DNA of 64,000 nt from Candidatus Meridianibacter frigidus (GTDB taxonomy: Bacteria; Vulcanimicrobiota; Vulcanimicrobiia; Vulcanimicrobiales; Vulcanimicrobiaceae). A program made the translations under genes and the position numbers. Location: positions 1-64,000 of the forward strand of contig QHBJ01000038.1 in assembly GCA_003243975.1 (NCBI GenBank), written 5' to 3'. A model generated the notes under the pieces. The model was not told where the DNA came from, made no database searches, and worked only from the letters and a program-made list of their open reading frames with translations. The stretch's first letter is position 1. The number at the start of each line of letters is the position of its first letter. Below are positions 1-64,000 of the stretch, one piece after another.

Positions 1-112
1 CGACTAACCGAGGCCACCTCTGACTATAGACAGTAATGTTTGTCAACGAGCCTAAATATAGGTTTCCTGCGTTGTCGAGTGCTAAGCGAATACGCCATGC
101 GGCCGTGAGCTC

Positions 113-747
113 GTGGATGCACCACAGTACATTCCGAAAGAGATGCATCCCCTGTCGGATGACCAAGCGCGCGCATTACTCGAAAGCCGCCCGCGGCGAC
201 CGTCTAGAGGATGTCTACGTTCTTGCCTTGATCCACAGGAATGCGGCCCGGAGAACTATTCGCGTCCATCGGGAAGACGTGAACCTGAACGAAGGAGGCT
301 TTCGGTCAGGCGGTCCTTGCAAAATCTCAGAGGCAAGCTGTTCTTTGTCGCCAAAGACCAGCGCGGGCAAACGCCGCATCGACCCTACGGCGATGACGGT
401 CGCGGCTCTCCGCGAGCAGCGGAAGCGCCTTCTTGCCGAGGGACTCTCGGGCTTCGCCGTTCGTGTTTCCAAGTAGCTCAGGGACGCCGCTTCAAAGCCG
501 CAACGTCACCCGCCGCAACCTCGAGCCACTCCTCACGAAAGCGGGCCTCCCGCGCATTCGCTTCCACGATCTTATGCATTCGTTTGCCACGGCCATGCTA
601 ACGCACGGCGTTCACTCGAATTTCGTTCAGGAGATGCTCGGTCACTCGAACATTGCGGTCACGCCCGACACGTATTCACACGTCGTGCCGTCGACGCTGA
701 AAGACGCGGCCCCTCGGCTCGATGCGATGTTTTCCCCAACCGGATAA
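113..747 (+). pseudogene. decayed tyrosine recombinase (phage-type integrase)
   Basis: Integrase-like text is spread over three frames. A core-domain start (IPKEMHPLSDDQARALLE) is at about 130-190, a middle part (AARGDRLEDVYVLAL, then AALREQRKRLLAEGL) is in another frame up to 474, and the C-terminal catalytic part lies in 433-747. The latter keeps HxLxH, LGH and the nucleophile context DTYSHV. The normally invariant Arg of HxLR is Met (FHDLMHS). At least two frameshifts plus this substitution mean it is dead. It points toward a tRNA-Thr fragment at 845-889, as a tRNA-targeting integrase would. The 5' end is not resolved. Confidence 0.8.
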
Positions 748-814
748 TTTGGCAATTGCTGTCAAGAATTGCTGTCAAAAGGCTCTCGGCGGTCGAACTA
801 TCAGAAAAAGAAAC

Positions 815-843
815 GCCCGTTCCCTTATAGAACGGGCTTTTTT
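815..843 (+). terminator. rho-independent terminator after the integrase remnant
   Basis: A perfect 8-bp stem (GCCCGTTC at 815-822 with GAACGGGC at 830-837) and a 7-nt loop are followed by six T. The A-rich stretch before the stem could let it work on the minus strand as well. It lies between the integrase remnant and the tRNA fragment. Confidence 0.8.
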
Positions 844-844
844 C

Positions 845-889
845 TGGAGCCGACGAGCGGACTTGAACCGCTGACCTTCTATTTACGAA
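845..889 (-). repeat. att-like direct repeat: 3' fragment of tRNA-Thr
   Basis: These 45 bases match 3835-3879, the 3' part of the intact tRNA-Thr gene including CCA, with one mismatch (878 versus 3868); similarity then stops. An integrase gene lies just upstream of each copy, in the same orientation. This is the expected left boundary (attL) of an element integrated into tRNA-Thr, and also the right boundary of an older element whose integrase remnant is at 113-747. Confidence 0.85.
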
Positions 890-958
890 TTCTCGCTCTT
901 CGTGCCTTAGCGGGCGAGCAATACCGATTTCCCTCACGATTTGGTAACTCAAATATAT

Positions 959-1255
959 CTATGTAACTACTGGTTCCCCCGCGCAGTTCCCCCGCGCAGT
1001 TCGCCCACTCTCATTGGAAAGGGCGTCAATCAGGACGGCACAGTGCGCACAAAGTCTCTCGGTTTCCCGTCGCGTCTTGCGATTAGGAGCCTGAATTGCA
1101 AGTTGTTCGAGCCGATACTGGAAACGCCGAGCTTCAGCCACGTACTCCGCCCGCTCATCGTGGCTGATATCTTGGTTGCGAGCCGCGTCTGTCGCGCGCG
1201 TTAGGCAATCTACAACTCCCAAACTCGGTCCGGATGCTGCGCCACCTCGATCCAA
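959..1255 (-). CDS. possible hypothetical protein in the integrated element
   Basis: This is a 98-residue open frame with a TTG start. The composition is plausible for a soluble helical protein (DERAEYVAEARRFQYRLEQL), with two Cys near residue 70, but I recognise no family. No convincing ribosome binding site is visible. The region before it (890-958) holds nothing recognisable except a short tandem repeat, about 13 nt twice, near 973-1000. It may be spurious. Confidence 0.3.
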   Translation of the reverse strand: MDRGGAASGPSLGVVDCLTRATDAARNQDISHDERAEYVAEARRFQYRLEQLAIQAPNRKTRRETERLCAHCAVLIDALSNESGRTARGNCAGEPVVT

Positions 1256-1303
1256 TTGCGAGGCAGTCGTTTTGTTTTTGCGCGGGCGTTGATCCGAGGC
1301 CCT

Positions 1304-1606
1304 TTAGGCGACAACAAGCAGCTTCTTCCGCCGTGGCCGTACTTTGCTCAGGATCTCTTTTTCTGCCGCTCGGGCCGTATCGAGATCATAGTCGGATTGC
1401 AGGGCGAGCCAAAACTGAGGCGTGGTACCTAGGTAGCGCGCCAGGCGTAGCGCGGTATCCGCGCTGACCGCCCGGCGGCCGCCGATGATTTCAGTTAGCC
1501 GGTTGGTCGGAATATCCAGAGCGGCCGCCAATTTGTTTGCGCTGAGACCCAAGGGGTTCAACACATCTTCTTTTAGCACTTCGCCGGGGTGAATAGGCCG
1601 TTTCAT
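1304..1606 (-). CDS. higA: HigA-family antitoxin
   Basis: A 100-residue Xre-type helix-turn-helix protein starting MKRPIHPGEVLKEDVLNPLG, the signature of the HigA/VapI addiction-module antitoxin family. The HTH covers about residues 20-60 (LSANKLAAALDIPTNRLTEII). The start was chosen because its ATG overlaps the toxin stop codon (ATGA at 1603-1606), giving translational coupling. It should neutralise the upstream HigB-like toxin and repress the shared promoter. The basic Lys/Arg-rich tail may contact DNA or toxin. It sits inside the tRNA-Thr element. Confidence 0.93.
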   Translation of the reverse strand: MKRPIHPGEVLKEDVLNPLGLSANKLAAALDIPTNRLTEIIGGRRAVSADTALRLARYLGTTPQFWLALQSDYDLDTARAAEKEILSKVRPRRKKLLVVA

Positions 1607-1887
1607 GAGTGATAGTCCTCTATGTTGACGTCGTGCGGGCCATCTCTGTGCCATTGAAACACGCATCGGAATTGGTCATTGATCCGGATCGAACATTCGC
1701 CGTGGCGTCCACCCTTCAACTGTTCGAACCGGTTCCCCGGAATCGCCGCTAAGTCAGCAAGAGTCCGGGCACTGTTGATTTGGGCGAGTTTTCGTTCAGC
1801 GACATTGGCGATCGCGGCGAAACGTCGTGCGCGTTTCCCCTCCCGAAAAAGCGCTTCTACGTCTTTGTCTGCGAAGGACTGGATCAA
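1603..1887 (-). CDS. higB: HigB/RelE-family toxin
   Basis: A 94-residue protein of the HigB (RelE/ParE superfamily) type: MIQSFADKDVEALFREGK at the start, KLAQINSARTLADLAAIPGN in the middle, and the conserved end RCVFQWHRDGPHDVNIEDYH. Family members are ribosome-dependent mRNA endonucleases. The toxin-first order with a 4-nt overlap into higA is typical of higBA. A sigma70-like promoter with a palindrome lies just upstream. It probably stabilises the integrated element. Confidence 0.93.
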   Translation of the reverse strand: MIQSFADKDVEALFREGKRARRFAAIANVAERKLAQINSARTLADLAAIPGNRFEQLKGGRHGECSIRINDQFRCVFQWHRDGPHDVNIEDYHS

Positions 1888-1895
1888 TGGACTCT

Positions 1896-1924
1896 AGCTT
1901 AGCGCATTTTATGACATACGTCAA
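1896..1924 (-). promoter_or_regulatory. higBA promoter with operator-like palindrome
   Basis: On the minus strand TTGACG (1919-1924) and TAAGCT (1896-1901) are separated by 17 bases, a good sigma70-type promoter 9 bases before the higB start. The palindrome TGACATACGTCA (1912-1923) overlaps the -35 box and spacer, where a HigA operator is expected. The promoter is seen in sequence; HigA binding is inference. Confidence 0.65.
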
Positions 1925-2407
1925 GCGTATAAGGCTTGTGTCTGGTGGCGCCACGACAGCTGCTGTTGCAAGTCGGAGAAGCGCGCCGCGGCGACGTGAT
2001 CCGTGATCAAAACACTCGTCGATTCAACACTTGCATGGCGCGTGGGATTTTGGCCAAGCGTTGTGCCGCGTGCGTGGTCAGGCGTTAGTGAGAAAATGCC
2101 GAGAGGCGAAGCAAAGTACATGGGTTTCTCCGACTTGCTACACGGAAAAGAACGCCCCTATCGCCGAAGGAACGGAGGCGGCGATTTCCCTCGTGCACAC
2201 GAGGCATATATGGGGTCGTAAGCGACATGTGGGACCCGGACATTTGACCCGGACAAAGAGGTTTCTCTTAACAAGATCGGATACAATGGGAACAACGTAG
2301 CGGCTAACGTCGTCTCGTTTGGCGGACGGGTACGACCACAAGAGTCGTTTGGGCCGCCTCTGGCCGGACCGCATTTGCGGCACCGACGATGACAGAGGCC
2401 TAAGCCA
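1925..2407. other. intergenic stretch of the integrated element, no recognisable gene
   Basis: About 480 bases between the higBA promoter and the next plausible gene. Short open frames exist on both strands, but none resembles a known family or has a good ribosome binding site. It may contain decayed element genes. Confidence 0.4.
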
Positions 2408-2842
2408 GTGCCCGAATCAGTACAGAAACACAGCCAACCCCATAAACAGATCTCACTTTCGCAAGGCGACGAAGCGCGGCTCGACGCACTCGCGGATCGC
2501 AACAAATTTTGGGCGTCCGTCCGTGCCGCGTACGCTGATTTCGGGACGCTCACACAGCGACAATACGAGCTCCTACATGAGCAAGTCTCGCGTGACGCCT
2601 GGCGCGCGAACGCGCCAATCGTTGACGGCGTAGCGGCTCGCAACCAATTCGCGACGGCTGAAGGCAGGCCACGGTGCGCGAACCGAGCGAAGCCCTATTG
2701 TCGCGAGGAAGCGACGCAGGTTGTCGGCTCGTTCGCTTATTGCCCAGCGCATGTCATGGAAGCGCGGGCTGCTTACGATGAGTGGCTGCGCGAGAAAAAA
2801 TCCGAGCATGACGGCGATGGCGGCAAAGAGGACGAAGCGTGA
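2408..2842 (+). CDS. hypothetical protein with a Cys/His cluster
   Basis: A 144-residue acidic and charged protein with a GTG start preceded by a weak AGAGG. I do not recognise the family. The middle holds RCANRAKPYC followed by FAYCPAHV (about residues 88-116), a possible C-x7-C-x14-C-x2-H metal site. The tail is strongly acidic (EHDGDGGKEDEA). It lies between higBA and the element's integrase, so it is probably cargo of the integrated element. Confidence 0.5.
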   Translation: MPESVQKHSQPHKQISLSQGDEARLDALADRNKFWASVRAAYADFGTLTQRQYELLHEQVSRDAWRANAPIVDGVAARNQFATAEGRPRCANRAKPYCREEATQVVGSFAYCPAHVMEARAAYDEWLREKKSEHDGDGGKEDEA

Positions 2843-3101
2843 TTCGCGCGGTCGCTCTCGTTGCCACCCTGCTGAGTTCGGGCACTGGCTGACGGCTAGG
2901 TGATTCGTTTTGCGGGCTACCTCGGCGCGACCCCGCCGAATTATCGCAGATATTCTGCATGATCCGCAGCATGAGTAAGGCTATTTTTCATCTTCGCGCA
3001 ATCGGGGTCGCCGTGATGGTGGCGAGCGGCGCGGTGGCGATGCTTGGCGTTCTTCAACGTGCATTTCGCGCACGAAGTCTACTTGGGGCATCCTCGAGCG
3101 G

Positions 3102-3764
3102 ATGCCCTTTAAGATTGCCGGCCGTGGCCGCGTGAAGATGCGCGTCGAGCGTCGGGAAATGCAAATTCTAGACCAAGCGCAGCAGCGTGCTTTCATAAGA
3201 GCGGCCCGCGGAAATAGACTGGAAGCGTTGTGGGTTATCGCGTTGGCCTCAGGGATGCGCGAGGGTGAGATACTGGGGCTGCGGTGGGCGCATATCAAGG
3301 GCGACCACGTGGCTGTGCTTGGACGCCTGGACGCGCGGCGAAAAGCGGCCGCCCAAACAAAGACGCGCGCGAGCGTCCGGCATATCGATCTCGACCCGCA
3401 AACCATGCGGCGCCTTGAGGCGCACCGGCGTCGCATGAGTGCCGAAGGGCACGACACCGGGCCGCGCGACCTAGTGTTCGTCAACACCGCCGGCAAGGCG
3501 ATTTCCGCCTCCAACCTCACGACCCGCGAATTCAAGCCGCTGCTCACGAAGGCTGGGTTACCCGAAAGCGTGCGCTTTCACGACCTCCGGCACAGCCACG
3601 CCACGCTGTTGCTCTCGCTGCGCATGAACCCGCGGGACGTTCAGGCGCGGCTCGGGCACGAGAGCGTCCGGACCACGCTGGATCTCTACGTGCACCACCT
3701 GCCAAAGGCCGGGCGCGAAGCGGCCACCTTGGTCGGAGGGGTGCTTTTTGGGAAAAGTCCCTGA
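3102..3764 (+). CDS. tyrosine recombinase/integrase, N-terminally truncated
   Basis: A 220-residue catalytic domain with all expected residues: Arg in GMREGE (about 51), Lys in TKTR, HDLRHSHAT, LGHES and the nucleophile Tyr in TLDLYVHH. Relatives are about 350-400 residues with an N-terminal SAM-like arm domain, which is missing here. In frame 1 at 3001-3078 a fragment resembling the end of that arm (MLGVLQRAFRARS) precedes the start, and TWGILERMPF continues in the gene's own frame. A frameshift near 3078 has therefore probably cut the arm off. The gene ends 70 bases before tRNA-Thr and is likely the element's integrase, now probably defective. Confidence 0.8.
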   Translation: MPFKIAGRGRVKMRVERREMQILDQAQQRAFIRAARGNRLEALWVIALASGMREGEILGLRWAHIKGDHVAVLGRLDARRKAAAQTKTRASVRHIDLDPQTMRRLEAHRRRMSAEGHDTGPRDLVFVNTAGKAISASNLTTREFKPLLTKAGLPESVRFHDLRHSHATLLLSLRMNPRDVQARLGHESVRTTLDLYVHHLPKAGREAATLVGGVLFGKSP

Positions 3765-3834
3765 CTTTATCCCTGACAGCCGGAAGTCAATAAAGGGGTG
3801 ATGCGCCGGAAACTCTGATTATAAAGGTGTTTTG

Positions 3835-3879
3835 TGGAGCCGACGAGCGGACTTGAACCGCTGACCTGCTATTTACGAA
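3835..3879 (-). repeat. att-like direct repeat, right copy (inside tRNA-Thr)
   Basis: This right-hand copy of the 45-bp repeat also found at 845-889 comprises the CCA end, acceptor, T arm and part of the anticodon arm of the intact tRNA gene. It marks the integration site that keeps the tRNA functional. Confidence 0.85.
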
Positions 3880-3910
3880 ACAGCTGCTCTACCAACTGAG
3901 CTACGTCGGC
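3835..3910 (-). tRNA. tRNA-Thr (anticodon CGT)
   Basis: A complete 76-nt cloverleaf on the minus strand. The acceptor GCCGACG pairs with CGTCGGC, the D stem is GCTC/GAGC, and the anticodon stem GCTGT/ATAGC carries loop TTCGTAA with anticodon CGT (reads ACG). The T stem is AGCGG/CCGCT with loop TTCAAGT. The discriminator is T and the CCA is encoded. The 3' part is the integration target of the element at 845-3834. Confidence 0.97.
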
Positions 3911-4011
3911 GCACATGTTTTCGTGCGTAAGAGTCCCGCATTTCTTGCTTCCCCGCGCGGGCCGACCCTTTTTCCCGGGGTCGCCCCGCGATTGCTTCCG
4001 TAAGATGAGGA

Positions 4012-4902
4012 TTACCGAAGGGGATTTAATCTGGCGTCGAGCCAGGTAACTCGGTCGAGGAACGCCTCCGGCACGTTGAGACTGTGGTCGCTTTTGTAAA
4101 AGAACATTCCGTGCGGATATGGTGCCGCACTTGCAAAAAGCAGGGCGTGTGCAGGCGTAATATATCTGTCTTTGATTGCAAATTGAAAGAGAAACTCATC
4201 CGCCTTCGATTTCGCGAGGTACTGGAGCGGTTCGAGTGGCGCCATGGATTCGACAAACGCCTCCTTGTCGGCCGGCTGTTTGTACAATAAATACCAATCT
4301 GCAAACGAATTGTTGCCAGCCATCAGAACATACCAGCGCACCCGCTGATCGACGCCGCTAAGGACGGCGCCATACATAGCTCCAAAATCGTGTCCAACGT
4401 ACGCGACCCGGCTGGGTTCAACACCCGGCTGGCTCAACAGCACGTCTAGCGAACGTCGCAATTCAATCACCTGGCCAATCGAAGCGGCATAGTCCGTGTC
4501 GGTCGTTCGAACCTTCATAAACCAATTTGGTTTCGCCCACATCGCGTCGATCAACAGTGCCGCGCTTCCGCGCCGCGCTAGGGTTATCGCATCGCGGTAA
4601 AACTCCGAGCGATTCGTGGTCTTAGCGTCACCAAGCCAGTGCACGAAGAGGACTGCGCTGAGCCGTTTCTGATTGCGCGGGAGGATCAGCTGGGCGTGTA
4701 TTATGCCGCCTTGGGGCGACGGAAAGGTAATGTCTTCAATCGTGAGCGTGCCTTGGCGGTTCTGCTGCAGCACCTTTACCCCAAGCGGGGCTGCGCCGTC
4801 GTATGCAAATGCCGCACTGCCAAGGGGAGCGCCTTGTGCGCGCAGGCCGAACATTGAAAAGGCAGCGATGGTCAGCGCGCTAGCGGCGACGCATTTGTTC
4901 AC
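4012..4902 (-). CDS. secreted alpha/beta-hydrolase-like protein
   Basis: About 296 residues from a GTG start with GGAG nine bases upstream. The longer frame to 4971 lacks such a site. A signal peptide (CVAASALTIAAFSMFGLRAQG) is followed by an alpha/beta-hydrolase fold: strand motif SAVLFVHWLGD, nucleophile elbow VAYVGHDFGAMYG, acid region KDRYITP and a late His in YKSDHSLN. The nucleophile position is Asp (GHDFG) rather than Ser, as in epoxide hydrolases and haloalkane dehalogenases. The substrate is unknown. It is monocistronic and downstream of nothing related. Confidence 0.75.
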   Translation of the reverse strand: MNKCVAASALTIAAFSMFGLRAQGAPLGSAAFAYDGAAPLGVKVLQQNRQGTLTIEDITFPSPQGGIIHAQLILPRNQKRLSAVLFVHWLGDAKTTNRSEFYRDAITLARRGSAALLIDAMWAKPNWFMKVRTTDTDYAASIGQVIELRRSLDVLLSQPGVEPSRVAYVGHDFGAMYGAVLSGVDQRVRWYVLMAGNNSFADWYLLYKQPADKEAFVESMAPLEPLQYLAKSKADEFLFQFAIKDRYITPAHALLFASAAPYPHGMFFYKSDHSLNVPEAFLDRVTWLDARLNPLR

Positions 4903-5090
4903 TCCCGGTTGCTCCGCGAGCTGCCGCGCGGCAGTTCCTCGGCTTTTGCGAAGTGTGCGGTAATCATACAATCGTACCGGTATGCGTCCGTGTGCTTCAA
5001 CTTGCTCCGAAGTTCACCACGACGCATTCGGTGACCTCGCAGTCGACGGGTCTGGGAACTGGTTGCCTAAGAGCGTGTTATACTTTTAAT

Positions 5091-5303
5091 ATGGCGGCGC
5101 GGCTTAGTGATCAAGGGCGCTACGCTTTTGGTTCGTTCATATTTTATACCACAACCAGCGTCATCCTGACGTCGGCCGCTTACCACACAAAGTTTGGTCC
5201 GTTCGAGCTATATGCGGCCTTTGGAAATGCAAATGCCACAAACACGGCTCACGATTTCCTGATCAAACTCATAAAGTATATCGATAACGAAAAAGGTACT
5301 TAG
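5091..5303 (+). CDS. possible small hypothetical protein
   Basis: A 70-residue frame starting MAARLSDQGRYAFGSF with a hydrophobic stretch in the first half. A -10-like TATACT lies about 10 bases before the ATG, so translation could be leaderless. No family is recognised. The surrounding 4903-5345 interval holds nothing else I can identify. Confidence 0.3.
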   Translation: MAARLSDQGRYAFGSFIFYTTTSVILTSAAYHTKFGPFELYAAFGNANATNTAHDFLIKLIKYIDNEKGT

Positions 5304-5345
5304 ACGGGAAGGTTGCGGCAATGCAAATGGCGCAGGGCTTCGCTG

Positions 5346-6289
5346 ATGCAAACGCCCTCAATTCTGGTAGCGACCTGGGAGGACGGGTTATTCAGCATCA
5401 CCGGGAAAACGGTCCATCAAGAACTCCCCGGTCAATCGGTTTGCAGTATGGTGGCCGACGGACGTGGAGGCGTGCTCGCAATTGTTGGCGGGCATTCGCT
5501 TCGTCGACGATCTCCCGATGGCGAATGGACTGAGATAGCAACAAGTGAGTTTGAGCTTTCGTGCTCGTACCGATTGGGAACGTAGTCTTTGCCGGAACAA
5601 GCGACGCGCACATCCGGCGCGTGGATCCTGACGGTACGCAACAACGCCTGAGCGGTTTTGACGCCATAGAAGGGCGCGACACGTGGTATGCAGGCGCGGC
5701 GGTCGTCGAGGGAAGATTGATGGGTCCGCCCCTTGGAATTCGTTCAATCGCCGCAACATGCGATGGCGCCGTGCTTCTGGCCAATGTTCACGTTGGCGGA
5801 ATTCCGCGGTCAACCGATGCCGGCCGAACCTGGCAGCCCACAATTGATATCGAAAAAGATATCCATCAGGTATGCGCGCATCCAACCCGGCCCGACATAG
5901 TGATAGCGGCGGCTGCGGCGGGCCTTTGCATTAGTCGCGATGCCGCAGCGACATGGACCATCGAAGAGCAAGGGCTTCACGCGCATTACTGCTCCGCCGT
6001 TGCTTTTGGCAGAAACGACATTTTCGTGGCAGCATCCACCGACCATTTTGCGACGCAAGGCGCAGTTTATCGACGCCCGCTCGACAGGAACGGCCCCCTG
6101 CTGCCTTTGGGCGGAGGCATGCCGAAGTGGATCGACGGCATCGCCGACACCAACTGCATTGCGACTCGAGGTTTGACGGTCGCGGTGATCGACCAGTCGG
6201 GACGCCTTTACGTCTCGCACGACGATGGCGCTTCTTGGTCGCCTTCCGTCGATCGTCTAAGTGTTCCCAGTGGCCTTCACGTTTGTTGA
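5346..6289 (+). pseudogene. BNR/sialidase-like beta-propeller protein, frameshifted
   Basis: Two adjoining frames make one beta-propeller protein. The first (5346-5585, start MQTPSILVATWEDGLF) ends just after FELSCS. The second, open from 5561, continues VLVPIGNVVFAGTSDAHI with repeated Asp-box-like motifs (STDAGRTWQP, SRDAAATWT, SHDDGASWSP) typical of BNR-repeat proteins. One indel near 5560-5570 joins them. It has no signal peptide. It is either a recent pseudogene or a sequencing/assembly error. The exact start is uncertain (ATG 5346 or TTG 5313). Confidence 0.75.
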
Positions 6290-6300
6290 CCTAGGCCCGG

Positions 6301-7200
6301 CTATGGCGCAGCCGTAAACTGCTGCACGAAATCGCCATCCTGCGTCGCCCAAACCGCCCAGATATTGCCGGTTTTCGGGTCGACCGCGAGCGTGTGCATT
6401 CCACGGGCTACGTCGATTTGCCCGACGATTTGGGGCACCGACGTTCCATCGTTCTTGATCAGCGTGATCTTACCGCCGGCCGCGCAAGCCAGAAGATGGC
6501 GCTGTTTGTCGAGGGAGCACTGATCCACGTGTTCGGGAATCGTTATCTTGTGCAGCAGCCGACCCGCCGAAGTGTACACCGATAGCACCCCGTTGGACCC
6601 GGCAGTTAGAATTTGATCGAACGCGGGATCGTATTGAAGCGGATGGTTGTGGGTGAGTTCCGGCGTCTTTATGATGCGTTTCACGTTGAGGGTACCAGCG
6701 TCGACCACAGCAACTTCACTTAGATCGTCAATGTTTTGGTAGAGCTCGTGCTTATCGTTGCTGATGTCTAGGTATTCGGGCTTGTGCCCCGGAAGCGCAA
6801 TCGTACCGATTTGCTTAAAAGTCTTGGCATCGATGACGAAGACGCGCGTCCCATCACCTTCGTCGGCAAAGATTCTGCCGGAGCCGGCGTCATAGGCGAT
6901 GGCGTCGACCGGTCCGTCAACGTCAACACTGCGCAGTTCTTTCATCGCGACCGGATCCACCTCGGAGATCGAGCGCTCGAGGCCGTTTCCGGTGTAGACA
7001 TGGCCGCTTTGCGCATCGACCGCAACGCCTGCCATCGGTCCGACGCGCACTTGGCCTAAGACCTTGCCGCTGTCGGCATCGACGATCATAAGCGAGCGCG
7101 CACCGCCGTGGGCGGCATAGACTCGACGGCGTTGCACATCGACGGTCACATAGTCGAAACCGCCGTACACGGGAACGCGTTCGGGCGGGGCGGCCGGCAA
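6301..7200 (-). CDS. YncE-like beta-propeller (YVTN/NHL repeat) protein
   Basis: A 299-residue seven-bladed-propeller protein with repeated blades (GGFDYVTVDVQRRRVYAAHG, VGPMAGVAVDAQSGHVYTGN, GPVDAIAYDAGSGRIFADEG) as in the YncE/YVTN family. Relatives are exported, but this frame has no signal peptide. The best ribosome binding site (GGAGG, 7 bases before an ATG at 7208) is out of frame with the propeller. An early frameshift may have removed the leader; otherwise translation begins at TTG 7200. The function is unknown, presumably binding or scaffolding. Confidence 0.8.
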   Translation of the reverse strand: MPAAPPERVPVYGGFDYVTVDVQRRRVYAAHGGARSLMIVDADSGKVLGQVRVGPMAGVAVDAQSGHVYTGNGLERSISEVDPVAMKELRSVDVDGPVDAIAYDAGSGRIFADEGDGTRVFVIDAKTFKQIGTIALPGHKPEYLDISNDKHELYQNIDDLSEVAVVDAGTLNVKRIIKTPELTHNHPLQYDPAFDQILTAGSNGVLSVYTSAGRLLHKITIPEHVDQCSLDKQRHLLACAAGGKITLIKNDGTSVPQIVGQIDVARGMHTLAVDPKTGNIWAVWATQDGDFVQQFTAAP

Positions 7201-7226
7201 ATCGGCATGGGAAGACCTCCTTCGAA

Positions 7227-7484
7227 CTACGGGTCGTTGTCGTGAAAAGTGCCGCGGTGCGCGGATCGATCCAATTCCAAATCTTCTAAGAGGTAGTACA
7301 CGATCTTGCGATCATCAAAGCCAACCTTTGCAAGCTCTCTTCCATTGATCGTGACCACTTCGTGAACGTGGCCGACGCGCCCGGCATACTCATAGTTCAC
7401 GGCCGAATAGTCGAGGTTTCCGGGCTTTGGCTTGGGCGTCGCTTTGACGCCGCGCAGCGGAGTTTGGTGGCGATGCGAGCTCAC
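7227..7484 (-). CDS. small conserved-looking hypothetical protein
   Basis: 85 residues from a GTG start. After a basic, Pro-rich tail (TPKPKPGN) comes a compact beta-rich part (YAGRVGHVHEVVTINGRELAKV, then KIVYYLLEDLELD) that looks like a small SH3-like barrel. I do not recognise a family. It is divergent from the gamma-carbonic-anhydrase-like gene and ends 27 bases before the YncE-like gene, so the two may be cotranscribed. Confidence 0.6.
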   Translation of the reverse strand: MSSHRHQTPLRGVKATPKPKPGNLDYSAVNYEYAGRVGHVHEVVTINGRELAKVGFDDRKIVYYLLEDLELDRSAHRGTFHDNDP

Positions 7485-7535
7485 GCTGGTTCAATAGCAG
7501 AGGAGCTGCACTTTGCCCTTCCCAATGGCCGACTT

Positions 7536-8078
7536 ATGCTAATAGAGTATCGCGGCAAAGTCCCGAAAATCCACCCTTCGGCATTCCTTGCGCCCACTGC
7601 CGTGTTGATCGGCGACGTCGAGGTCGGCCCCGAGTCGAGCATCTGGTTCGGAACCGTCCTGCGCGCAGATAACGGACCAATTCGTATCGGCGCGCGCACT
7701 TCAGTGCAAGACAACGCCGTGGTCCACGTCAGCGCGACCGGCAAAACGATTATCGGTGACGACGTAACGATCGGTCACGCCGCGGTCATGGAGGACTGCA
7801 TCATCGGTAACCATGCCCTCATAGGTAGCAATGCCGTCATTCTAAACGGAGCCACGATCGGCGAGGGCAGTTTGATCGCCGCCGGGAGCGTGGTCGGCGA
7901 AAAATCAAGCGTCCCAGCATCGGTCGTCGCCGCGGGTTCCCCCGCAACAGTTAAGAAGCCGTTGGCGGGAGAAGCGGCCCACTGGATCGAGATCGCGGCG
8001 CATGAGTACGTGGAACTCTCGCGCAGCTACCTAAACGAAGATATCGGCAATCCGCGTTACCAGCAGGTCGAAAGTTGA
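7536..8078 (+). CDS. gamma-carbonic anhydrase-like hexapeptide-repeat protein
   Basis: About 180 residues of left-handed beta-helix hexapeptide repeats (IGDVEVGPESSIWFGTVLRA, IIGDDVTIGHAAV, IGNHALIGSNAVI), the YrdA/gamma-carbonic-anhydrase family, with the conserved RADNGPIRIG and QDNAVVHV. Two of the three usual zinc-binding His are present (VVH and IGH). The third, five residues after the second in relatives, is Glu (HAAVME). Hydratase activity is therefore doubtful. The start is uncertain; ATG 7536 fits family length but has no clear ribosome binding site. Confidence 0.88.
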   Translation: MLIEYRGKVPKIHPSAFLAPTAVLIGDVEVGPESSIWFGTVLRADNGPIRIGARTSVQDNAVVHVSATGKTIIGDDVTIGHAAVMEDCIIGNHALIGSNAVILNGATIGEGSLIAAGSVVGEKSSVPASVVAAGSPATVKKPLAGEAAHWIEIAAHEYVELSRSYLNEDIGNPRYQQVES

Positions 8079-8117
8079 CCCAAGCCATACTTACGCCTTC
8101 CGAACGTTGGAGGAACC

Positions 8118-9134
8118 ATGAAGCTGCACACTTTTTCAAAGGCACTCAATTCGTTTGCCGGCCCGATGCTTGCCGGCGCCCTTGCCTTAAACTCCCTTGC
8201 TGCCGCGCCTGCGCTGGCGGCGCAAACGGGACTGGCATACGACGAGGTGACCAAGATCGTAATCGGCGGTCCACAGCCGCAACCAGGTACCTTCGCAGCA
8301 GATTTTCAAGCGGCGGTTGACGCGCAGAAATCCCTCGCTACTCCCGGTTCGCATCGCGGCCTCTTCGGCAATATTATGAACAGTATGGATATGGCCAAGA
8401 ACGCGATGAGCATGCTCAAGACCGGCACAGCAACCACACACTATTATTTGGGCGGCTGGGAACGCTCCGACGATGCGGGCGCACAAACGGCCACCATCTC
8501 CAAGTTCGATCGCCATCAAATGATCTATCTTAACTTGGCCAAGAAGACGTATCGCGTCGTCGACACGAGCGTCGCACCGGCCATGGAAACGCCGCCGCCG
8601 ATGGAACGCGCGCGGGGTGGCGGGCAACCCTCCCAGCCCGGGTCGGGCAAGCTCGACATCAGCGTTTCCAGCAATGTCTTAGGTCCACTGGTCGTCGAAA
8701 ACACGCCGACCACCGGTTACAGCACGACTTTTAATTTGACGATGAGCCAGTCCACCGGTTCGTGCTCGGATGGAAGTTTTAAAACGGCGATGATCGAGTA
8801 CGTTTCGCGCTACCTTCAGCCGCGCGTGGGTTCGCCGCGCGTGGGTTCGCCGCGCGCTGCAATGCCACGACAGCGGTTGAGCCGTCCAGAATTGGCGGCG
8901 CTCAGACCGGGATGCACGCCGACCATGTCGATGCACGCGATGGGCGGCGCCCAGCCACCCGCCGGCCGGTTAGCGCTTTGGACCTTGGTTACGGTGAGCG
9001 GAAGCGCACCCAGCGCGCAGGGCCCGATGAGCGGCGGCTTCTCAACATTGATCGAACGGGGAAACATTCGCGCGCTTGGACCGGCGGACAAGAGTTTGTT
9101 TGAGATTCCGGCCGGTTTCACCCCGGAACAATAA
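8118..9134 (+). CDS. secreted protein of unknown function
   Basis: 338 residues from an ATG preceded by GGAGG at good spacing. A clear signal peptide (SFAGPMLAGALALNSLAAAP, cleavage after ALAA) leads into an uncharacterised periplasmic protein. Visible features are a Met-rich segment near residue 90 (NIMNSMDMAKNAMSMLK), a Pro/Gly-rich linker near 165 and a tandem repeat PRVGSPRVGSPRA near 235. No catalytic motif is recognised. It lies 39 bases after the hexapeptide-repeat gene and may share its transcript. Confidence 0.8.
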   Translation: MKLHTFSKALNSFAGPMLAGALALNSLAAAPALAAQTGLAYDEVTKIVIGGPQPQPGTFAADFQAAVDAQKSLATPGSHRGLFGNIMNSMDMAKNAMSMLKTGTATTHYYLGGWERSDDAGAQTATISKFDRHQMIYLNLAKKTYRVVDTSVAPAMETPPPMERARGGGQPSQPGSGKLDISVSSNVLGPLVVENTPTTGYSTTFNLTMSQSTGSCSDGSFKTAMIEYVSRYLQPRVGSPRVGSPRAAMPRQRLSRPELAALRPGCTPTMSMHAMGGAQPPAGRLALWTLVTVSGSAPSAQGPMSGGFSTLIERGNIRALGPADKSLFEIPAGFTPEQ

Positions 9135-9141
9135 TCGCCGG

Positions 9142-11760
9142 CTATGGGCTGGGGTAATGTGACTCGTCTCCGTAGGGCACGAACAGTGTGTGCTCTTTGA
9201 GGAAACGCAAACGGACCGTTCCGATTGGCCCGTTGCGCTGTTTGGCGATGTTGAACTCCGTCAGGTCGGGTTCCGGCGACTCTTTGTTATAGTAGCCGTC
9301 GCGGTACAAGAACGCCACCACATCGGCTTCCTGCTCGATCGCGCCGCTGTTGTGCGTCAGGATATCATCAACGCAAAAATTATGAAGCTCACCAACGGTA
9401 AGATCATACACCGGCTCTAGACCCAGCGGCTCGATCGTACTGATCGTGTCCCATAAGACATCCGACTCGGACAATGAAGCCAGCTCCGGATCTTCAAGGC
9501 GCCTCGCCACGGCGGCACAAGTAGCCCTTGACATCGCCTTCCCTTGGTCGCGCCAGCCAAGCGCAGCATGAGATAAAGCGCGCGTGGAAAGCAAAGAGCC
9601 CACGCGTTCATTAACTGCGAGCGGAATGCGATCGAACTTTCCAGCATCATTGCACTTTTGGCGGATCAATTTCGAGAGCCCGGCTTCGTGCTTGGACCCC
9701 AGGAACCCGATCGAATCAATAAATGAGGAAACGACAGCCCGGTCACCGAGCCAAAGTGTCCAGAGGCACGTAGTCTTGGTGCGAAAGCCTCCGATACGCC
9801 TTGTTTCCGCCTTAAGGAAAGCGTTAATGCCAAAGCGCAGCAACAAGTGCTGAACGCCACGCGCAAGTTCTTCGCTAATTGTACTTAGGCGTACAGTGGC
9901 GCGCGTGCTTGCATGGTGGCGCGATATGCTGCCGTCTGCATGGAAGAGTCCTCTGAGGAACGCCGCAACGACGGTATCGGGTTGCGAGTATATCGCGGTC
10001 GGAACGCATTTTATCGCGCGCCAAATGCCCAATTCTCGCAGCCAGAGGGTCAACGGATTCTTGCCTGCGCCGCATGGCCTGCCCGTGGTGAGAACAACCC
10101 GGAGCGCCGTCGTGCCCGCGCGCTCCGGCTTTATTATGGGGTCTAATCCAAACTCCGAGCGAGCCAACTCCGCCGCAAATCGCGCCTCTTCCAGTGTCGC
10201 AACCGTGAGTGCGGCGGTTCCACCGAGATATCCGTCACCGACAAGCCATCCCAGCAGCGTCGCTTGGCCGGTCGTCATTTCTGAAGATTGCCAGACAGGC
10301 TGATTGCTGCGGCGAGGTACAGCGATTTCCGCGCCGGCTTCGAGGTCACGCAGTTGGCTCCAACCCGACGCCGTTAAGAACCGGTGCCCCCCCGTACAGC
10401 GCACCGAGCGTCCGGTCTTCGTGGTGACGCGAAACACCGGTTTTGGGCCAACGGACCACGCGTCGACGATGGGGTGCTTGCTTAGTCTTAGTCGATCGTC
10501 GACAGCCCAGACGTTGAATCGCAAGTGCTGCTCAACGACATCCGCGATTCGAACGCGCTGGCCGGTGTCAGCATTGGCAACAAGCGCATCGCCAGCCAGG
10601 CAGTCGCGTAGGTCTGAGAGCATCGGCCGCTTGTCGGTGCGGGATTCGACGCCGCGGTTTAGCTGCGCGAGCGCAATGACCGGAACTTGCAGATCCTTGG
10701 CGGTCGCCTTGAGGAGGCGGCAAATTTCCGAAAGCTCTTCGTTGCGATTCGAATTCCTGGCTGAGATTGCAGGGCGGACCAACTGGAGGTAATCGATAAA
10801 GACCGCACCCAAACCGTGCGCCGATTTCAAACGCCGGCAGCGGCTGCGGATCTCCGAAACCGTGAGGGTTCCCTGGTCGTCCAAGAAAAGCGGCAACTCG
10901 TTCAGCACACCTATGGCGCGCGCGATCTCTTCCCACTGGGGAAGCTTGATGTTGCCCTTGCGAAGGTCGAGCGAGTTCAATCGCGCCTCCGAGCAAATCA
11001 AGCGCTGCACCAGTTGGTCGTTGGTCATTTCAAGCGAGAACACGGCTACGGGCTGATTCTCGGTCGCGGCTGCCGCGGCGGCCATGTTGAGCGCGAGCGA
11101 CGTTTTTCCCATTCCGGGGCGCGCTGCGATGATGATCATCTCCCCGGGCTGCAAACCGGTGGTCATTTCGTCAATTTCACGGAACCCGGTCGTGAAACCG
11201 GTGCGGTCGCCCCGACTATGAAAGAGTCTATCGATCTGCTCGAAGGCCGGCTTGAGCAAACGGTTGACCTGCACGAACTCGCCACTCAGTTGATGGCTGC
11301 CGACTTCGTACACGAGCTGCTCGCACTTATCGAGGGCACCATCGACGTCTTCTTCGCTGTCGAAGCCGATCTGCGAAATCACCGTACCGGCATGGATGAG
11401 CCCGCGCAACGTCGCTTTTTCACGGACGATTTTAGCGTAGTACGTCGCTGATGCGGCGGTTTGCACGGTATTCATGAGCGACGAAAGATACGAAAGGCCG
11501 CCGACCTTCTCTAAGATGCCACGGCGGTTGAGTTCTTCGCCCACCGTGATCTTGTCACAGGGCTCGCCGCGGTCGTAGAGTTGCGCAATCGCCTGGAAAA
11601 TCGACTCGTGCACGTGCGCATAAAAATCTTGGGCCCGCACGATTTCGCTCACCGCCGGCATGATCTCGCGGTCGACCAGAATCGACCCGAGCAGCGCCAT
11701 CTCGGCTTCGAGATTCTGCGGCGGAATACGGTCGATCAAGGGAGCGTTGGCGACGGTCAT
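9142..11760 (-). CDS. dnaB: replicative DNA helicase DnaB with intein
   Basis: An 872-residue precursor: N-extein 1-386, intein 387-804, C-extein 805-872. The spliced helicase would be 454 residues, normal for DnaB. It shows the N-terminal DnaB domain (PPQNLEAEMALLGSIL), Walker A ARPGMGKTS near 215, Walker B VFIDYLQLV, and the SDLRD/SGAIEQEAD motif split by the intein. DnaB unwinds DNA at the replication fork as a hexamer. It is the last gene of the rpsF-ssb-rpsR-rplI-lonB-dnaB operon, and its ATG overlaps the lonB stop by 4 bases. Confidence 0.97.
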   Translation of the reverse strand: MTVANAPLIDRIPPQNLEAEMALLGSILVDREIMPAVSEIVRAQDFYAHVHESIFQAIAQLYDRGEPCDKITVGEELNRRGILEKVGGLSYLSSLMNTVQTAASATYYAKIVREKATLRGLIHAGTVISQIGFDSEEDVDGALDKCEQLVYEVGSHQLSGEFVQVNRLLKPAFEQIDRLFHSRGDRTGFTTGFREIDEMTTGLQPGEMIIIAARPGMGKTSLALNMAAAAAATENQPVAVFSLEMTNDQLVQRLICSEARLNSLDLRKGNIKLPQWEEIARAIGVLNELPLFLDDQGTLTVSEIRSRCRRLKSAHGLGAVFIDYLQLVRPAISARNSNRNEELSEICRLLKATAKDLQVPVIALAQLNRGVESRTDKRPMLSDLRDCLAGDALVANADTGQRVRIADVVEQHLRFNVWAVDDRLRLSKHPIVDAWSVGPKPVFRVTTKTGRSVRCTGGHRFLTASGWSQLRDLEAGAEIAVPRRSNQPVWQSSEMTTGQATLLGWLVGDGYLGGTAALTVATLEEARFAAELARSEFGLDPIIKPERAGTTALRVVLTTGRPCGAGKNPLTLWLRELGIWRAIKCVPTAIYSQPDTVVAAFLRGLFHADGSISRHHASTRATVRLSTISEELARGVQHLLLRFGINAFLKAETRRIGGFRTKTTCLWTLWLGDRAVVSSFIDSIGFLGSKHEAGLSKLIRQKCNDAGKFDRIPLAVNERVGSLLSTRALSHAALGWRDQGKAMSRATCAAVARRLEDPELASLSESDVLWDTISTIEPLGLEPVYDLTVGELHNFCVDDILTHNSGAIEQEADVVAFLYRDGYYNKESPEPDLTEFNIAKQRNGPIGTVRLRFLKEHTLFVPYGDESHYPSP
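9349..10602 (-). mobile_element. LAGLIDADG intein inside dnaB
   Basis: A 418-residue in-frame insertion that begins with Cys (CLAGDALVANADTGQRVRI, the intein N-terminal block) and ends VYDLTVGELHNFCVDDI...THN before Ser, the C-extein +1 residue. All splicing residues (Cys1, penultimate His, terminal Asn, Ser+1) are present. Two LAGLIDADG-type motifs (LLGWLVGDGYLGG and FLRGLFHADGSIS) indicate a homing endonuclease domain with both acidic residues kept. The insertion site is the conserved SDLRxSGxIEQ segment of DnaB, a known intein hot spot. Self-splicing is predicted, not shown. Confidence 0.95.
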
Positions 11761-13733
11761 GGACGAACTGAACTGGTGCGCCGCTTTCTTGGCGTGCGCC
11801 TTGTGGACGAACTTGTGGATTTCTTGTGGAGATTCACGGCGAGAAAGGCATCGTCCACCGACGCGACCGGAATGATCTCGATTCCCGCGAGAGAGGCGTC
11901 GATTTCGCGCATGTTCTCTTTCGGGACAATCATGGCACGCATGCCCGCCTGCCGCGCTGCATAGAGCTTCTCGACGATCCCTCCGACCGGCCGCACCTTT
12001 CCTTGAATGGAGAGTTCGCCGGTCATGACAACATCTTGCGGAAGACGTGTCCTTGTTATGGCGGAATGCAGAGCCATGAAGATGGCAAGCCCGGCCGAAG
12101 GTCCATCGACGTTGCCTCCACCGATCACGTTAATGTGCACGTCGTAATCTGAGCTGTCGAACCCGGTCACCGCGCGGACGACCGCCGCAGCATTGAAGAC
12201 ACTATCTTTGGCCATCGCACCCGCCGCATCGTTAAAGCGCACGGCGCCCTTGTGATGTTCGGAAGCGGGGAAAGCGACGGCTTCGATTTCGATGATGCTG
12301 CCCAAATAATGGAGTACCCCCAAACCAAAGGTCTTGCCGATTTCGCTGACCGCCCGGCCTTTGACGATCGTGTGCTGCACCAAGCGGCTAGCTTGAATAA
12401 CGGCGGTTACGTCGGCTTCACTCACGGCTACGGCTCGCGAGCCCATCTTTGCGCCGCGCCGATAGAGCGCTTGACCGTAGGCATCGGCGACGATTCGAAC
12501 GGCCTTGCGCCCTTCGATGGTATATGAAGCGATCAGCGCAGCCACCCGTTTGCCCGCTTTCGCGCCCAGCCGTTTGAAAGCGGCCTGCACGATATCGACG
12601 ATCTGCGCCTGCGTCAGCGGCTCAAAGTAGACGGCAGCGCATCGCGATAGAATTGCCGGTTCGATATCTTCGGGCTCCCGCGTAGTCGCGCCGATCAGGA
12701 TGAAATCGGCCGGCGCGCCCTGCGCGAAGAGTTTCTTGATGTATTCGGGCACGCCCGGTGAGGATTCGTCGTAGTATGAAGATTCGAAAAGTACTTTTTT
12801 GTCTTCCAATACTTTGAGCAGGCGCGTCTGCATCATCGCGTCCATTTCACCGATCTCGTCGATAAACAGAACGCCGCCATGCGCGCGCGTGACCATGCCC
12901 AACTTTGGTTCTGGAATGCCGCTCTCCGCAAAATCCCGCCGGCTGCCTTGGTAGATCGGATCGTGTACGCTGCCCAAGAGCGGATTTGTTGTTTCGCGCG
13001 GGTCCCAGCGTAAGGTCGAGCCGCTGGCCTCCACGAAGGGCGCATCCTTCTTGAAGGGTGTATAGGCGCGCCTCTTAGCAACTTCCAAGGCCAGTCGCGC
13101 TACCGTCGTCTTGCCCACGCCCGGCGGCCCGAAGAGGATGACGTGTTGCGGGTACGGGGACGAAATCTTTGAGAGCAGGGAGCGGATTGCCGGCTCTTGC
13201 CCGACGATCTCCTTGAGCGATTGCGGTCGTAAGAGCTGCAGCGCCGAGGCGCTGAGCCCACGGTCCGCCAGCGCGTCGAGTTCTTCGAGTTTCTTCTGCG
13301 TACCCGGTGTTTCCGGGCCCGCGTTCTCTTTGAGCGTCTCCAATTTAAGATCGTGCAGATACTCTTGATGGCGCTCCGACATCTTTTCGCTGATGCGCCG
13401 CTCCATCGAATCTTCCACGTTCTTCTGCGCAATGAGATCGGCCAGCCCTTCTTCGACCTCCGCCACCGCGCGGCGCAGCGCAGCGCGTCCCGTCACCCGT
13501 TCAAAGGTTGGATCTTCAAAAACCAAGCGCTGAAGCGCGACGACCCGGTCGGCAGCGTGTCCGGACTTCATGAACTTGAGGGCACCTAGCTTTCCGGCGC
13601 GCAGTACGATCTTGTCGGCGCCCAAAACCCCGGTAAGCACGTCGTAGAGCGCGGTAATGTAGCGGCCAAGCTCGTCCTCGCCGCTAAACTTGCGCCGAAA
13701 ACGCGCGAGGTACGGATTGACGGCGGCCGGCAT
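11757..13733 (-). CDS. LonB-like ATP-dependent protease
   Basis: 658 residues from ATG 13733; the frame runs further upstream, but that part overlaps rplI and looks like shadow. AAA+ motifs: Walker A GPPGVGKTT near 203 and Walker B GGVLFIDEIGEMD near 288. The C-terminal Lon protease domain has the Ser nucleophile in GGGNVDGPSAG (near 545) and the Lys in GKVRPVGG (near 580). Without the long Lon N-domain it fits the LonB/LonC group of cytoplasmic Lon-like proteases. It lies between rplI and dnaB, 11 bases after rplI and overlapping dnaB. This placement is unusual for the operon. Confidence 0.93.
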   Translation of the reverse strand: MPAAVNPYLARFRRKFSGEDELGRYITALYDVLTGVLGADKIVLRAGKLGALKFMKSGHAADRVVALQRLVFEDPTFERVTGRAALRRAVAEVEEGLADLIAQKNVEDSMERRISEKMSERHQEYLHDLKLETLKENAGPETPGTQKKLEELDALADRGLSASALQLLRPQSLKEIVGQEPAIRSLLSKISSPYPQHVILFGPPGVGKTTVARLALEVAKRRAYTPFKKDAPFVEASGSTLRWDPRETTNPLLGSVHDPIYQGSRRDFAESGIPEPKLGMVTRAHGGVLFIDEIGEMDAMMQTRLLKVLEDKKVLFESSYYDESSPGVPEYIKKLFAQGAPADFILIGATTREPEDIEPAILSRCAAVYFEPLTQAQIVDIVQAAFKRLGAKAGKRVAALIASYTIEGRKAVRIVADAYGQALYRRGAKMGSRAVAVSEADVTAVIQASRLVQHTIVKGRAVSEIGKTFGLGVLHYLGSIIEIEAVAFPASEHHKGAVRFNDAAGAMAKDSVFNAAAVVRAVTGFDSSDYDVHINVIGGGNVDGPSAGLAIFMALHSAITRTRLPQDVVMTGELSIQGKVRPVGGIVEKLYAARQAGMRAMIVPKENMREIDASLAGIEIIPVASVDDAFLAVNLHKKSTSSSTRRTPRKRRTSSVRP

Positions 13734-13744
13734 GCTGCGCAGCT

Positions 13745-14191
13745 CTAGGCGGCTACGACGGTAACGGTCGTCTTGGCGACGACATTCTTGCCGAGCCGGA
13801 TCTCGACGGGATACGTACCCAAAGCTTTGATCGAACCCTTGAGCTCGATCTTGTGGCGGTCGATCTCCACTTCCAGTGCCTGACCGATCGCATCGGCGAT
13901 TTGCGCGTTGGTGACGGTGCCGAAGAGGCGCCCATTTCCGCCGCATTTTGCCCGGACAGAAACCGGCCGGTTTTCCAGTAACGTCGCCAGCGCTTTCGTT
14001 TCAGCGAGCGTGTCGGCCGCGCGCCGGTCTCTTGCACGCTGCTGCTCGGCCAACACCGTTATGGCGCCTTTTGAAGCCTCGGCGGCAAGTTTGCGCGGGA
14101 GCAAAAAGTTGCGCGCATAACCCTCCGCCACCTCAACGATTTCGCCTTTCTTGCCCAACGCTTTGACGTCGCTGAGCAGAATGAGTTTAAT
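13745..14191 (-). CDS. rplI: 50S ribosomal protein L9, apparent ATT start
   Basis: 148 residues matching L9 end to end (IKLILLSDVKALGKKGEIVEVAEGYARNFLLPRKLA). L9 normally begins MKVILL. No ATG, GTG or TTG lies near that point; the residue before Lys is ATT at 14189-14191. A GGAG overlaps the rpsR stop and is spaced 5 bases from this ATT, so translation probably starts at ATT, as in infC of E. coli. L9 binds domain V of 23S rRNA and limits frameshifting. It is in the rpsF operon. Confidence 0.93.
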   Translation of the reverse strand: MKLILLSDVKALGKKGEIVEVAEGYARNFLLPRKLAAEASKGAITVLAEQQRARDRRAADTLAETKALATLLENRPVSVRAKCGGNGRLFGTVTNAQIADAIGQALEVEIDRHKIELKGSIKALGTYPVEIRLGKNVVAKTTVTVVAA

Positions 14192-14193
14192 GT

Positions 14194-14445
14194 CTACTCC
14201 GATACGAAGGGCAGGAACGCAATGACGCGGGCTCGCTTCACCGCCACGGTGAGCAGCCGCTGGTGTTTGGCACAATTTCCCGAGATGCGCCGCGGAAGAA
14301 TCTTGCCGCGCTCGGAAATGTACTTGCGTAAGCGTCCGACATCCTTATAGTTAATGTCGATCGATTTTTCCACGCAGAAGTTGCACGGTTTTTTCTTGAC
14401 GCGGCGATCCTTGACGGCACGTTTTGTCTTCGGCTTGGCTGGCAT
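14194..14445 (-). CDS. rpsR: 30S ribosomal protein S18
   Basis: 83 residues, complete S18: a basic N-terminus, CNFC and a further Cys in SGNCAKHQ (the zinc-type variant of S18), and the conserved core [20 protein letters not shown]. It pairs with S6 in the 30S platform. It starts at ATG 14445 with AAGGA upstream. The final codons GAG-TAG contain the ribosome binding site for rplI, which begins 2 bases after the stop. Confidence 0.97.
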
Positions 14446-14572
14446 TCTGTTTCCTTCTTGAGTTAGGTTGTTTCAGGGAACATATTTTGTACTCCGGCCA
14501 GGCGCACGAAACCGAGGAACGCTTTCGTATTTGAGGTTTCGTGTAACGAAGCTGGGGCGCAGAAGATGGGCA

Positions 14573-15013
14573 CTAAAACGGGATCTCGTCGTCGAGGGGG
14601 TCAATGTCGCCGGCCGGCGCCGTGCCTGCGCGCGCGCCCGCCGTTGCGAAATGATCGGCGCCCGCCGCGGCTTCGTCAAATCCCTCACGCCGCGGAGCGC
14701 GGTCGAGCATTTGCATGGTGTTGATGACCACCTCGGTCGCCTTGCGCTTCTGTCCTTCTTTGTCTTCGTACGACCGAATGGAAAGGCGGCCTTCGATCAG
14801 GCAACTCATGCCCTTCTTCAAGTAGGTGTTGCATGTTTCCGCAAGCTTCTCCCAAGCCACGATGTCCACAAAATCGGTCTCTTCTTGCTGCTTGCTGCGC
14901 CGGTTCACGGCCAGCGTGAACTTGGTGACTGCAGCACCGCTGCCGACGTAGCGAATCTCGGGGTCGCGGACCAGATTCCCGACCAGAATAACCTTATTAA
15001 ACGAGCCTGCCAT
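14573..15013 (-). CDS. ssb: single-stranded DNA-binding protein
   Basis: 146 residues from ATG 15013, preceded by GGAG. The OB-fold (MAGSFNKVILVGNLVRDPEI, then KGMSCLIEGRLSIRSYEDKEG) is followed by a Gly/Ala-rich linker and the acidic tip DPLDDEIPF that recruits replication partners. It coats ssDNA during replication, repair and recombination. It lies between rpsF and rpsR, the canonical order. Confidence 0.97.
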   Translation of the reverse strand: MAGSFNKVILVGNLVRDPEIRYVGSGAAVTKFTLAVNRRSKQQEETDFVDIVAWEKLAETCNTYLKKGMSCLIEGRLSIRSYEDKEGQKRKATEVVINTMQMLDRAPRREGFDEAAAGADHFATAGARAGTAPAGDIDPLDDEIPF

Positions 15014-15094
15014 ATCAATTCTCCAAGATAAGTGTGAGTCCAAGGTATCGGTTCACTGTGCCACCCCTATGTCACGGTGGGAGGGCACGAGATG

Positions 15095-15454
15095 TTAGTG
15101 CGCGTACGGCGTGTTTGGCGCAACGGGCGCGGGAGGGGGGCCCGCCGCGGCTGCGGCAAGAGCGCGCTTATCCAGCTTTATGAGCAGCGCGCGGATAACA
15201 TCGTCATCCAGGCCTAGGTGGCGTTCCAACTCTTTGGCGGCGTGCGCTTCCGCGCGGAAGCTCATCACGACGTAGAAGCCCTCGCGCAAGTCCGCGATCT
15301 CGTAGGCGAGGCGTTTTTTCCCGAGCTTCTCGACGTTTTGCACTTCGCCGCCGTCAGCTTTGAGCGACTCGGCGATCACGTTTGCACGCTCTTCCACCTC
15401 GGTTTCCTCGAGGTTCGGGCGCAAAATATAGGTGACTTCGTAGTCAACTGTCAT
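15095..15454 (-). CDS. rpsF: 30S ribosomal protein S6
   Basis: 119 residues with the S6 fold signature (YEVTYILRPNLEE, LGKKRLAYEIADLREGFYV, ELERHLGLDDDVIRALLIKL) and an Ala/Pro-rich C-terminal tail. GAGGGAGA lies before the ATG. It is the first gene of the operon and has its own promoter about 80 bases upstream. S6 forms a heterodimer with S18, encoded two genes downstream. Confidence 0.97.
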   Translation of the reverse strand: MTVDYEVTYILRPNLEETEVEERANVIAESLKADGGEVQNVEKLGKKRLAYEIADLREGFYVVMSFRAEAHAAKELERHLGLDDDVIRALLIKLDKRALAAAAAGPPPAPVAPNTPYAH

Positions 15455-15534
15455 TACAGTCTCCCTCTATGGACACCGGCCAAACGGTCCGGAGGCCCAC
15501 CCTCGAAGGGGCGGGCAGCGGGTGAAACGTGCTG
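15455..15534 (-). promoter_or_regulatory. rpsF 5' leader, candidate S6:S18-responsive structure
   Basis: The leader between promoter and rpsF can form a strong hairpin (GCCCGCCC with GGGTGGGC, loop CTTCGA) followed by a CCGG-rich segment ACCGTTTGGCCGGT. In several phyla the S6:S18 complex represses this operon by binding a leader with CCG/GG elements. The hairpins are seen in sequence; their regulatory role is inference. Confidence 0.35.
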
Positions 15535-15564
15535 AGCTTAGCACAGCCCTCCCGGCCCTGACAA
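15535..15564 (-). promoter_or_regulatory. promoter of the rpsF operon
   Basis: On the minus strand TTGTCA (15559-15564) and TAAGCT (15535-15540) are separated by 18 bases, about 80 bases before rpsF. No better candidate is visible in the gap to the divergent RND gene. Confidence 0.6.
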
Positions 15565-15659
15565 TGCCAAAACGAGCCCAAGGGTCTCTCAAGGGAATCC
15601 CAGGCCGGGACCCTAGCATGAAGCGTACAATTTAGAGCACAACTCCAGCCGCAGGAAGC

Positions 15660-18600
15660 ATGCCTCTGCCCACCAATAACGAGCCACCCCGCGCCAACCC
15701 AATAGCGAACTTTGCGGTAACCCGCCGCGTCGCCGTCGCGATGATTGCGACGGCGATCATCGTGCTCGGCCTGTTCGCGCTCCCGCGCCTTCCTATATCC
15801 CTGCTGCCCACATTCTCCCCGCCGGTCATCAACGTGAGCGTCACGTATCCCAACGTGGCACCCGCGTCCATCGAAACGCTGGTCACCCGGCCGATCGAAA
15901 ATGCGGTAAGCCGGGTTGCCGGCATCGACTCGATTGAATCGACCAGCTCCGAGGGCTCCAGCAGCGTCCGCGCGCAGTTTCACTACGGCGTAAACATCGA
16001 TACGGCAGCGGTCAACGTTCAGGAGCAAGTCGATCGCATCCGCGCGCAGTTGCCGAACGATCCGACTTTACAGGCGCCGCAGATCAACAAGTTCGACCCT
16101 AACTCACTGCCGGTGGTGAACTTATTCGTCACCGATAGCTTACGCGCCCAACGCGATCTGGCCGACCTGTGGACGAACCAGCTGTCGGACGAGTTCTCTG
16201 CAGTCTCCGGCGTGGGCGCGGTTTCCGTAGGCTCCAGCCAGACGCGCGCTATCATGGTCGAGCCCGACGCCAACCTGCTCGCCGGATATGGCCTAACCGC
16301 CGACGCCTTGGTTTCGCGGATCAAAGAAGAGAACATTAATCTTCCGGCCGGCGTCGTCCAAATATCGAAGAATGAATACCAGATCCAAACCAATGCGCTC
16401 TACAGCAACGCGCAGCAGATTGCCGACACCATCGTTACGACGAAGAATAACGCGCCCGTTTTCGTGCGCGACGTCGCGAAGGTGTCCGATTCAATTCAAG
16501 AGCAGCGCACCTTTGCGCGCCTCAACGGCCGCCCGGCAATAAACGTTTCAATCACCGCGCAACCCGATGCCAACGTCATCGGCGTCGCCAACGGCGTTTA
16601 CCAGAAGATCGACGACGTCAAGCGCCGCTATCCGTCCATGGCCTTCGGGGTGACGCTCGATCAGCGCGGATTCATTACCGATGCAATTACGGCGCTGGAG
16701 CATACCGCGATGTACGGCGCTGTGCTGGCCGTGCTGATTATTCTGCTCTTCTTGCACTCGTGGCGCTCGACGCTCATCGTGGCCATTTCGTTGCCGATCT
16801 CGGTTTTGGGTACACTCTTTGCGGCATACCTTTTCGGCTACTCGCTCAACACGATGACGCTCGGCGGGCTGGCCTTGGCCGTCGGCTTGATTGTCGACGA
16901 CGCCATCGTCGTGATCGAAAACATCTACCGGTATTATATCGGCGGGGAGTCCATCGTCGCAGCCGCGCGAAGTGCGGTCACGCAGATCTTCTCTGCGGTG
17001 CTTGCGTCCTCGATTACCGTCATCACCGTCTTCGTTCCACTGCTCCTAATTCCAGGGCTCCAAGGGCTGCTCTTCACGCCCTTTGCACTGATGGTGATGG
17101 TGGCCGTGGGTATCTCGCTGCTCGTTGCAGTTACGACGGTGCCCATGCTCGCCACGCAGCTATGGTCGAGCGAACGCCCGCGCACGAACGGTTCGCCCAA
17201 GGGCGCATACGCCCGCTTTAGCGCCGCATTCGATCGCCGCTATGAAGCGTTCGCCGATCGGTACCGGCGCATGCTGACTTGGTCCATCGACCATCCCGCG
17301 CCGGTCTTTGGCGTCGCCGCTGCCATCTTCATAGTGACCTTGATTGCGCTCAAGTTCGGTGTGGTAGCAACCGAGATGTTTCCGCCGACGAACTCCCGAT
17401 TCACCAGTTTCAACTTACGCATGCCCACCGGAACTGCATTGAATGTAACCGATGCGGTTGCGCGCGATGTCGAGAAGCGATTGCAGCGGGATCCCCGCGT
17501 GGTCGACGTGGGCTCGCGCGTCGGCGTTGGTGGCGGCTTCGGCGGTCAGGCGAACACGAATCAGGCACAGATTCAAGCGACGCTCAAACCTGGAACGAGC
17601 AGCGCCGATGCCGGAAGATTTGTGGCCGTATGGCAAGCAGCCCTCAGCGGCCAGCGCTCCGCCGGGGCCGGCAGGGGTGCAGCGCAGGCGCCGAGCCCCG
17701 AGGCGCGTGCGCGCTTTCTGGCACTCTACGGAAAGCCGATTCCGGGGTTGTCGGTTTTCGGCCGCACGACCGACATCATTTCGCGCATTCTTTCTCAGGG
17801 CCAAGATGAGCTCTCAATCATGATTTACGGCCCCGATTTGGCCACGCTCAGTAGACTGGCGAATCAAGCGCTGCCGGGTCTTCAAGAGATCGCCGGCATT
17901 ACGCGTCCGAGCACGGCCATCACCGACGCTCAACCGCAGTTGAACGTGACCGTCGACCGCACGCGTGCCGCATCGCTGGGCCTTTCCACCACGGCTATAA
18001 CGCAGGCAATCGATACGGCTACCAGCGGTTCAATCGCCACCTACCTGCAAGTGAACGGAACTCAGTATCCCATCATCGTGCAGTTGCCCGCCAACCAGCG
18101 CCGCTCGTTCGATACGGTTGCCAGTCTCGCGCTGTCGGTGCCCACGAACGGGGCGGCCGGACTGGTGGCGACCACCACCCCCACGCCCGGAGCGAACTAC
18201 ACGCTGGCGACAATTCCCTTGCGCAGCGTGGCGAACGTCTCCATCGGCAGCGGACCCTCGCAGATTACGCGTATGAACAAACAGCGCGAGATCGAGATCA
18301 CCGCAGGCCTAAACGGCGCACCGCTCGGCAGTGTCATCGCGGCGGCTTCTGCCAGCATGAACGCGCTCGCCCTTCCAACCGGTTACCACTGGGAGTTCGG
18401 CTCAAACGTTTCGCAGCAAGGCAGCACCTTTAGCAGCCTCGGGCTAATCGTAGCGCTCGCAATTCTCCTCATCTATATGCTCCTGGCCGCACAATTTGAA
18501 TCGCTGCTGCATCCCCTGGTAATCATCACGGCGGTGCCGCTTTCACTGGCGGGCGTCGTGCTCGCGCTGGTCCTCACACACCGCTCGTTCGGCCTGACGG

Positions 18601-19001
18601 CATTCATCGGAATCTTGATGCTGGTCGGCATCGTGGTCAAGAATGCCATCCTGGTAATCGAGTTCACCAACCAGTTGCGCCACGGCGGTGCCACCCCGCG
18701 CGATGCACTGCTGCAGGCGGCGCCGCTGCGCTTACGGCCGATCTTGATGACCACGCTGGCAACGGTCGGCGGCATGACTCCGCTGGCCCTCGGACTTGAA
18801 ACCGGAAGTTCCAGCCAGGCCCCGCTGGGAACGGTCGTGATCGGAGGGTTGCTGTGTTCCACCCTGCTCTCACTGATCGTGATTCCGACACTGTATCTTT
18901 GGGTGACCAAACACGTCGAACCGCGCTTGCAGCGCAAAGCCGAACCGGTCGAACAACCGCCTTCTCCCCGACCGGTGCGCCCGGCGCCAGCCACGGGCTA
19001 A
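15660..19001 (+). CDS. RND-family multidrug efflux transporter (HAE1 type)
   Basis: 1113 residues, the full length of AcrB/MexB-type exporters. Seen: TM1 (AVAMIATAIIVLGLFALPRL), porter-domain start SPPVINVSVTYPNVAPASIE, the proton-relay helix GGLALAVGLIVDDAIVVIEN with two Asp near 413-414, a large second periplasmic loop, and TM10-12 (VALAILLIYMLLAAQFES, ILMLVGIVVKNAILVIEF). It acts in the inner membrane and uses proton motive force. No membrane-fusion or outer-membrane partner is adjacent. The start ATG has AGGAAG close upstream. Confidence 0.95.
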   Translation: MPLPTNNEPPRANPIANFAVTRRVAVAMIATAIIVLGLFALPRLPISLLPTFSPPVINVSVTYPNVAPASIETLVTRPIENAVSRVAGIDSIESTSSEGSSSVRAQFHYGVNIDTAAVNVQEQVDRIRAQLPNDPTLQAPQINKFDPNSLPVVNLFVTDSLRAQRDLADLWTNQLSDEFSAVSGVGAVSVGSSQTRAIMVEPDANLLAGYGLTADALVSRIKEENINLPAGVVQISKNEYQIQTNALYSNAQQIADTIVTTKNNAPVFVRDVAKVSDSIQEQRTFARLNGRPAINVSITAQPDANVIGVANGVYQKIDDVKRRYPSMAFGVTLDQRGFITDAITALEHTAMYGAVLAVLIILLFLHSWRSTLIVAISLPISVLGTLFAAYLFGYSLNTMTLGGLALAVGLIVDDAIVVIENIYRYYIGGESIVAAARSAVTQIFSAVLASSITVITVFVPLLLIPGLQGLLFTPFALMVMVAVGISLLVAVTTVPMLATQLWSSERPRTNGSPKGAYARFSAAFDRRYEAFADRYRRMLTWSIDHPAPVFGVAAAIFIVTLIALKFGVVATEMFPPTNSRFTSFNLRMPTGTALNVTDAVARDVEKRLQRDPRVVDVGSRVGVGGGFGGQANTNQAQIQATLKPGTSSADAGRFVAVWQAALSGQRSAGAGRGAAQAPSPEARARFLALYGKPIPGLSVFGRTTDIISRILSQGQDELSIMIYGPDLATLSRLANQALPGLQEIAGITRPSTAITDAQPQLNVTVDRTRAASLGLSTTAITQAIDTATSGSIATYLQVNGTQYPIIVQLPANQRRSFDTVASLALSVPTNGAAGLVATTTPTPGANYTLATIPLRSVANVSIGSGPSQITRMNKQREIEITAGLNGAPLGSVIAAASASMNALALPTGYHWEFGSNVSQQGSTFSSLGLIVALAILLIYMLLAAQFESLLHPLVIITAVPLSLAGVVLALVLTHRSFGLTAFIGILMLVGIVVKNAILVIEFTNQLRHGGATPRDALLQAAPLRLRPILMTTLATVGGMTPLALGLETGSSSQAPLGTVVIGGLLCSTLLSLIVIPTLYLWVTKHVEPRLQRKAEPVEQPPSPRPVRPAPATG

Positions 19002-19004
19002 CCG

Positions 19005-19718
19005 ATGAGCATCGCGTCACTGGCACGGAGCGTGCGTCGACGCGTCTTGCGCGCGCGCTACCCCAATTGCATCAATGGCTTCGAAGCCAAGATACTCTCG
19101 CAGAACGGCGAGGACGGGATTCTGCGCGAGATCTTTCGCCGCATCGGAACGACGAATCGCTTCTTCGTCGAATTCGGAGTTGAAACGGGAGTCGAGTGCA
19201 ACACGGCGCTCCTGTCGCGCCGGTGCGGATGGAGTGGTCTTCTTATCGAGGGCGCGCCGGAAAAGTTTGCGCAACTGGATCTGAACTACGCCGAACTCCC
19301 GCAGGTGCAGCGTCTCTGCGCGTTCGTCACGCGAGAAAATATCGCCGAGCTATTCGCGCGTTCCGGGGTCCCTGAAGAGTTCGATCTTCTGTGCATCGAT
19401 ATTGACGGCAACGATTACTGGGTATGGCGCGAGCTTCACCCGTACCGGCCGCGCGTGGTGGTCATTGAATACAACGCGCAGCGCAAGCCGCCGGAGCTGT
19501 GGATCATGCCGTATAACCCCTCGCACAAATGGGACGGAAATATGGACTTGAGTGCGAGTCTGGCGAGCATGACCGAGTTGGGTTCGCAATTGGGCTATGC
19601 CCTAGTGGGCACGGAATCGAAGGGCGTGAACGCTTTCTTCGTGCGCAACGACGTGCTGCCCGATTCCGGTTTTCCGGCCCGAACCCCGGAGGATGCGTAT
19701 CACGCGTACGGCTACTAG
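19005..19718 (+). CDS. FkbM-like SAM-dependent methyltransferase
   Basis: 237 residues. The methyltransferase-like core reads FFVEFGVETGVECNTALLSR (motif I region), then GWSGLLIEGAPEKF and LLCIDIDGNDYWVWREL (motif with acidic DID). This resembles FkbM-type enzymes often linked to polysaccharide or lipid modification. It starts 3 bases after the RND exporter stop and is probably cotranscribed. It overlaps the 3' end of the convergent tauE gene by 4 bases. Substrate unknown. Confidence 0.75.
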   Translation: MSIASLARSVRRRVLRARYPNCINGFEAKILSQNGEDGILREIFRRIGTTNRFFVEFGVETGVECNTALLSRRCGWSGLLIEGAPEKFAQLDLNYAELPQVQRLCAFVTRENIAELFARSGVPEEFDLLCIDIDGNDYWVWRELHPYRPRVVVIEYNAQRKPPELWIMPYNPSHKWDGNMDLSASLASMTELGSQLGYALVGTESKGVNAFFVRNDVLPDSGFPARTPEDAYHAYGY

Positions 19719-20467
19719 GCGCGCAGCCGCCAGAAGAAATAAACCGACATAACGCATCCAAGCACGATCACCAGGGCGCGAGTCAACCACTGCGGCAACC
19801 GCTTGAGAGCGCGCGCGCCGAGGTAGCCACCGCCGAGCGCACAGATGGCCATGAGAAGCCCCTGCGGCCACCAGATGATTCCGGCCGCGATAAACGGCAC
19901 TAGCGCGACTCCGTTGATAACCATTGCCAGGACATTCTTGAGTCCATTCATCGCATTCAGATTCGGCAGGCCGGAGAATGCCAGGATGGCGAGCATCAAG
20001 AAACCGATGCCTGCGCCAAAGTACCCTCCGTAGATTGAGACGATAAACTGTGCGACAAGTTGAACGGGCGTGTGCACGCTTGCGCCATGCGATCGTCTTT
20101 TCGTAAAGAGGGGGGACAGCGCAAAAATCAACGTTGCGAACAGAAGTAAGAACGGAATCAGCAACGCAAAAACACGAACCGGGGTCCGCAGCAACAACGC
20201 GGCACCAAGCAGCGAGCCCACGACGGAAACGGCAATCGCGGGCCACAGCACGTGGCGGTACATGCGCACTTCTTCCTTGAAGCCGCGCGCGCCGGCGGCC
20301 GTGCCAAACCACATCGCGAAGTTGTTGGTGGCGTTGGCCGGTATAGGCGGCACACCGGCCAGAATAAGTGCCGGAAAGGTTAGAAAACTGCCGCCGCCGG
20401 CGACACTATTGATGGCGCCGGCCGTAAACGCAGCCACACCGAGCCATGCTGCGCCGCTAAGCGTCAC
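19715..20467 (-). CDS. TauE/SafE-family sulfite/anion exporter
   Basis: 250 residues, about eight hydrophobic helices, starting with LGVAAFTAGAINSVAGGGSF, the conserved glycine-rich TauE/SafE opening, and a matching second half (GGYFGAGIGFLMLAILAFSG). Family members export sulfite, sulfoacetate or other organic anions across the inner membrane. It begins 3 bases after relA and is probably translated from the same mRNA. Confidence 0.9.
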   Translation of the reverse strand: MTLSGAAWLGVAAFTAGAINSVAGGGSFLTFPALILAGVPPIPANATNNFAMWFGTAAGARGFKEEVRMYRHVLWPAIAVSVVGSLLGAALLLRTPVRVFALLIPFLLLFATLIFALSPLFTKRRSHGASVHTPVQLVAQFIVSIYGGYFGAGIGFLMLAILAFSGLPNLNAMNGLKNVLAMVINGVALVPFIAAGIIWWPQGLLMAICALGGGYLGARALKRLPQWLTRALVIVLGCVMSVYFFWRLRA

Positions 20468-20470
20468 GCC

Positions 20471-22645
20471 TTAGGGGGAGACCGAGGTCCTGGCCTCGCG
20501 CTTGGTCACGCGGTACACGCGCCGAACGTCGCGCAGCCGCTCGACCTTGCGCAGGATCGCGTGCAGGTGTTCCAGATCGTGAATCTGCACGGTAAGACTC
20601 ACCAAGGCGATATGGTCGCGTTTTACGCGGGCCGTTACCGACGACACGGCCGTCTTGAGTTCTGCAAAAACAGCCATGATGTCTTGCAGCAGGGCGGGCC
20701 GGTCGATGGCTTCCACTTCAATGTCGACGGCGTGCGTGAAATCCGTTTTGCCGATCCACGTTGCCTCCAGCACGCGCTCCGGGGTCGCACTCATATAGGT
20801 AACATTCGGGCAATCGGCCCGATGAACCGAAACGCCCTTACCGATGGTAACGTAGCCCATGATCGGATCGCCCGGCACCGGGCTGCAGCATTTGGAGAGA
20901 CGGACCAGCACGTCGTCGACGCCGGCCACGCGGATGCCACTGGTCTTGCGCGTAACGCGGCGCGACACTGATGGCGGACGCGCCAGCTTGGATATTTGCA
21001 CGACCTTGCTACTCTCGAGCTCGTCGCGCAAACGGTTGACTACGCTCTGGGCGGAGGCATCCCCAAATCCGATCGCCGCGAAGAGGTCGCTCGCGCTAGT
21101 GTAATTCATGCGGTGCGCGATGCTCTCGATCACCTCGCCGTGTGCGGCATCCGGTGGTATGTGCGCGCGCGCCAGTTCTTGCTCGAGCGACTCTTGGCCG
21201 GCGAGCACGTTCTCTTCTTTGCGCTCTTTGCGGAACCACTGTTTGATCTTATGTTTGGCACTGGAGGTCTGAACGATCGAAAGCCAATCCAACGAGGGAC
21301 GCCCGGATTTCTTGTTGACCAGTATCTCGCAGATGTCGCCGTTGCCAAGCGTGTGGTCCAGCGAAACGATGCGGCCGTTAACTTTGGCGCCTACGCAATG
21401 GTTGCCGACATCGGTGTGAACGGCGTAGGCGAAATCCAGCGGCGTGCCACGCGCCGGCATCGAGAAGACGTCGCCGCGCGGCGAAAAAACGAAAACCTGG
21501 CTGTCGAAGAGATCGAGCTTTAAATTCTCCATAAACACGCGCGAATCGCGCATGTCCTTCTGCCATTCGAGCAGCGCGCGCAGCCACGAAAGCTTGTTCT
21601 CGTACTGATCGGGACGCCCGCCCTCCTTATAGCGCCAGTGCGCCGCGATGCCGTATTCGCTCGTACGGTGCATCTCCCACGTGCGGATCTGAATCTCTAA
21701 GGGTTCGCCCTGGGGTCCCACCACTGTGGTGTGGAGCGACTGATACATGTTCGGTTTGGGCATCGCGATGTAGTCTTTGAAGCGCCCCGGCAACGGCGTC
21801 CATTCGGAGTGGACGACGCCCAGCGCGCCGTAGCAGTCTTTGACCGTGTCGACGATGACGCGAATCGCCGTCAGATCGTAGATCGTGGAGAAGTCGCGCC
21901 CTTTCTTGAGCTTGTTATAGATGGAGTAAAAATGCTTGGGGCGGCCTTGAATCTCCGCGTTGATGCCGAGCGCGGTAAACTGGGTGCGCAGCGATCCGAT
22001 GACGGAATCGACCGAAGCTTCACGGTCTTTGCGCGTCTTGGCCACGCGTTCGACGATCTCTTTGTAACCGCTGGGATCCAAAAAACGCAGGCACTGATCT
22101 TCCATCTCCCACTTTATCTTCCAAATGCCAAGACGGTGCGCGATGGGCGTATAAATATCCAGCGTCTCGCGCGCAATGGCCAGCTGCTTGGAAGCCGTAA
22201 GACTTCCCAGCGTACGCATATTGTGCAGACGATCGGCCAGCTTGATGATAATGACGCGAATGTCCTTGGCCATCGCCATGAACATCTTGCGCAGGTTCTC
22301 GACCTGCGCTTCTTCCTTGGATTGATACGGAATGCGCGTAAGCTTGGTGACGCCCTCGACTAACTGCGCGATCTCCTCTCCGAAGTGCTCTTGCACTTCC
22401 TCGCTGGTAATGGACGTATCTTCCACGACGTCGTGCAAGATGGCCGCAGCGATCGTAGCCCGGTCCATCTCCAGCTCCGCCAGAATTGCTGCCACCGCCA
22501 GAGGATGCTCGATGTACGACTCGCCGGAGGCGCGGTGCTGGCCTTGGTGCGCCCGGTCGGCGCCTTCGTAGACGCTCTTAAGCCACGACCCGTCCAGGGA
22601 CGGGTCGTACGACTGAACTTTTGAAATGAGCTCTTGAATCGTCAT
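20471..22645 (-). CDS. relA: bifunctional (p)ppGpp synthetase/hydrolase (RelA/SpoT)
   Basis: 724 residues from ATG 22645 (MTIQELISKVQSYDPSLD). The HD hydrolase domain has the metal motif ILHDVVEDT near 72. The synthetase domain (DFSTIYDLTAIRVIV, EIQIRTWEMHRTSEYGIAAH) follows, then TGS (VFSPRGDVFSMPARGTPLDF) and a C-terminal ACT domain. Both active sites look intact, so it should make and degrade the stringent alarmone. It lies downstream of apt, the common apt-relA arrangement, with one small secreted-protein gene between. Confidence 0.96.
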   Translation of the reverse strand: MTIQELISKVQSYDPSLDGSWLKSVYEGADRAHQGQHRASGESYIEHPLAVAAILAELEMDRATIAAAILHDVVEDTSITSEEVQEHFGEEIAQLVEGVTKLTRIPYQSKEEAQVENLRKMFMAMAKDIRVIIIKLADRLHNMRTLGSLTASKQLAIARETLDIYTPIAHRLGIWKIKWEMEDQCLRFLDPSGYKEIVERVAKTRKDREASVDSVIGSLRTQFTALGINAEIQGRPKHFYSIYNKLKKGRDFSTIYDLTAIRVIVDTVKDCYGALGVVHSEWTPLPGRFKDYIAMPKPNMYQSLHTTVVGPQGEPLEIQIRTWEMHRTSEYGIAAHWRYKEGGRPDQYENKLSWLRALLEWQKDMRDSRVFMENLKLDLFDSQVFVFSPRGDVFSMPARGTPLDFAYAVHTDVGNHCVGAKVNGRIVSLDHTLGNGDICEILVNKKSGRPSLDWLSIVQTSSAKHKIKQWFRKERKEENVLAGQESLEQELARAHIPPDAAHGEVIESIAHRMNYTSASDLFAAIGFGDASAQSVVNRLRDELESSKVVQISKLARPPSVSRRVTRKTSGIRVAGVDDVLVRLSKCCSPVPGDPIMGYVTIGKGVSVHRADCPNVTYMSATPERVLEATWIGKTDFTHAVDIEVEAIDRPALLQDIMAVFAELKTAVSSVTARVKRDHIALVSLTVQIHDLEHLHAILRKVERLRDVRRVYRVTKREARTSVSP

Positions 22646-22710
22646 CGCGGCATTCTCTTGAATCTCATGATGCCATATCCGGCGGTCCGGATGCAAAAGG
22701 TAGGCGGGCG

Positions 22711-23175
22711 CTAGGACCCCGGCTGCGTGTTCGGCGTGAAAAAGAGGACGCTGATCTTTCCATCAGGATCCGTCGCGATGGCTTCGATCCATTCGGTGGT
22801 CAGCGCTACGCCCGGGAAGTACGGTGGGTGCTCAAAGGTGATGGCATATCCATACACGGTTTTACCGTAGACTTGCTTGGAGCCGGTATACGCGAATTTC
22901 TTGACCCTGCCGCCACTTGAGAGGCCGGCGGAAACCTCCCGCAGCAGAGCATCGGTAAACTGGGCACTCGCCTGCGCGTTATACAGCGACCGGTCAACCC
23001 GGCGGCTCTGCCAAGCCCCGAATACCGCCTGCGCAATTTTGGTGAGCACGGGATCTTCGGGCGCGCTGGTGGCATAGGCGGACGCGGTCGCACCCGGACG
23101 CGGGGTTTGCCCAAGGCCCGGCGCACTGAGAATTCCCGCTATCGACGCAACCAATAACACCGAGCAAAATCGCAT
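22711..23175 (-). CDS. small secreted protein of unknown function
   Basis: 154 residues with a signal peptide (FCSVLLVASIAGILSAPGLG) and GGAGG five bases before the ATG. The mature part alternates polar and aromatic residues (KKFAYTGSKQVYGKTVYGYA) and ends in a beta-rich region (GKISVLFFTPN). No family recognised; the length and pattern suggest an NTF2-like or cystatin-like fold, but that is a guess. It sits between apt and relA on the same strand. Confidence 0.75.
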   Translation of the reverse strand: MRFCSVLLVASIAGILSAPGLGQTPRPGATASAYATSAPEDPVLTKIAQAVFGAWQSRRVDRSLYNAQASAQFTDALLREVSAGLSSGGRVKKFAYTGSKQVYGKTVYGYAITFEHPPYFPGVALTTEWIEAIATDPDGKISVLFFTPNTQPGS

Positions 23176-23201
23176 GAAGCCTCCGGGAGGCTGCGCCCCC
23201 T

Positions 23202-23795
23202 CTAATACTGGATGAACGAGGTGATTTCGGTGCTGGTTCCAAGCGTCTGCCGGCCACCGAGAGCGGTCAGCTCGATGAGAAATGCGAAGCCCTGGATCGA
23301 AGCGCCCAAACGCTCGAGAAGCTTACGGGTCGCGTTCGCGGTTCCACCAGTAGCGAGCAAGTCGTCGACGATCAACACCCGTTCGCCACGGCCCACGGCG
23401 TCATCGTGAATCTCCAATGAGTTGGTGCCGTATTCGAGGGCGTACTCTTCCATAAGCTTGGTGCCGGGCAGCTTGCCCGGCTTGCGGACGGGGATGAAGC
23501 CGGCGCCGATGGCGTACGCCAGCGGAGCTCCCAGCATGTATCCCCGCGCTTCGATTCCGACCACGTAGTCGATCTCGCGAGCGCGAAAGCGCTCGACGAA
23601 AAGATCGATTGCGGCCGCAAAGCCTGCCTTGTCTTTGAGCAACGGCGTGATATCGCGAAAAAGAATGCCCGGAATCGGAAAGTCGGGAATCGAGCGGACC
23701 AGCGTCGTCACTTCCACGGCGGCCAGGGTTCGGGGAACGTCCCCCTGCGCCTTTTCGTTTAAGGTAGCGAAAGCATCGGTAGAAAGGACTGCCAT
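23202..23795 (-). CDS. apt: adenine phosphoribosyltransferase
   Basis: Up to 197 residues. The core matches APRT: LVRSIPDFPIPGILFRDITP, GIEARGYMLGAPLAY, PVRKPGKLPGTKLMEEYALE and the PRPP loop VLIVDDLLATGGTANA. It converts adenine plus PRPP to AMP for purine salvage in the cytoplasm. The start is unclear. ATG 23795 overlaps, on the opposite strand, the ATG of the divergent secreted-protein gene; GTG 23717 would give the usual 171 residues. Neither has a strong ribosome binding site. Confidence 0.94.
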   Translation of the reverse strand: MAVLSTDAFATLNEKAQGDVPRTLAAVEVTTLVRSIPDFPIPGILFRDITPLLKDKAGFAAAIDLFVERFRAREIDYVVGIEARGYMLGAPLAYAIGAGFIPVRKPGKLPGTKLMEEYALEYGTNSLEIHDDAVGRGERVLIVDDLLATGGTANATRKLLERLGASIQGFAFLIELTALGGRQTLGTSTEITSFIQY

Positions 23796-24093
23796 GAAAC
23801 AGAGACTTCTCGCAAGCACCCTCACGGCATCGATCACCCTGGCAACGCTGGCTCCGGCGTTTGCCAACGGTGCGGCCAGCACGCGCAACATTATACTCGG
23901 TGGTGCGGCGGCAGCTGTCCTGGTAACGAACTACAATCACAAGAAGCGCATAAAACAAGCGGAGCTCCGCGAACAGGCACGACGCCAATCCGAATACCGT
24001 TCGTGGTTCTATCACAAGTACGGTTACTATCCCACCGAGGCGCAGTACCGGCAGTGGTACTGGCGGACGTACGGACAGAATCCCAGCAATTAG
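23794..24093 (+). CDS. small exported protein with Tyr-rich tail
   Basis: 99 residues: a signal peptide (LLASTLTASITLATLAPAFA), a Gly/Ala stretch, a basic helix (NHKKRIKQAELREQARRQSE) and a Trp/Tyr-rich end (WFYHKYGYYPTEAQYRQWYW). AAAGGA precedes the ATG at good spacing. I do not know the function. Its ATG physically overlaps the predicted ATG of apt on the other strand. Confidence 0.75.
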   Translation: MKQRLLASTLTASITLATLAPAFANGAASTRNIILGGAAAAVLVTNYNHKKRIKQAELREQARRQSEYRSWFYHKYGYYPTEAQYRQWYWRTYGQNPSN

Positions 24094-24134
24094 GGTGAGC
24101 TGAGCGGCCACGCAGTACAGACATCAGAAGGAGT

Positions 24135-24170
24135 CATCCGCCCCAGGCGGATGGCTCTCTTCATTCTTCG
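24135..24170 (+). terminator. weak terminator-like hairpin
   Basis: CATCCGCC and GGCGGATG form an 8-bp stem with a very short loop, followed by a pyrimidine-rich but T-poor tail (GCTCTCTTCATTCTT). It could attenuate transcription between the small exported protein and the TonB-like gene. Confidence 0.4.
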
Positions 24171-24190
24171 GGGAGAACGATGCCCGCCGC

Positions 24191-24988
24191 ATGTGGGTCG
24201 CCTTCGCGCTCGCGGTGGCGATTCACGAAGTCGTGGCGGGATTGCTGCCGCATACGCCGGCACCGACCGAGCAACCCGAAAAAGTTACCGCGCTGCAGAT
24301 CGTTCGCATCGAACATCGCAGCACGCCGCGCCCGAAGCCCACGCCGACGCCCCGCCCCATCGTGAGACCGCGCGTCCTGGCCACACCGCGACCGGTGGTC
24401 GCCAGCATCAGTCCCGCCCACGCTTCCAAACCGCGCGCCGCGCATCGCGAAGGCATCGCCAAATCCATCCCGCATACGCAGCATCACGCGCCGCGCGTGG
24501 AGCATTTCGCTGTCGCTAACCGTATCGGAACGGGGCATCGTGGAAGCGGCACGGGTTCCGGCGGCGTGAATGGGGCCGGCAGCGGCGCGGGCGGAAACGG
24601 AAACGGAACCGGGGCCGGCGGGAACGGAAACGGCACCGCCGGACAAGCAGCAGGCAACGAACCGTGCGGCTTCGTGTCGTTCGTCAACATCCGTGCGCCA
24701 AAATACGCAGGCGGAGCTTTTTATCAAGACATTCGCGCGATGGTAACCTTCGCCGACCGCCATCAAGAAGGCGTCGAACTGGATTATCCGTTTTACTATG
24801 CGAGCGAGACGGCGTTCCCGTGGTCCGATCAAAACCTCAAGAACGACAAGTTTGAAGTGCCCTTTCAGTTTCCGCCGGCAGAGAAGCGTGCGTCAGAACC
24901 GCCCCTGGTGCAGTACATCATGACGCACACCGACACTGCAGGCTTTACAAAGTTCAAAAATTGCCCCTGGGACACTGGCGCGCCCTGA
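24191..24988 (+). CDS. TonB-like energy-transducer protein
   Basis: 265 residues in TonB layout: one N-terminal membrane helix (WVAFALAVAIHEVVAGLLP), a Pro/Arg-rich rigid segment (PRPKPTPTPRPIVRPR), a Gly/Asn repeat region (GAGGNGNGTGAGGNGNGT) and a C-terminal globular part with two Cys. The C-terminal part lacks the usual TonB YPxxAxxxxxxG motif, so assignment rests on architecture and on the two TonB-dependent receptors in this window. GGGGAG fits an out-of-frame ATG at 24180 better than this start, so the true start or an early indel is open. Confidence 0.6.
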   Translation: MWVAFALAVAIHEVVAGLLPHTPAPTEQPEKVTALQIVRIEHRSTPRPKPTPTPRPIVRPRVLATPRPVVASISPAHASKPRAAHREGIAKSIPHTQHHAPRVEHFAVANRIGTGHRGSGTGSGGVNGAGSGAGGNGNGTGAGGNGNGTAGQAAGNEPCGFVSFVNIRAPKYAGGAFYQDIRAMVTFADRHQEGVELDYPFYYASETAFPWSDQNLKNDKFEVPFQFPPAEKRASEPPLVQYIMTHTDTAGFTKFKNCPWDTGAP

Positions 24989-25011
24989 AGTAGCTGGTAA
25001 GGGCGCGCTCC

Positions 25012-25251
25012 GTGAGAGCCGATGCCGCGCGGGCCGAACGCTCGATCCAGGCGACAGTCCTTGCACACGAAGAGAGTGCGCACGTTGCCGCTTTCGAGGG
25101 AGCCGACTCCCGCGATGCGGCCGGCCCCACGGTGCATTTTCCGCTGAGCGCCGACCAAGTCGAACCCTGGGCGCCCACGGTTTCGGTAACCGATAATGCG
25201 TCCTTCAAGAAGGTCGATTCGAATGCCGAGACTCGCAACATCATTGCATAA
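25012..25251 (+). CDS. small hypothetical protein before a terminator
   Basis: 79 residues from GTG with AAGGG about 9 bases upstream. The second half (PTVHFPLSADQVEPWAPTVS) looks protein-like, but no family is recognised. The TAA stop is directly followed by a strong terminator, which supports a real 3' end here. It follows the TonB-like gene by 23 bases. Confidence 0.45.
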   Translation: MRADAARAERSIQATVLAHEESAHVAAFEGADSRDAAGPTVHFPLSADQVEPWAPTVSVTDNASFKKVDSNAETRNIIA

Positions 25252-25282
25252 AAAGAGGACGCTCGGCGAGCGTCCTCTTTCA
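25250..25282. terminator. bidirectional terminator
   Basis: GAGGACGCTC (25255-25264) and GAGCGTCCTC (25268-25277) form a perfect 10-bp stem with a GGC loop. TTT follows on the plus strand and five A precede it (25250-25254), giving a T-run on the minus strand. It separates the convergent small hypothetical gene and the secreted glycine-zipper gene. Confidence 0.85.
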
Positions 25283-25297
25283 TTTGGCTGCGAACGC

Positions 25298-25894
25298 CTA
25301 GTACCGGTGCGCCTGACGGCGGATGGCCATCGTATGCCGTAACGTAACGGTCATCGTCGAACCGGCGGGCACCTGTACGTCATTTTTGTAGTTGTTGCCG
25401 AGAATAAATCCCCCGGCTGCGCCGAGCAAACCGCCGCCGCGTGCGCCCGAGCCCAAGACAGTCTTGGCCAGTACGTTGCCGAGGATCAATCCGCCAACGG
25501 TATAGGCCGCGACGCGCGCGCCGCTCTTCATCTTGCCCTTGGTCTGCATGGCGGTTACCTGACCGTCAATCGGAGCGGTCGAGCCGTCGCTCAGACGAAT
25601 CGTGTCGAACAACAGGTGAAATTCCGGTTTGGTTCCTTGGCCGGCATGGACCACTTTGTCCACATGGCCTGTGATCACTGCGCCGGATAGGTCCGTGTTG
25701 TCGCGCGGATACGGTGCCACGACGTGCGCCGTAAAAACATCTCCGACGTGCGCACTCTGGCTGTCCAGGGTGCCGTCGATCGTCGCGTTGACGTCGGTGC
25801 CGGCGGGCAGAGTTAGCGTGGTTGCGGCATTTGCGGCGAGCGGCAAGAGCGCGACGAGCGCCACGAAGCCGAGCAATCTGGTACGAAGGTTCAT
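25298..25894 (-). CDS. exported protein with glycine-zipper-like segment
   Basis: 198 residues from ATG 25894 with AGGAG upstream. The signal peptide (LLGFVALVALLPLAANAA) is followed by a beta-rich domain (TLTLPAGTDVNATIDGTLDS, SAHVGDVFTAHVV) and a C-terminal Gly-rich hydrophobic part (GGLILGNVLAKTVLGSGARG) resembling glycine-zipper envelope proteins. Function unknown. It lies 88 bases downstream of the HIRAN helicase. Confidence 0.75.
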   Translation of the reverse strand: MNLRTRLLGFVALVALLPLAANAATTLTLPAGTDVNATIDGTLDSQSAHVGDVFTAHVVAPYPRDNTDLSGAVITGHVDKVVHAGQGTKPEFHLLFDTIRLSDGSTAPIDGQVTAMQTKGKMKSGARVAAYTVGGLILGNVLAKTVLGSGARGGGLLGAAGGFILGNNYKNDVQVPAGSTMTVTLRHTMAIRRQAHRY

Positions 25895-25982
25895 ACTATT
25901 GCGATCTCCTAACGATGGGAATATCCATGCAACGCGGCCGCATGAAGCGGCGGTTCCATTCACCAACCTGGCGCTCGCTACC

Positions 25983-28037
25983 CTACCGCTGCAGGACGGC
26001 GTGCTGAGGGTAGATGGGCCGATTGATGATTTGCTGCAACGAGCCAGCGCCTGCTTTTAAGACGAGCGCGCAGAACCGTTCGAAGGCATCGCGTTCGGCC
26101 TCACCTTCGGCAAAACGCTCGTTTTTGGAAAGATCGATCTTTCCGTTGGCCGGGAGAAAGCGCAGAAAACGCCCGTCGTCATCGATCCCCGTGTGCAACA
26201 GGCCCGCATCTTCGAAGATGCGCACGGCAGCCGAGATGGTCTTCTCGTCGGTCTTGTCCAATTCGAGCGTGCGCGCGATGTCAACAAAAGTCGAGCGCAC
26301 TTCGCCGGTCTGCGTGAGCTTGCGCATGCCGCGATAGACTTCGCGCAAGATCGGTATCCGGGGCGCTTGCCGGTCGATGATGAAATCGTTGATGGTGCGG
26401 TCGCGCTGACCGAACAGCAGATGGATGCGCGCGGGAAGCCCGTCGCGTCCGGCCCGGCCCGCCTGCTGGTTGAATTCCGTGAAGTCGAAGTTTAGATGGT
26501 AGAGCACCACGTCACGCACGTCGGAAAGATCGATACCCTCTCCGAATGCCGATGTCGCCACGATTACGCGCAATTTGCTTTCGCGGAACAGTCGCTCCAC
26601 TTCCAGCCGCTCAGGCGTGCCGAGCCCGGCATGATAGTAAGACACAGCGTTGCCGCACATCGCGCGCAGACGCTCGGCGACTTTGACGCAGCCGCTTTTG
26701 GAGTTAGTATAGACGATGGCTTTCCCGCCGCCGTCTAGCGCTCGGGCCAAGTAAGCGTCTTTGTCGTTCGTCTCCCGCGCATCGACAACCGTGAGATTCT
26801 CACGCACCCACGGATCGATAACCCAGGCATCGATCGATAACGTCTTGAGGATGTGTGCGAACGTCTCGTCATTGGCCGTGGCCGTGGCGGCGATAACTTG
26901 CGGATCGCCCAGGCTGCGAATCATCGCGCCCAGGCGTTGATACGCGGGCCGATGGCGCGATTCGAACAAGTGATGCGCTTCGTCCACCACCGCGAGTGCG
27001 GGGCGACTCTGCGCCCCAAAAGCGTCGTGATGAAATTGCAGAAACTCCGGCGTCGCCAAAACCATGTCCCACGCACCTTGCGCTAAGGCATCGAAGAGCT
27101 CGGCCCGTTCTTCGGCTGAAATCGAGCCGTTCGCGCGAAAGATCCGCAGCCCAAACCCGTCAAAACGTCGCACGAGCGCCTCATACTGGTCGTTCGCCAG
27201 CGCCCGCAGCGGGTAGATGATCAATGTCTTCTGGGAGGACGCCAGCGCGCCTAGCGCCGCCGGAAACTGAAAACAATACGACTTGCCGCGCCCGGTTCCC
27301 ATAACGACCAGCGTGTTCTTTCCGCCACGCACGCGAGCGAGCACTTGCTCTTGCCCCGGATGCAAAGCGGCATCTCCGATAAGCGCGCGTTGTAGCGCTT
27401 CTTCATCCGCGGCTGCACGCGCGTGGACGCCAGGCGCAACCGCAACCTTGCTTTCGCGCTCGACGAAGATGTTGACGCCGAGATTTTTTTCCTCGCCGCC
27501 GGGCGTCCGCTTCGAGGCGCCACCGGTCAAACTGCCGACACTGCAACGGTACCGCGTGCCGCCATCGATCTTCGGAGCGAGGTGCTTGGCGATCTCCTTG
27601 CGCAAGAACCCGAGCTGCAAGGCGCCGTAGCGCACCGCAATGGCGTTCGAGTCGAATTGATTCTTCGGTTGACGCTCGAGTACTAGTTCAGAACGCTCGC
27701 GTAGGCCCGCGACGATATCCTGGCGACCCTCGAATGAAACCCCGACGATTTTAGTATAGAATGAAGCCGCATCGCCGATGGTGCGAAAACGGTCATCTTC
27801 GAGGTACTTGTTTTGCTCGCGGAAGAGCCGCTCAACGAAATCGTCCGCCTCACTGGGTTCATGGGTAGCTTCACTGCTCGAACTAACAACGGCGCTCGGG
27901 GTCGTAGCACGCCCGTCGAACGATGCGAGCAGTTTCTCGAAGGCCGCCTCCGAGGGTGTCGGGGGCGGCAGAGCATCACGGTTCTTGGCGCGGCGCCGGT
28001 TCATGCTCGGGGAGAGGATTCTGCGGTTCGAACTCAT
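25983..28037 (-). CDS. HIRAN-domain RecQ-like ATP-dependent DNA helicase
   Basis: 684 residues (673 if ATG 28004 is used). A HIRAN domain lies at about 93-180 (FYTKIVGVSFEGRQDIVAGL, QPKNQFDSNAIAV), a module that binds 3' ends of damaged or stalled DNA. A superfamily 2 helicase core follows: Walker A GTGRGKSYCFQFP, motif II VVDEAHH, motif III ATATA, motif V/VI IVATSAFGEGIDL and QQAGRAGRDG. The core is RecQ-like, but the RecQ zinc and HRDC domains are absent. It overlaps the secF 3' end. It occupies the position of recJ in the common secDF-recJ-apt-relA order. Confidence 0.9.
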   Translation of the reverse strand: MSSNRRILSPSMNRRRAKNRDALPPPTPSEAAFEKLLASFDGRATTPSAVVSSSSEATHEPSEADDFVERLFREQNKYLEDDRFRTIGDAASFYTKIVGVSFEGRQDIVAGLRERSELVLERQPKNQFDSNAIAVRYGALQLGFLRKEIAKHLAPKIDGGTRYRCSVGSLTGGASKRTPGGEEKNLGVNIFVERESKVAVAPGVHARAAADEEALQRALIGDAALHPGQEQVLARVRGGKNTLVVMGTGRGKSYCFQFPAALGALASSQKTLIIYPLRALANDQYEALVRRFDGFGLRIFRANGSISAEERAELFDALAQGAWDMVLATPEFLQFHHDAFGAQSRPALAVVDEAHHLFESRHRPAYQRLGAMIRSLGDPQVIAATATANDETFAHILKTLSIDAWVIDPWVRENLTVVDARETNDKDAYLARALDGGGKAIVYTNSKSGCVKVAERLRAMCGNAVSYYHAGLGTPERLEVERLFRESKLRVIVATSAFGEGIDLSDVRDVVLYHLNFDFTEFNQQAGRAGRDGLPARIHLLFGQRDRTINDFIIDRQAPRIPILREVYRGMRKLTQTGEVRSTFVDIARTLELDKTDEKTISAAVRIFEDAGLLHTGIDDDGRFLRFLPANGKIDLSKNERFAEGEAERDAFERFCALVLKAGAGSLQQIINRPIYPQHAVLQR

Positions 28038-29319
28038 CGAGGTTTAGGTTGATCTCCTCGTGGCCTTGCTCCATGGCGGCCTCGTGCAGCCCTGCGTTCT
28101 GCGCATCCAGCGGATCGAGCGCCTCATCTTCACCCGGCAGCGGCGTTTCGTCAACTGCCGTGGCCGCCGCAGCATCGTCGCGCTTCTTCTTGTAGCGAGC
28201 GGGTACGGGCGCGAGCCGCGTTCCCCCCGCCTTGGCCTTTTCGCGCCGTTCGCGGCGCGCTTTGACGATATCTTCGCGCGCCAGTCCACCGCGGCTCGCC
28301 AGCGCTTTCGATTCCGCTACTGTGCGCGGGCGGGTCTCACGCGGCCCTGACAAACCGGCGCGCCGGCGGCGTGCGGCGGCCTCCAACTGACGCTTGCGAA
28401 ACACCAGTACCAGCGGGGCAGAGTAGAAGATCGAGTGATAGCCGCCCGAACAGATCCCGACCAGCAGCGCGAAGGCAAAGTTGCGCAGCGAAGCGCCGCC
28501 AAGCGCCAGTAGTGCAACCAAAGTAATGACGACGGTTGCCAATGTATTGAACGAGCGCGTCATGGTCTGCAGGATCGAGGTGTTGACGATGCGGTCGTAG
28601 GGCTGGTCACCCATCAGCTTCGTATTCTCGCGTATTCGGTCTAAAATAACGATGGTGTCCATCACGGAGTATCCGATAACCGTCAGCACTGCGGCCAGGA
28701 ACGCGTCGTCCGCACGTTGCCCGGCCATTGCGTAGATGCCGATCATCATAAATGCATCGCGCACTAGTGCGACGACCGTCACGAGGCCGAAGATGTAGTT
28801 CCAGCCGAATCGGAAGGCAATGTAGATGAACTGAATCGACAACGCGATAACGAGCGCCCAAATTGCCTTGGTGAGATACTCGCGACCGAGCGAAGGGCCT
28901 ACCGACGCAACCTGGGACTGCGGCCGGTCAACCTCACCCGCTTTGCCTAAGGCGTTCCACAGCTTGGGCGTGTCGTTGCCAAATGCGGTCTGCGTCTGAA
29001 TCGAGTAGCGGTCGTTCGGCGGTTCGGCTGCACTTCGCGAACCGACGGTCGTGATGCGTTCATCGGTGACGCCAATTGCGGAGAGGACCGAACGCACCTG
29101 ATCCTGACTGACCGAGTTCTTAAATTTCACGTCGACGTCGGTGCCACCGGTAAACGACAGCCCCAAACGCAGCGCTTGCGATGGCTGGAATCCACCACCC
29201 GGGGCGGTTAAGGAATGATACAGCATCACGGCAAGCCCGATGCCGATGACCACGTACGAGATCAGCGAGACGGTGCGAAACCACGAAACGATGTTCCAGT
29301 TCAGGCGGCGAAAAAGCAT
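27976..29319 (-). CDS. secF: protein translocase subunit SecF
   Basis: 447 residues from ATG 29319, which overlaps the secD stop by one base (TAATG). Six membrane helices and the SecF signature (GLSFTGGTDVDVKF, GYSVMDTIVILDRIREN) are present. A charged C-terminal extension of about 115 residues, Lys/Arg-rich then acidic, goes beyond usual SecF and may sit in the cytoplasm. SecDF uses proton motive force to drive late steps of Sec export. Confidence 0.96.
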   Translation of the reverse strand: MLFRRLNWNIVSWFRTVSLISYVVIGIGLAVMLYHSLTAPGGGFQPSQALRLGLSFTGGTDVDVKFKNSVSQDQVRSVLSAIGVTDERITTVGSRSAAEPPNDRYSIQTQTAFGNDTPKLWNALGKAGEVDRPQSQVASVGPSLGREYLTKAIWALVIALSIQFIYIAFRFGWNYIFGLVTVVALVRDAFMMIGIYAMAGQRADDAFLAAVLTVIGYSVMDTIVILDRIRENTKLMGDQPYDRIVNTSILQTMTRSFNTLATVVITLVALLALGGASLRNFAFALLVGICSGGYHSIFYSAPLVLVFRKRQLEAAARRRRAGLSGPRETRPRTVAESKALASRGGLAREDIVKARRERREKAKAGGTRLAPVPARYKKKRDDAAAATAVDETPLPGEDEALDPLDAQNAGLHEAAMEQGHEEINLNLDEFEPQNPLPEHEPAPRQEP

Positions 29320-30671
29320 TATGCGCCTGCCTTTGCGAGCGTCCCGATGTCGGCGGGATTGACGCCGTACGCGGGCGGTGCGGTTACGAGGTCGTTGTCG
29401 ACGAGCATGTCCACGAAGAAACGCGTGATGAATACCGCGGTTACGAGCGAAAAAACCGTTCCCCAAAACAGGGTGTATGCAAATCCCTTGACGGTGCCGG
29501 TTCCAAGCATGAAGAGCACGCCCGCGCCTACGATGGTGGTGAAGTGGCTGTCGAAGACCGCGCTAAATGCGCGCGCGAACCCCGTTCGCACCGCGGCGCG
29601 CAACGATTTGCCCGACCACAGCTCCTCTTTCAAGCGTTCGAAGATCAGCACGTTGGCATCGACCGCCATACCGATCGAGAGCACGAATCCGGCGATGCCC
29701 GGCAGCGTGAGCGTGGCCTTGGCCGATGCCAGTAGGCCCAGCATCATAAGCACGTACACGATCAGGGCTACGTCGGCCAGGAAGCCGGGCAGACGGTACA
29801 CCAGAATCATGAAAATCAGAACCAGGCCCAAGCCGAACATCGAAGCATAGAGCGATTTCTTGAGGTCGATCGCGCCCAGCGTCGGGCCGATCGTGTCGTT
29901 TTCGATGATGGTGATTCCCACGGGCAACGCGCCGGCGTTGAGTTCGTTAGCCAGCACCATGGCCGTCTCTTGCGTGAAGCTGCCTTGAATTACGCCTTCG
30001 GAACCGATTTGAGCGTTGATCGAGGGTGCTTCGATGTAATGCTTGTCCAAGAAGATGCCGAGCGGCCGGTGCAAGTTCTTGCGCGTAATCTCCACAAACT
30101 TGCCCGGGTCTTTGGTCGTAAACCGAATCTCCCACACGTTGCCGTACTGCGCGGGCGCCGGCAAGGCGCTCTTGAGTTCGGCGCCGCTGTAGACAACCGC
30201 ACCGCTCGCATCGTACGCGCCACGATTGACGTACCCGCATGCCTTGGCGTCCTTCGGGTTGGCTTTGCAAACGTTCAGCGCCGCTTCCGCTTTCGTCACC
30301 ACGTCCTCGGGCACGATCTTGAACTCCAGCTGAGCAACCTCTTTCATCGTGCGGGTTGCCTCGTCGGGGTCCTTCACCGCCGGAAGCTCGACGAGCAGCC
30401 GGTCGAATCCGACGCGCGTGATGATCGGTTCGGTCACGCCCAGCCCGTTGATGCGGTTCTGGATGACCTGCTCGACTTGCGCTTGTACCTGCGAGTTGAT
30501 TTGCGGCACCTGCGGGTTGGGATTGAGCTGCAAGAGCACGCGCACGCCGCCCTGCAGGTCGAGTCCCAAATGAATCTTCTTGTTGATGGGAAGCATCGCC
30601 CACAGGCACAAGGCCACGATCGCAAGTACGGTCAGCGCTTTTAGGGGGTTCTTGAATCGATTCCAGTTCAC
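29319..30671 (-). CDS. secD: protein translocase subunit SecD
   Basis: 450 residues from GTG 30671 (VNWNRFKNPLKALTVLA). Seen: TM1, the conserved KKIHLGLDLQGGVRVLLQL, the P1 periplasmic domain with TRVGFDRLLVELP, and the TM4-6 block with GFVLSIGMAVDANVLIFERL. It is the partner of SecF, directly coupled. The longer frame upstream to 30713 looks non-coding. Confidence 0.96.
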   Translation of the reverse strand: MNWNRFKNPLKALTVLAIVALCLWAMLPINKKIHLGLDLQGGVRVLLQLNPNPQVPQINSQVQAQVEQVIQNRINGLGVTEPIITRVGFDRLLVELPAVKDPDEATRTMKEVAQLEFKIVPEDVVTKAEAALNVCKANPKDAKACGYVNRGAYDASGAVVYSGAELKSALPAPAQYGNVWEIRFTTKDPGKFVEITRKNLHRPLGIFLDKHYIEAPSINAQIGSEGVIQGSFTQETAMVLANELNAGALPVGITIIENDTIGPTLGAIDLKKSLYASMFGLGLVLIFMILVYRLPGFLADVALIVYVLMMLGLLASAKATLTLPGIAGFVLSIGMAVDANVLIFERLKEELWSGKSLRAAVRTGFARAFSAVFDSHFTTIVGAGVLFMLGTGTVKGFAYTLFWGTVFSLVTAVFITRFFVDMLVDNDLVTAPPAYGVNPADIGTLAKAGA

Positions 30672-30746
30672 GTATGCATCCCGGGAAAAGAGCGCACCGC
30701 GGTGCCGAAGCACCCGGCGCGTCTTATAGAGGTTGAGACGCCCTTG

Positions 30747-31075
30747 TTAAGAGGCCAGGGCAGCCCGGTCCGCTTCGTTCAACACGCCCGCGGGAATCAA
30801 CTGCACGTCGGGCGGGATCTCGCTGTAGGAGAAAACGTCAACTCCCGAGGCCCGAGCGCACGAGAAAGTCGGCCATTATCGGTCGCAGCGGAGCGGTGCA
30901 GACCACCGCCGCGTGCTCGCGAGGCCAACCCCTCCCAGCCGGTAACGCTCGATGCGCTCCCGCAAGCGCAGCGCTACCTCCGCGTCGGGGAATTCCGAGG
31001 CATGGGCCCAAGTTCGCTCTCCACGGGAGCGAAGACCAGGCGTTGAGCGCCAGGATGCCCCTACGCCGCAGGCGC
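30747..31075 (-). pseudogene. flhA: flhA remnant (flagellar export gate, C-terminal end)
   Basis: In broken frames the minus strand reads AEVALRLRERIERYRLGG, then EHAAVVCTAPLRPIMADFLV, and after a one-base shift VDVFSYSEIPPDVQLIPAGV to a stop at 30747. The order 'RP..., then V-x-S-Y-x-E-I-P-P-D-V' is the end of the FHIPEP (FlhA/SctV) family. At least two frameshifts and loss of the roughly 600 N-terminal residues make it a pseudogene. It lies between metF and secD. Confidence 0.75.
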
Positions 31076-32008
31076 TTACGCTAACTTGCCGATGGGCGGC
31101 GGCTGCGAGCCCGCGAGAAGTTCGGCATACGTCTGCCAAGCGGTAGCCGCATGGAGCGCCGAAACGACCGCGCGCGTCGCCGGCGAGCGGTTGAGCGTGT
31201 AGAAGTGGATTCCGGGCGCACCGCGCCGCAGCAGATCGGTACACTGCAAAGTAGCATACGAAACGCCGAGCTCCTTGACCGCTTCGGGCTCCTCCGCGCG
31301 CGCTTCCAATTCGCTGCGAAGTTTGGGCGGAAGAATCGAGCCGCACATGGCCGTGATTCGGGCGATCTGTTTATAGTTGGTGATCGGCCAGATGCCGGGT
31401 AGGATTGGCACCCGAATTCCGGCGGCGCGCACGCGTTCGACGAACCGGAAGTATGCTTCGTTGTCGAAGAAGAGCTGCGTGACGAGAAATTCCGCGCCCG
31501 CATTTACCTTCTCAACCAGATGCCCGAGATCATCCTCAAAGCTGACCGCATCCGGATGCTTCTCCGGATATGCCGCACCGCCGATGCAAAAATCGAACTC
31601 GCGTCTCAGCATCGCGATCAGCTCGCTGGCATACGCAAACCCATTTGGATCGGGCACGAATGCGCTCTGCCCGCGCGGTGGGTCCCCGCGAAGCGCCATG
31701 ATGTTCTCGATGCCGGAGTCGCGCAGCTCGTAAAACAGATTTCGCAGGTCGCGCTTGGAACTTCCCACACAGGTCACGTGCGACATCACGGTCAAGCCGA
31801 TCTCGTTTTGAATCCGTTTTGAGAGCTCGACCGTGCGTGCGCGTGCGGAGCCCCCCGCGCCATAGGTAATGGAAACGTATGCCGGCCGCAACGAGCGCAA
31901 CGTTTCGATCGTTTCCAGGAGCTGCGCGACGCCCGCGTCATCCTGCGGAGGAAAGAATTCGAACGAGAAAAAGGGGCGGCGCGCCCGCAAACCTTCGCTG
32001 ATGCGCAT
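31076..32008 (-). CDS. metF: 5,10-methylenetetrahydrofolate reductase
   Basis: 310 residues from ATG 32008 (MRISEGLRARRPFFSFEFFP). The MTHFR barrel is clear: SFEFFPPQ with the catalytic Glu region, YVSITYGAGGSARART, GIENIMALRGDPPRG and LVTQLFFDNEAYFRFVERV. It reduces methylene-THF to methyl-THF with FAD for methionine synthesis. The reading frame stays open upstream through the fliP remnant, so a longer fused product starting at 32137 is possible on paper; MTHFR length argues for 32008. Confidence 0.96.
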   Translation of the reverse strand: MRISEGLRARRPFFSFEFFPPQDDAGVAQLLETIETLRSLRPAYVSITYGAGGSARARTVELSKRIQNEIGLTVMSHVTCVGSSKRDLRNLFYELRDSGIENIMALRGDPPRGQSAFVPDPNGFAYASELIAMLRREFDFCIGGAAYPEKHPDAVSFEDDLGHLVEKVNAGAEFLVTQLFFDNEAYFRFVERVRAAGIRVPILPGIWPITNYKQIARITAMCGSILPPKLRSELEARAEEPEAVKELGVSYATLQCTDLLRRGAPGIHFYTLNRSPATRAVVSALHAATAWQTYAELLAGSQPPPIGKLA

Positions 32009-32009
32009 C

Positions 32010-32340
32010 GTCTGGTTTCTTAGCGGAAGCTGGAAACGACGCCTCCGCATACGAGCGCCCAACCAGTCTAGCATGATAAACAGCAGCAGTTTGGCCGACA
32101 GCGAGATCACTGGCGGGCTGAGCATGAACATGCCCACCCCGTCAAGATTGAGGCCACGGCCAGGTCGATCGCCACAAACGGCAGATAGAGCGCGAATCCG
32201 ATAGCGAAAGCGCTCCGCAGCTCGCCGACGACAAATGCCGGAACGAGAACGAAAGTCCGCGCACCCGCCGGCCGCGCCACAACTTCATGCGAGACGCGCG
32301 ACAAGAGCGCGATATCCTTCGAATGTGTTTGCCGCAGCAT
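32010..32340 (-). pseudogene. fliP: fliP remnant (flagellar export gate, C-terminal half)
   Basis: The minus strand reads MLRQTHSKDIALLSRVSHEV, LVPAFVVGELRSAFAIGFAL and YLPFVAIDLAVASILTG. After a one-base shift in a GGGG run it reads VGMFMLSPPVISLSAKLLLF and IMLDWLGARM. This is collinear with the C-terminal half of FliP/SctR (IPAFVxSELKxAFxIGF, YLPFLxIDLVVASxLMSMGM, PPVxISLPFKLLLF). The N-terminal half is missing. Its tail runs in frame into metF. Confidence 0.85.
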
Positions 32341-32443
32341 GAATTATTCATAACCGCATGCTACGCGCGGCTGATTGCCGCGATGTGGCCGCTGGTCATC
32401 CTTTGCGCAGGTCCATCGGGCGTCCGGATGCAAAGCCCGCCCT

Positions 32444-32953
32444 ATGAGAAGAGCGTACCTAACCCTTGCTCTGGTCGCGGTGGCCGCCGGGATCGTTCCG
32501 GCTGTTGTGACCGCCGACCAGCCGGATCCTACTGCAATCTTAACGCCGATCTATGCGCGGATGGACGCTGCCCTCCAAAAGAAAGATCTCAGCGCGACAA
32601 GAGACCTTATCGCCGATGATTTTAGCGGCAAGGCCTTCGGCAAGACCGCGACCAAGGACAGCGCCATTGCGGACGCCACCCAAGGTTTTGCTCAGATTAC
32701 CGAGATCAAGAAGTTCGAAACGAAACTCTCCAACGTTCACTACGATGGCAGCAACATCGTTGCCGATGCAACGGGGACGATCGATGGTACGCTGACGACC
32801 GGGAACGCCCTGGAGGTGGTCGCGAGTTCGACCGACACGTGGGCGCAGCGCGACGGTAAGTGGCTGGAGATCGCTTCGGTTTCGCACGAGCAAGTGGTGA
32901 GCGTGGACGGTAAGATCGTTCAGCACGACGTGGAGCCCAGCCCCGCGCCCTAA
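32444..32953 (+). CDS. secreted NTF2-like protein
   Basis: 169 residues from ATG 32444. A signal peptide (YLTLALVAVAAGIVPAVVTA) is followed by a SnoaL/DUF4440-type domain (ILTPIYARMDAALQKKDLSA, DDFSGKAFG, ATGTIDGTL, GKWLEIASVSHEQVV). Such domains often bind small ligands; the role here is unknown. It is transcribed opposite to the flagellar remnants on both sides and ends right at the fliN remnant, so it was probably inserted after decay began. Confidence 0.8.
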   Translation: MRRAYLTLALVAVAAGIVPAVVTADQPDPTAILTPIYARMDAALQKKDLSATRDLIADDFSGKAFGKTATKDSAIADATQGFAQITEIKKFETKLSNVHYDGSNIVADATGTIDGTLTTGNALEVVASSTDTWAQRDGKWLEIASVSHEQVVSVDGKIVQHDVEPSPAP

Positions 32954-32954
32954 C

Positions 32955-33110
32955 CCCCGGAGAGGCCGGTCGCCGGTTTACCGACGAGCTCCGTAATTCG
33001 GCACATCGAAATTTTCGTCGATCGCAATTACTTCGCCGCGTGCGACCGCCTGATCGTTCACGAGCACAATGACGCGGTTCGCGCTTCCGTCTTCGACCAC
33101 GCGCGCTCTA
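32955..33110 (-). pseudogene. fliN: fliN remnant (SpoA domain of flagellar switch protein)
   Basis: The minus strand reads NRVIVLVNDQAVARGEVIAI then DENFDV, and after a one-base shift RITELVGKPA. This matches the C-terminal SpoA domain of FliN/SctQ (VxILVNGxLIARGEVVVIDE, NFGVRITEI). The upstream part is not recognisable. It lies in the expected position before fliP. The rest of the gap (33111-33495) holds no gene I can identify. Confidence 0.75.
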
Positions 33111-33495
33111 TCCGCTCGGCCAGCCGCCTACGCGGTGCACGCCGATCCGGCGCATTCGTTGCGAATTGCTGCGCGCCGGTCGCTTCCCCGCATGGGTGAT
33201 TCGGCCGCCGGGGTCAGACGCACTGTGGATGCCTGCGCAGGTTTTATGTGGTCGAGAGGGTGGAACCGTCGTGCCTTGGACGGCTCCCGCGCACAATCAA
33301 GGCCTCGTGGCACTCCGGCAAATGCGATGCCCAATACCACGCTTGCGAGAGCGCGCGACGGTCACAAAGAGCCACCGGTGCGCTTAAGATGCTTAAACTT
33401 GCTTCCAACGCCATCCATCCACCCCTTCGGGCCGAGTACGCTAAAGGGACATGATGCGGTTAAACTTTTGCGGTGCCCTAGCCGCGTTGTTACCG
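33111..33495. other. unassigned gap between fliN remnant and retropepsin-like gene
   Basis: About 385 bases. Short frames on both strands change phase repeatedly, consistent with further decayed sequence of the flagellar locus, perhaps the 5' part of fliN. Nothing is recognisable. Confidence 0.4.
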
Positions 33496-35001
33496 TTATC
33501 CGCGTTCGCTGCCGTCGCGAAAGAGCGCGCCGCGCTGCAGATACAGCGTTCGGTTAACCAGATCGAACGTGACGACGAAGTTCCTCAGCACGCCGAGGCC
33601 GATGTTGCCGTCCTCAAAGCGGTCCGCGAATGCTCCTTTGTCGGAGAGAATCACGGTGCCAAAGCGGTGAAAGAGGCGATACGAACCGATGTCGAGTTCA
33701 TCCACGCGGGCCGAGGAGGCGCGAGTCGAGCCGCCGATGCCGTAGTTGTTTTCGCCGGGCGCCCCCGCAAAGGGCAACATCCCGGCATTTGCGTCCAGAA
33801 AGTGATGGAAGAGCAGCAGTTCGTTGCCATTCCCGGTGTCCAGAAGAAAGCGGCCATCGGTGCCGTTGACGCGGGCGGTAACTTCGGGCAATTCACGATC
33901 GACGTCCACATCGAACCGCTCGCCGGCGCCGTTCGCGGAGCCGGGCTTCCCGATCGTCATGGCGAGATTGGCGAAGTCGATCTGCACCGCCGCCGCACCG
34001 AAGAGCGGAAAGCCCAGAATGCCCTCGATCGGAAAGCGGCCCCGCGTCGACGCGGCGAGATCGAGAACCGAAACTGCACCAACGGGCACTGTGGCCGAAC
34101 CAATTTGGATGCTATCCAAAGACGCAATCCCCAGGCCGCCGGAACGCGTCGCGCCCTTGGCTTCCAACGATCCTTGTACTTCCAAACCTAAGACGGCCGC
34201 GACGTGCGTGTCCACAACCATGCCTTGCGCGCCGCTATCGACCAAGAACGTAAATGCCCGGCCGTGAATCGATACCGGGGCGTAGAGCGCACCATTGCGT
34301 TCGCTCAAAGCAACGGTAACCGGCGCGCGCACGTCAACCATTGAGGCCGCAAGCGGAGCGAAAACATCGGCGTCCATCGCATGATCGATCAAGACGTCGG
34401 ACGTCGTCTGCGTCACATCAAAGGCGTGATCGCCGTCCGACTGGACGCTCTTGTACGGGAATAGAGTTCCGCCGCGGTTCCGGTAATCGGAGAAATCGAC
34501 GGTGAAGAGCCCGTCTTGGTCGATATACTCGATGCGATCCAGCAGATAGGTCTGGGCATCGATGTCAATGGTTTCGCTCTCGCCGCCCGGCGGCGTTACG
34601 GCCAGCCGGTAGACCGCGCGGCCGTCAGCCAATTGGGACTGGCCCAGCAGCACGCTGTACTCTGCCTTTTCGAAAAGGTCATCGGACGAGATAAAGTCTT
34701 GAGTGATAGCGCGCCGCAGCAGCAAGCCACGCAGTTCAATGACGTCGCCGCTGCTGTTTTGGAAGAAGCGATGCGCCCCCAATGTCAGCGTTCTTTCGTG
34801 GCGGGGGCCTAAGTTTTGATCGAGCCGGTCATCATCGCGCCGATGCCAGGAATGGAACTCTCCGTGCAGATTGCCTCCTTGAAGCGTTCCACGCGATTCA
34901 ACGGAAAGCGGTGCTCCGGCGCCCGCAGGATGCACCGCGACCTGGTGATGCGCCAAAATCTGCGTAAGCGAAAGCATCAGCGCGCCGAAAACCAAGTGCA
35001 T
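33496..35001 (-). CDS. exported retropepsin-like aspartic protease with two Asp motifs
   Basis: 501 residues with a hydrophobic N-terminus. The N-terminal half (to about 230) is an outer-membrane-lipoprotein-like domain (YLLDRIEYIDQDGLFTVDFS). Then come two aspartyl-protease halves: FLVDSGAQGMVVD near 255 and FLLDTGNGNELLL near 386, each followed by a GILGFPLF or GNIGLGVLRNF turn. Two D-S/T-G motifs in one chain suggest an internal pseudo-dimer as in pepsin, whereas bacterial retropepsins usually carry one. Activity is inferred. It lies inside the decayed flagellar locus. Confidence 0.8.
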   Translation of the reverse strand: MHLVFGALMLSLTQILAHHQVAVHPAGAGAPLSVESRGTLQGGNLHGEFHSWHRRDDDRLDQNLGPRHERTLTLGAHRFFQNSSGDVIELRGLLLRRAITQDFISSDDLFEKAEYSVLLGQSQLADGRAVYRLAVTPPGGESETIDIDAQTYLLDRIEYIDQDGLFTVDFSDYRNRGGTLFPYKSVQSDGDHAFDVTQTTSDVLIDHAMDADVFAPLAASMVDVRAPVTVALSERNGALYAPVSIHGRAFTFLVDSGAQGMVVDTHVAAVLGLEVQGSLEAKGATRSGGLGIASLDSIQIGSATVPVGAVSVLDLAASTRGRFPIEGILGFPLFGAAAVQIDFANLAMTIGKPGSANGAGERFDVDVDRELPEVTARVNGTDGRFLLDTGNGNELLLFHHFLDANAGMLPFAGAPGENNYGIGGSTRASSARVDELDIGSYRLFHRFGTVILSDKGAFADRFEDGNIGLGVLRNFVVTFDLVNRTLYLQRGALFRDGSERG

Positions 35002-35091
35002 ATGAAGCCAACGTTCGACGACCGCGCTACTGTTACAGGGCAGCGGGATGGCTCTGCGCTATGCCCCCCGGCCAGCACCCCCCGCTAGGAC

Positions 35092-35480
35092 ATGCAGCTC
35101 TTCGAGCGTGCGAATAGGATCGGCGCACGCTTCGCTTGTCGTAGGAAAGATTCCAGGTGGCCTTCGGCTGATTGGGCCCGAGCGGCCAGCGGATCGGCCA
35201 CGGGAAGCCCGAGAGAGCGTGCGCCGGACGTCTCCGCGAGTTTAGCCAGCGCGCTGCACACCAGTGCGGAATCCGCGAGGTGACCCGGCTGCACCACAGC
35301 GCTCATCGTGCGGCTGGCGGGGCAAGAATATCGATCGCCGGAAAATGCCCTGCCTGCGCCAGCGCGGCAGAGACGCAATGTGACCGTCCAACAGCGAGCG
35401 CGCCGCGTCGCTTAGCGGATCGCGCTCATCGCTCTCGCTGAGCACGGTTGCCACTAGCGTCGAGAACCAGCGGTCGTCGC
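35092..35480 (-). pseudogene. fliI: fliI remnant (flagellar export ATPase, C-terminal end)
   Basis: Three frames in succession on the minus strand read VATVLSESDERDPLSDAARS and LLDGHI, then SAALAQAGHFPAIDIL, then RTMSAVVQPGHLADSALV and on to ESFLRQ. This is the C-terminal third of FliI/SctN (DPxxDAARSILDGHIVLSR, GHYPAIDVLxSxSRxM, and a helical end with AFLRQ). Two frameshifts and loss of the Walker domain make it a pseudogene. It is upstream of the fliN remnant on the same strand, as in flagellar operons. Confidence 0.85.
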
Positions 35481-35520
35481 AGCTTCTCGATTTCACTTCG
35501 TTTCGCTCGCAGTGACAATA
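35477..35520 (-). repeat. possible dispersed 'CACTGCGAGCGAAACG' repeat
   Basis: On the minus strand the text around TGTCACTGCGAGCGAAACGA resembles the TGTCATTGCGAGCGAAGCGA repeat widespread in intergenic DNA of many bacteria. Only one copy is in this window. It lies exactly where the fliI remnant begins, so it may mark a deletion junction. Confidence 0.4.
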
Positions 35521-35548
35521 GCGGTCCGTCGCCAAGACGGAGCACACC

Positions 35549-35938
35549 TTACCGTTTGGAGAACTGGAAGCGTTTGCGCGCCTTCTTGCGGCCGTACTTC
35601 TTCGATTCTTTTTCGCGTGGATCGCGCGTGAGCAGGCCATTTCTGCGTAAGGTTTCGCGCAGGGTTTCATCCATGAGCAGAAGCGCTCGGGCGATGCCAT
35701 GGCGCACGGCGCCGGCTTGGCCGGCTACCCCGCCGCCTTCGGCCTTTACGTCAACGTTGAACCTTGAGAGACTCTGGGTTGCATCCAGCGGCTGTCGAAC
35801 GATTTGCTGCAAACTCGGACGCGGGAAGTATTCATCCAGCGATTTCTTATTGACCGTGATGACGCCCTGACCTAGCGTTAATTTGACGCGCGCAACCGAG
35901 CGTTTGCGGCGGCCGGTTCCTTGAAAAGCTTCGGTCAT
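35549..35938 (-). CDS. rpsI: 30S ribosomal protein S9
   Basis: 129 residues, complete S9: GTGRRKRSVARVKLTLGQG, TVNKKSLDEYFPRPSLQQIV, GGGVAGQAGAVRHGIARALL and the basic end KKYGRKKARKRFQFSKR that reaches the P-site tRNA. It is 7 bases after rplM, the universal rplM-rpsI pair. Confidence 0.98.
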   Translation of the reverse strand: MTEAFQGTGRRKRSVARVKLTLGQGVITVNKKSLDEYFPRPSLQQIVRQPLDATQSLSRFNVDVKAEGGGVAGQAGAVRHGIARALLLMDETLRETLRRNGLLTRDPREKESKKYGRKKARKRFQFSKR

Positions 35939-35945
35939 CGTGCTC

Positions 35946-36371
35946 CTATGCCAGTTCTCGTGGCTGCTGCGCTTCGTGCGGGTGTGCGCTTCCGGTGTAT
36001 ACTTTCAACCGCATCAGCTGCACGTCGCGCATGCGGTTAGTCGGCAACATACCGCGCACCGCGCGCTCGATCAGGCGTTCGGGGTGCTTCTCACGCACGT
36101 CGCCGGCCGTTTCGGTGCGAAGACCACCGGGATAACCGCTGTGGCGGTAGTAGAGTTTTTGGGCTTCCTTGTTGCCGCCCAATTCGACCTTCTCGGCGTT
36201 CAGCACCACGACGTGATCGCCATCGTCAATGTGCGGGGTCCACGTCGGCTTATGCTTTCCGGAGAGCGCTCGCGCAATGCGCACCGCTAGCGTACCGAGA
36301 CGCTGACCGGCAGCATCCACGATATACCAATCGTGTTTGGCATCCGCAGTCTTCATTTGAAATGTACGCAA
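35946..36371 (-). CDS. rplM: 50S ribosomal protein L13
   Basis: 141 residues with the L13 core (WYIVDAAGQRLGTLAVRIAR, GKHKPTWTPHIDDGDHVVVL, RGMLPTNRMRDVQLMRLKVY). TTG 36371 is the likely start (LRTFQMKTADAKHDW), with GAGAG about 8 bases upstream. The frame continues further upstream through a promoter and is not coding there. It lies downstream of truA, a common order. Confidence 0.96.
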   Translation of the reverse strand: MRTFQMKTADAKHDWYIVDAAGQRLGTLAVRIARALSGKHKPTWTPHIDDGDHVVVLNAEKVELGGNKEAQKLYYRHSGYPGGLRTETAGDVREKHPERLIERAVRGMLPTNRMRDVQLMRLKVYTGSAHPHEAQQPRELA

Positions 36372-36400
36372 TCGGTCTCTCTTCCGGATGGGCATGGCAT

Positions 36401-36427
36401 GAAAAGACCGCACCATGCTGGGTGCGG
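36401..36427 (-). promoter_or_regulatory. terminator-like hairpin in the rplM leader
   Basis: Between the promoter and rplM, CCGCACC and GGTGCGG form a 7-bp stem with a 6-nt loop followed by TCTTTTC. The T-rich tail resembles an intrinsic terminator and could give leader attenuation of the L13-S9 mRNA. Regulation is inference. Confidence 0.45.
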
Positions 36428-36437
36428 CAGCCGGGGT

Positions 36438-36467
36438 ATTGTAGCGGAGACATCGAGCTCTCGTCAA
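36438..36467 (-). promoter_or_regulatory. promoter of rplM-rpsI
   Basis: TTGACG (36462-36467) and TACAAT (36438-36443) on the minus strand are 18 bases apart, close to the sigma70 consensus, 67 bases before the L13 start and just after the truA stop. Confidence 0.75.
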
Positions 36468-36500
36468 GGCAAAAGGGCGCCGAAGCCGGCACGGCACGCT

Positions 36501-37289
36501 TCAGGCCAACAGCAGCGGCTCTTTGAACGAGTCGAGGTCCGCATAACGGACCCCCGCCAGGTAGAGGCCGTGGGCAGGGGCCGTCGGCCCGGCGGCCTCG
36601 CGCGACCTGGCAGCTAAGATATCATGCATCCCGCCGGCTTGCCGTCTTGCGTTGCCCACCTCCAACAGCGTGCCCACGATCGTGCGCGCCATGTGACGCA
36701 AGAAGCCGTCGGCTCGCAAGTTCACCACGATAAACTCGCGGCGTTCCTCGATGTCAATGGCCTGGACGGTGCGGACGGTCGGCCCGCGCTCGGGCAACTC
36801 CCCGCAAAATGAGCGGAAGTCGTGCTCGCCGACCAGGGCGGCCGCTGCAGTTCGCATCTTTTCCAAATCCAGCGATCCGTAGAAGTGATGCGCAAAACGG
36901 TGCGCGAGGGCACTGCGCATCGGCGCATGATAAGTGTGGTAAACGTATCGGCGTTCGAACGCCGAAAAGCGCGCCGAGAAATCGTCAGCCGCTACGTGAC
37001 TTTCGCGCACGCTAATATCGGGCGGCAGGTTCGCGTTCAAGGCCAGGGTCAAGCGCTCGAGCGGAAAGTCGCGCTCGCACCGAAACGAGATCACCTGTCC
37101 CGTCGCGTGAACGCCCGCATCGGTGCGCCCCGCAGCGGTGATCTTTATGCGTTCATGAAATAGTTTCGCGAGAACGGATTCCAATTCGGCCGCGATGCTC
37201 CGCAGTGGCGGGGGTTGGTATTGCAGCCCGCAAAAATCGGTACCATCGTACTCGACGACCGCGCGGATGGTCTTCGGAGACCCGCTCAC
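36501..37289 (-). CDS. truA: tRNA pseudouridine(38-40) synthase TruA
   Basis: 262 residues. It has the TruA core: VVEYDGTDFCGLQYQ, catalytic Asp57 in AAGRTDAGVHATGQV, the NANLPPDISV segment and the C-terminal FLRHMARTIVGTLLEVG. The usual FxGWQ is FCGLQ here, a Trp-to-Leu change. It isomerises uridines in the tRNA anticodon arm. It precedes rplM on the same strand. Confidence 0.95.
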   Translation of the reverse strand: MSGSPKTIRAVVEYDGTDFCGLQYQPPPLRSIAAELESVLAKLFHERIKITAAGRTDAGVHATGQVISFRCERDFPLERLTLALNANLPPDISVRESHVAADDFSARFSAFERRYVYHTYHAPMRSALAHRFAHHFYGSLDLEKMRTAAAALVGEHDFRSFCGELPERGPTVRTVQAIDIEERREFIVVNLRADGFLRHMARTIVGTLLEVGNARRQAGGMHDILAARSREAAGPTAPAHGLYLAGVRYADLDSFKEPLLLA

Positions 37290-37408
37290 CGTAGACCGAG
37301 CGACAACCCTACAAACCGCATGAGCAGCGTATTCTTGTCAGACAATTCGCCCGATCCAGTGAATCGCACCGCCCACACCACTTGTTTCAAATGTATTCCT
37401 AAAGCGGA

Positions 37409-37570
37409 TTACTGTGCCGACACGCAGTCGGTATGCTTGCAACCACACCGGCTGTGCGGTTCGCGGTCCTCTTCGGTGGTCTCGTTCCGGCGGCAGTTAT
37501 CGCTGCAAAACTCCTCGCCGAGGGTCACTTCGCACGAACATTGATCGAGTTCGCACTTTGAACCGTCCAT
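37409..37570 (-). CDS. metallothionein-like small Cys-rich protein
   Basis: 53 residues, 8 of them Cys, from ATG 37570 with AGGAG at good spacing. The pattern CELDQCSC at residues 6-13, FCSDNC at 21-26 and RCGCKHTDC at 41-49 is collinear with the bacterial SmtA-type metallothionein family (paired Cys, a YCSxxC segment, then GCGHxGC), including the late His. It should bind zinc, copper or cadmium in the cytoplasm. It lies between lysS and truA, 13 bases after lysS, and is shorter than many annotation cut-offs. Confidence 0.8.
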   Translation of the reverse strand: MDGSKCELDQCSCEVTLGEEFCSDNCRRNETTEEDREPHSRCGCKHTDCVSAQ

Positions 37571-37583
37571 TTAGTTTCTCCTT

Positions 37584-39077
37584 TCAGCCATGCTGGCGCT
37601 GTAACGGAAAGAGCAGCACGTCGCGGATCGAGGATGTGTTGGCGAGCAGCATAATCAACCGGTCCACGCCGATACCGATCCCTGCGGTGGGCGGCATGCC
37701 GTATTCAAGCGCGCGAACGAAATCCCAATCCGGCTCGGGAATCTCCTCGTCGCCGCGCGCTCGTTCGCCCATCTGCGCTTCAAACCGCCGCTGCTGATCA
37801 TCGGGATCGTTCAGTTCGGTAAACGCGTTCGAAATCTCCATGTGATTGATGAAGAGTTCGTAGCGGTCCACCAAATCCGCATCGCTCTCGCGCCGTTTGG
37901 CAAGCGGCGAGATCAAAAGCGGTTGATCCGTCACGAAGGTGGGCTGGATAAGGTGCGGCTCGACGACGGCCTCGAAGATCTTATCGAGCGCGTGCCCGTG
38001 AGTGGGCGATTCCGGCAGCTTGAGCCGGCGCAGTATCGCAGCCGCGCCCTTTGGGTCGAGAAGGTCATCGCGATCGACCTCTCCGTAGCGCTTCATCCCT
38101 TCCAGATATGGCAATCGCGCGAACGGCGGTTTGAAAGAGATTTCGACATCACCCGCCTTCAAGGTCTGCGCGTCTCCCAAAGCAATCGTCGCCAGATGGG
38201 AGATCAGCGCTTCGTTAAACTCCAACATCTCGCTGACCGACCAGTATGCGCAGTAGAGTTCCAGCATGGTGAACTCGGGATTATGTGTCGTGTCAATGCC
38301 TTCATTGCGAAAAATGCGTCCGATTTCGTAGACGCGCTCCATGCCACCGACGATTAGACGTTTGAGGTTGAGTTCGGTAGCGATGCGCAGCTGCATCACC
38401 TGATCCAGCGCATGGCAGTGCGTTGCAAATGGGCGCGCCGCCGCACCGCCCGCTACGTGCAGAAGCGTCGGCGTTTCGACTTCGTAGAACCCGCGCGCGT
38501 CGATGAAGCGCCGCATCTCGGCAATCAGCCGGCTGCGCAGCAAGAAAACGTCGCGCACCTCCGGATTGACGATCAGATCGACGTAGCGCTGTCGGTACCG
38601 CTTCTCGACGTCGGTAAGGCCATGCCACTTATCGGGCAGCGGGGCGAGGGCCTTGCTCAGCACCGCGAATGTTTTGACCCGCAACGTTAACTCGCCCATC
38701 TTCGAACGGAAAACCGGTCCGCTCACGCCGACGATGTCGCCTCGGTCGACGTCTTCCCAGTCGGCGAAACCGTCGTCGCCGATTTCATCTTTGCGAACGT
38801 ACAGTTGCATCCGTCCGCTGCGATCCTGCAGGTCGACGAAGAGCGTCTTACCCGTGCCGCGCTTGGCCATCACGCGGCCGGCTAAACCGTGCTCGGTATC
38901 GGAAGACACTTCCGGGGAAAGCGACGCGTAATGCTCGAGAAGTTCCGATGCATGTGCGTTCGCATCGAAACGCGTCTGGGCGAATGGATCGCGCCCCCGC
39001 GAACGCAAAGCGGCCAGATTGTCGCGTCTGGCCGCTATTAACGCTTGCTCGCTCTTGCGCAATGTGGGCTCGCTCAT
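37584..39077 (-). CDS. lysS: lysyl-tRNA synthetase (class II)
   Basis: 497 residues. The N-terminal OB anticodon-binding domain (LAGRVMAKRGTGKTLFVDLQ) precedes the class II core: motif 1 region RYRQRYVDLIVNPEV, motif 2 (VYEIGRIFRNEGIDTTHNPE), motif 3 (GMPPTAGIGIGVDRLIMLLA). It charges tRNA-Lys. It starts 9 bases after greA, the common greA-lysS pair. Confidence 0.97.
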   Translation of the reverse strand: MSEPTLRKSEQALIAARRDNLAALRSRGRDPFAQTRFDANAHASELLEHYASLSPEVSSDTEHGLAGRVMAKRGTGKTLFVDLQDRSGRMQLYVRKDEIGDDGFADWEDVDRGDIVGVSGPVFRSKMGELTLRVKTFAVLSKALAPLPDKWHGLTDVEKRYRQRYVDLIVNPEVRDVFLLRSRLIAEMRRFIDARGFYEVETPTLLHVAGGAAARPFATHCHALDQVMQLRIATELNLKRLIVGGMERVYEIGRIFRNEGIDTTHNPEFTMLELYCAYWSVSEMLEFNEALISHLATIALGDAQTLKAGDVEISFKPPFARLPYLEGMKRYGEVDRDDLLDPKGAAAILRRLKLPESPTHGHALDKIFEAVVEPHLIQPTFVTDQPLLISPLAKRRESDADLVDRYELFINHMEISNAFTELNDPDDQQRRFEAQMGERARGDEEIPEPDWDFVRALEYGMPPTAGIGIGVDRLIMLLANTSSIRDVLLFPLQRQHG

Positions 39078-39086
39078 GTGGAGCCG

Positions 39087-39596
39087 CTAGGAGGCTTTCT
39101 TCGCAGCTTTCTTGTTGGGGCCGCTCTTAATGGCTTCGATCTTATACTTCGTCATGCCGCGGGGGGTGGTAACGTCAACGGTGTCGCCCTTCTTGCGGCC
39201 CAGGAGTGCCCGTCCCAGCGGCGATTCGTTCGAGAGACGCTTGTTGGGCGGGTCGGATTCCGCCGAACCGACGATCGTGAACTCGTGCGGGTCGCCATTG
39301 GCGACGTCTTTGAGTTTCACGGTTGACCCTAGATGGACTTCGCCCTCGGCGTACTCGCCTTCGTCAATGAGCACCGCGTTGCGAATCATCTGTTCCAGAC
39401 GCATGATGCGGCCTTCGACGAACGCCTGTTCTTGCTTGGCATCCTCGTATTCGGCGTTTTCGCTGATATCGCCAAACTCTTTGGCTTGACGGATGCGGTC
39501 GTTCACCTCGCGCCGATGGACGGCTTTCAGGTCGTCGAGCTCGTGCTCGAGCTTAACCAGTCCCTCGCGAGTCAGGACGATCTCTTTGTCGTTCAA
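39087..39596 (-). CDS. greA: transcription elongation factor GreA
   Basis: 169 residues: an N-terminal coiled coil (LTREGLVKLEHELDDLKAVH) with the acidic tip GDISENAEYEDAKQ, then the C-terminal FKBP-like domain (ESPLGRALLGRKKGDTVDVT). It rescues backtracked RNA polymerase. It is the first gene after the terminator at 39616-39640, so it starts a new unit with lysS. Confidence 0.97.
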   Translation of the reverse strand: MNDKEIVLTREGLVKLEHELDDLKAVHRREVNDRIRQAKEFGDISENAEYEDAKQEQAFVEGRIMRLEQMIRNAVLIDEGEYAEGEVHLGSTVKLKDVANGDPHEFTIVGSAESDPPNKRLSNESPLGRALLGRKKGDTVDVTTPRGMTKYKIEAIKSGPNKKAAKKAS

Positions 39597-39615
39597 CTGG
39601 GCCCCTCGTAGATTC

Positions 39616-39640
39616 GAAGAAAGACGCTCGCGGGAGCGTC
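39616..39640 (-). terminator. terminator ending the dus-to-permease operon
   Basis: GACGCTC (39623-39629) pairs with GAGCGTC (39634-39640), and on the minus strand TTTCTTC follows. The stem overlaps the permease stop codon. It gives a clear 3' end to the operon at 39639-45909. Confidence 0.75.
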
Positions 39641-41030
39641 AAGGCCCGTTGGTTAGCGATGCCCCACGAAGGCGCCTGCCCGAAGCGCGGCGGCCGAAAA
39701 TCCGTACCGCGAGCACGAAGAGCAACCCCGCGAGCAGGCCGCTAAGAGCGGCCGCGCGTGAGGCGGCCGGTTCGCGGTAAATAGCACCGGCAACTACCGT
39801 CACCAGTGCGAGTGCTCCCAGCAGCGGCAAGAGCACGCCCCCGACGCGTTCCTGCGGATCTTTCCAGAAAAAGCGAACGCTGGCTGCCGCCGCGCCGACG
39901 AACTGCACACCCAAAAAGACCGACGTCGCCGAGAGCACCAACTGCAGTGCGTCGTTGGCCGAAGGCGACCACGCCGTCAGCAATTGAGCCACCGTCGCAA
40001 CCGCACCGATGCTTAACAGCGCCCACACCGGCTCGTTCCGATGATCCAGCGTTCCAAAAACGCGCGGTAGAACGCCGTTCCTACCCATCGCATAAACACC
40101 CCGCGACAAATACAAGAACGACGTCCATAAACTCGCGCCGGTCGAGATTAGAACGGCGGTGGAAATCAATTTCTGCCAAATGCCGCCACCCAAGAGGACG
40201 CCGACGTAGTTCAGTGCCTCGTCGGCATGATCTTTGAATCCCGCGACCGATCCAAGGTGCAGGTAGGCCGCCATGCAGAGCAGCAGCACGGCGCTGGTAA
40301 CCAGCAACCCAGTCACGCCCCCGCGGCCGGCGGTCGTGCTCGCGCCCACGTTCTCTTCCGAGGTAGAGGCGGAGACTTCCCAGCCGTCCGTCATCCAAAT
40401 GCTCAGTGCCATCGCGTTCATGAATCCAAAGAAGCTCAAGCCCAGCGCCGTGGTGGCCCCCTTGGTTGCCTGGGACGCTGCTATATGAACGGGTGCGTGA
40501 AAAGCGGCCGCCACCGCACTGGCTGCCAGCACGAGCAATTCGAACAGCAACGCTGCCGCGGTAACGAATGCTGTTGGGCGCATGCCCGCATAGAGCAAGC
40601 CCGCGCCACACAGCGTCCAAACAGCTCCCACGACTGCCACCAAAAGCGGTTGCTGCGCGTGCGCGGGAGCCAATAGTTCCAGGGTGTAAATTCCCGCGGG
40701 CACCGCGGTCGCCAGGATTGCAAAGAATGTGGAGATGATCGCCAACCACGCGCCGTACGCGCCAACGTCGGGACCGAATGCCATCTCCATCCACGCGTAC
40801 GACGAGCCGGCATTCGGGTAACGCGCCGACATCCGCGCGAAAGCAACGGCCAGGAAGGTCATTACAACCGAGAGCGCCACGAGCGCGAAGAGCGATGCGT
40901 CTCCTGCGGCCGCGATCATGCCGCCCATGGTCGCCGCCAAGCTATAGGCGGGCGCCATTGAGGCGGAGGAGATTACCGAAAAATCCAGCCAACGCAGGAC
41001 GCGCGGAAGCCGTCGTTGCGCCGCCGCCAT
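39639..41030 (-). CDS. APC-family amino acid permease
   Basis: 463 residues, about 12 membrane helices. It starts LRWLDFSVISSASMAPAYSL with the helix-1 break typical of APC transporters, then helix 2-3 (VALSVVMTFLAVAFARMSAR, YPNAGSSYAWMEMAFGPDVG) and helix 6 (GFMNAMALSIWMTDGWE). It probably imports or exports an amino acid or amine. Its ATG directly follows the stop of the upstream gene (0-base gap), so it is tied to the acyl-reductase operon. Confidence 0.9.
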   Translation of the reverse strand: MAAAQRRLPRVLRWLDFSVISSASMAPAYSLAATMGGMIAAAGDASLFALVALSVVMTFLAVAFARMSARYPNAGSSYAWMEMAFGPDVGAYGAWLAIISTFFAILATAVPAGIYTLELLAPAHAQQPLLVAVVGAVWTLCGAGLLYAGMRPTAFVTAAALLFELLVLAASAVAAAFHAPVHIAASQATKGATTALGLSFFGFMNAMALSIWMTDGWEVSASTSEENVGASTTAGRGGVTGLLVTSAVLLLCMAAYLHLGSVAGFKDHADEALNYVGVLLGGGIWQKLISTAVLISTGASLWTSFLYLSRGVYAMGRNGVLPRVFGTLDHRNEPVWALLSIGAVATVAQLLTAWSPSANDALQLVLSATSVFLGVQFVGAAAASVRFFWKDPQERVGGVLLPLLGALALVTVVAGAIYREPAASRAAALSGLLAGLLFVLAVRIFGRRASGRRLRGASLTNGP

Positions 41031-41939
41031 TTACGTCGTGAGTTCTACGACTCGCGGATGCAGATGAAGCTCGTGCAGAAGCCGGTCGTAGTCCTGTGCG
41101 GTCACATCTGCCCACTTCTTCCCGAGCAGCGCCAGCAACGCAGCTTCGATGACATTCGTACCGAACGATCGTCCGGCAAAATCCGGCGTTGTCGTAATAA
41201 GCGTGCGCACACCTCGTTCGCGCAACTCTTCGATGTCCTTGGGCGTCACCGTGTTCGTCAGCACGAGTTTTCCATCCAGACGGTCGGGCATGAACTGGCG
41301 CATGAAGTGGAAATCACCCGCGATAATTTCGGCTTCCTCATAGTACTGCGGGTACTTGGGCTGCGGCGGACGGTCTTGCTTCGCGCCCGTCGGGTAGAAG
41401 AATTGAAACGGCAGTTTACATGCATCCGGCAGATATTTTTCGGCCAGTTTTTCGAATTCGCGCAAGCCGCGTACCGGCTTGTCCAAATCCAGCGCGAAGA
41501 TGAAGTCGCCGAAGAGCACGTCGGCCCCGGCATCCACCAGCGCTTGCGCCATTCCGAAGCGATCCAATGCGCTCACCATGAGCACTTGCTTTCCGCGAAG
41601 TGGTACGCCGAGCTCTTCTTGCAAAAACCGAACCGCTTCGCGCTCCAGGGTATTCTTGAGCCCGCTGCCGTCTACGACCGGCGTAACTTTCACCGCATTG
41701 AGCAGCCGCAGGCCATCGCGCAAAGCGTAACGCTTGGTTCCCGCGTAGAGATACACATCGATTCCGCCTAAACCAATGGCGTCAACCTCGCCATCAAGTT
41801 CGCGCAGTTTTTCCATGGCAACTTCGATCTTGCCGTCGGTCCCGACGCGCGAAATATCAAAATCCTCGCCCAACAGGTTCACCTGCGCCCGATGATCCCG
41901 GGAAGAAGAGCCAAGCGAAACGGATACGATCCTTTTCAT
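41031..41939 (-). CDS. 'quinate/shikimate dehydrogenase'-like protein
   Basis: 302 residues of a family usually annotated quinate 5-dehydrogenase (KRIVSVSLGSSSRDHRAQVN, DAIGLGGIDVYLYAGTKRYA, TPVVDGSGLKNTLEREAVRF, VSALDRFGMAQALVDAGADV). A Rossmann part is plausible around 115-150, but I see no proof of quinate as substrate. Neither aro nor qui genes are near. The ATG overlaps the stop of the 50-residue ORF by 4 bases. Role inferred only from the operon: it probably acts with the acyl-reductase-like protein. Confidence 0.7.
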   Translation of the reverse strand: MKRIVSVSLGSSSRDHRAQVNLLGEDFDISRVGTDGKIEVAMEKLRELDGEVDAIGLGGIDVYLYAGTKRYALRDGLRLLNAVKVTPVVDGSGLKNTLEREAVRFLQEELGVPLRGKQVLMVSALDRFGMAQALVDAGADVLFGDFIFALDLDKPVRGLREFEKLAEKYLPDACKLPFQFFYPTGAKQDRPPQPKYPQYYEEAEIIAGDFHFMRQFMPDRLDGKLVLTNTVTPKDIEELRERGVRTLITTTPDFAGRSFGTNVIEAALLALLGKKWADVTAQDYDRLLHELHLHPRVVELTT

Positions 41940-42088
41940 GGTGCAATCGCACGGAGCTTCTGGGGCATATGAGCTTGGATCGAAGCCATGGACGGCGAGA
42001 GCGACAAGTCATTGAGTAGCGTTTTCGCACGACGCGAAAACGCGGGCGTCACAAGAAATGCCACGGTCACTGGCGTCAGGCACGTCAT
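41936..42088 (-). CDS. 50-residue coupled small ORF
   Basis: A short frame (MTCLTPVTVAFLVTPAFSRR...) whose ATG overlaps the upstream stop (ATGA at 42085-42088) and whose own stop overlaps the downstream start (ATGA at 41936-41939). Its first 18 residues are hydrophobic, perhaps a membrane anchor. Perfect coupling on both sides in a compact operon argues that it is translated. No family recognised. Confidence 0.5.
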   Translation of the reverse strand: MTCLTPVTVAFLVTPAFSRRAKTLLNDLSLSPSMASIQAHMPQKLRAIAP

Positions 42089-43203
42089 GCTATCGCTTTC
42101 CTCCGTTCGTCGGCGGCTGCGCGAGTGGCGGCGATCATCTCGGGGGTAATGGCGACGTCGAACGCGCGCATGTCGGCCAAGCTGAAGCCACACCGCGTCG
42201 CCATCCGGTCGATCTCGATTACCTTCGAGAGATCGATGCCTCGACCGAGCGTGTAAGGTTCGCAGCGGTTCTCCAGCGCAAGCACCATTGTTTCGGACAT
42301 ACACGCAAGCGCGGTGCGCGGCGGCAATCCCAAATCGAACTCCTGACCGGGCTCGCGCACGCGTTCGAATCGCGGATTCCCGGGCACGAGCATGTTGCCG
42401 CCTTCAGTTACGAGCACGTCGGGGCGTTCGCTCGCCACCCGGCGGCTGACGTCATGCGGCAGCGAAAGTTCGCATACGACCGCGCCCGTTTGCAGATCTT
42501 CGGGCTCGATGATATCTTGCGTCGAGGAGGTTGCGGTCAGGACGAGTTGCGCGCGACGTACGGAGGAAGAGATGTCGGTTGTGTAGTCGGACGTGCAAGC
42601 CAGCTCTGGTCCCACGCTTTCGTGAAACTTGCGCAACCGCGTTTCGTTGCGAGCGACTAGAATCAAGCGTTTCACGCGCGGCGCAATAAGGCGCGCGCAT
42701 GCCGATCCGATGGAACCCGTCGCGCCCAGCACCACCGCCGTCGAGTGCGCAGGGTCTATTCCCATCTCGTGCGCGCCCCGAAAGAAGCTCTGAATTCCGG
42801 AGGCGATGGTTAGTGAGTTGCCCGTCGTCACCGGAATGGGTGAGCGCTCATTGACCGTTATTCCGCCGTCGCCAACGACGCCGGTGAAAGCACCGAGGCC
42901 CGCAACCTGCGCACCCATATCCGCGCCAATCTCAATGGCACGCAGAATTTTGTCGTAAACTTTCTCGCGCGGGAACTCGATCATTTGGTCGGGCATCAGC
43001 GTGGCCGCTACGAACCAGCCCTCCGTCTCACGCCCATCGGGCGTACGCACGCCGGTAACGTGAACGGCGGCATAGGCCGGCATCCAATCCAGGATTTTGC
43101 GAATGATGGGCTCGCCCTTGCCTTTAGCGCCCGGCTCGTAGCGCGTGACGTCTTCCAGCGAAACCGGATGGATCACGAAACAGAACTTGCTGGTCTGCGT
43201 CAC
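42085..43203 (-). CDS. long-chain acyl-ACP reductase (AAR)-like protein
   Basis: 372 residues. The N-terminal domain (FCFVIHPVSLEDVTRYEPGA) is followed by GLGAFTGVVGDGGITVNERS, PVTTGNSLTIASG and a Rossmann nucleotide site STAVVLGATGSIGSACARLI, then LACMSETMVLALENRCEPYT with a conserved Cys. This layout matches the cyanobacterial acyl-ACP reductase that makes fatty aldehydes, though sequence identity looks low. Database tools may call it shikimate dehydrogenase. Overlaps of 4 bases on each side tie it to SRPBCC and the 50-residue ORF. The acyl substrate is unproven. Confidence 0.7.
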   Translation of the reverse strand: MTQTSKFCFVIHPVSLEDVTRYEPGAKGKGEPIIRKILDWMPAYAAVHVTGVRTPDGRETEGWFVAATLMPDQMIEFPREKVYDKILRAIEIGADMGAQVAGLGAFTGVVGDGGITVNERSPIPVTTGNSLTIASGIQSFFRGAHEMGIDPAHSTAVVLGATGSIGSACARLIAPRVKRLILVARNETRLRKFHESVGPELACTSDYTTDISSSVRRAQLVLTATSSTQDIIEPEDLQTGAVVCELSLPHDVSRRVASERPDVLVTEGGNMLVPGNPRFERVREPGQEFDLGLPPRTALACMSETMVLALENRCEPYTLGRGIDLSKVIEIDRMATRCGFSLADMRAFDVAITPEMIAATRAAADERRKAIA

Positions 43204-43634
43204 TTTTCGGCCTCGGCTTTGAGCGCCGCCAGCATCATCTCGCTGTTTTCTTCGACTTTGCGCTGCAAGGTTGGGCCAATTAATTCGGCGAGCGTCGGTA
43301 CGCCGAAGTCATAGTCGACGCTGAGCACGACCGTCGTCACACCGTCGCGCTCGTCGAACGTCCACGCACCTTCGAACTTGTCAAGGTCGCCTTCGATCAG
43401 CTTGTAGTCGATGCGCGCATCGGTATCGTTGAAGCGGTCTTCTTCGGTCCACTCGATGGGCGCCTCTTCCACCAGCGTCTTCCACTTGGTTACGATGTAC
43501 CCCGCGTGCCGCTCCAGAATGCTCACGGATTCCACGTCCGGCATGAACTGCGGAAAGCGCTCCTGCTGTTTGGCGAGTTCGTAGACTCTGCGCGCCGGAG
43601 CACGGATTTCGATGCGTGTTTCAACATAGGGCAT
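43200..43634 (-). CDS. SRPBCC (START-like) ligand-binding protein
   Basis: 144 residues starting YVETRIEIRAPARRVYELAK with QEEFPQ-type QERFPQFMPDVESV, the polyketide-cyclase/COQ10-like SRPBCC fold, ending in a helix (LQRKVEENSEMMLAALKAEA). Members bind lipids or other hydrophobic ligands. Between an aminotransferase and an acyl-reductase-like gene, it may hand over a hydrophobic intermediate (inference). Confidence 0.88.
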   Translation of the reverse strand: MPYVETRIEIRAPARRVYELAKQQERFPQFMPDVESVSILERHAGYIVTKWKTLVEEAPIEWTEEDRFNDTDARIDYKLIEGDLDKFEGAWTFDERDGVTTVVLSVDYDFGVPTLAELIGPTLQRKVEENSEMMLAALKAEAEK

Positions 43635-43645
43635 TTACATTTTCA

Positions 43646-44905
43646 CTACAGCTGGCCCAGCTTCTCGTAGGCGGTTGCCACTCCTACTCGCAGCGCGTTC
43701 AGCGCGCGCTCAACTTCTTGCGCCGTAACGATAAGCGGCGGTTCCAAGCGAATGACGCGCTGCATATTGAGCGTCCAGGCCGCCGTCACGCCCATTTTAA
43801 GCATCTCCGGAATGATCGTTCCACCATAGCCTTCGCTGGTCAGTTCGACGCCCACCAGCAGCCCCAAACCACGCACTTCGCTGATGACCTGCGGATAGGA
43901 GTGCGCAATCGCACGCGCACCGCCCAGCAACTCTTTGCCGCGCTCGCGCGCATTTTCAACGAGGCCGTCTTCAGTCAGCACGTCGATCGCTGCTAACGCG
44001 GCCGCGCAGGCAACCTCGTTGCCGCCGAATGTAGACGTATGCATGAGCGGCGCTTTGGCGTACGCCGCGTTCCAGACCGGCAACCGCGCGATATAGGCGC
44101 CGACCGGAACAATTCCGCCGGAGAGACCCTTTGCGAGCGCCATGATGTCGGGCACCACGCCGTCGCGATTGCATCCAAAGAGCAAGCCACAGCGTCCCAG
44201 GCCGGTCTGTACTTCATCCGCGATCAGCAGAGCGCCCGACGCGTCGCAGATTTCGCGAACGGCGCGCAGGTAGCCAGCCGGCGGAACGATGACGCCGCCC
44301 TCGCCTTGCACGGGCTCAACGATAAACGCCGCCGCGTCCGTCAGCGCGCCTGCCAGCCCGTCGGTGGTTCCGTACGGCACATGCTCGACATTGGGCAATA
44401 GCGGCTCGTACTCGCGGCGAAAATACTCGCGTCCGCTCACGGTCAGCGCCCCCAAAGTTTTTCCATGAAAGGCATTGTGGGTCGCGACGATCTTGTGCCG
44501 ATTGGTCGCGGCCTTCGCCAGCTTGATTGCGCCTTCGACCGCCTCCGCGCCGCTATTGCAAAAGAAAGAAATCTGCAGATCGCCCGGCGCCAGTTCTGCG
44601 AGCCGTTTCGACGCGCGCCCGAGCATGATGTTGAACATGGTCTTGCCCGAAAGCGACATGCGCTCCATCTGATCTTGGACCGCGGCGATAACTTTTGGGT
44701 GGCTGTGCCCTAAAGTGAAAACGCCGTACCCGCCGGCGAAATCCAGATACTCCTTGCCGGCATGATCGACGATCGTGCAGCCGCGCGCGCACACTTCGAC
44801 CGGGCTTCCCGAAACCTTCATGACCCGCGCCAGCGGGGGATTCACATACTCTTTGTAATTTTCGTAAACTTCTTCGTAGATTTCTTTGGCGGAGGCGAGT
44901 GTCAT
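43646..44905 (-). CDS. class III PLP-dependent aminotransferase
   Basis: 419 residues of the ornithine/putrescine/acetylornithine aminotransferase family: DFAGGYGVFTLGHSHPKVIA, FFCNSGAEAVEGAIKLAKAA, AFHGKTLGALTVSGRE, LLIADEVQTGLGRCGLLFGC and the PLP Lys in MALAKGLSGG near 258. It transfers amino groups to or from an omega-amino compound or aldehyde. In this operon an aldehyde from the acyl-reductase-like protein is a possible partner (inference). Its start overlaps the dus stop by 4 bases. Confidence 0.9.
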   Translation of the reverse strand: MTLASAKEIYEEVYENYKEYVNPPLARVMKVSGSPVEVCARGCTIVDHAGKEYLDFAGGYGVFTLGHSHPKVIAAVQDQMERMSLSGKTMFNIMLGRASKRLAELAPGDLQISFFCNSGAEAVEGAIKLAKAATNRHKIVATHNAFHGKTLGALTVSGREYFRREYEPLLPNVEHVPYGTTDGLAGALTDAAAFIVEPVQGEGGVIVPPAGYLRAVREICDASGALLIADEVQTGLGRCGLLFGCNRDGVVPDIMALAKGLSGGIVPVGAYIARLPVWNAAYAKAPLMHTSTFGGNEVACAAALAAIDVLTEDGLVENARERGKELLGGARAIAHSYPQVISEVRGLGLLVGVELTSEGYGGTIIPEMLKMGVTAAWTLNMQRVIRLEPPLIVTAQEVERALNALRVGVATAYEKLGQL

Positions 44906-45909
44906 GCGGCCTCCGCGCAGCGTTCCAGCGATTCGATCGTCTCTTCGACCACGGCAATCGCACCTTCCCCATCGTCAATGTGCATGATGCGCTCGCGCAA
45001 CGTGGCTGCCCCGGGAATGCCTTTGAGGTAAAGTGCCACGTGTTTGCGCATTTGGGGAACCGCACGGGATTCGCCCAGTTCCTGAACCATGGTGCGGTAG
45101 TGTACGATGGCGAAACGCAAGCGATCCGCCGGTGCGGGTGGCTGACGCGCAGGCCGCCCCTCCATTAAGTCGGCGATCTGCGAGATGAGCCACGGGTTGC
45201 CCAGCGTCGCACGCCCGAGCATGATGGCGTCCACGCCCGAGCGCTCCATGCGATCCATCGCTTGCGTTGCGTCGTCAATATCGCCGTTGCCGATCACCGG
45301 AATGCCAACGGCAGCTTTGAGCCGGGCAATGTGGTCCCAATCGCTATTTCCTTTGTAAAATTGGCGCGCGGTGCGGCCATGCAACGTCACCGCCGCGACG
45401 CCCGCCCTTTGCGCACGCTTCGCGACCTCGATATAAACTAGTTGCTCCTCGTTCCACCCCAAGCGCATCTTCATCGTAACGGGGCAGTCGACGGCACAAA
45501 CGACGGCCCGCATGATGGCCTCGCAGCGCTCGACGTCTTTGAGGCACGCGCTGCCGCCCCGCGTTTTCACGACCTTCGGCGCCGGGCACCCGAAGTTGAT
45601 GTCGACGATATCCGCGCCGCATTCGCGCACAACCCGCGCCGCACGAGCCATCACCGCTGGATCGTCGCCCCAAAGCTGGGTGGAAACGGGTTTCTCCAAG
45701 CCGTGCTGATCGATCATCTCCATCGTTCGCTTGTTGCCGTGTTGCAGGGCGTTGGAAGAAACGAACTCGGTGACGGTCAGGCCCAGGCCGAATGGCTTGT
45801 AGAGGGCGCGCATGGTGCGGTTGGTGACCCCCGACATCGGGGCGAGAATCAGCGGCGGCCAAATCCGGTGAGGCCCGATCTGGAGCGGCGGAACCGTGCG
45901 CGCAGACAT
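44902..45909 (-). CDS. dus: tRNA-dihydrouridine synthase
   Basis: 335 residues with the Dus barrel: PPLILAPMSGVTNRTMRALY, the catalytic Cys in DINFGCPAPKVVKTRGGSAC near 107, TLHGRTARQFYKGNSDW and VIGNGDIDD. It reduces uridines in the tRNA D-loop with FMN. It is the first gene of the operon ending at 39639, probably a housekeeping lead gene. Confidence 0.95.
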   Translation of the reverse strand: MSARTVPPLQIGPHRIWPPLILAPMSGVTNRTMRALYKPFGLGLTVTEFVSSNALQHGNKRTMEMIDQHGLEKPVSTQLWGDDPAVMARAARVVRECGADIVDINFGCPAPKVVKTRGGSACLKDVERCEAIMRAVVCAVDCPVTMKMRLGWNEEQLVYIEVAKRAQRAGVAAVTLHGRTARQFYKGNSDWDHIARLKAAVGIPVIGNGDIDDATQAMDRMERSGVDAIMLGRATLGNPWLISQIADLMEGRPARQPPAPADRLRFAIVHYRTMVQELGESRAVPQMRKHVALYLKGIPGAATLRERIMHIDDGEGAIAVVEETIESLERCAEAA

Positions 45910-45950
45910 ACCCGGCTATTCTATCACGGGGCAGAATTCGCTCGCCCGCA

Positions 45951-45976
45951 GCAGAGACACAGGGATGTGTCTCTGC
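45951..45976. promoter_or_regulatory. perfect 11-bp inverted repeat before an HTH gene
   Basis: GCAGAGACACA and TGTGTCTCTGC are perfect complements around GGGA. A second weaker symmetry (ACAC, six A, GTGT) follows at 45981-45994. This suits an operator for the adjacent ArsR-like regulator or a hairpin in its leader. It also lies in the promoter region of the divergent dus operon. Confidence 0.6.
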
Positions 45977-45997
45977 ATACACAAAAAAGTGTCTATC

Positions 45998-46321
45998 GTG
46001 GTACTTACGCTTTTTGGTTCGCCCCTCCGCACACGGATTCTGGTATTTCTGGCTTCTTCGGCGCCAAGCTATCCGGCGGAACTCGCCCGCATTTTCCGGG
46101 TTCGTCCGACCGAAGTATACCGGGCGCTCAGCGCACTTGAGGACGTCGGTGTTGTAGCGACCCGCCGCATCGGATCGACGCGGCTGGTCGAGCTTGAATC
46201 GCGGTTTTTCGCTTTCGAGGAACTAAACGCGCTCCTATTGCGCCTAAGTTTATTGCCAGAATTTCGGGGTGTACCATGGCCGCGCCGACGCCCGCGCGCC
46301 ATCGGCAAGCGCACCGCTTGA
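45998..46321 (+). CDS. ArsR-like winged-helix regulator
   Basis: About 107 residues from GTG 45998 (an in-frame ATG at 45965 lies inside the inverted repeat). The winged-helix core is LFGSPLRTRILVFLASSAPS, YPAELARIFRVRPTEVYRAL and SALEDVGVVATRRIGSTRLV, followed by a Pro/Arg-rich tail. No metal-binding Cys pair is visible. It probably binds the inverted repeat just upstream and may control itself or the divergent dus operon (inference). Confidence 0.75.
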   Translation: MVLTLFGSPLRTRILVFLASSAPSYPAELARIFRVRPTEVYRALSALEDVGVVATRRIGSTRLVELESRFFAFEELNALLLRLSLLPEFRGVPWPRRRPRAIGKRTA

Positions 46322-46372
46322 ACGAAACCGAACTCGCGTGCATAGCCGCTCGGGTAACTCGGCAATTTCGAA

Positions 46373-46615
46373 GTGAAGGCATTCACGTTAGTCGCCAACC
46401 GCTTATCGCAATACGTCCATTGGAACGAACGGCAATCTCTCGCCGTGATCCTCGAAGCAATCGCGCAAGGTCGGCAAAAAGTTGATCTACGGAGATTGGC
46501 CGCGGCGATTGAAGCATTCGACGCGCCCGATAAGATTACGAGAGATAGAATCGCTATCGCTCGCTCCGAAATCGAAGGGTGCTCAGGAACGAAATTGCAC
46601 TTGCCTCAGGCCTGA
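46373..46615 (+). CDS. small hypothetical protein after the HTH gene
   Basis: 80 residues from GTG (VKAFTLVANRLSQYVHWNER). The segment QSLAVILEAIAQGRQKVDLR and RLAAAIEAFDAPDKITRDRI looks like a genuine helical protein, but no family is recognised. It lies 51 bases after the regulator on the same strand and converges on coaX, overlapping its end by 10 bases. Confidence 0.5.
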   Translation: MKAFTLVANRLSQYVHWNERQSLAVILEAIAQGRQKVDLRRLAAAIEAFDAPDKITRDRIAIARSEIEGCSGTKLHLPQA

Positions 46616-47370
46616 TGCTTGGAGAAGAGCTTTAGGCCGCGTAGACTCAAGTCCGTATCGACCGTATCGATCACGGGCGTGTGCTTGGCAACCACCGCTG
46701 CGAGTCCGCCCGTCGCAATTACTCGCGCGCCGCCCCCCAGCTCAGAGCGAAAGCGCGCGACCAGGCCTTCGGTTTGCCCCACGAAACCATACACGATGCC
46801 GGACTGCAACGATGCAATGGTTTCCCGGCCAATCGCTTGCCCAGGTGCTTCGAGCGCAATCTGCGGCAGCTTGGCGGCCCGCCCCACCAGAGCATCGACC
46901 GAGATTGAAATCCCCGGCGCAATTGCCGTGCCGACAAACTCGCCCGCATCCGAAATTGCCACAAACGCGGTGGCCGTGCCGTAACTGATCACGATTAGCG
47001 GTGCGCCATACGAAGCGCGCGCGCCGATTGCCGCGGCCACCAAGTCAGCACCGACTTCGGAGGGACGGTCCGTGCGCACCGGTATTATCCGCTGACGGTG
47101 CGGCTTCAGAAACGCCGGCGCGCGATCGAAGAAGCGTTCGCATGCCTCGTGGAGCACCTGATCGAGTTTCGGCACTACGCTTGCTACGGCCACCCCATCG
47201 ATCGCACTTGTGTTGACGCCGCTCGTTGCAAGAAGCTGGCGCAGAAAGACGCCGTACTCGTCGCCGGTTCGGCGCGAATCGGTGGTTACGCGCCAGCGGT
47301 GCAGCAGTTCATCGCCATCGAAAATGCCAAGCTTGGTTTCGGTGTTCCCGATGTCAATTGCCAGTAGCAC
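46606..47370 (-). CDS. coaX: type III pantothenate kinase
   Basis: 254 residues of the CoaX ASKHA fold: [20 protein letters not shown] (phosphate-1 motif), VRTDRPSEVGADLVAAAIGA with the catalytic Asp, TAIAPGISISVDALVGRAAK and ARVIATGGLAAVVAKHT. The usual D-x-GTATT segment reads SYGTATAF. It phosphorylates pantothenate, the first step of CoA synthesis. It overlaps coaBC by 17 bases. Confidence 0.95.
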   Translation of the reverse strand: MLLAIDIGNTETKLGIFDGDELLHRWRVTTDSRRTGDEYGVFLRQLLATSGVNTSAIDGVAVASVVPKLDQVLHEACERFFDRAPAFLKPHRQRIIPVRTDRPSEVGADLVAAAIGARASYGAPLIVISYGTATAFVAISDAGEFVGTAIAPGISISVDALVGRAAKLPQIALEAPGQAIGRETIASLQSGIVYGFVGQTEGLVARFRSELGGGARVIATGGLAAVVAKHTPVIDTVDTDLSLRGLKLFSKHQA

Positions 47371-48559
47371 GTCGGATCCCGTTCAAACGCGGCGCAATGG
47401 CATCCAAGAGCGCGGACGCCAGGAACGTCTTGCGCGCGGTTCCCAGCTCGCTGCTTCCGCCGTCCGCGAAGAGCACGCGCAACCTGTTCTCGCCCGGTCC
47501 AAAACCGCGCCCGAATGAAACGTCATTGACCGCGATCGCATCCAATTTCTTGCCAGCGAGCTTCTGGCGCGCATTGCCCTCGTGATCTTGCGTTTCGGCC
47601 GCGAAGCCGACCAGGTACGCGTCGGGATTGCGCTGAGCGAGTTCCAACAAAATGTCGGGGTTGCGCACCATGCGAACGTTGATGTCGCCGCTGGTCTTCT
47701 TCACTTTGTGCGGGGCGCGCTCTGCGGGACGCCAGTCCGACACCGCGGCACATGCAATGATCAGATCCGCATCGCAAGCGCGTTCCAGGGCGGCGGCGTG
47801 CATTTCATTGGCTGTCGTAACGTGGACGGTTTTTACATTGCCGTTGCACCCGAGCATCGTCGGTCCTAATACGAGCGTGACATCAGCGCCACGCGATGCC
47901 GCTTCTTCAGCCAGGGCGATGCCCATGGCGCCCGTCGAGGGATTGGAAACAAAGCGCACGGGATCGATCGCTTCGCGCGTTGGCCCCGCCGTAATCAGGA
48001 CGCGGCGTCCGCGAAGTTCGCCGTGAGCGCTTAGCGAAAGCTCGATGGCGTCAAGCAAACGCTCCAAGGTAGCCAAACGCCCGATGCCCGATTCGCGCTC
48101 CGCCAGAAAACCCGACTCGGGCTCGACGACGCGCGCACCACGCGCGGCTAGCGTGGCTACATTCTCTTGCGTCGCTGCGTGCTCGTACATGGCGGAGTTC
48201 ATCGCAGGCGCAACGATGAGCGGCACGCGCGATGCCAATAGAGCCGTACTTAGCAGATCGTCGGCAAGCCCATTTGCAAGCTTCGCGATCAAGTTGGCGG
48301 TGGCGGGAGCGACGACGCAAACTTGGGCTTCGCGTACCAAGCGAATATGTGGGATCCGCTCGGGCGCATCCCACAGCGATGTGTACACGGGACGCGCCGT
48401 TAACGACGAAAATGTCAGCGGGGAAACAAACCGCTCAGCGGCTGCGGTCATCACGACGTCCACGACTGCGCCGCGCTGCACCAAAGCACTTGTGAGTTCC
48501 GCGGCTTTGTACGCGGCAATCCCACCGCCCACCCCGAGAAAGATGCGGGCGTCTTTCAT
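47354..48559 (-). CDS. coaBC: bifunctional phosphopantothenoylcysteine decarboxylase/synthase
   Basis: 401 residues. CoaC flavoprotein half: [40 protein letters not shown] and [17 protein letters not shown] (PxMNxxMW-type motif). CoaB half from about 188: [40 protein letters not shown] and [14 protein letters not shown]. It makes 4'-phosphopantetheine in CoA synthesis. Its start overlaps the panC end by 4 bases. Confidence 0.96.
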
Positions 48560-49383
48560 GCGCTAATCCAAAGGTTGTCGATGAGGCGCACGCGACCGAA
48601 GCAAGCCGCACCGATAATGAAGGCCGGTGCAGTTAGGGCTTCGATCGGCTCGAACGTACGCTGCGAAACGATGTCCAAGTAGTCCCACGTCCCAGGTGGC
48701 CTCAGCACGGCCGCCGCCTCCTGCGCCGCCCGGGGTTTCGGCACGCCTTCGCGCAGCGATTTTTCAAAAGACTCCAGCGCTGTGTGCAAGCTCGGGGCTG
48801 CCGCGCGCTCATCGCTTGAGAGATACGTGTTTCGACTCGAGAGAGCCAGCCCATCGGACTCCCGCACCGTCGGGAGAATCTGGAGCGCGACGGGGAAATT
48901 AAGATCGTCGATCATGCGCGCGAGCACCGCGGTTTGCTGCGCGTCCTTCTGGCCCACAAATAGGACGTCGGGCTGCACGATGTTGAGCAGCTTGGCGACG
49001 ACGGTCGCCACCCCGCGAAAGTGTCCGGGGCGAACGGCGCCTTCGAAACCTGCGCCGACGCGACCCACGTCGACGCTGGTCGCAAAATCCGACGAGTACA
49101 TATTTTGCGCGCTCGGCGCGAAGAGTACGTCAACGCCAGAAGCGGCGAGTTTTTCCGCGTCGCCTTTCCGATCGCGCGGATAGCGTTCGAAATCCTCGCC
49201 GGCCGCGAACTGGAGCGGATTCACGAAGACCGAGGCTGCCACCGTTGCTGAGGCATTCCGGGCATCGCGCAGCAGCGCCAAATGCCCATCATGTAGGGCG
49301 CCCATCGTCGGGACGAAGCCCAGTGGACGTGGAACGCTACCCAGCGAGCTCCGCAGGGCCGGGATCTGCGTGTGGGTGATCAT
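48556..49383 (-). CDS. panC: pantothenate synthetase
   Basis: 275 residues: LGFVPTMGALHDGHLALLRD (HIGH-like motif), SVFVNPLQFAAGEDFERYPR, LFVGQKDAQQTAVLARMIDD and ALSSRNTYLSSDERAAAPSL (KMSKS-like position). It joins pantoate and beta-alanine. Neither panB nor panD is adjacent. It lies in the FHA-panC-coaBC-coaX row. Confidence 0.96.
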   Translation of the reverse strand: MITHTQIPALRSSLGSVPRPLGFVPTMGALHDGHLALLRDARNASATVAASVFVNPLQFAAGEDFERYPRDRKGDAEKLAASGVDVLFAPSAQNMYSSDFATSVDVGRVGAGFEGAVRPGHFRGVATVVAKLLNIVQPDVLFVGQKDAQQTAVLARMIDDLNFPVALQILPTVRESDGLALSSRNTYLSSDERAAAPSLHTALESFEKSLREGVPKPRAAQEAAAVLRPPGTWDYLDIVSQRTFEPIEALTAPAFIIGAACFGRVRLIDNLWISA

Positions 49384-49387
49384 GGAC

Positions 49388-49687
49388 TTACACGCGCGTG
49401 ACGCGCAGAATAGTGCGGCCCACGGTGAACGGGTCGCCGATTGCTAAGGCCATTTCGCCTTGAACCGTTTGCCCGGCCAGCTTCGTGCCGTTCCGGCTCT
49501 TGAGGTCGGTCAGCAGCAGTCCCTCGGATTGGGCCTGCAGCCGCGCGTGCTTGCGCGAGATATAGCGGTCGATGGTGATACAGGCATCGGCCACCGTGTC
49601 GTCGCGCCCAATGGTAATCTCGTTTTCAAAGGTCCAAGTTTTGCCGTCGAGGGGTCCGCTGAGGACCTCTAAGAGATACATCGGCAA
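49388..49687 (-). CDS. FHA-domain protein
   Basis: 99 residues that are almost only one forkhead-associated domain: GKTWTFENEITIGRDDTVAD, RYISRKHARLQAQSEGLLLT and DLKSRNGTKLAG, with the Gly-Arg, Ser-x-x-His and Asn-Gly positions for phosphothreonine binding. Its Ser/Thr-kinase partner is not in the window. It ends 4 bases before panC. Confidence 0.92.
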   Translation of the reverse strand: MPMYLLEVLSGPLDGKTWTFENEITIGRDDTVADACITIDRYISRKHARLQAQSEGLLLTDLKSRNGTKLAGQTVQGEMALAIGDPFTVGRTILRVTRV

Positions 49688-49823
49688 CCGCCCTTCTACC
49701 GCGCGCCACGCCCCTCCCGGTCTGGCTCACACCCTGCTGCCAGCGGGAAGGCTAACGATTTCGACCGGCTTGACGATACCGTATAAATGAAGCGCAAGAA
49801 CGAGGGCCGCTGGGCACCTGCTC

Positions 49824-50039
49824 GTGGCCGATAAAGTTGCCGAGCTCGTGGAGCTCTTGGAGATCGAGCCGGACGGCCTGCGCGAAGCCGAGTTCTTCCA
49901 AGCCCGAGCGGCCTTACAAACCCGGGTCGGCAAGACCGTGAGCGCAGCCGAAGTGCAGGACGCGCGGATCGTGCTCGCTACGTCCGACGGAGGCAGGTAT
50001 ATCTTCTATGGGTTCCTGGGCGCTGAGGGCGCGTACTAA
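49824..50039 (+). CDS. small hypothetical protein
   Basis: 71 residues from GTG (VADKVAELVELLEIEPDGLR in the first part, ARIVLATSDGGRYIFYGFLG at the end). Acidic and helical first, then a beta end. No family recognised and the ribosome binding site is weak. It converges on the PLP lyase-like gene, overlapping its stop by 4 bases. Confidence 0.5.
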   Translation: MADKVAELVELLEIEPDGLREAEFFQARAALQTRVGKTVSAAEVQDARIVLATSDGGRYIFYGFLGAEGAY

Positions 50040-51286
50040 CTTCTCGCGGCCAGAACGGACTGCGCGGCGAGCATCGTCGCCACAATGGTGTGTTCTGCCA
50101 TCGCGCCTCCTTGCAAGTAAACTTCGAAAGGCAGCCTCAGCGGCGCATCGCATGACAGCTCGCTGGTGGCGCCTGAAATAAACGCCCCGCCGGACATCAA
50201 GACCGGCTCCGCATAACCGGGAACCGCCCCGGCAAGAGGCCTGAAGCGCGCGTTGACGGGCATCGCGCGTTGCAAGCCCTGCGCGAAGGCATTCAACAAT
50301 CGCTCGTTTCCAAGGCGTATTGCCTGCACAGTATCTGCGCGCGGCGCGCCGCATTGCGGATCCACTTCAAATCCGAGGGCCGCAAAGAGCGCGGCCGCAA
50401 AATCCAGACCGCGCAGCGTTTCTTCAATGATCATCGGCGCCAAGAACAGCCCCTGCAGCAGCTGGCGTCCGGCGCCGAGCGTCGGCCCCAACGCTGAAAG
50501 TCCGGGGGCCAACAGCTTGGCTGCCACGCGTTCCATGCAGTCCGCTGTACCGGCGATGTAAGCGCCTGCCGGCGCAATCGTACCGCCGATATTCTTGATG
50601 AGCGAACCCATGATGAGATCGGCCCCTGCATGCAAAGGTTCGCGCGTCTCGACCAGTTCGCCGTAGCAGTTATCGACCAAAATCGCGACGTCTGGGCGTT
50701 GCGCTCGAATGGCCGCAAACGTTTCTTCGCACGCGGTAACGTTTAGCGATGGGCGCACGGCGTATCCGCGCGAACGCTGCACGAAGACTGCGCTGATGCG
50801 CTCATCTCGAAGCGCATTTGCGGTCGCTTCCACGTCGAACAGACCGTCGCGAAGATCGATCTGGGCATAACCCATGCCACACTGCATGCGGGAGTATGGC
50901 GCCAGTGCTATGGCGTTGTACAACGTGTCGTAGGGTCGTCCGGTAATGCTCAAAAGCGTGCGGCCGGACGGGGCGCAGGCGGCAATCGCGGTTACGATGG
51001 CGTGCGTTCCGCTGACAACGTTCAAACGTGCAATCGTGGACTGCGCCCCAAACAGATTGCACAAAAGGGCTTCGTAGTGCTCGCGTGCTGCATCGTCGTA
51101 GCCGTAGCCCGTTGTTCCGGGGAGATCGCTCTCTATGATGCCCTGCTGCATGAAAGCGTCGATGACACGCATTTTGTTCTCGGTCTGCGCTTCGTAGCGC
51201 AGCGTCCGGGCGCGATCCCAAGCATCCTCTGCCGCAGTTCTGACATCTTCGCGTATGTGAAAGCGCCGCGCCGCCTCTGCGATCAC
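50036..51286 (-). CDS. PLP-dependent methionine gamma-lyase-like ('aluminum resistance') protein
   Basis: 416 residues of the YnbB/aluminum-resistance family of fold-type I PLP enzymes: GIIESDLPGTTGYGYDDAAR, RLNVVSGTHAIVTAIAAC, VFVQRSRGYAVRPSLNV, VDNCYGELVETREPLHAGAD and the PLP Lys in MGSLIKNIGGTIAPAG near 231. Its real substrate is unknown. The start overlaps the stop of the upstream EIIC-like gene by 4 bases, so both are translated together. Confidence 0.9.
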   Translation of the reverse strand: MIAEAARRFHIREDVRTAAEDAWDRARTLRYEAQTENKMRVIDAFMQQGIIESDLPGTTGYGYDDAAREHYEALLCNLFGAQSTIARLNVVSGTHAIVTAIAACAPSGRTLLSITGRPYDTLYNAIALAPYSRMQCGMGYAQIDLRDGLFDVEATANALRDERISAVFVQRSRGYAVRPSLNVTACEETFAAIRAQRPDVAILVDNCYGELVETREPLHAGADLIMGSLIKNIGGTIAPAGAYIAGTADCMERVAAKLLAPGLSALGPTLGAGRQLLQGLFLAPMIIEETLRGLDFAAALFAALGFEVDPQCGAPRADTVQAIRLGNERLLNAFAQGLQRAMPVNARFRPLAGAVPGYAEPVLMSGGAFISGATSELSCDAPLRLPFEVYLQGGAMAEHTIVATMLAAQSVLAARS

Positions 51287-52509
51287 GCGCGCGCCTCATG
51301 GCGCTCGTAGGCGCGCACGAACGGTAGATAAATGGCCCCCGCAACGGCAAGATTGACGAGAACCAGAATCACCGCGCGCCAGTCCAGCGTCGCGAGATAA
51401 GTCGAAAGGAGCGTCGGAATGGACGAAGGATAGTAGAACGCTGGGCGCGCGACGGTCCCGAATCGCATGCATAGGTAGGTGATGGTGGCCAGAACACAGG
51501 GTGCGAGGACAAAAGGCAGCGCCAGAAACGGATTGAGCACCAGCGGCAGTCCAAAGATAAGCGGCTCGTTGATATTGAAAAAGGATGGCAGAATAGTAGC
51601 GCGCGCAATCTTACGCAAGCGAGCAACCCGGCTAAAACTTAGGAAAATGGCCAGCGGGAGCGTCGCGCCGGCTCCGCCCGGAAACACGAAAAGAAAGAAT
51701 GAAACCACCACGATATGAGGCAGCGGCTCGTGGCCGGTGTAGGCCGCGGTGTTCTGTTGTTGTAAGAATAGGTAGACGGGCGTCACGACCCCGGCTAATG
51801 TAGCAGGCCCGTGCACGCCGGCGGTCCACAGCAATGTTTGGACTGATACAATCAGAATCAACGCAAGATACGTATCGCCAAGCGACCCCAACGGGTGCAA
51901 CGCTGCCGTAACTGCGCTCGCAAGCGAGAGATGGAAATTGAAGACCGCTAGCGCGAGTGCGATAATACAGAAGGACCCTGCGGCCTCGCCCCAGATGCCG
52001 TTTGGAAAAGCCCGCTTGAACCAGCCGCACGCTGCTGCCGTGAGCAATCCCGCAACGATCGCGACGAACAATCCGGTCGCGCCGATGGCGCGCAGATACG
52101 TTTCGAGATCGTGGAAAGGAGCGGCCGGGCGTGCAAGTACGAACGCCACGAAGCCGGCAGCTACGACCGGCGCCACCGACAATCCGAGCCGTTGCGCAAG
52201 TCGATACGGATAGAGCGCCGCGAGCGTATAGGACATGAGTCCAAAGCCCGGCAGAAGCGCAGCGGCGTAGCGATTCGCAAACGATGCCCCGGCGAGTCGC
52301 CCGTTGGCCGCGAAGAAAAACAAGAGAACGCCCGCCGCCAGACCGATCAAACTCCACGGCAATGCCTCGCGAATGGCAACCATGGGCGGCAGTTCGCCGA
52401 ACGTGCGCATCGGTGGCACGATGCGCCGGTCAAACCATCCGAAAAATCCCGGTTGTGAAGGGTTAGAGTTTGCGGACGACCGCCTCGACGCGTCCGACGA
52501 TTGTGACAT
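51283..52509 (-). CDS. orphan PTS EIIC-like sugar permease
   Basis: 408 residues, about 10 membrane helices, of the cellobiose/lactose PTS EIIC type: N-terminal GFFGWFDRRIVPPM then MVAIREALPWSLIGLAAG, a conserved GHEPLPHI loop, and the hallmark FFNINEPLIFGLPLVLNPFL. No EIIA, EIIB, HPr or EI gene is in the window, so transport without phosphorylation is possible. It overlaps lexA by about 47 bases and the PLP gene by 4. Confidence 0.85.
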   Translation of the reverse strand: MSQSSDASRRSSANSNPSQPGFFGWFDRRIVPPMRTFGELPPMVAIREALPWSLIGLAAGVLLFFFAANGRLAGASFANRYAAALLPGFGLMSYTLAALYPYRLAQRLGLSVAPVVAAGFVAFVLARPAAPFHDLETYLRAIGATGLFVAIVAGLLTAAACGWFKRAFPNGIWGEAAGSFCIIALALAVFNFHLSLASAVTAALHPLGSLGDTYLALILIVSVQTLLWTAGVHGPATLAGVVTPVYLFLQQQNTAAYTGHEPLPHIVVVSFFLFVFPGGAGATLPLAIFLSFSRVARLRKIARATILPSFFNINEPLIFGLPLVLNPFLALPFVLAPCVLATITYLCMRFGTVARPAFYYPSSIPTLLSTYLATLDWRAVILVLVNLAVAGAIYLPFVRAYERHEARA

Positions 52510-53062
52510 CGTTGCCGTAGATTGGCGCCATGGCCCTATTCTCCGGCTGCAAGCGCACGCGGCCGTCTTCCTTATAGAAACGCTTGACGGTGGCTTCGCC
52601 GTCGAGCATGGCGACCACGATCTCGCCGTTCTCCGCGTTCTTTTGCGGCTTGACCAGGATCAAGTCGCCGTCCAAAATTGCGGCGTCAACCATGGAATCG
52701 CCGTGCACCTTCAGCATGAAGGCATCCGAATGGCGCACAAAATCCGCTGAAAGCACCAATTCGCCCTCGACGTTCTCTTGAGCGGTAATAGGGACTCCGG
52801 CGGCGACTCGGCCGATAATCGGCATGGTTATCGTTTCGGGAACTTGGGAGGCCCCTGCACTTCGCAGGGCACGCGGCTTGGTGGGATCACGATGAATCAG
52901 GCCGCGGCGCTCCAGCGTCTTGAGGTGCGACTGGACCGTGGAAGACGAAGAGAGACCGACGCGCTCGCCGATCTCACGCACGGAGGGTGGATAGCCCTGC
53001 TGCCGGGTGTACTCCTCTATCACCTCAAGGATCCGGCGCTGCCGCTGGGTGGGTTGGTCCAT
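52463..53062 (-). CDS. lexA: LexA repressor
   Basis: 199 residues from ATG 53062. The winged-helix DNA-binding domain (QRRILEVIEEYTRQQGYPPS, VREIGERVGLSSSSTVQSHL) is followed by self-cleavage site Ala88-Gly89 in RVAAGVP, nucleophile Ser123 (HGDSMVDA) and Lys160 (EATVKRF). It represses SOS genes until RecA-stimulated self-cleavage. Three matching operators lie in the upstream divergent region, so it is autoregulated. Confidence 0.97.
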   Translation of the reverse strand: MDQPTQRQRRILEVIEEYTRQQGYPPSVREIGERVGLSSSSTVQSHLKTLERRGLIHRDPTKPRALRSAGASQVPETITMPIIGRVAAGVPITAQENVEGELVLSADFVRHSDAFMLKVHGDSMVDAAILDGDLILVKPQKNAENGEIVVAMLDGEATVKRFYKEDGRVRLQPENRAMAPIYGNDVTIVGRVEAVVRKL

Positions 53063-53091
53063 CCTGCTTCCCTCCAACGATGCCACACGTG

Positions 53092-53105
53092 TGGCACACG
53101 ATTTG
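53092..53105. promoter_or_regulatory. 14-bp palindrome in the lexA leader
   Basis: GCCACACGTGTGGC is a perfect palindrome 30 bases upstream of the lexA start, separate from the SOS boxes. It could be an operator for another regulator or a chance E-box-like sequence. Confidence 0.35.
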
Positions 53106-53138
53106 CCTATAACCCTATCATAAGAGCGCCCAAGAAGG

Positions 53139-53152
53139 CAAACATATGTTCG
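53139..53152. promoter_or_regulatory. SOS box 1 (lexA proximal)
   Basis: CAAACATATGTTCG fits CGAAC-N4-GTTCG with one mismatch. On the lexA side it overlaps the -35 position of a TATGAT -10 box at about 53117-53122 (minus strand), so LexA here should repress its own gene. Confidence 0.75.
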
Positions 53153-53199
53153 AAAATGCCTTGACAGGGCTCGATTGGCCCGTGGTAAAATCTAGGGGA

Positions 53200-53213
53200 C
53201 GAACGTGCGTTTG
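53200..53213. promoter_or_regulatory. SOS box 2
   Basis: CGAACGTGCGTTTG fits CGAAC-N4-GTTYG with one deviation. It lies downstream of a plus-strand TTGACA/TAAAAT pair (53161-53191, 19-base spacer) that may be the promoter of the LysM gene. Confidence 0.8.
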
Positions 53214-53240
53214 CCACAAAATACGGGTATGATAGTGGCA

Positions 53241-53254
53241 CGAACGTCCGTTCG
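53241..53254. promoter_or_regulatory. SOS box 3 (LysM-gene proximal)
   Basis: CGAACGTCCGTTCG is a perfect CGAAC-N4-GTTCG LexA site 28 bases before the LysM-gene start, next to TATGAT at 53228-53233. It should keep that gene off until DNA damage. Confidence 0.88.
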
Positions 53255-53282
53255 ACACAAGATATAGTAAGGAGAGCGAACC

Positions 53283-53564
53283 GTGGTTAGACGCAAACGA
53301 TTCACGCTGATGCCGCTCATCGCACTCGGCACACTCAGTGTGATGATCGCGCTGCCCACGCTCTCCAACGTTCGCCTCTACGCTGCAAACAGCGAGCGCT
53401 TCTCGACCGTCACCGTCCATCCGGGCGAGTCGCTCTGGGCTATCGCAGCCTCACACACCACCACCGATGGCGACGTGCAAGAAACTCTCGACCAGATCGC
53501 CGCTGCCAATCATCTCGTCGGATCCAGCGTGGTTCCGGGCCAGCATCTCCGGATTCCGCAATAA
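53283..53564 (+). CDS. LysM protein, YneA-like SOS cell-division inhibitor candidate
   Basis: 93 residues from GTG with AAGGAG upstream. A basic start and one membrane helix or signal anchor (FTLMPLIALGTLSVMIALPT) lead into a single LysM domain (FSTVTVHPGESLWAIAASHT to VVPGQHLRIPQ). Size, topology, divergence from lexA and LexA boxes match Bacillus YneA, which delays division after DNA damage. Sequence similarity itself is only the LysM fold, so orthology is inferred from context. A strong terminator follows. Confidence 0.8.
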   Translation: MVRRKRFTLMPLIALGTLSVMIALPTLSNVRLYAANSERFSTVTVHPGESLWAIAASHTTTDGDVQETLDQIAAANHLVGSSVVPGQHLRIPQ

Positions 53565-53590
53565 CCTAACAGCTGTTACTCGAAGAAAAA

Positions 53591-53619
53591 GAGGCCGTAG
53601 TAACGACGGCCTCTTTTTT
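53591..53619 (+). terminator. terminator of the LysM gene
   Basis: GAGGCCGT (53591-53598) pairs with ACGGCCTC (53606-53613), a 7-nt loop lies between, and six T follow. It comes 27 bases after the stop. Confidence 0.88.
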
Positions 53620-53655
53620 ATTTACTGAACAATTCTGCCAGAGGCACTTAGACAT

Positions 53656-53868
53656 TTAATTCCTTCTGCTCACTAATACAATGCTGTGGTCGCTGTGTTC
53701 GTCTAAGAAAGCTAAGCCCTCGAGCATCCAACTGTCGAGCCCCGTGTGGGCGTGTTTGGCCACTTCGCGAACCACGTGAACGCGGTCGCGCAGCCAGCTT
53801 AGCTCCGCACGCGTGGTCGCGGGGAAGATCGCGATTTCACAGTCTTCGCATTGGTAGCCATACTGCAT
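53656..53868 (-). CDS. small hypothetical protein with CxxC
   Basis: 70 residues (MQYGYQCEDCEIAIFPATTR, ELSWLRDRVHVVREVAKHAH, then a beta end HSIVLVSRRN). CEDC near the start could bind metal, but no second pair is visible. No family recognised. It lies 74 bases downstream of a TonB-dependent receptor whose terminator separates them. Confidence 0.55.
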   Translation of the reverse strand: MQYGYQCEDCEIAIFPATTRAELSWLRDRVHVVREVAKHAHTGLDSWMLEGLAFLDEHSDHSIVLVSRRN

Positions 53869-53886
53869 TGGTCAGCGCTTCGCGGT

Positions 53887-53920
53887 AAAAGAAAAGCGGC
53901 CCCGCCGTAGCGAGGCCGCT
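53887..53920 (-). terminator. terminator of the first TonB-dependent receptor
   Basis: On the minus strand AGCGGCCTCGC and GCGGGGCCGCT form a GC-rich stem around TACG, followed by TTTCTTTT. It ends 22 bases after the receptor stop. Confidence 0.8.
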
Positions 53921-53942
53921 TCGTTTCCTCTTGTCGTGCGGT

Positions 53943-56900
53943 CTAGAGTTTGAAGCGTGCTTCCAAGAAGAAGTTGAACGGCGTCTTGGTCGAGTTTCCA
54001 TCGACGTTGACGCTGCCCAAATATGGTGCATACGGATACTTCACCAATTGCTGGATCGTCGTTCCAGGATTGTAGAAGTTGCCAACGGGCGGGAAGGCGC
54101 CCGCATTGTTCAGGATTCCGTACGAACACACGTTGTGGTCACTCCGCATCCATGGACCTCCCGTGCCGCCCCAACACGTGTTGACAAGGTTTGCAAACGT
54201 TCCGACGAGCGTTACGCGCGGCGACACTTCATACGAAACCTGCAGGTTCGCTATGAACTGAGCCGGCTGACGGAACGCTCCCAGCGTATCGAATTTCCCA
54301 GTGAAGGGGTCGGGAATCGCATTCAGGGCGCCGGCGCAATTCACGGCATCGTATGCGTTAGGTCCCGGGTTCCCAAACGGGTAGCGCGGGTCGCCAGTGG
54401 ATTTCGGTCCTAAGCTTGCGCAGCCCGCAGCCGGATCGATCCCCGGTGTGGTCTCCGGTGCACCGTAACGCCCGCCCGCTACAAACTGGAACGTCGGCGT
54501 CAAGGCCAGCCGGTCATGCTTGTAGTTCAGAATGAGCGCCGCCACGTATGGCGCAGAGAACGATTGAGCCGAGGATCCGATCGGTCCCGGAAAGAGGTCG
54601 TAGGTTGGATAGCTTGCGTTCGGATTGAGATCGCCCGCGATCGGCGCGTTCCAGTAGGGATTGCCGATATCGCCCGCTGCGCATGCTGAATCCGCAGCCC
54701 CAGCCACGGTGAAGCATGACGCGGAGTTCGAACCGCTGCTCGTTAGCCCACATGCCGGATTGGTGTTATGCGGCGCAGGACCGGCCACATAGGTAGCTGC
54801 GCACGCGCTCGTATATGCATTGTAGTTGTGAATGTCGGCATTGATTCCCGAAACGATTGTCGTGCCGTTCTGCAGCAGATCGTAATTAATGTAGCTATTC
54901 GTGTAGGTGAACGAGAGTTGTCCCGACAGGCCGTTATGAGCAAAGTCTCCCTTGTTGAGCTGGAATTCGAAGCCCTCGGAGGTCTGCCGCCCTACGTTCA
55001 AGCCGGAGACAAAACCGGTCGCCTGGTCCAGGAAGAACTGCTGAATTTGATTCTTTGTCTTGCGTACAAAGGGCGTGAGCTTAAGCGACCAATCCGTGCC
55101 CTTCATGTGACGTTCGTATGATAGGTCATAATTATAGGACACCGGTGGTTGTACCGCGTGCCCCGGCGTGTAGAAACCAAATTTGTAGAATGCGGTGCCC
55201 AAGAAGGCCGGGAGGTTCTCTTGCAGGGTGTTGTACTGTTCGAACGCCGAATTTGGCGGCTCGACATATTTGCCGGCGCTGAAGCGCAAGACCGTGTCAG
55301 GATTGAACGTATACGTCGCTCCTAAACGCGGCTGGAAGACATTATAGTCCGCCACCTGATTGGGCACATTCTGCATGGCGTTTCCATTCGCCGTACTGAT
55401 GGTCGTGTAACCGGCCGGGCACGCGTCCGTGGGAGCAAGTCCGAGGTTCACCTTGTCGACGGGAACACCGGTTCCGTTTTGCTGGCAATGCCCCCGGTTC
55501 CAGGACGCAAACCAAAAGTCGCGTGCCGGATCGGTTACGGTATTGGATCCTTTAAAGCGGAAGCCGTCCAAGCGGAGGCCCAGATTGACCAACAATCGAT
55601 CACTCGGTCGCCATTGGTCCGTAATCGAGTACGAAGTGAAGATGGGTTTGACCGTGTTGTAAGTGGCATACAGCCCATTCTCGGCTATGTAGTACTTGCA
55701 AGGTCCGCTGCCGCACATTGATGCTGCGGCATCCGCCGGACTCGTGCAGTCGGTGCTGTCGCCGATGGCACACGCATAGGTGAGAAAAGTCGCAGTGCCG
55801 GCAGCCACATCGCAGGTTGTCGGAGTGGAAACCCCGGCTGCAAACTGGTAACAGACACCGTAGTTTGGATTTGAAGGATTGTTAATGCTGTTTGGATCGA
55901 CCAAGACCGCAAACCGCGACCGCGTTCCGCCGCTGTTGAACATTTGGGTGTTATTGTCGCGCAGCGTGCTGGAGGTTGTATAATTTGCCGTCAGACTAAG
56001 GAGGTGCTTATCGTTAAGTTGATCGCTGAATTGCGCGCTTGCCCCGCGCGTGTGGCTTGAGAGTTCGTAGTCCGGCGATGCGCCGGTCCCAATGTAGTTG
56101 AAGTTTGCGCCATTGGGCCCGTAATTCAACCAGTCCGAATAGTACGAGTATCCGTATACGCGCAAGAAAGCGTTGCTGGAGAAGTTGCGCTGGTACTGCA
56201 GCTTTATTACTTCCTGGCTATTTCGCGTTTGATCGCGCGCGTCCAGTGGAATCGGATTCACGCCCCACGCCCGGCAGCAATCGCTTCCGGGATAATTGTA
56301 CCGTTGGACGAAGCCTGCGGTGTTTGCAGGGAGCGCGACCCCAACCGGTCCCGTCCACCCATACGCGTCCGACCAGGCGGGAGTGAAGCCCAAGAAGGGG
56401 GCGCCGCCCTGGTCATTCGTTGATGAGTAGTAGCTATTGAGCAGATACCCGCTGTCGAAAAGCACCTGCAGATCGTCTTGGCCGTGGTCGCGCTTATGGG
56501 GTATGCCGATGTGAAAGTTGGCAACAACATCCCGGTCCGCAATGTCGGACAAGAACCCAAGTTGATAGGGGAAGAGTTGATAGCCGCCGGGGCCTGCGAC
56601 CCCATTCGCGTAGCAGAGGGAATAGTTCGCATCCAGCGCGCTACCCGGACACGTTTGCGTCTTCGGGTCGAAATCGGGCGGCGGCAACTGTGCGATCGGA
56701 GGTCCCAGATCGCCATAGCCCGCCGCATTGTTCTGGTCGACGTAGCGGAAGGCCTGATTATAGCCGCCGACGCCGATGTAATACGAGAACAAGCGACTAG
56801 GAGTGGCACCGCCGGCCTCCGCGGCCGCCTTATGATAGAACGTCGGGGCGCCGACGCCAACTTGGAATTGTCCATAGCCGGGGTATGTGCCGGTGCGAAT

Positions 56901-57638
56901 GACCTGGTTGATGTATCCGGCCAGACCTTGCCCCTCGGAGTTCGCCGGGGTTGCTCCGGTGTACACCTGCAGCTCTTGCTGTCCTAAGGAGCTTGCCGAT
57001 CCCGAAGGATAGTTGTCAAAGGCGCGGTTGACGGGAACGCCGTCGAGTTCGTACCCGATTTGATCGTAATCCCCGCCGCGAATATGGACGGTTTGGAAGT
57101 ATCCGGTTTGCCCGAGCGGCACGAAAGCCCCGGGAACGGATGCGATGGCAGCGTACGCACTGTTCAAGCTGCCGCCGCCCCCGAGCGCGGAGACCTTATC
57201 TTGGGTGGTGGCATTGACCGAGTAAACGTCCGCGGTCGTACCGGACTTAACAAGTTCGCCCGTGCTTCGGCTGATGACCGAGCCGATCTCTTTGAGCTTC
57301 GATGCGATCAGCGTCAGGGTCTGGGTTTGATCCGCAAAGACACTGATGCCCGACTGGGTGACCCGATCGTAACCTTGCTTCGAAACGGACACCTTGTACG
57401 TGTCGGGCGCTAACGAAACGAAATTAAAATGTCCAGTTGCATCGGTCGTTGTGGTCACCGTTTGGGAGGGGCTGCTTGCTTCCACGGTCGCGCCTGCGAC
57501 CGGGGTTGAGGTACCGGCCTCATTGACCACGCCGCTCAGACCGCCCGTGGTGCCGGCCAGTGTCCACGTTGCCTGGCTCAGCATTGCCACGAGAGTAAGA
57601 ACGGCGACAAACACATGCCGGAATGCTTTCTTTGGCAT
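53943..57638 (-). CDS. TonB-dependent receptor with carboxypeptidase-regulatory-like domain (A)
   Basis: 1231 residues with AAGGAG before the ATG. A signal peptide (HVFVAVLTLVAMLSQATWTL) precedes a CarboxypepD_reg-like domain at about 28-115 (GLSGVVNEAGTSTPVAGATV), then the plug (VYSVNATTQDKVSALGGGGS, VHIRGGDYDQIGYELDGVPV) and a large beta barrel ending in FFLEARFKL with terminal aromatic pattern. It resembles OmpA-related/SusC-like TonB receptors; ligand unknown. It is paralogous to the next gene. Confidence 0.93.
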   Translation of the reverse strand: MPKKAFRHVFVAVLTLVAMLSQATWTLAGTTGGLSGVVNEAGTSTPVAGATVEASSPSQTVTTTTDATGHFNFVSLAPDTYKVSVSKQGYDRVTQSGISVFADQTQTLTLIASKLKEIGSVISRSTGELVKSGTTADVYSVNATTQDKVSALGGGGSLNSAYAAIASVPGAFVPLGQTGYFQTVHIRGGDYDQIGYELDGVPVNRAFDNYPSGSASSLGQQELQVYTGATPANSEGQGLAGYINQVIRTGTYPGYGQFQVGVGAPTFYHKAAAEAGGATPSRLFSYYIGVGGYNQAFRYVDQNNAAGYGDLGPPIAQLPPPDFDPKTQTCPGSALDANYSLCYANGVAGPGGYQLFPYQLGFLSDIADRDVVANFHIGIPHKRDHGQDDLQVLFDSGYLLNSYYSSTNDQGGAPFLGFTPAWSDAYGWTGPVGVALPANTAGFVQRYNYPGSDCCRAWGVNPIPLDARDQTRNSQEVIKLQYQRNFSSNAFLRVYGYSYYSDWLNYGPNGANFNYIGTGASPDYELSSHTRGASAQFSDQLNDKHLLSLTANYTTSSTLRDNNTQMFNSGGTRSRFAVLVDPNSINNPSNPNYGVCYQFAAGVSTPTTCDVAAGTATFLTYACAIGDSTDCTSPADAAASMCGSGPCKYYIAENGLYATYNTVKPIFTSYSITDQWRPSDRLLVNLGLRLDGFRFKGSNTVTDPARDFWFASWNRGHCQQNGTGVPVDKVNLGLAPTDACPAGYTTISTANGNAMQNVPNQVADYNVFQPRLGATYTFNPDTVLRFSAGKYVEPPNSAFEQYNTLQENLPAFLGTAFYKFGFYTPGHAVQPPVSYNYDLSYERHMKGTDWSLKLTPFVRKTKNQIQQFFLDQATGFVSGLNVGRQTSEGFEFQLNKGDFAHNGLSGQLSFTYTNSYINYDLLQNGTTIVSGINADIHNYNAYTSACAATYVAGPAPHNTNPACGLTSSGSNSASCFTVAGAADSACAAGDIGNPYWNAPIAGDLNPNASYPTYDLFPGPIGSSAQSFSAPYVAALILNYKHDRLALTPTFQFVAGGRYGAPETTPGIDPAAGCASLGPKSTGDPRYPFGNPGPNAYDAVNCAGALNAIPDPFTGKFDTLGAFRQPAQFIANLQVSYEVSPRVTLVGTFANLVNTCWGGTGGPWMRSDHNVCSYGILNNAGAFPPVGNFYNPGTTIQQLVKYPYAPYLGSVNVDGNSTKTPFNFFLEARFKL

Positions 57639-57697
57639 GATTATCTCCTTAAGAATTCTGCAGAAACACCGCGGACGGACCGCCGCTCGCGCGATAA

Positions 57698-57715
57698 CTG
57701 GGAGAACTTTCCCAG
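57698..57715. promoter_or_regulatory. inverted repeat upstream of receptor A
   Basis: CTGGGA and TCCCAG flank GAACTT, 60-77 bases before the receptor start. It may be an operator. No riboswitch is recognised in the 57639-57767 gap. Confidence 0.35.
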
Positions 57716-57767
57716 GTGCTTTATGAACAATCCTCTCAGAGTGCTCGTGACTGCCCAGATGCTATAA

Positions 57768-57798
57768 GAAAAAGCGGCCCCGGTTGCCCGAGGCCGCT
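57768..57798 (-). terminator. terminator of the second TonB-dependent receptor
   Basis: On the minus strand AGCGGCCTCGG and CCGGGGCCGCT form a stem around GCAA, followed by TTTTTC. It separates the two receptor genes into independent units. Confidence 0.82.
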
Positions 57799-57821
57799 TC
57801 TCTTCCTTTTCGCTTCGAGCT

Positions 57822-60800
57822 TTAGAGCTTGAAGTTGACCAGGAAGTACGCTTGGAACGGAAGTGCTCCGCTCAAAGGTGCGTACGGGTAGTTAAACGCC
57901 TTGGGGTATCCAGCAGTACCATTTGCCGAGTCACCGCCGCTTCCGTTATAGAAGAAGCCTGAACCAGGAACAGTACCAATGAAACTACCCGTGTTGTCGT
58001 TATATCCGCACACGTAGTTGTTCGGCGTAAACGCCTGCTGCCAGGCCGTACTCTGACCGCCAAAGCAGCGGTTGTAGATGTTAGCTAGCAACAAGGTAGC
58101 GCTAACACGCGGCGACACTTCATATTTGAACTGTGCGCCGATGTTAAGCTGCCAGGGGTTGCGATACTGCCCCATCGTGTCGAAACGACCGGTGTAGGGG
58201 TTCGGAATCGCAAGGTTTCCGTTGGGCGAGTATGGCGAGAAACCCGCGGTTTGATAATCGCAGTTCCCCGCAAATGCCGCTCCAATGGGTGCAAGCGAAA
58301 CGGCCGTTGAGCCTTCATTACCGCCGCAGTTTCGCGGATCTATTCCGATAATTGAGGTCGGTGACCCATACTTGTTCCCTTCGGAGAGAACGAAGTTCGG
58401 CGTGACCGTCAGCTTATTACGCTTCCAGGATAGGAAGCCGCTAATCTGGAGCGGACCAAGCGCCGTCGTTACCCCAGTGCCCGTATCACCCGGTGGGTTG
58501 TTGGGATAGGTCGGGTAGTATCCATTCGGGTCAAGTAGCGCTTGCACCGGCAGCATGAAGTAGGGGTTGTTGATGTTGCCGCCACCGCAAGGAGCCGGGG
58601 CACCAGCCGCGCCACCCGGACCGGTTGTTCCCGGAGTAGGGGCGTAGCAAGGAGCGGCCACAAATCCCGACGTGCCGTTGCCCGCGGGGCATAGGTGCGT
58701 CGCATCATTCGGACCTGTTGCGGCTTGGGCCACTCCTGCGGTTCCGCAGAACGACGTCAAGCCGTTGTAGGCCCGGATGTAGTTGTTGAGCACGTCGATA
58801 ACGCTTGGCGACCCATCACGCACACGATTGTACTTGATGAGCGCGTTCACGTACGTGAGCGCCAACTGCGCAGAGAGACCGTCGCGACCCGGATCACCTT
58901 TTTGGAAGGCAAGCTCCAAGCCCGTGGTCTTTTGTGTGCCGACGTTTACTGCCGAAACGAAGTTCGGGCCCAACGGAACCAGTACTGACTGATTCTGTGA
59001 ATACCGATAGAACGGTGTGAACTTCATCGACATATCCGTCCCCTTGAAGTGCCGCTCGAACGAGAAGTCGATGTTGTCGGACACTTGGATGGGGTTGTCA
59101 TGTCCCGGCGTGTTGAAGCCGAGGTTGTAAAACTTCTGGAAGGACTGCGTTGGCGCAAGCTGTCCAGAACCGAACGTGTACTGTTCGAACGCTGCCGGGG
59201 TCGGTTGCGTGAAACGCCCGGCGGAGAAACGAAAGACGGTGTCCGGATTGAAGGAGTAAGTGCCGCTCAAGCGCGGCGAGAACCGCCCATGGGTGTATGA
59301 GGGCGGGTTGACGTTTGAAAGAACCGGAGTCCCACCAAAGCCCGGATGAACCGCGATCGCGCCGGATGGCGTTAAGCGTGGCTTAACCATACCGCCGCCC
59401 GCTGATTGGTAGCACTGGCTCGCTGCATCAGCTGCGGTAACCGCCCCACCTCCCAAAAGCAGGGTCCCTGGATTTACGAACCCGTTAATCGGGGTCAAGC
59501 TGCCCGGAGGCGTTGTGGGCGTAACCGGGCTAAACATGGCAAGACCTGTGCCCGGGTCGACGCAGTACGAATTGTTTGCAGCCGCATACCAGAAGTTAAA
59601 TTCTGGATTCACGACATTGCGCAAATCGTACTCGTAATTCTCCCAACGGATGCCAAGGTTGACGTTCAATCGATCGTTGGGTCGAATTTGGTCTTCCAGG
59701 GCCACCGAGGTAAATTTCGGCGTAACCGAGTTCAGATAGCTTCCATGGTTTTGCGGAACAGTCACGAGGAATGTAGCACCTGCCACACAGGCCGGCGTTC
59801 CCGGCGCAAGGGTAGTGGCACAGGGGTCTCCGCCAGCAAACGCGCGCGTAGGCGTAGCATACGTGCCGGAAGTCCCAGAGGTGTAACATGAACCCGGGTT
59901 TCCCGTTGTATAACTGTAGCAAACGCCCGGAGTGCCAGCAGTAAAGTTCGTCACTCTACTGCCGCCACCGGTGAGCCAGTTTGGACTACCGGAGGTATTG
60001 TTCCAGCGCAAGCTAGAGGCCGTCGTATAGTTTGCCGTAAACGTAACGAGGTTCTGCGGATTGATCTGGTTGGCATACTGCAGTTCCGCACCACGCGTAT
60101 GCGTGTTCAGCTCGTAATCGGGGTCGGCGAAGAACGTCGCCGGGAGGATCGCGAGCCCGTAGGCGTTGCTACCGGTTGTGCCTGCGTTCTGAAGCCAATC
60201 GGAGTAGAACGTGTAGCCCAAGAGACGGACATAGGCATTGCTGCCGATGTTCTTCTGATACTGAAGCTTCGCGATCGAACCGTTGTTCCAGATGCCGTCC
60301 GAATAGTTCGGGTCAATCCCGGACCGGAACGAGCGGCTCTGCGTACTATTTGGAAAATAGTACGGATTAGCCGAAAGGCCCGCAGCCGATGACCCAAATG
60401 CGGTTCCAGCCGGGAAGATGTACCCGTCCATGAACGGGATCGGATTACCGGCGGGATTGGCTCCAGGAGCGCCCACCGTCGTGGAACAGTCCTCACCTGG
60501 GTTGATGCCGAAAAGGGCGTTGATGCCCAACGTACCGCAGATGCCCGGATACGCACTGCATTCGCCGGCGAACGAGCCGCTTCCGCAATACGGAGCAGGG
60601 CCGAAGACGGACGCAACACCGGGTAGCAGAGCGGCATCGAGATTAGCTAAACTCCCAAACTCTTTGTTAAAGCTTGAGGCAACCTTGGCCCGATAGCCAA
60701 AGTTATAGAGCAGCATCTGCACATCGTCGCGGCCGGAGTCGCGGTGATGTGGGATAGCGATATGGAAGTTTGCGACGAATTCCCGATCGTTATTTTGATC

Positions 60801-61919
60801 GTTGTAGAGAGCGCCGATGGGAAAGTACGTCGTGCAGGAGTTTGCGTTGGGTCCGAAGGTCGCGGCTCCGGCCGGGCTGACGCCCGGAGTGGTGCAAGCC
60901 GAGTAAGGTCCGTTGTTGAATTGGGCTGCATTATACGAAACGACCGAGTTCACCGGATTGCCGGTAAAGCCGTACGAACTGCTGCCGTCGGCGGCGATGT
61001 TTCCGGCGTTCTGATTGTTCCAGAGGTTGTACTGCTGGTTGACGCCTTCGGTCCCAACGTAGTAGGAGAAGTTACGGGTGGGCGTTGCCCCGCCCGCTTC
61101 GGCCTTTCCCTCATGGTAAAAGCCGGGAGCACCGAGCCCAAAACCCAAGGTTCCATAGCCCGGATATGTTCCGGTGCGGATAACTTGGTTAATAAAGCCA
61201 ACCTGCGTGTTCGAGCTCGCGCCGTTGGGAGAACCGCCGGCATATACCTGCAGCTCCTGTTGGCCGAGCGTCGAGAGCGAATTGGCATTGTAGTTGTCAA
61301 ACGCGCGGTTGACCGGAACGCCGTCATATTCATAACCGGTTTGGTCGTAAGCGCCGCCGCGAATGTAGAAAACTTGGCCGAAGCCGTAGTTGCCAACATA
61401 CGAGGTAACGCCAGGCGTACCATACACGGCCGAGTATGCCGAGTTCAGGTTGCCGCCGCCGCCGAGACCTTGGATGGCCTCTTGGGTGGCCGCGTTGACT
61501 GAGTAGACGTCGTTCGTGGTACCGGACTTCACGTAGCTGTTGGCAGACTTGCTAATTACTGAGCCGATCTGCTTGAGCGTGGTGATGTGGAACGCGACGG
61601 TCTGCGTTTGGTCGGCAAAGACAGAGATACCCGACTGTGAAGCCGGGGAATAATTTGTCTTGTCAACCGAGACCGTATACGTGTCCGGTGCGAGCGACAG
61701 AAACACGAAGTGTCCTGTGCCGTCAGTAGTGGTGGTCGAGTTGCCCGATGGGGCCTGCGCCGTTACGGTTACTGCCGCAACTGGAGCATTCTTCTCGTCT
61801 ACAACCGTACCGGTGAGTGTGCCCGTCGTTCCAGCCAGTGCCCATGTTCCCTGGACTACAAAGGCGAGCAACAACATCACCGAGATTGCCACTTGACGGA
61901 GGGTCCGTTTAGGATTCAT
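57822..61919 (-). CDS. TonB-dependent receptor with carboxypeptidase-regulatory-like domain (B)
   Basis: 1365 residues. The same layout as receptor A: a signal peptide (VAISVMLLLAFVVQGTWALA), regulatory-like domain (GTLTGTVVDEKNAPVAAVTV, SQSGISVFADQTQTVAF), plug (VFYIRGGAYDQTGYEYDGVP, VNRAFDNY) and barrel ending AYFLVNFKL. The plug and first barrel part are closely similar to A, while the extracellular loops are longer and rich in Gly, Asn and Pro. Tandem duplication followed by divergence is likely. AAAAAGG precedes the ATG. Ligand unknown. Confidence 0.93.
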   Translation of the reverse strand: MNPKRTLRQVAISVMLLLAFVVQGTWALAGTTGTLTGTVVDEKNAPVAAVTVTAQAPSGNSTTTTDGTGHFVFLSLAPDTYTVSVDKTNYSPASQSGISVFADQTQTVAFHITTLKQIGSVISKSANSYVKSGTTNDVYSVNAATQEAIQGLGGGGNLNSAYSAVYGTPGVTSYVGNYGFGQVFYIRGGAYDQTGYEYDGVPVNRAFDNYNANSLSTLGQQELQVYAGGSPNGASSNTQVGFINQVIRTGTYPGYGTLGFGLGAPGFYHEGKAEAGGATPTRNFSYYVGTEGVNQQYNLWNNQNAGNIAADGSSSYGFTGNPVNSVVSYNAAQFNNGPYSACTTPGVSPAGAATFGPNANSCTTYFPIGALYNDQNNDREFVANFHIAIPHHRDSGRDDVQMLLYNFGYRAKVASSFNKEFGSLANLDAALLPGVASVFGPAPYCGSGSFAGECSAYPGICGTLGINALFGINPGEDCSTTVGAPGANPAGNPIPFMDGYIFPAGTAFGSSAAGLSANPYYFPNSTQSRSFRSGIDPNYSDGIWNNGSIAKLQYQKNIGSNAYVRLLGYTFYSDWLQNAGTTGSNAYGLAILPATFFADPDYELNTHTRGAELQYANQINPQNLVTFTANYTTASSLRWNNTSGSPNWLTGGGSRVTNFTAGTPGVCYSYTTGNPGSCYTSGTSGTYATPTRAFAGGDPCATTLAPGTPACVAGATFLVTVPQNHGSYLNSVTPKFTSVALEDQIRPNDRLNVNLGIRWENYEYDLRNVVNPEFNFWYAAANNSYCVDPGTGLAMFSPVTPTTPPGSLTPINGFVNPGTLLLGGGAVTAADAASQCYQSAGGGMVKPRLTPSGAIAVHPGFGGTPVLSNVNPPSYTHGRFSPRLSGTYSFNPDTVFRFSAGRFTQPTPAAFEQYTFGSGQLAPTQSFQKFYNLGFNTPGHDNPIQVSDNIDFSFERHFKGTDMSMKFTPFYRYSQNQSVLVPLGPNFVSAVNVGTQKTTGLELAFQKGDPGRDGLSAQLALTYVNALIKYNRVRDGSPSVIDVLNNYIRAYNGLTSFCGTAGVAQAATGPNDATHLCPAGNGTSGFVAAPCYAPTPGTTGPGGAAGAPAPCGGGNINNPYFMLPVQALLDPNGYYPTYPNNPPGDTGTGVTTALGPLQISGFLSWKRNKLTVTPNFVLSEGNKYGSPTSIIGIDPRNCGGNEGSTAVSLAPIGAAFAGNCDYQTAGFSPYSPNGNLAIPNPYTGRFDTMGQYRNPWQLNIGAQFKYEVSPRVSATLLLANIYNRCFGGQSTAWQQAFTPNNYVCGYNDNTGSFIGTVPGSGFFYNGSGGDSANGTAGYPKAFNYPYAPLSGALPFQAYFLVNFKL

Positions 61920-62058
61920 CCTTTTTCCCTCTTGTGGTAAGTGATATTACGCCAAAAAAAGCTTGCCGATCTTTCAGCAAACCCTAGTCTGGCGTACCAG
62001 TCCGATTCTGCGGGCCGCGTTGGGCTCCTCTCTCAGGAAGGACCCAGGGTCCGGATTC

Positions 62059-62943
62059 TTAGCGGACGGCTCCGACGAGCAGGGCGCCCTTCAGAAGCTC
62101 GGGGATCTGGGAGGGGCGGTCAGCCACCGGTACCCCGACCGCTTGGAAGGCCGCAATCTTGCTCTCGGGGGTGCCGAAGGAGCCCGAAATAATGGCCCCG
62201 GCGTGCCCAAGCGACTTGCCGGTCGGGGCGTTGCGGCCTCCGATGAACGAAACGATCGGCATGCCGGGCATATGCTCTTTAATGAAGGCCGCCGCATCCT
62301 CTTCGTCCGAGCCCCCGATCTCGCCGCAGAGCACAAGGGCCCGCGTCTGGGGATCGTTGGCGAATTCGCGCAGGCAATCCACGAAGGTCGAACCGATAAT
62401 GGGGTCGCCACCGATGCCCACGCAGGTGGACTGTCCCAGGCCCGCGCGGGTGAGGCCATCGACCACTTCGTAGGTGAGCGTGCCTGAGCGCGAGATCAGG
62501 CCGACCTCGCCTTCCGTGAAAACATGGCCGGGCATGATCCCGATGCTGGACTTGCCGGGCGAAATGAGGCCGGGGCAGTTCGGCCCGATGATTCGCATGC
62601 CGGGGGTAGTGCCCACAACCCTGAGGACGTCGTGCACCGGAATGCCCTCGGTAATGCAAACCGCCAGCATGATGCCGGCTTCATACGCTTCGAACAACGC
62701 GTCCGCCGCGTAGGGGGGCGGCACGAAGATACAGGTGTGGGTGGCTCCGGTTGCCTCCAGCGCGCCAGCCACGGTGTCGAATACCGGCAGGCCGTGCTCG
62801 GATTTTTGACCACCTTTGCCCGGCGTCACACCGCCGACGATTTTCGTGCCGTACTCCAGCATGCGACCGGTGTGGTACGAACCCTCCGCACCAGTGATGC
62901 CCTGCACGATCACCTTGCTGTTCTTGTCGAGCAGTATACTCAT
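62059..62943 (-). CDS. sucD: succinyl-CoA ligase, alpha subunit
   Basis: 294 residues: the CoA-binding N-terminal domain ([30 protein letters not shown]), [20 protein letters not shown] and the phosphorylated His in [16 protein letters not shown] near 248. With SucC it converts succinyl-CoA to succinate with NTP formation in the TCA cycle. Its ATG overlaps the sucC stop by 4 bases. Confidence 0.97.
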
Positions 62944-64000
62944 GCGGCGAGCCTTACGGCTTCTTGCGCGCCGTCGTCCATCGTTTCAACCGGCGTCATG
63001 CCGGCATCAGCGAGAATCTTGCGACCGAGCTCTTCGTTGGTGCCGGTCAGGCGAATGACGAGCGGAACCTTCCGCGAGGTTGTGGTCTGCAACGCATCGA
63101 CAATGCCTTTGGCAACTTCATCACATCGTGTAATGCCGCCAAAGATATTGATGAAGAGCGAGCGGGCTCCGGTGTTGTTCACGATCAGTTCGTAACAGTT
63201 GCGCACGCGCTGCGCATCCGCTCCGCCGCCGACATCCAAAAAGTTTGCATACTTTCCATCCGCGTTGATGACGGCATCCATCGTGGCCATCGCAAGCCCC
63301 GCGCCGTTGGCCATCGTTCCGACGGTGCCGTCGAAGCGGCGGAAGTTGCGAATGCCGAGTCCCGCCTTGACCGCCAGCTCTTCATCTTCATCCAACGGAA
63401 GTTCGGCCTGCCACTTTTTTAGTTCGGGATGCTTGTAGAGCGCATCGTCGTCAAGTTCCACTTTCGCATCCGATGCAATCACGCGCCCGTCATTCGTCAG
63501 GACCAGCGGATTAATCTCGACGAGTTTGGCGCCGTAATCGAAAAACAGATCGTAGATGCCGCCGGCGATTGCCGGAAACGTTTTGCGATAGCCGGGATCG
63601 AGGCCGGACGAGAAAGCCAGCTCGCGACCGATGAACGGTGAGTAGCCGATGGATGTTTGCGCGAAATGCTTGGCAATGGAATCGGGATGATGCTCGGCCA
63701 CTTCTTCGATGTCCATGCCGCCGTGCGGGCTGGCCATAAGAACGGGCGTCTTGGTGGCGCGATCCACTGTGATGGCGCAGTACGCTTCTTTTGCGATTGC
63801 CAGCTTCTCTTCCACCAGTAACGAACGCACCACCTCGCCGCGCGGGTTCTGACGGTTGGCAATGGTCATGCCCAAGATCTTGGAAGCGGCGTCGCGCGCT
63901 TGCTCGGCGTTCTCGGCAAACTTGATACCGCCGGCTTTTCCGCGTCCGCCGATGAGCACTTGCGCCTTAATCACCCACGCGCCGGGATTCTGCGAAACGA
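62940..64000 (-). CDS. sucC: succinyl-CoA ligase, beta subunit (5' end outside window)
   Basis: The last 353 residues of SucC. It contains the ATP-grasp part ([20 protein letters not shown]), [20 protein letters not shown] with metal ligands, [20 protein letters not shown] and [20 protein letters not shown]. The frame is open to 64000, and roughly 35-40 N-terminal residues are missing compared with the family. It is the first gene of the sucC-sucD pair. Confidence 0.96.

Follow-up and report, generated by a model that had tools for sequence, protein, structure and literature searches.

The closest described counterparts of the genes analysed here are PigE and TamH, which reduce a thioester or an acyl-ACP to an aldehyde and then transaminate it to an amine (PMC8341465, PMC9594044), the conversion of acyl-ACP to amine having been demonstrated for TamH (PMC9594044). 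In PigE, the prodigiosin MAP aminotransferase (PDB 4ppm; NF053554), an AAR-type reductase with an active-site cysteine and a class III aminotransferase share one chain that takes a thioester through an aldehyde to an amine (PMC8341465). The same two activities are joined in other TAm-AAR fusions (tambjamine TamH, koreenceine KecF, Thermaerobacter and Thermincola), and those from thermophiles have activity on aliphatic aldehydes and amines (PMC10829540). The AAR-type domains studied in these papers act as reductases, and fusions of this kind sit in amine-making clusters (PMC8341465, PMC9594044, PMC6498172). Cyanobacterial AAR (PDB 6jzu/6jzy; TIGR04058) also works by a cysteine mechanism, with ADO as the partner that makes alkanes. 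Glutamyl-tRNA reductase and glutamate-1-semialdehyde aminomutase are analogous, in that a cysteine thioester reductase passes its aldehyde product to a PLP enzyme of class III (a parallel drawn in PMC8341465), but their substrate and families differ from those described below. Our literature search, mostly of non-subscription sources, found only the PigE, TamH, KecF and fusion papers on this gene set.

The window, by which we mean the entire stretch of 64,000 nucleotides that was analysed, contains both predicted activities on separate genes (Table 1). An earlier note on this DNA had described seven coupled open reading frames, all on the minus strand at 39639-45909, and these are present with the junctions it gave: four 4-base overlaps, one 0-base junction and one gap of 11 bases. 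The neighbouring genes in the window are dusB, greA, lysS, truA, coaX, coaBC and panC. Whereas PigE is a single chain from a prodigiosin cluster and TamH and KecF are fused and lie in secondary-metabolite clusters, the window has unfused genes in a housekeeping neighbourhood, within the core genome of the phylum, and adds an SRPBCC protein and QDH. It holds an AAR-type reductase with nucleotide motif and cysteine and a class III aminotransferase with its PLP lysine; the two are not joined in one polypeptide there, and no ACP and tailoring genes of a secondary-metabolite cluster surround them.

Table 1. Features of the locus, with positions in the window.
Feature	Positions	Strand	Evidence or remark
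dusB, tRNA dihydrouridine synthase	44902..45909	-	TIGR00737, 355 bits, above cut-off
AT3, class III PLP aminotransferase, 419 aa	43646..44905	-	Pfam Aminotran_3 (PF00202), 338 bits; K259
SRPBCC/START-like small protein, 144 aa	43200..43634	-	Polyketide_cyc, 74 bits
AAR-like thioester reductase, 372 aa, GTG start	42085..43203	-	PigE N-half, 192.8 bits; AcACP_reductase, 77.7 bits
50-aa ORF	41936-42088	-	Mostly dispersed repeat, not a gene
Dispersed repeat, ~88 bases	41963..42050	-	72-89% identical copies in G032, G034, G105
QDH, 302 aa, unnamed family	41031..41939	-	No Pfam or NCBIfam match; model pLDDT 91.7
APC-type permease	39639..41030	-	Pfam AA_permease_2
greA	39087..39596	-	Adjoins the module in several phyla
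lysS	37584-39077		Next to greA; adjoins the module in several phyla

By homology, AAR and AT3 are the predicted unfused halves of PigE/TamH. AAR has a Rossmann motif (GATGSIG) and an active-site Cys301 in LACMSET, which aligns with CMAET of PigE and CFAEA of SeAAR; the cysteine is retained in 73 of 76 aligned AAR rows. Among NCBIfam models AAR scores higher against the N-terminal half of PigE than against cyanobacterial AAR (cut-off of TIGR04058, 449.7 bits), and its PDB matches are 4ppm and 6jzq/6jzu. The predicted model superposes on the acyl-ACP reductase 6jzy with TM 0.75/0.81, compared with 0.46 or less for the whole AroE/YdiB fold; the PF01488 match covers the Rossmann stretch only (33 bits), and the glutamyl-tRNA reductase match is weak (31.9 bits). 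Fold and active site thus reject a shikimate or quinate dehydrogenase. AT3 has its PLP lysine in LAKGLSGG, invariant in 11 members from the phylum, and in NCBIfam matches putrescine aminotransferase PatA (NF008570; 437.6 bits, cut-off 612) and the C-terminal half of PigE (421.4 bits), although it differs from PatA in being tied to a reductase. Both proteins fall far below the 850-bit cut-off of the PigE equivalog NF053554. In the AAR tree the Eremiobacterota sequences form one clade (96/99), and branches are long, with the joining points of PigE and cyanobacterial AAR not settled. Of 15 plasmid records with an AAR relative, 13 are annotated, and in all of these the match falls on a class III aminotransferase; a search of plasmids for QDH gave no match.

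Gene order in relatives shows that the conserved unit is four genes, AT3-SRPBCC-AAR-QDH, and that conservation does not extend to the whole operon, contrary to the seven-gene unit of the earlier note. A pathway of seven genes that includes dus, the 50-aa ORF and the permease has the tight junctions of this single genome in its favour, but gene order in relatives contradicts it, dus and the permease being inconstant members, and we consider it exceedingly improbable. dusB is an old neighbour outside the pathway, found upstream of the module in most loci of the family and in many Bacillota, just as greA-lysS follows QDH/AAR in the phylum, in Bacillota and at other loci. The APC permease is a family-level neighbour and not part of the core: only loci from the same family as the window have it between QDH and greA, and it is missing from that position in two loci (L035, L038) and outside the family, and was not present at the module in other classes and phyla by gene-order comparison. 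The 50-aa ORF is rejected as a gene, because most of its bases belong to a dispersed repeat, of which the related genomes G032, G034 and G105 have 10, 10 and 8 copies, and because 11 of 20 relatives have no sequence between AAR and QDH, whose stop and start overlap by 4 bases. As to the terminator claimed at the operon end, a hairpin, GACGCTC-ccgc-GAGCGTC followed by TTTCTTCG, does occur at 39640-39623, but the region has no more terminator-like sites than chance would give (6 against an expected 9.0); an Rfam search of 39000-47000 gave no match.

The module is near-universal across Eremiobacterota, with AAR in 45/45 well-assembled sampled relatives and QDH in 81/85 sampled relatives and 135/149 genomes of the phylum. 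It is not special to this lineage but occurs also in Bacillota, Armatimonadota and parts of other phyla. Outside the phylum, AAR was detected in all 21 sampled QDH genomes, against 8/218 otherwise, and AT3 of this type in 17 of the 21, against 0/87; with related genomes counted as independent, Fisher's P values were 6e-24 for QDH-AAR, 2e-16 for QDH-AT3 and 1e-16 for QDH-SRPBCC. SRPBCC, a putative hydrophobic-ligand carrier, adjoins AT3 within the phylum and also in five genomes from elsewhere. Outside the phylum the only recurrent families seen around AT3 were AT3 itself, SRPBCC and AT3 antisense frames. AT3=AAR fusions, in the order of the published ones, directly follow QDH in three loci (L104, L148, L163), and QDH is itself fused to AAR in three others (L177, L178, L179); both arrangements are evidence that AT3, AAR and QDH work together. 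The published Thermaerobacter fusion is not tied to QDH by position, because the 20-kb QDH locus (L167) showed no AAR, although the genome does have AT3. The two outcomes that the earlier note had named as speaking against its reductase-then-transaminase idea were not found, because the genes co-occur far beyond chance and AAR, with AT3 matching one half of PigE and itself the other, models as an acyl-ACP reductase.

The 302-aa protein had been called quinate dehydrogenase-like, a label we keep only as the handle QDH, since no family match supported it in any test. No NCBIfam model matched three members of the family and no Pfam model the window's QDH; neither PF01488 nor the aroE models matched, and none was among the fold matches listed. 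The model has no close PDB match. Its best fold matches include AAR, though weakly (TM 0.49 at most), and profile comparison finds nothing to make the two sequence relatives. Every sampled genome with QDH from outside the phylum also has AAR, and the two are sometimes fused, which suggests that QDH is a physical partner of AAR. It may have another role, since two lineages, Tepidanaerobacter and Caldicoprobacter (L124, L143), carry QDH without AT3 of this level, and in a few lineages the AAR beside it is decayed or missing.

The core is, in our assessment, probably an ancient, mostly vertically inherited AT3-SRPBCC-AAR-QDH module that converts an acyl thioester to a primary amine, with QDH as the partner of AAR. 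Homology, active-site residues, fold, gene order, co-occurrence and fusions were computed, and from these we infer substrate, direction, an amine product and the roles of SRPBCC and QDH. An acyl group, most likely delivered as acyl-ACP, would be transferred to Cys301 of AAR and reduced with NAD(P)H to an aldehyde, which AT3 would transaminate, so that PigE/TamH chemistry would be carried by separate proteins. We consider this pairing of thioester reduction and transamination probable. SRPBCC may hold the hydrophobic aldehyde or amine, or hand it on, and QDH may serve in carrier docking, gating or a further step. The product could be an alkyl amine, long-chain or branched, that goes into a lipid of the membrane or envelope; a lipid amine is plausible, at slightly short of an even chance, and short diamines are possible too, as the best curated match of AT3 is a putrescine aminotransferase.

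The same enzymes might run in reverse, with AT3 converting an imported amine to an aldehyde that AAR oxidizes to an acyl thioester for catabolism. PatA, the nearest relative of AT3, is a catabolic enzyme, and the permease that follows the module in the window's family has a weak likeness to amine and amino-acid carriers. That permease is missing in other classes and phyla, however, and the studied AAR-type domains and fusions cited above point to reduction and amine making, leaving catabolism unlikely. Similarly doubtful is a reading in which AAR supplies aldehydes for alcohols, ether lipids or hydrocarbons and AT3, a separate enzyme, just happens to lie close by. Some QDH-AAR pairs do have AT3 elsewhere in the genome, and some QDH genomes have none of this level, but AT3 of this level tracks QDH in the counts given above, and some Bacillota carry it as a fusion with AAR next to QDH. 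Nor does the distribution of ADO (PF11266) help it: ADO was found in 1/148 genomes of the phylum and not in the window's genome, by which we reject an alkane pathway.

QDH and AAR could instead form a pair that serves mainly in sensing or regulation. Many Bacillota have an HTH protein ahead of QDH, some Clostridia have a decayed AAR-like protein lacking the cysteine motif after it, and QDH lacks a classical GxGxxG motif by eye. Such a role would leave no place for the tie to AT3 and SRPBCC, and the widely retained active-site cysteine of AAR also speaks against it; we regard it as very unlikely. Keeping to the biosynthetic module, we tentatively propose a broader reading, for which we claim less: that QDH founds a new family of obligate partners for AAR-type reductases. 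In Eremiobacterota, many Bacillota and Armatimonadota it would then act with AAR, AT3 and SRPBCC to produce a core amino-lipid or alkyl amine not yet described, and this housekeeping pathway may be the source of the PigE/TamH antibiotic enzymes.

In the literature found on this gene set, a reductase and a transaminase are known to make fatty amines only in a small number of clusters for antibiotics and pigments. Here the same enzyme pair belongs to the core genome of a whole phylum and is present in several others, together with a conserved partner that no family library searched (Pfam, NCBIfam) names. Cultured hosts (Vulcanimicrobium, Thermoanaerobacter and Heliobacterium) make the module directly testable. 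The polar lipids of the first cultured species of Eremiobacterota are all unidentified (PMC9758169), and if the product is a lipid amine, these bacteria would have a basic component of membrane or envelope that has been overlooked.

Across Eremiobacterota, the lineage of the window, the acyl-ACP-reductase-like protein (AAR) and QDH, a 302-aa protein named from an earlier 'quinate dehydrogenase' label, adjoin on the same strand in all 20 sampled loci, preceded by a START-like small protein (SRPBCC) in 19 and by a class III aminotransferase (AT3) in 17; of the other three, two stop at a contig edge, and some loci carry intervening genes (for example, L034, L036 and L037). AAR is found in 58 of 60 relatives (45/45 well assembled) and QDH in 135 of 149 phylum genomes (81/85 well assembled), and between the window and distant families QDH is more conserved than the adjoining lysS (58–64% versus 46–51% identity). 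The AARs of the phylum, including that of the named record L140, which clusters with the window, form a single clade with support of 96/99, as vertical descent would predict. One genome, G329, carries a tandem QDH pair ahead of AAR, in which the second copy departs from several motifs (DGSGLKxTLE becomes SGSGLKDILE); the two could possibly form a heteromer.

The gene-to-gene junctions described in the earlier note are confirmed, and the module is narrower than the seven-gene operon proposed there. The APC permease occupies its place only in loci of the window's own family, and dusB is an old neighbour of housekeeping type, as are greA and lysS, which together with truA lie downstream of the permease; coaX, coaBC and panC lie on the upstream side. 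The supposed 50-aa gene is a dispersed repeat, some 88 bases long, inserted at the AAR–QDH junction with the flanking reading frames intact. One copy was found in this genome and about 8–10 in each of three related genomes, and the junction is a 4-base overlap in 11/20 relatives. Immediately upstream of the operon, a gene divergent from dusB encodes an ArsR-like HTH protein, a candidate regulator. The window also encodes a DnaB helicase.

Coordinates of the operon and associated features
Feature	Location	Strand	Remark
dusB, AT3, SRPBCC, AAR, 50-aa ORF, QDH, APC permease (in this order)	window 45909-39639	-	
Dispersed repeat, ~88 bases	window 41963-42050	-	internal hairpin (GCGTTTTCGC...GCGAAAACGC)
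ArsR-like HTH protein	window 45965-46318	+	
DnaB helicase	window 9145-11760	-	intein bearing LAGLIDADG domain
HTH protein, Bacillota	L135:9466-9984; L110:9447-9998; others		between dusB and QDH
Decayed-AAR-like proteins, Clostridia	L112:10940-11854; L113:10958-11743; L114:1700-2599; L143:10903-11895; L174:5457-6251		beside QDH
Tandem QDH pair	L088:10001-11795		G329
ADO-like PF11266 match	G028:C230:30633-31253		64.8 bits

Outside the phylum, QDH occurs in 21 of 239 bacterial genomes. AAR (E below 1e-20) accompanies it in 21/21 genomes versus 8/218 without QDH (Fisher p 6e-24), SRPBCC (E below 1e-13) in 14/21 versus 1/218 (p 1e-16) and AT3 (440 bits or more) in 17/21 versus 0/87 controls (p 2e-16; highest control score, 373 bits), the p values being descriptive because the genomes are not phylogenetically independent and the cut-offs were set post hoc from the scores. 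Among the best 80 of 555 loci, QDH is present in Bacillota (Thermoanaerobacter, Heliobacterium, Caloramator and others), Armatimonadota, Caldisericota and more. The usual order at named loci (dusB, HTH protein, QDH, AAR, greA, lysS) indicates a neighbourhood common to Eremiobacterota and those phyla. The HTH protein, conserved ahead of QDH in many Bacillota, has about 175 aa and a C-terminal part with no good family match; it is possibly a regulator of the module.

AT3 of at least 440 bits is present in 11 of 15 named genomes, in two of them (L104, L148) as a fusion. AT3–AAR fusions immediately follow QDH in L104, L148 and L163 and lie apart from it in L180, QDH–AAR is a single open frame in L177, L178 and L179, and AT3 and SRPBCC are adjacent in five genomes outside the phylum; together, these arrangements place all four genes in one process.

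AAR matches the N-terminal half of PigE at 192.8 bits versus 77.7 bits for cyanobacterial acyl-ACP reductase, and AT3 matches PatA at 437.6 bits and the C-terminal half of PigE at 421.4 bits, all four NCBIfam scores lying under the curated cut-offs. PDB searches returned PigE (4ppm) and AAR (6jzq/6jzu) for the former, and PatA followed by PigE for the latter. The LACMSET cysteine is present in 73 of 76 AAR rows, which span several phyla, the exceptions being two decayed copies and one cut off. As for a shikimate or quinate dehydrogenase identity, the AAR model (pLDDT 90.0) reaches a TM of 0.46 or less to such enzymes, versus 0.75/0.81 to AAR 6jzy, and we reject it.

Comparable reductase–transaminase pairs are known. 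PigE reduces a thioester and then transaminates the aldehyde (PMC8341465); TamH converts C12-ACP to the C12 amine with NADH, its reductase cysteine being the counterpart of SeAAR C294 (PMC9594044); the same activity is predicted for KecF (PMC6498172); and Thermaerobacter and Thermincola fusions show transaminase activity with aliphatic aldehydes and amines (PMC10829540). A plasmid search with AAR alone gave 15 records, and all 13 annotated ones have a class III aminotransferase overlapping the match.

The role of QDH is the weakest link, given that it stands beside a decayed AAR in some Clostridia and that two named genomes have QDH without AT3 of the 440-bit level. These Clostridial proteins, about 245–330 aa long, resemble decayed AARs, occupy the AAR position and lack the cysteine motif; Pfam scans of three of them (L112, L143, L174) gave no convincing match. 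QDH itself has no match in Pfam or NCBIfam, its profile does not align with that of AAR, and its model (pLDDT 91.7) has no close structural match, AAR and carmabin TAD being among the best at a weak TM of 0.45–0.49. Read by eye, QDH appears to retain an Asp-Arg-x-Gly motif at a position that could otherwise be expected to carry a glycine-rich nucleotide loop.

We predict that the module in this clade combines reduction and transamination. Cys301 of AAR would accept an acyl group carried by ACP (or CoA), and NAD(P)H would reduce it to an aldehyde, which SRPBCC and/or QDH may hand on to AT3 for transamination to a primary amine. The alkane-forming partner of cyanobacterial AAR, ADO (PF11266), the sole such partner looked for, has a single match among 148 phylum genomes. 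Vulcanimicrobium alpinum, a cultured relative, contains iso-C14:0 and 3-OH fatty acids, and its polar lipids are all unidentified (PMC9758169), so that an amino-lipid could have escaped recognition; the product of the module may be a lipid.
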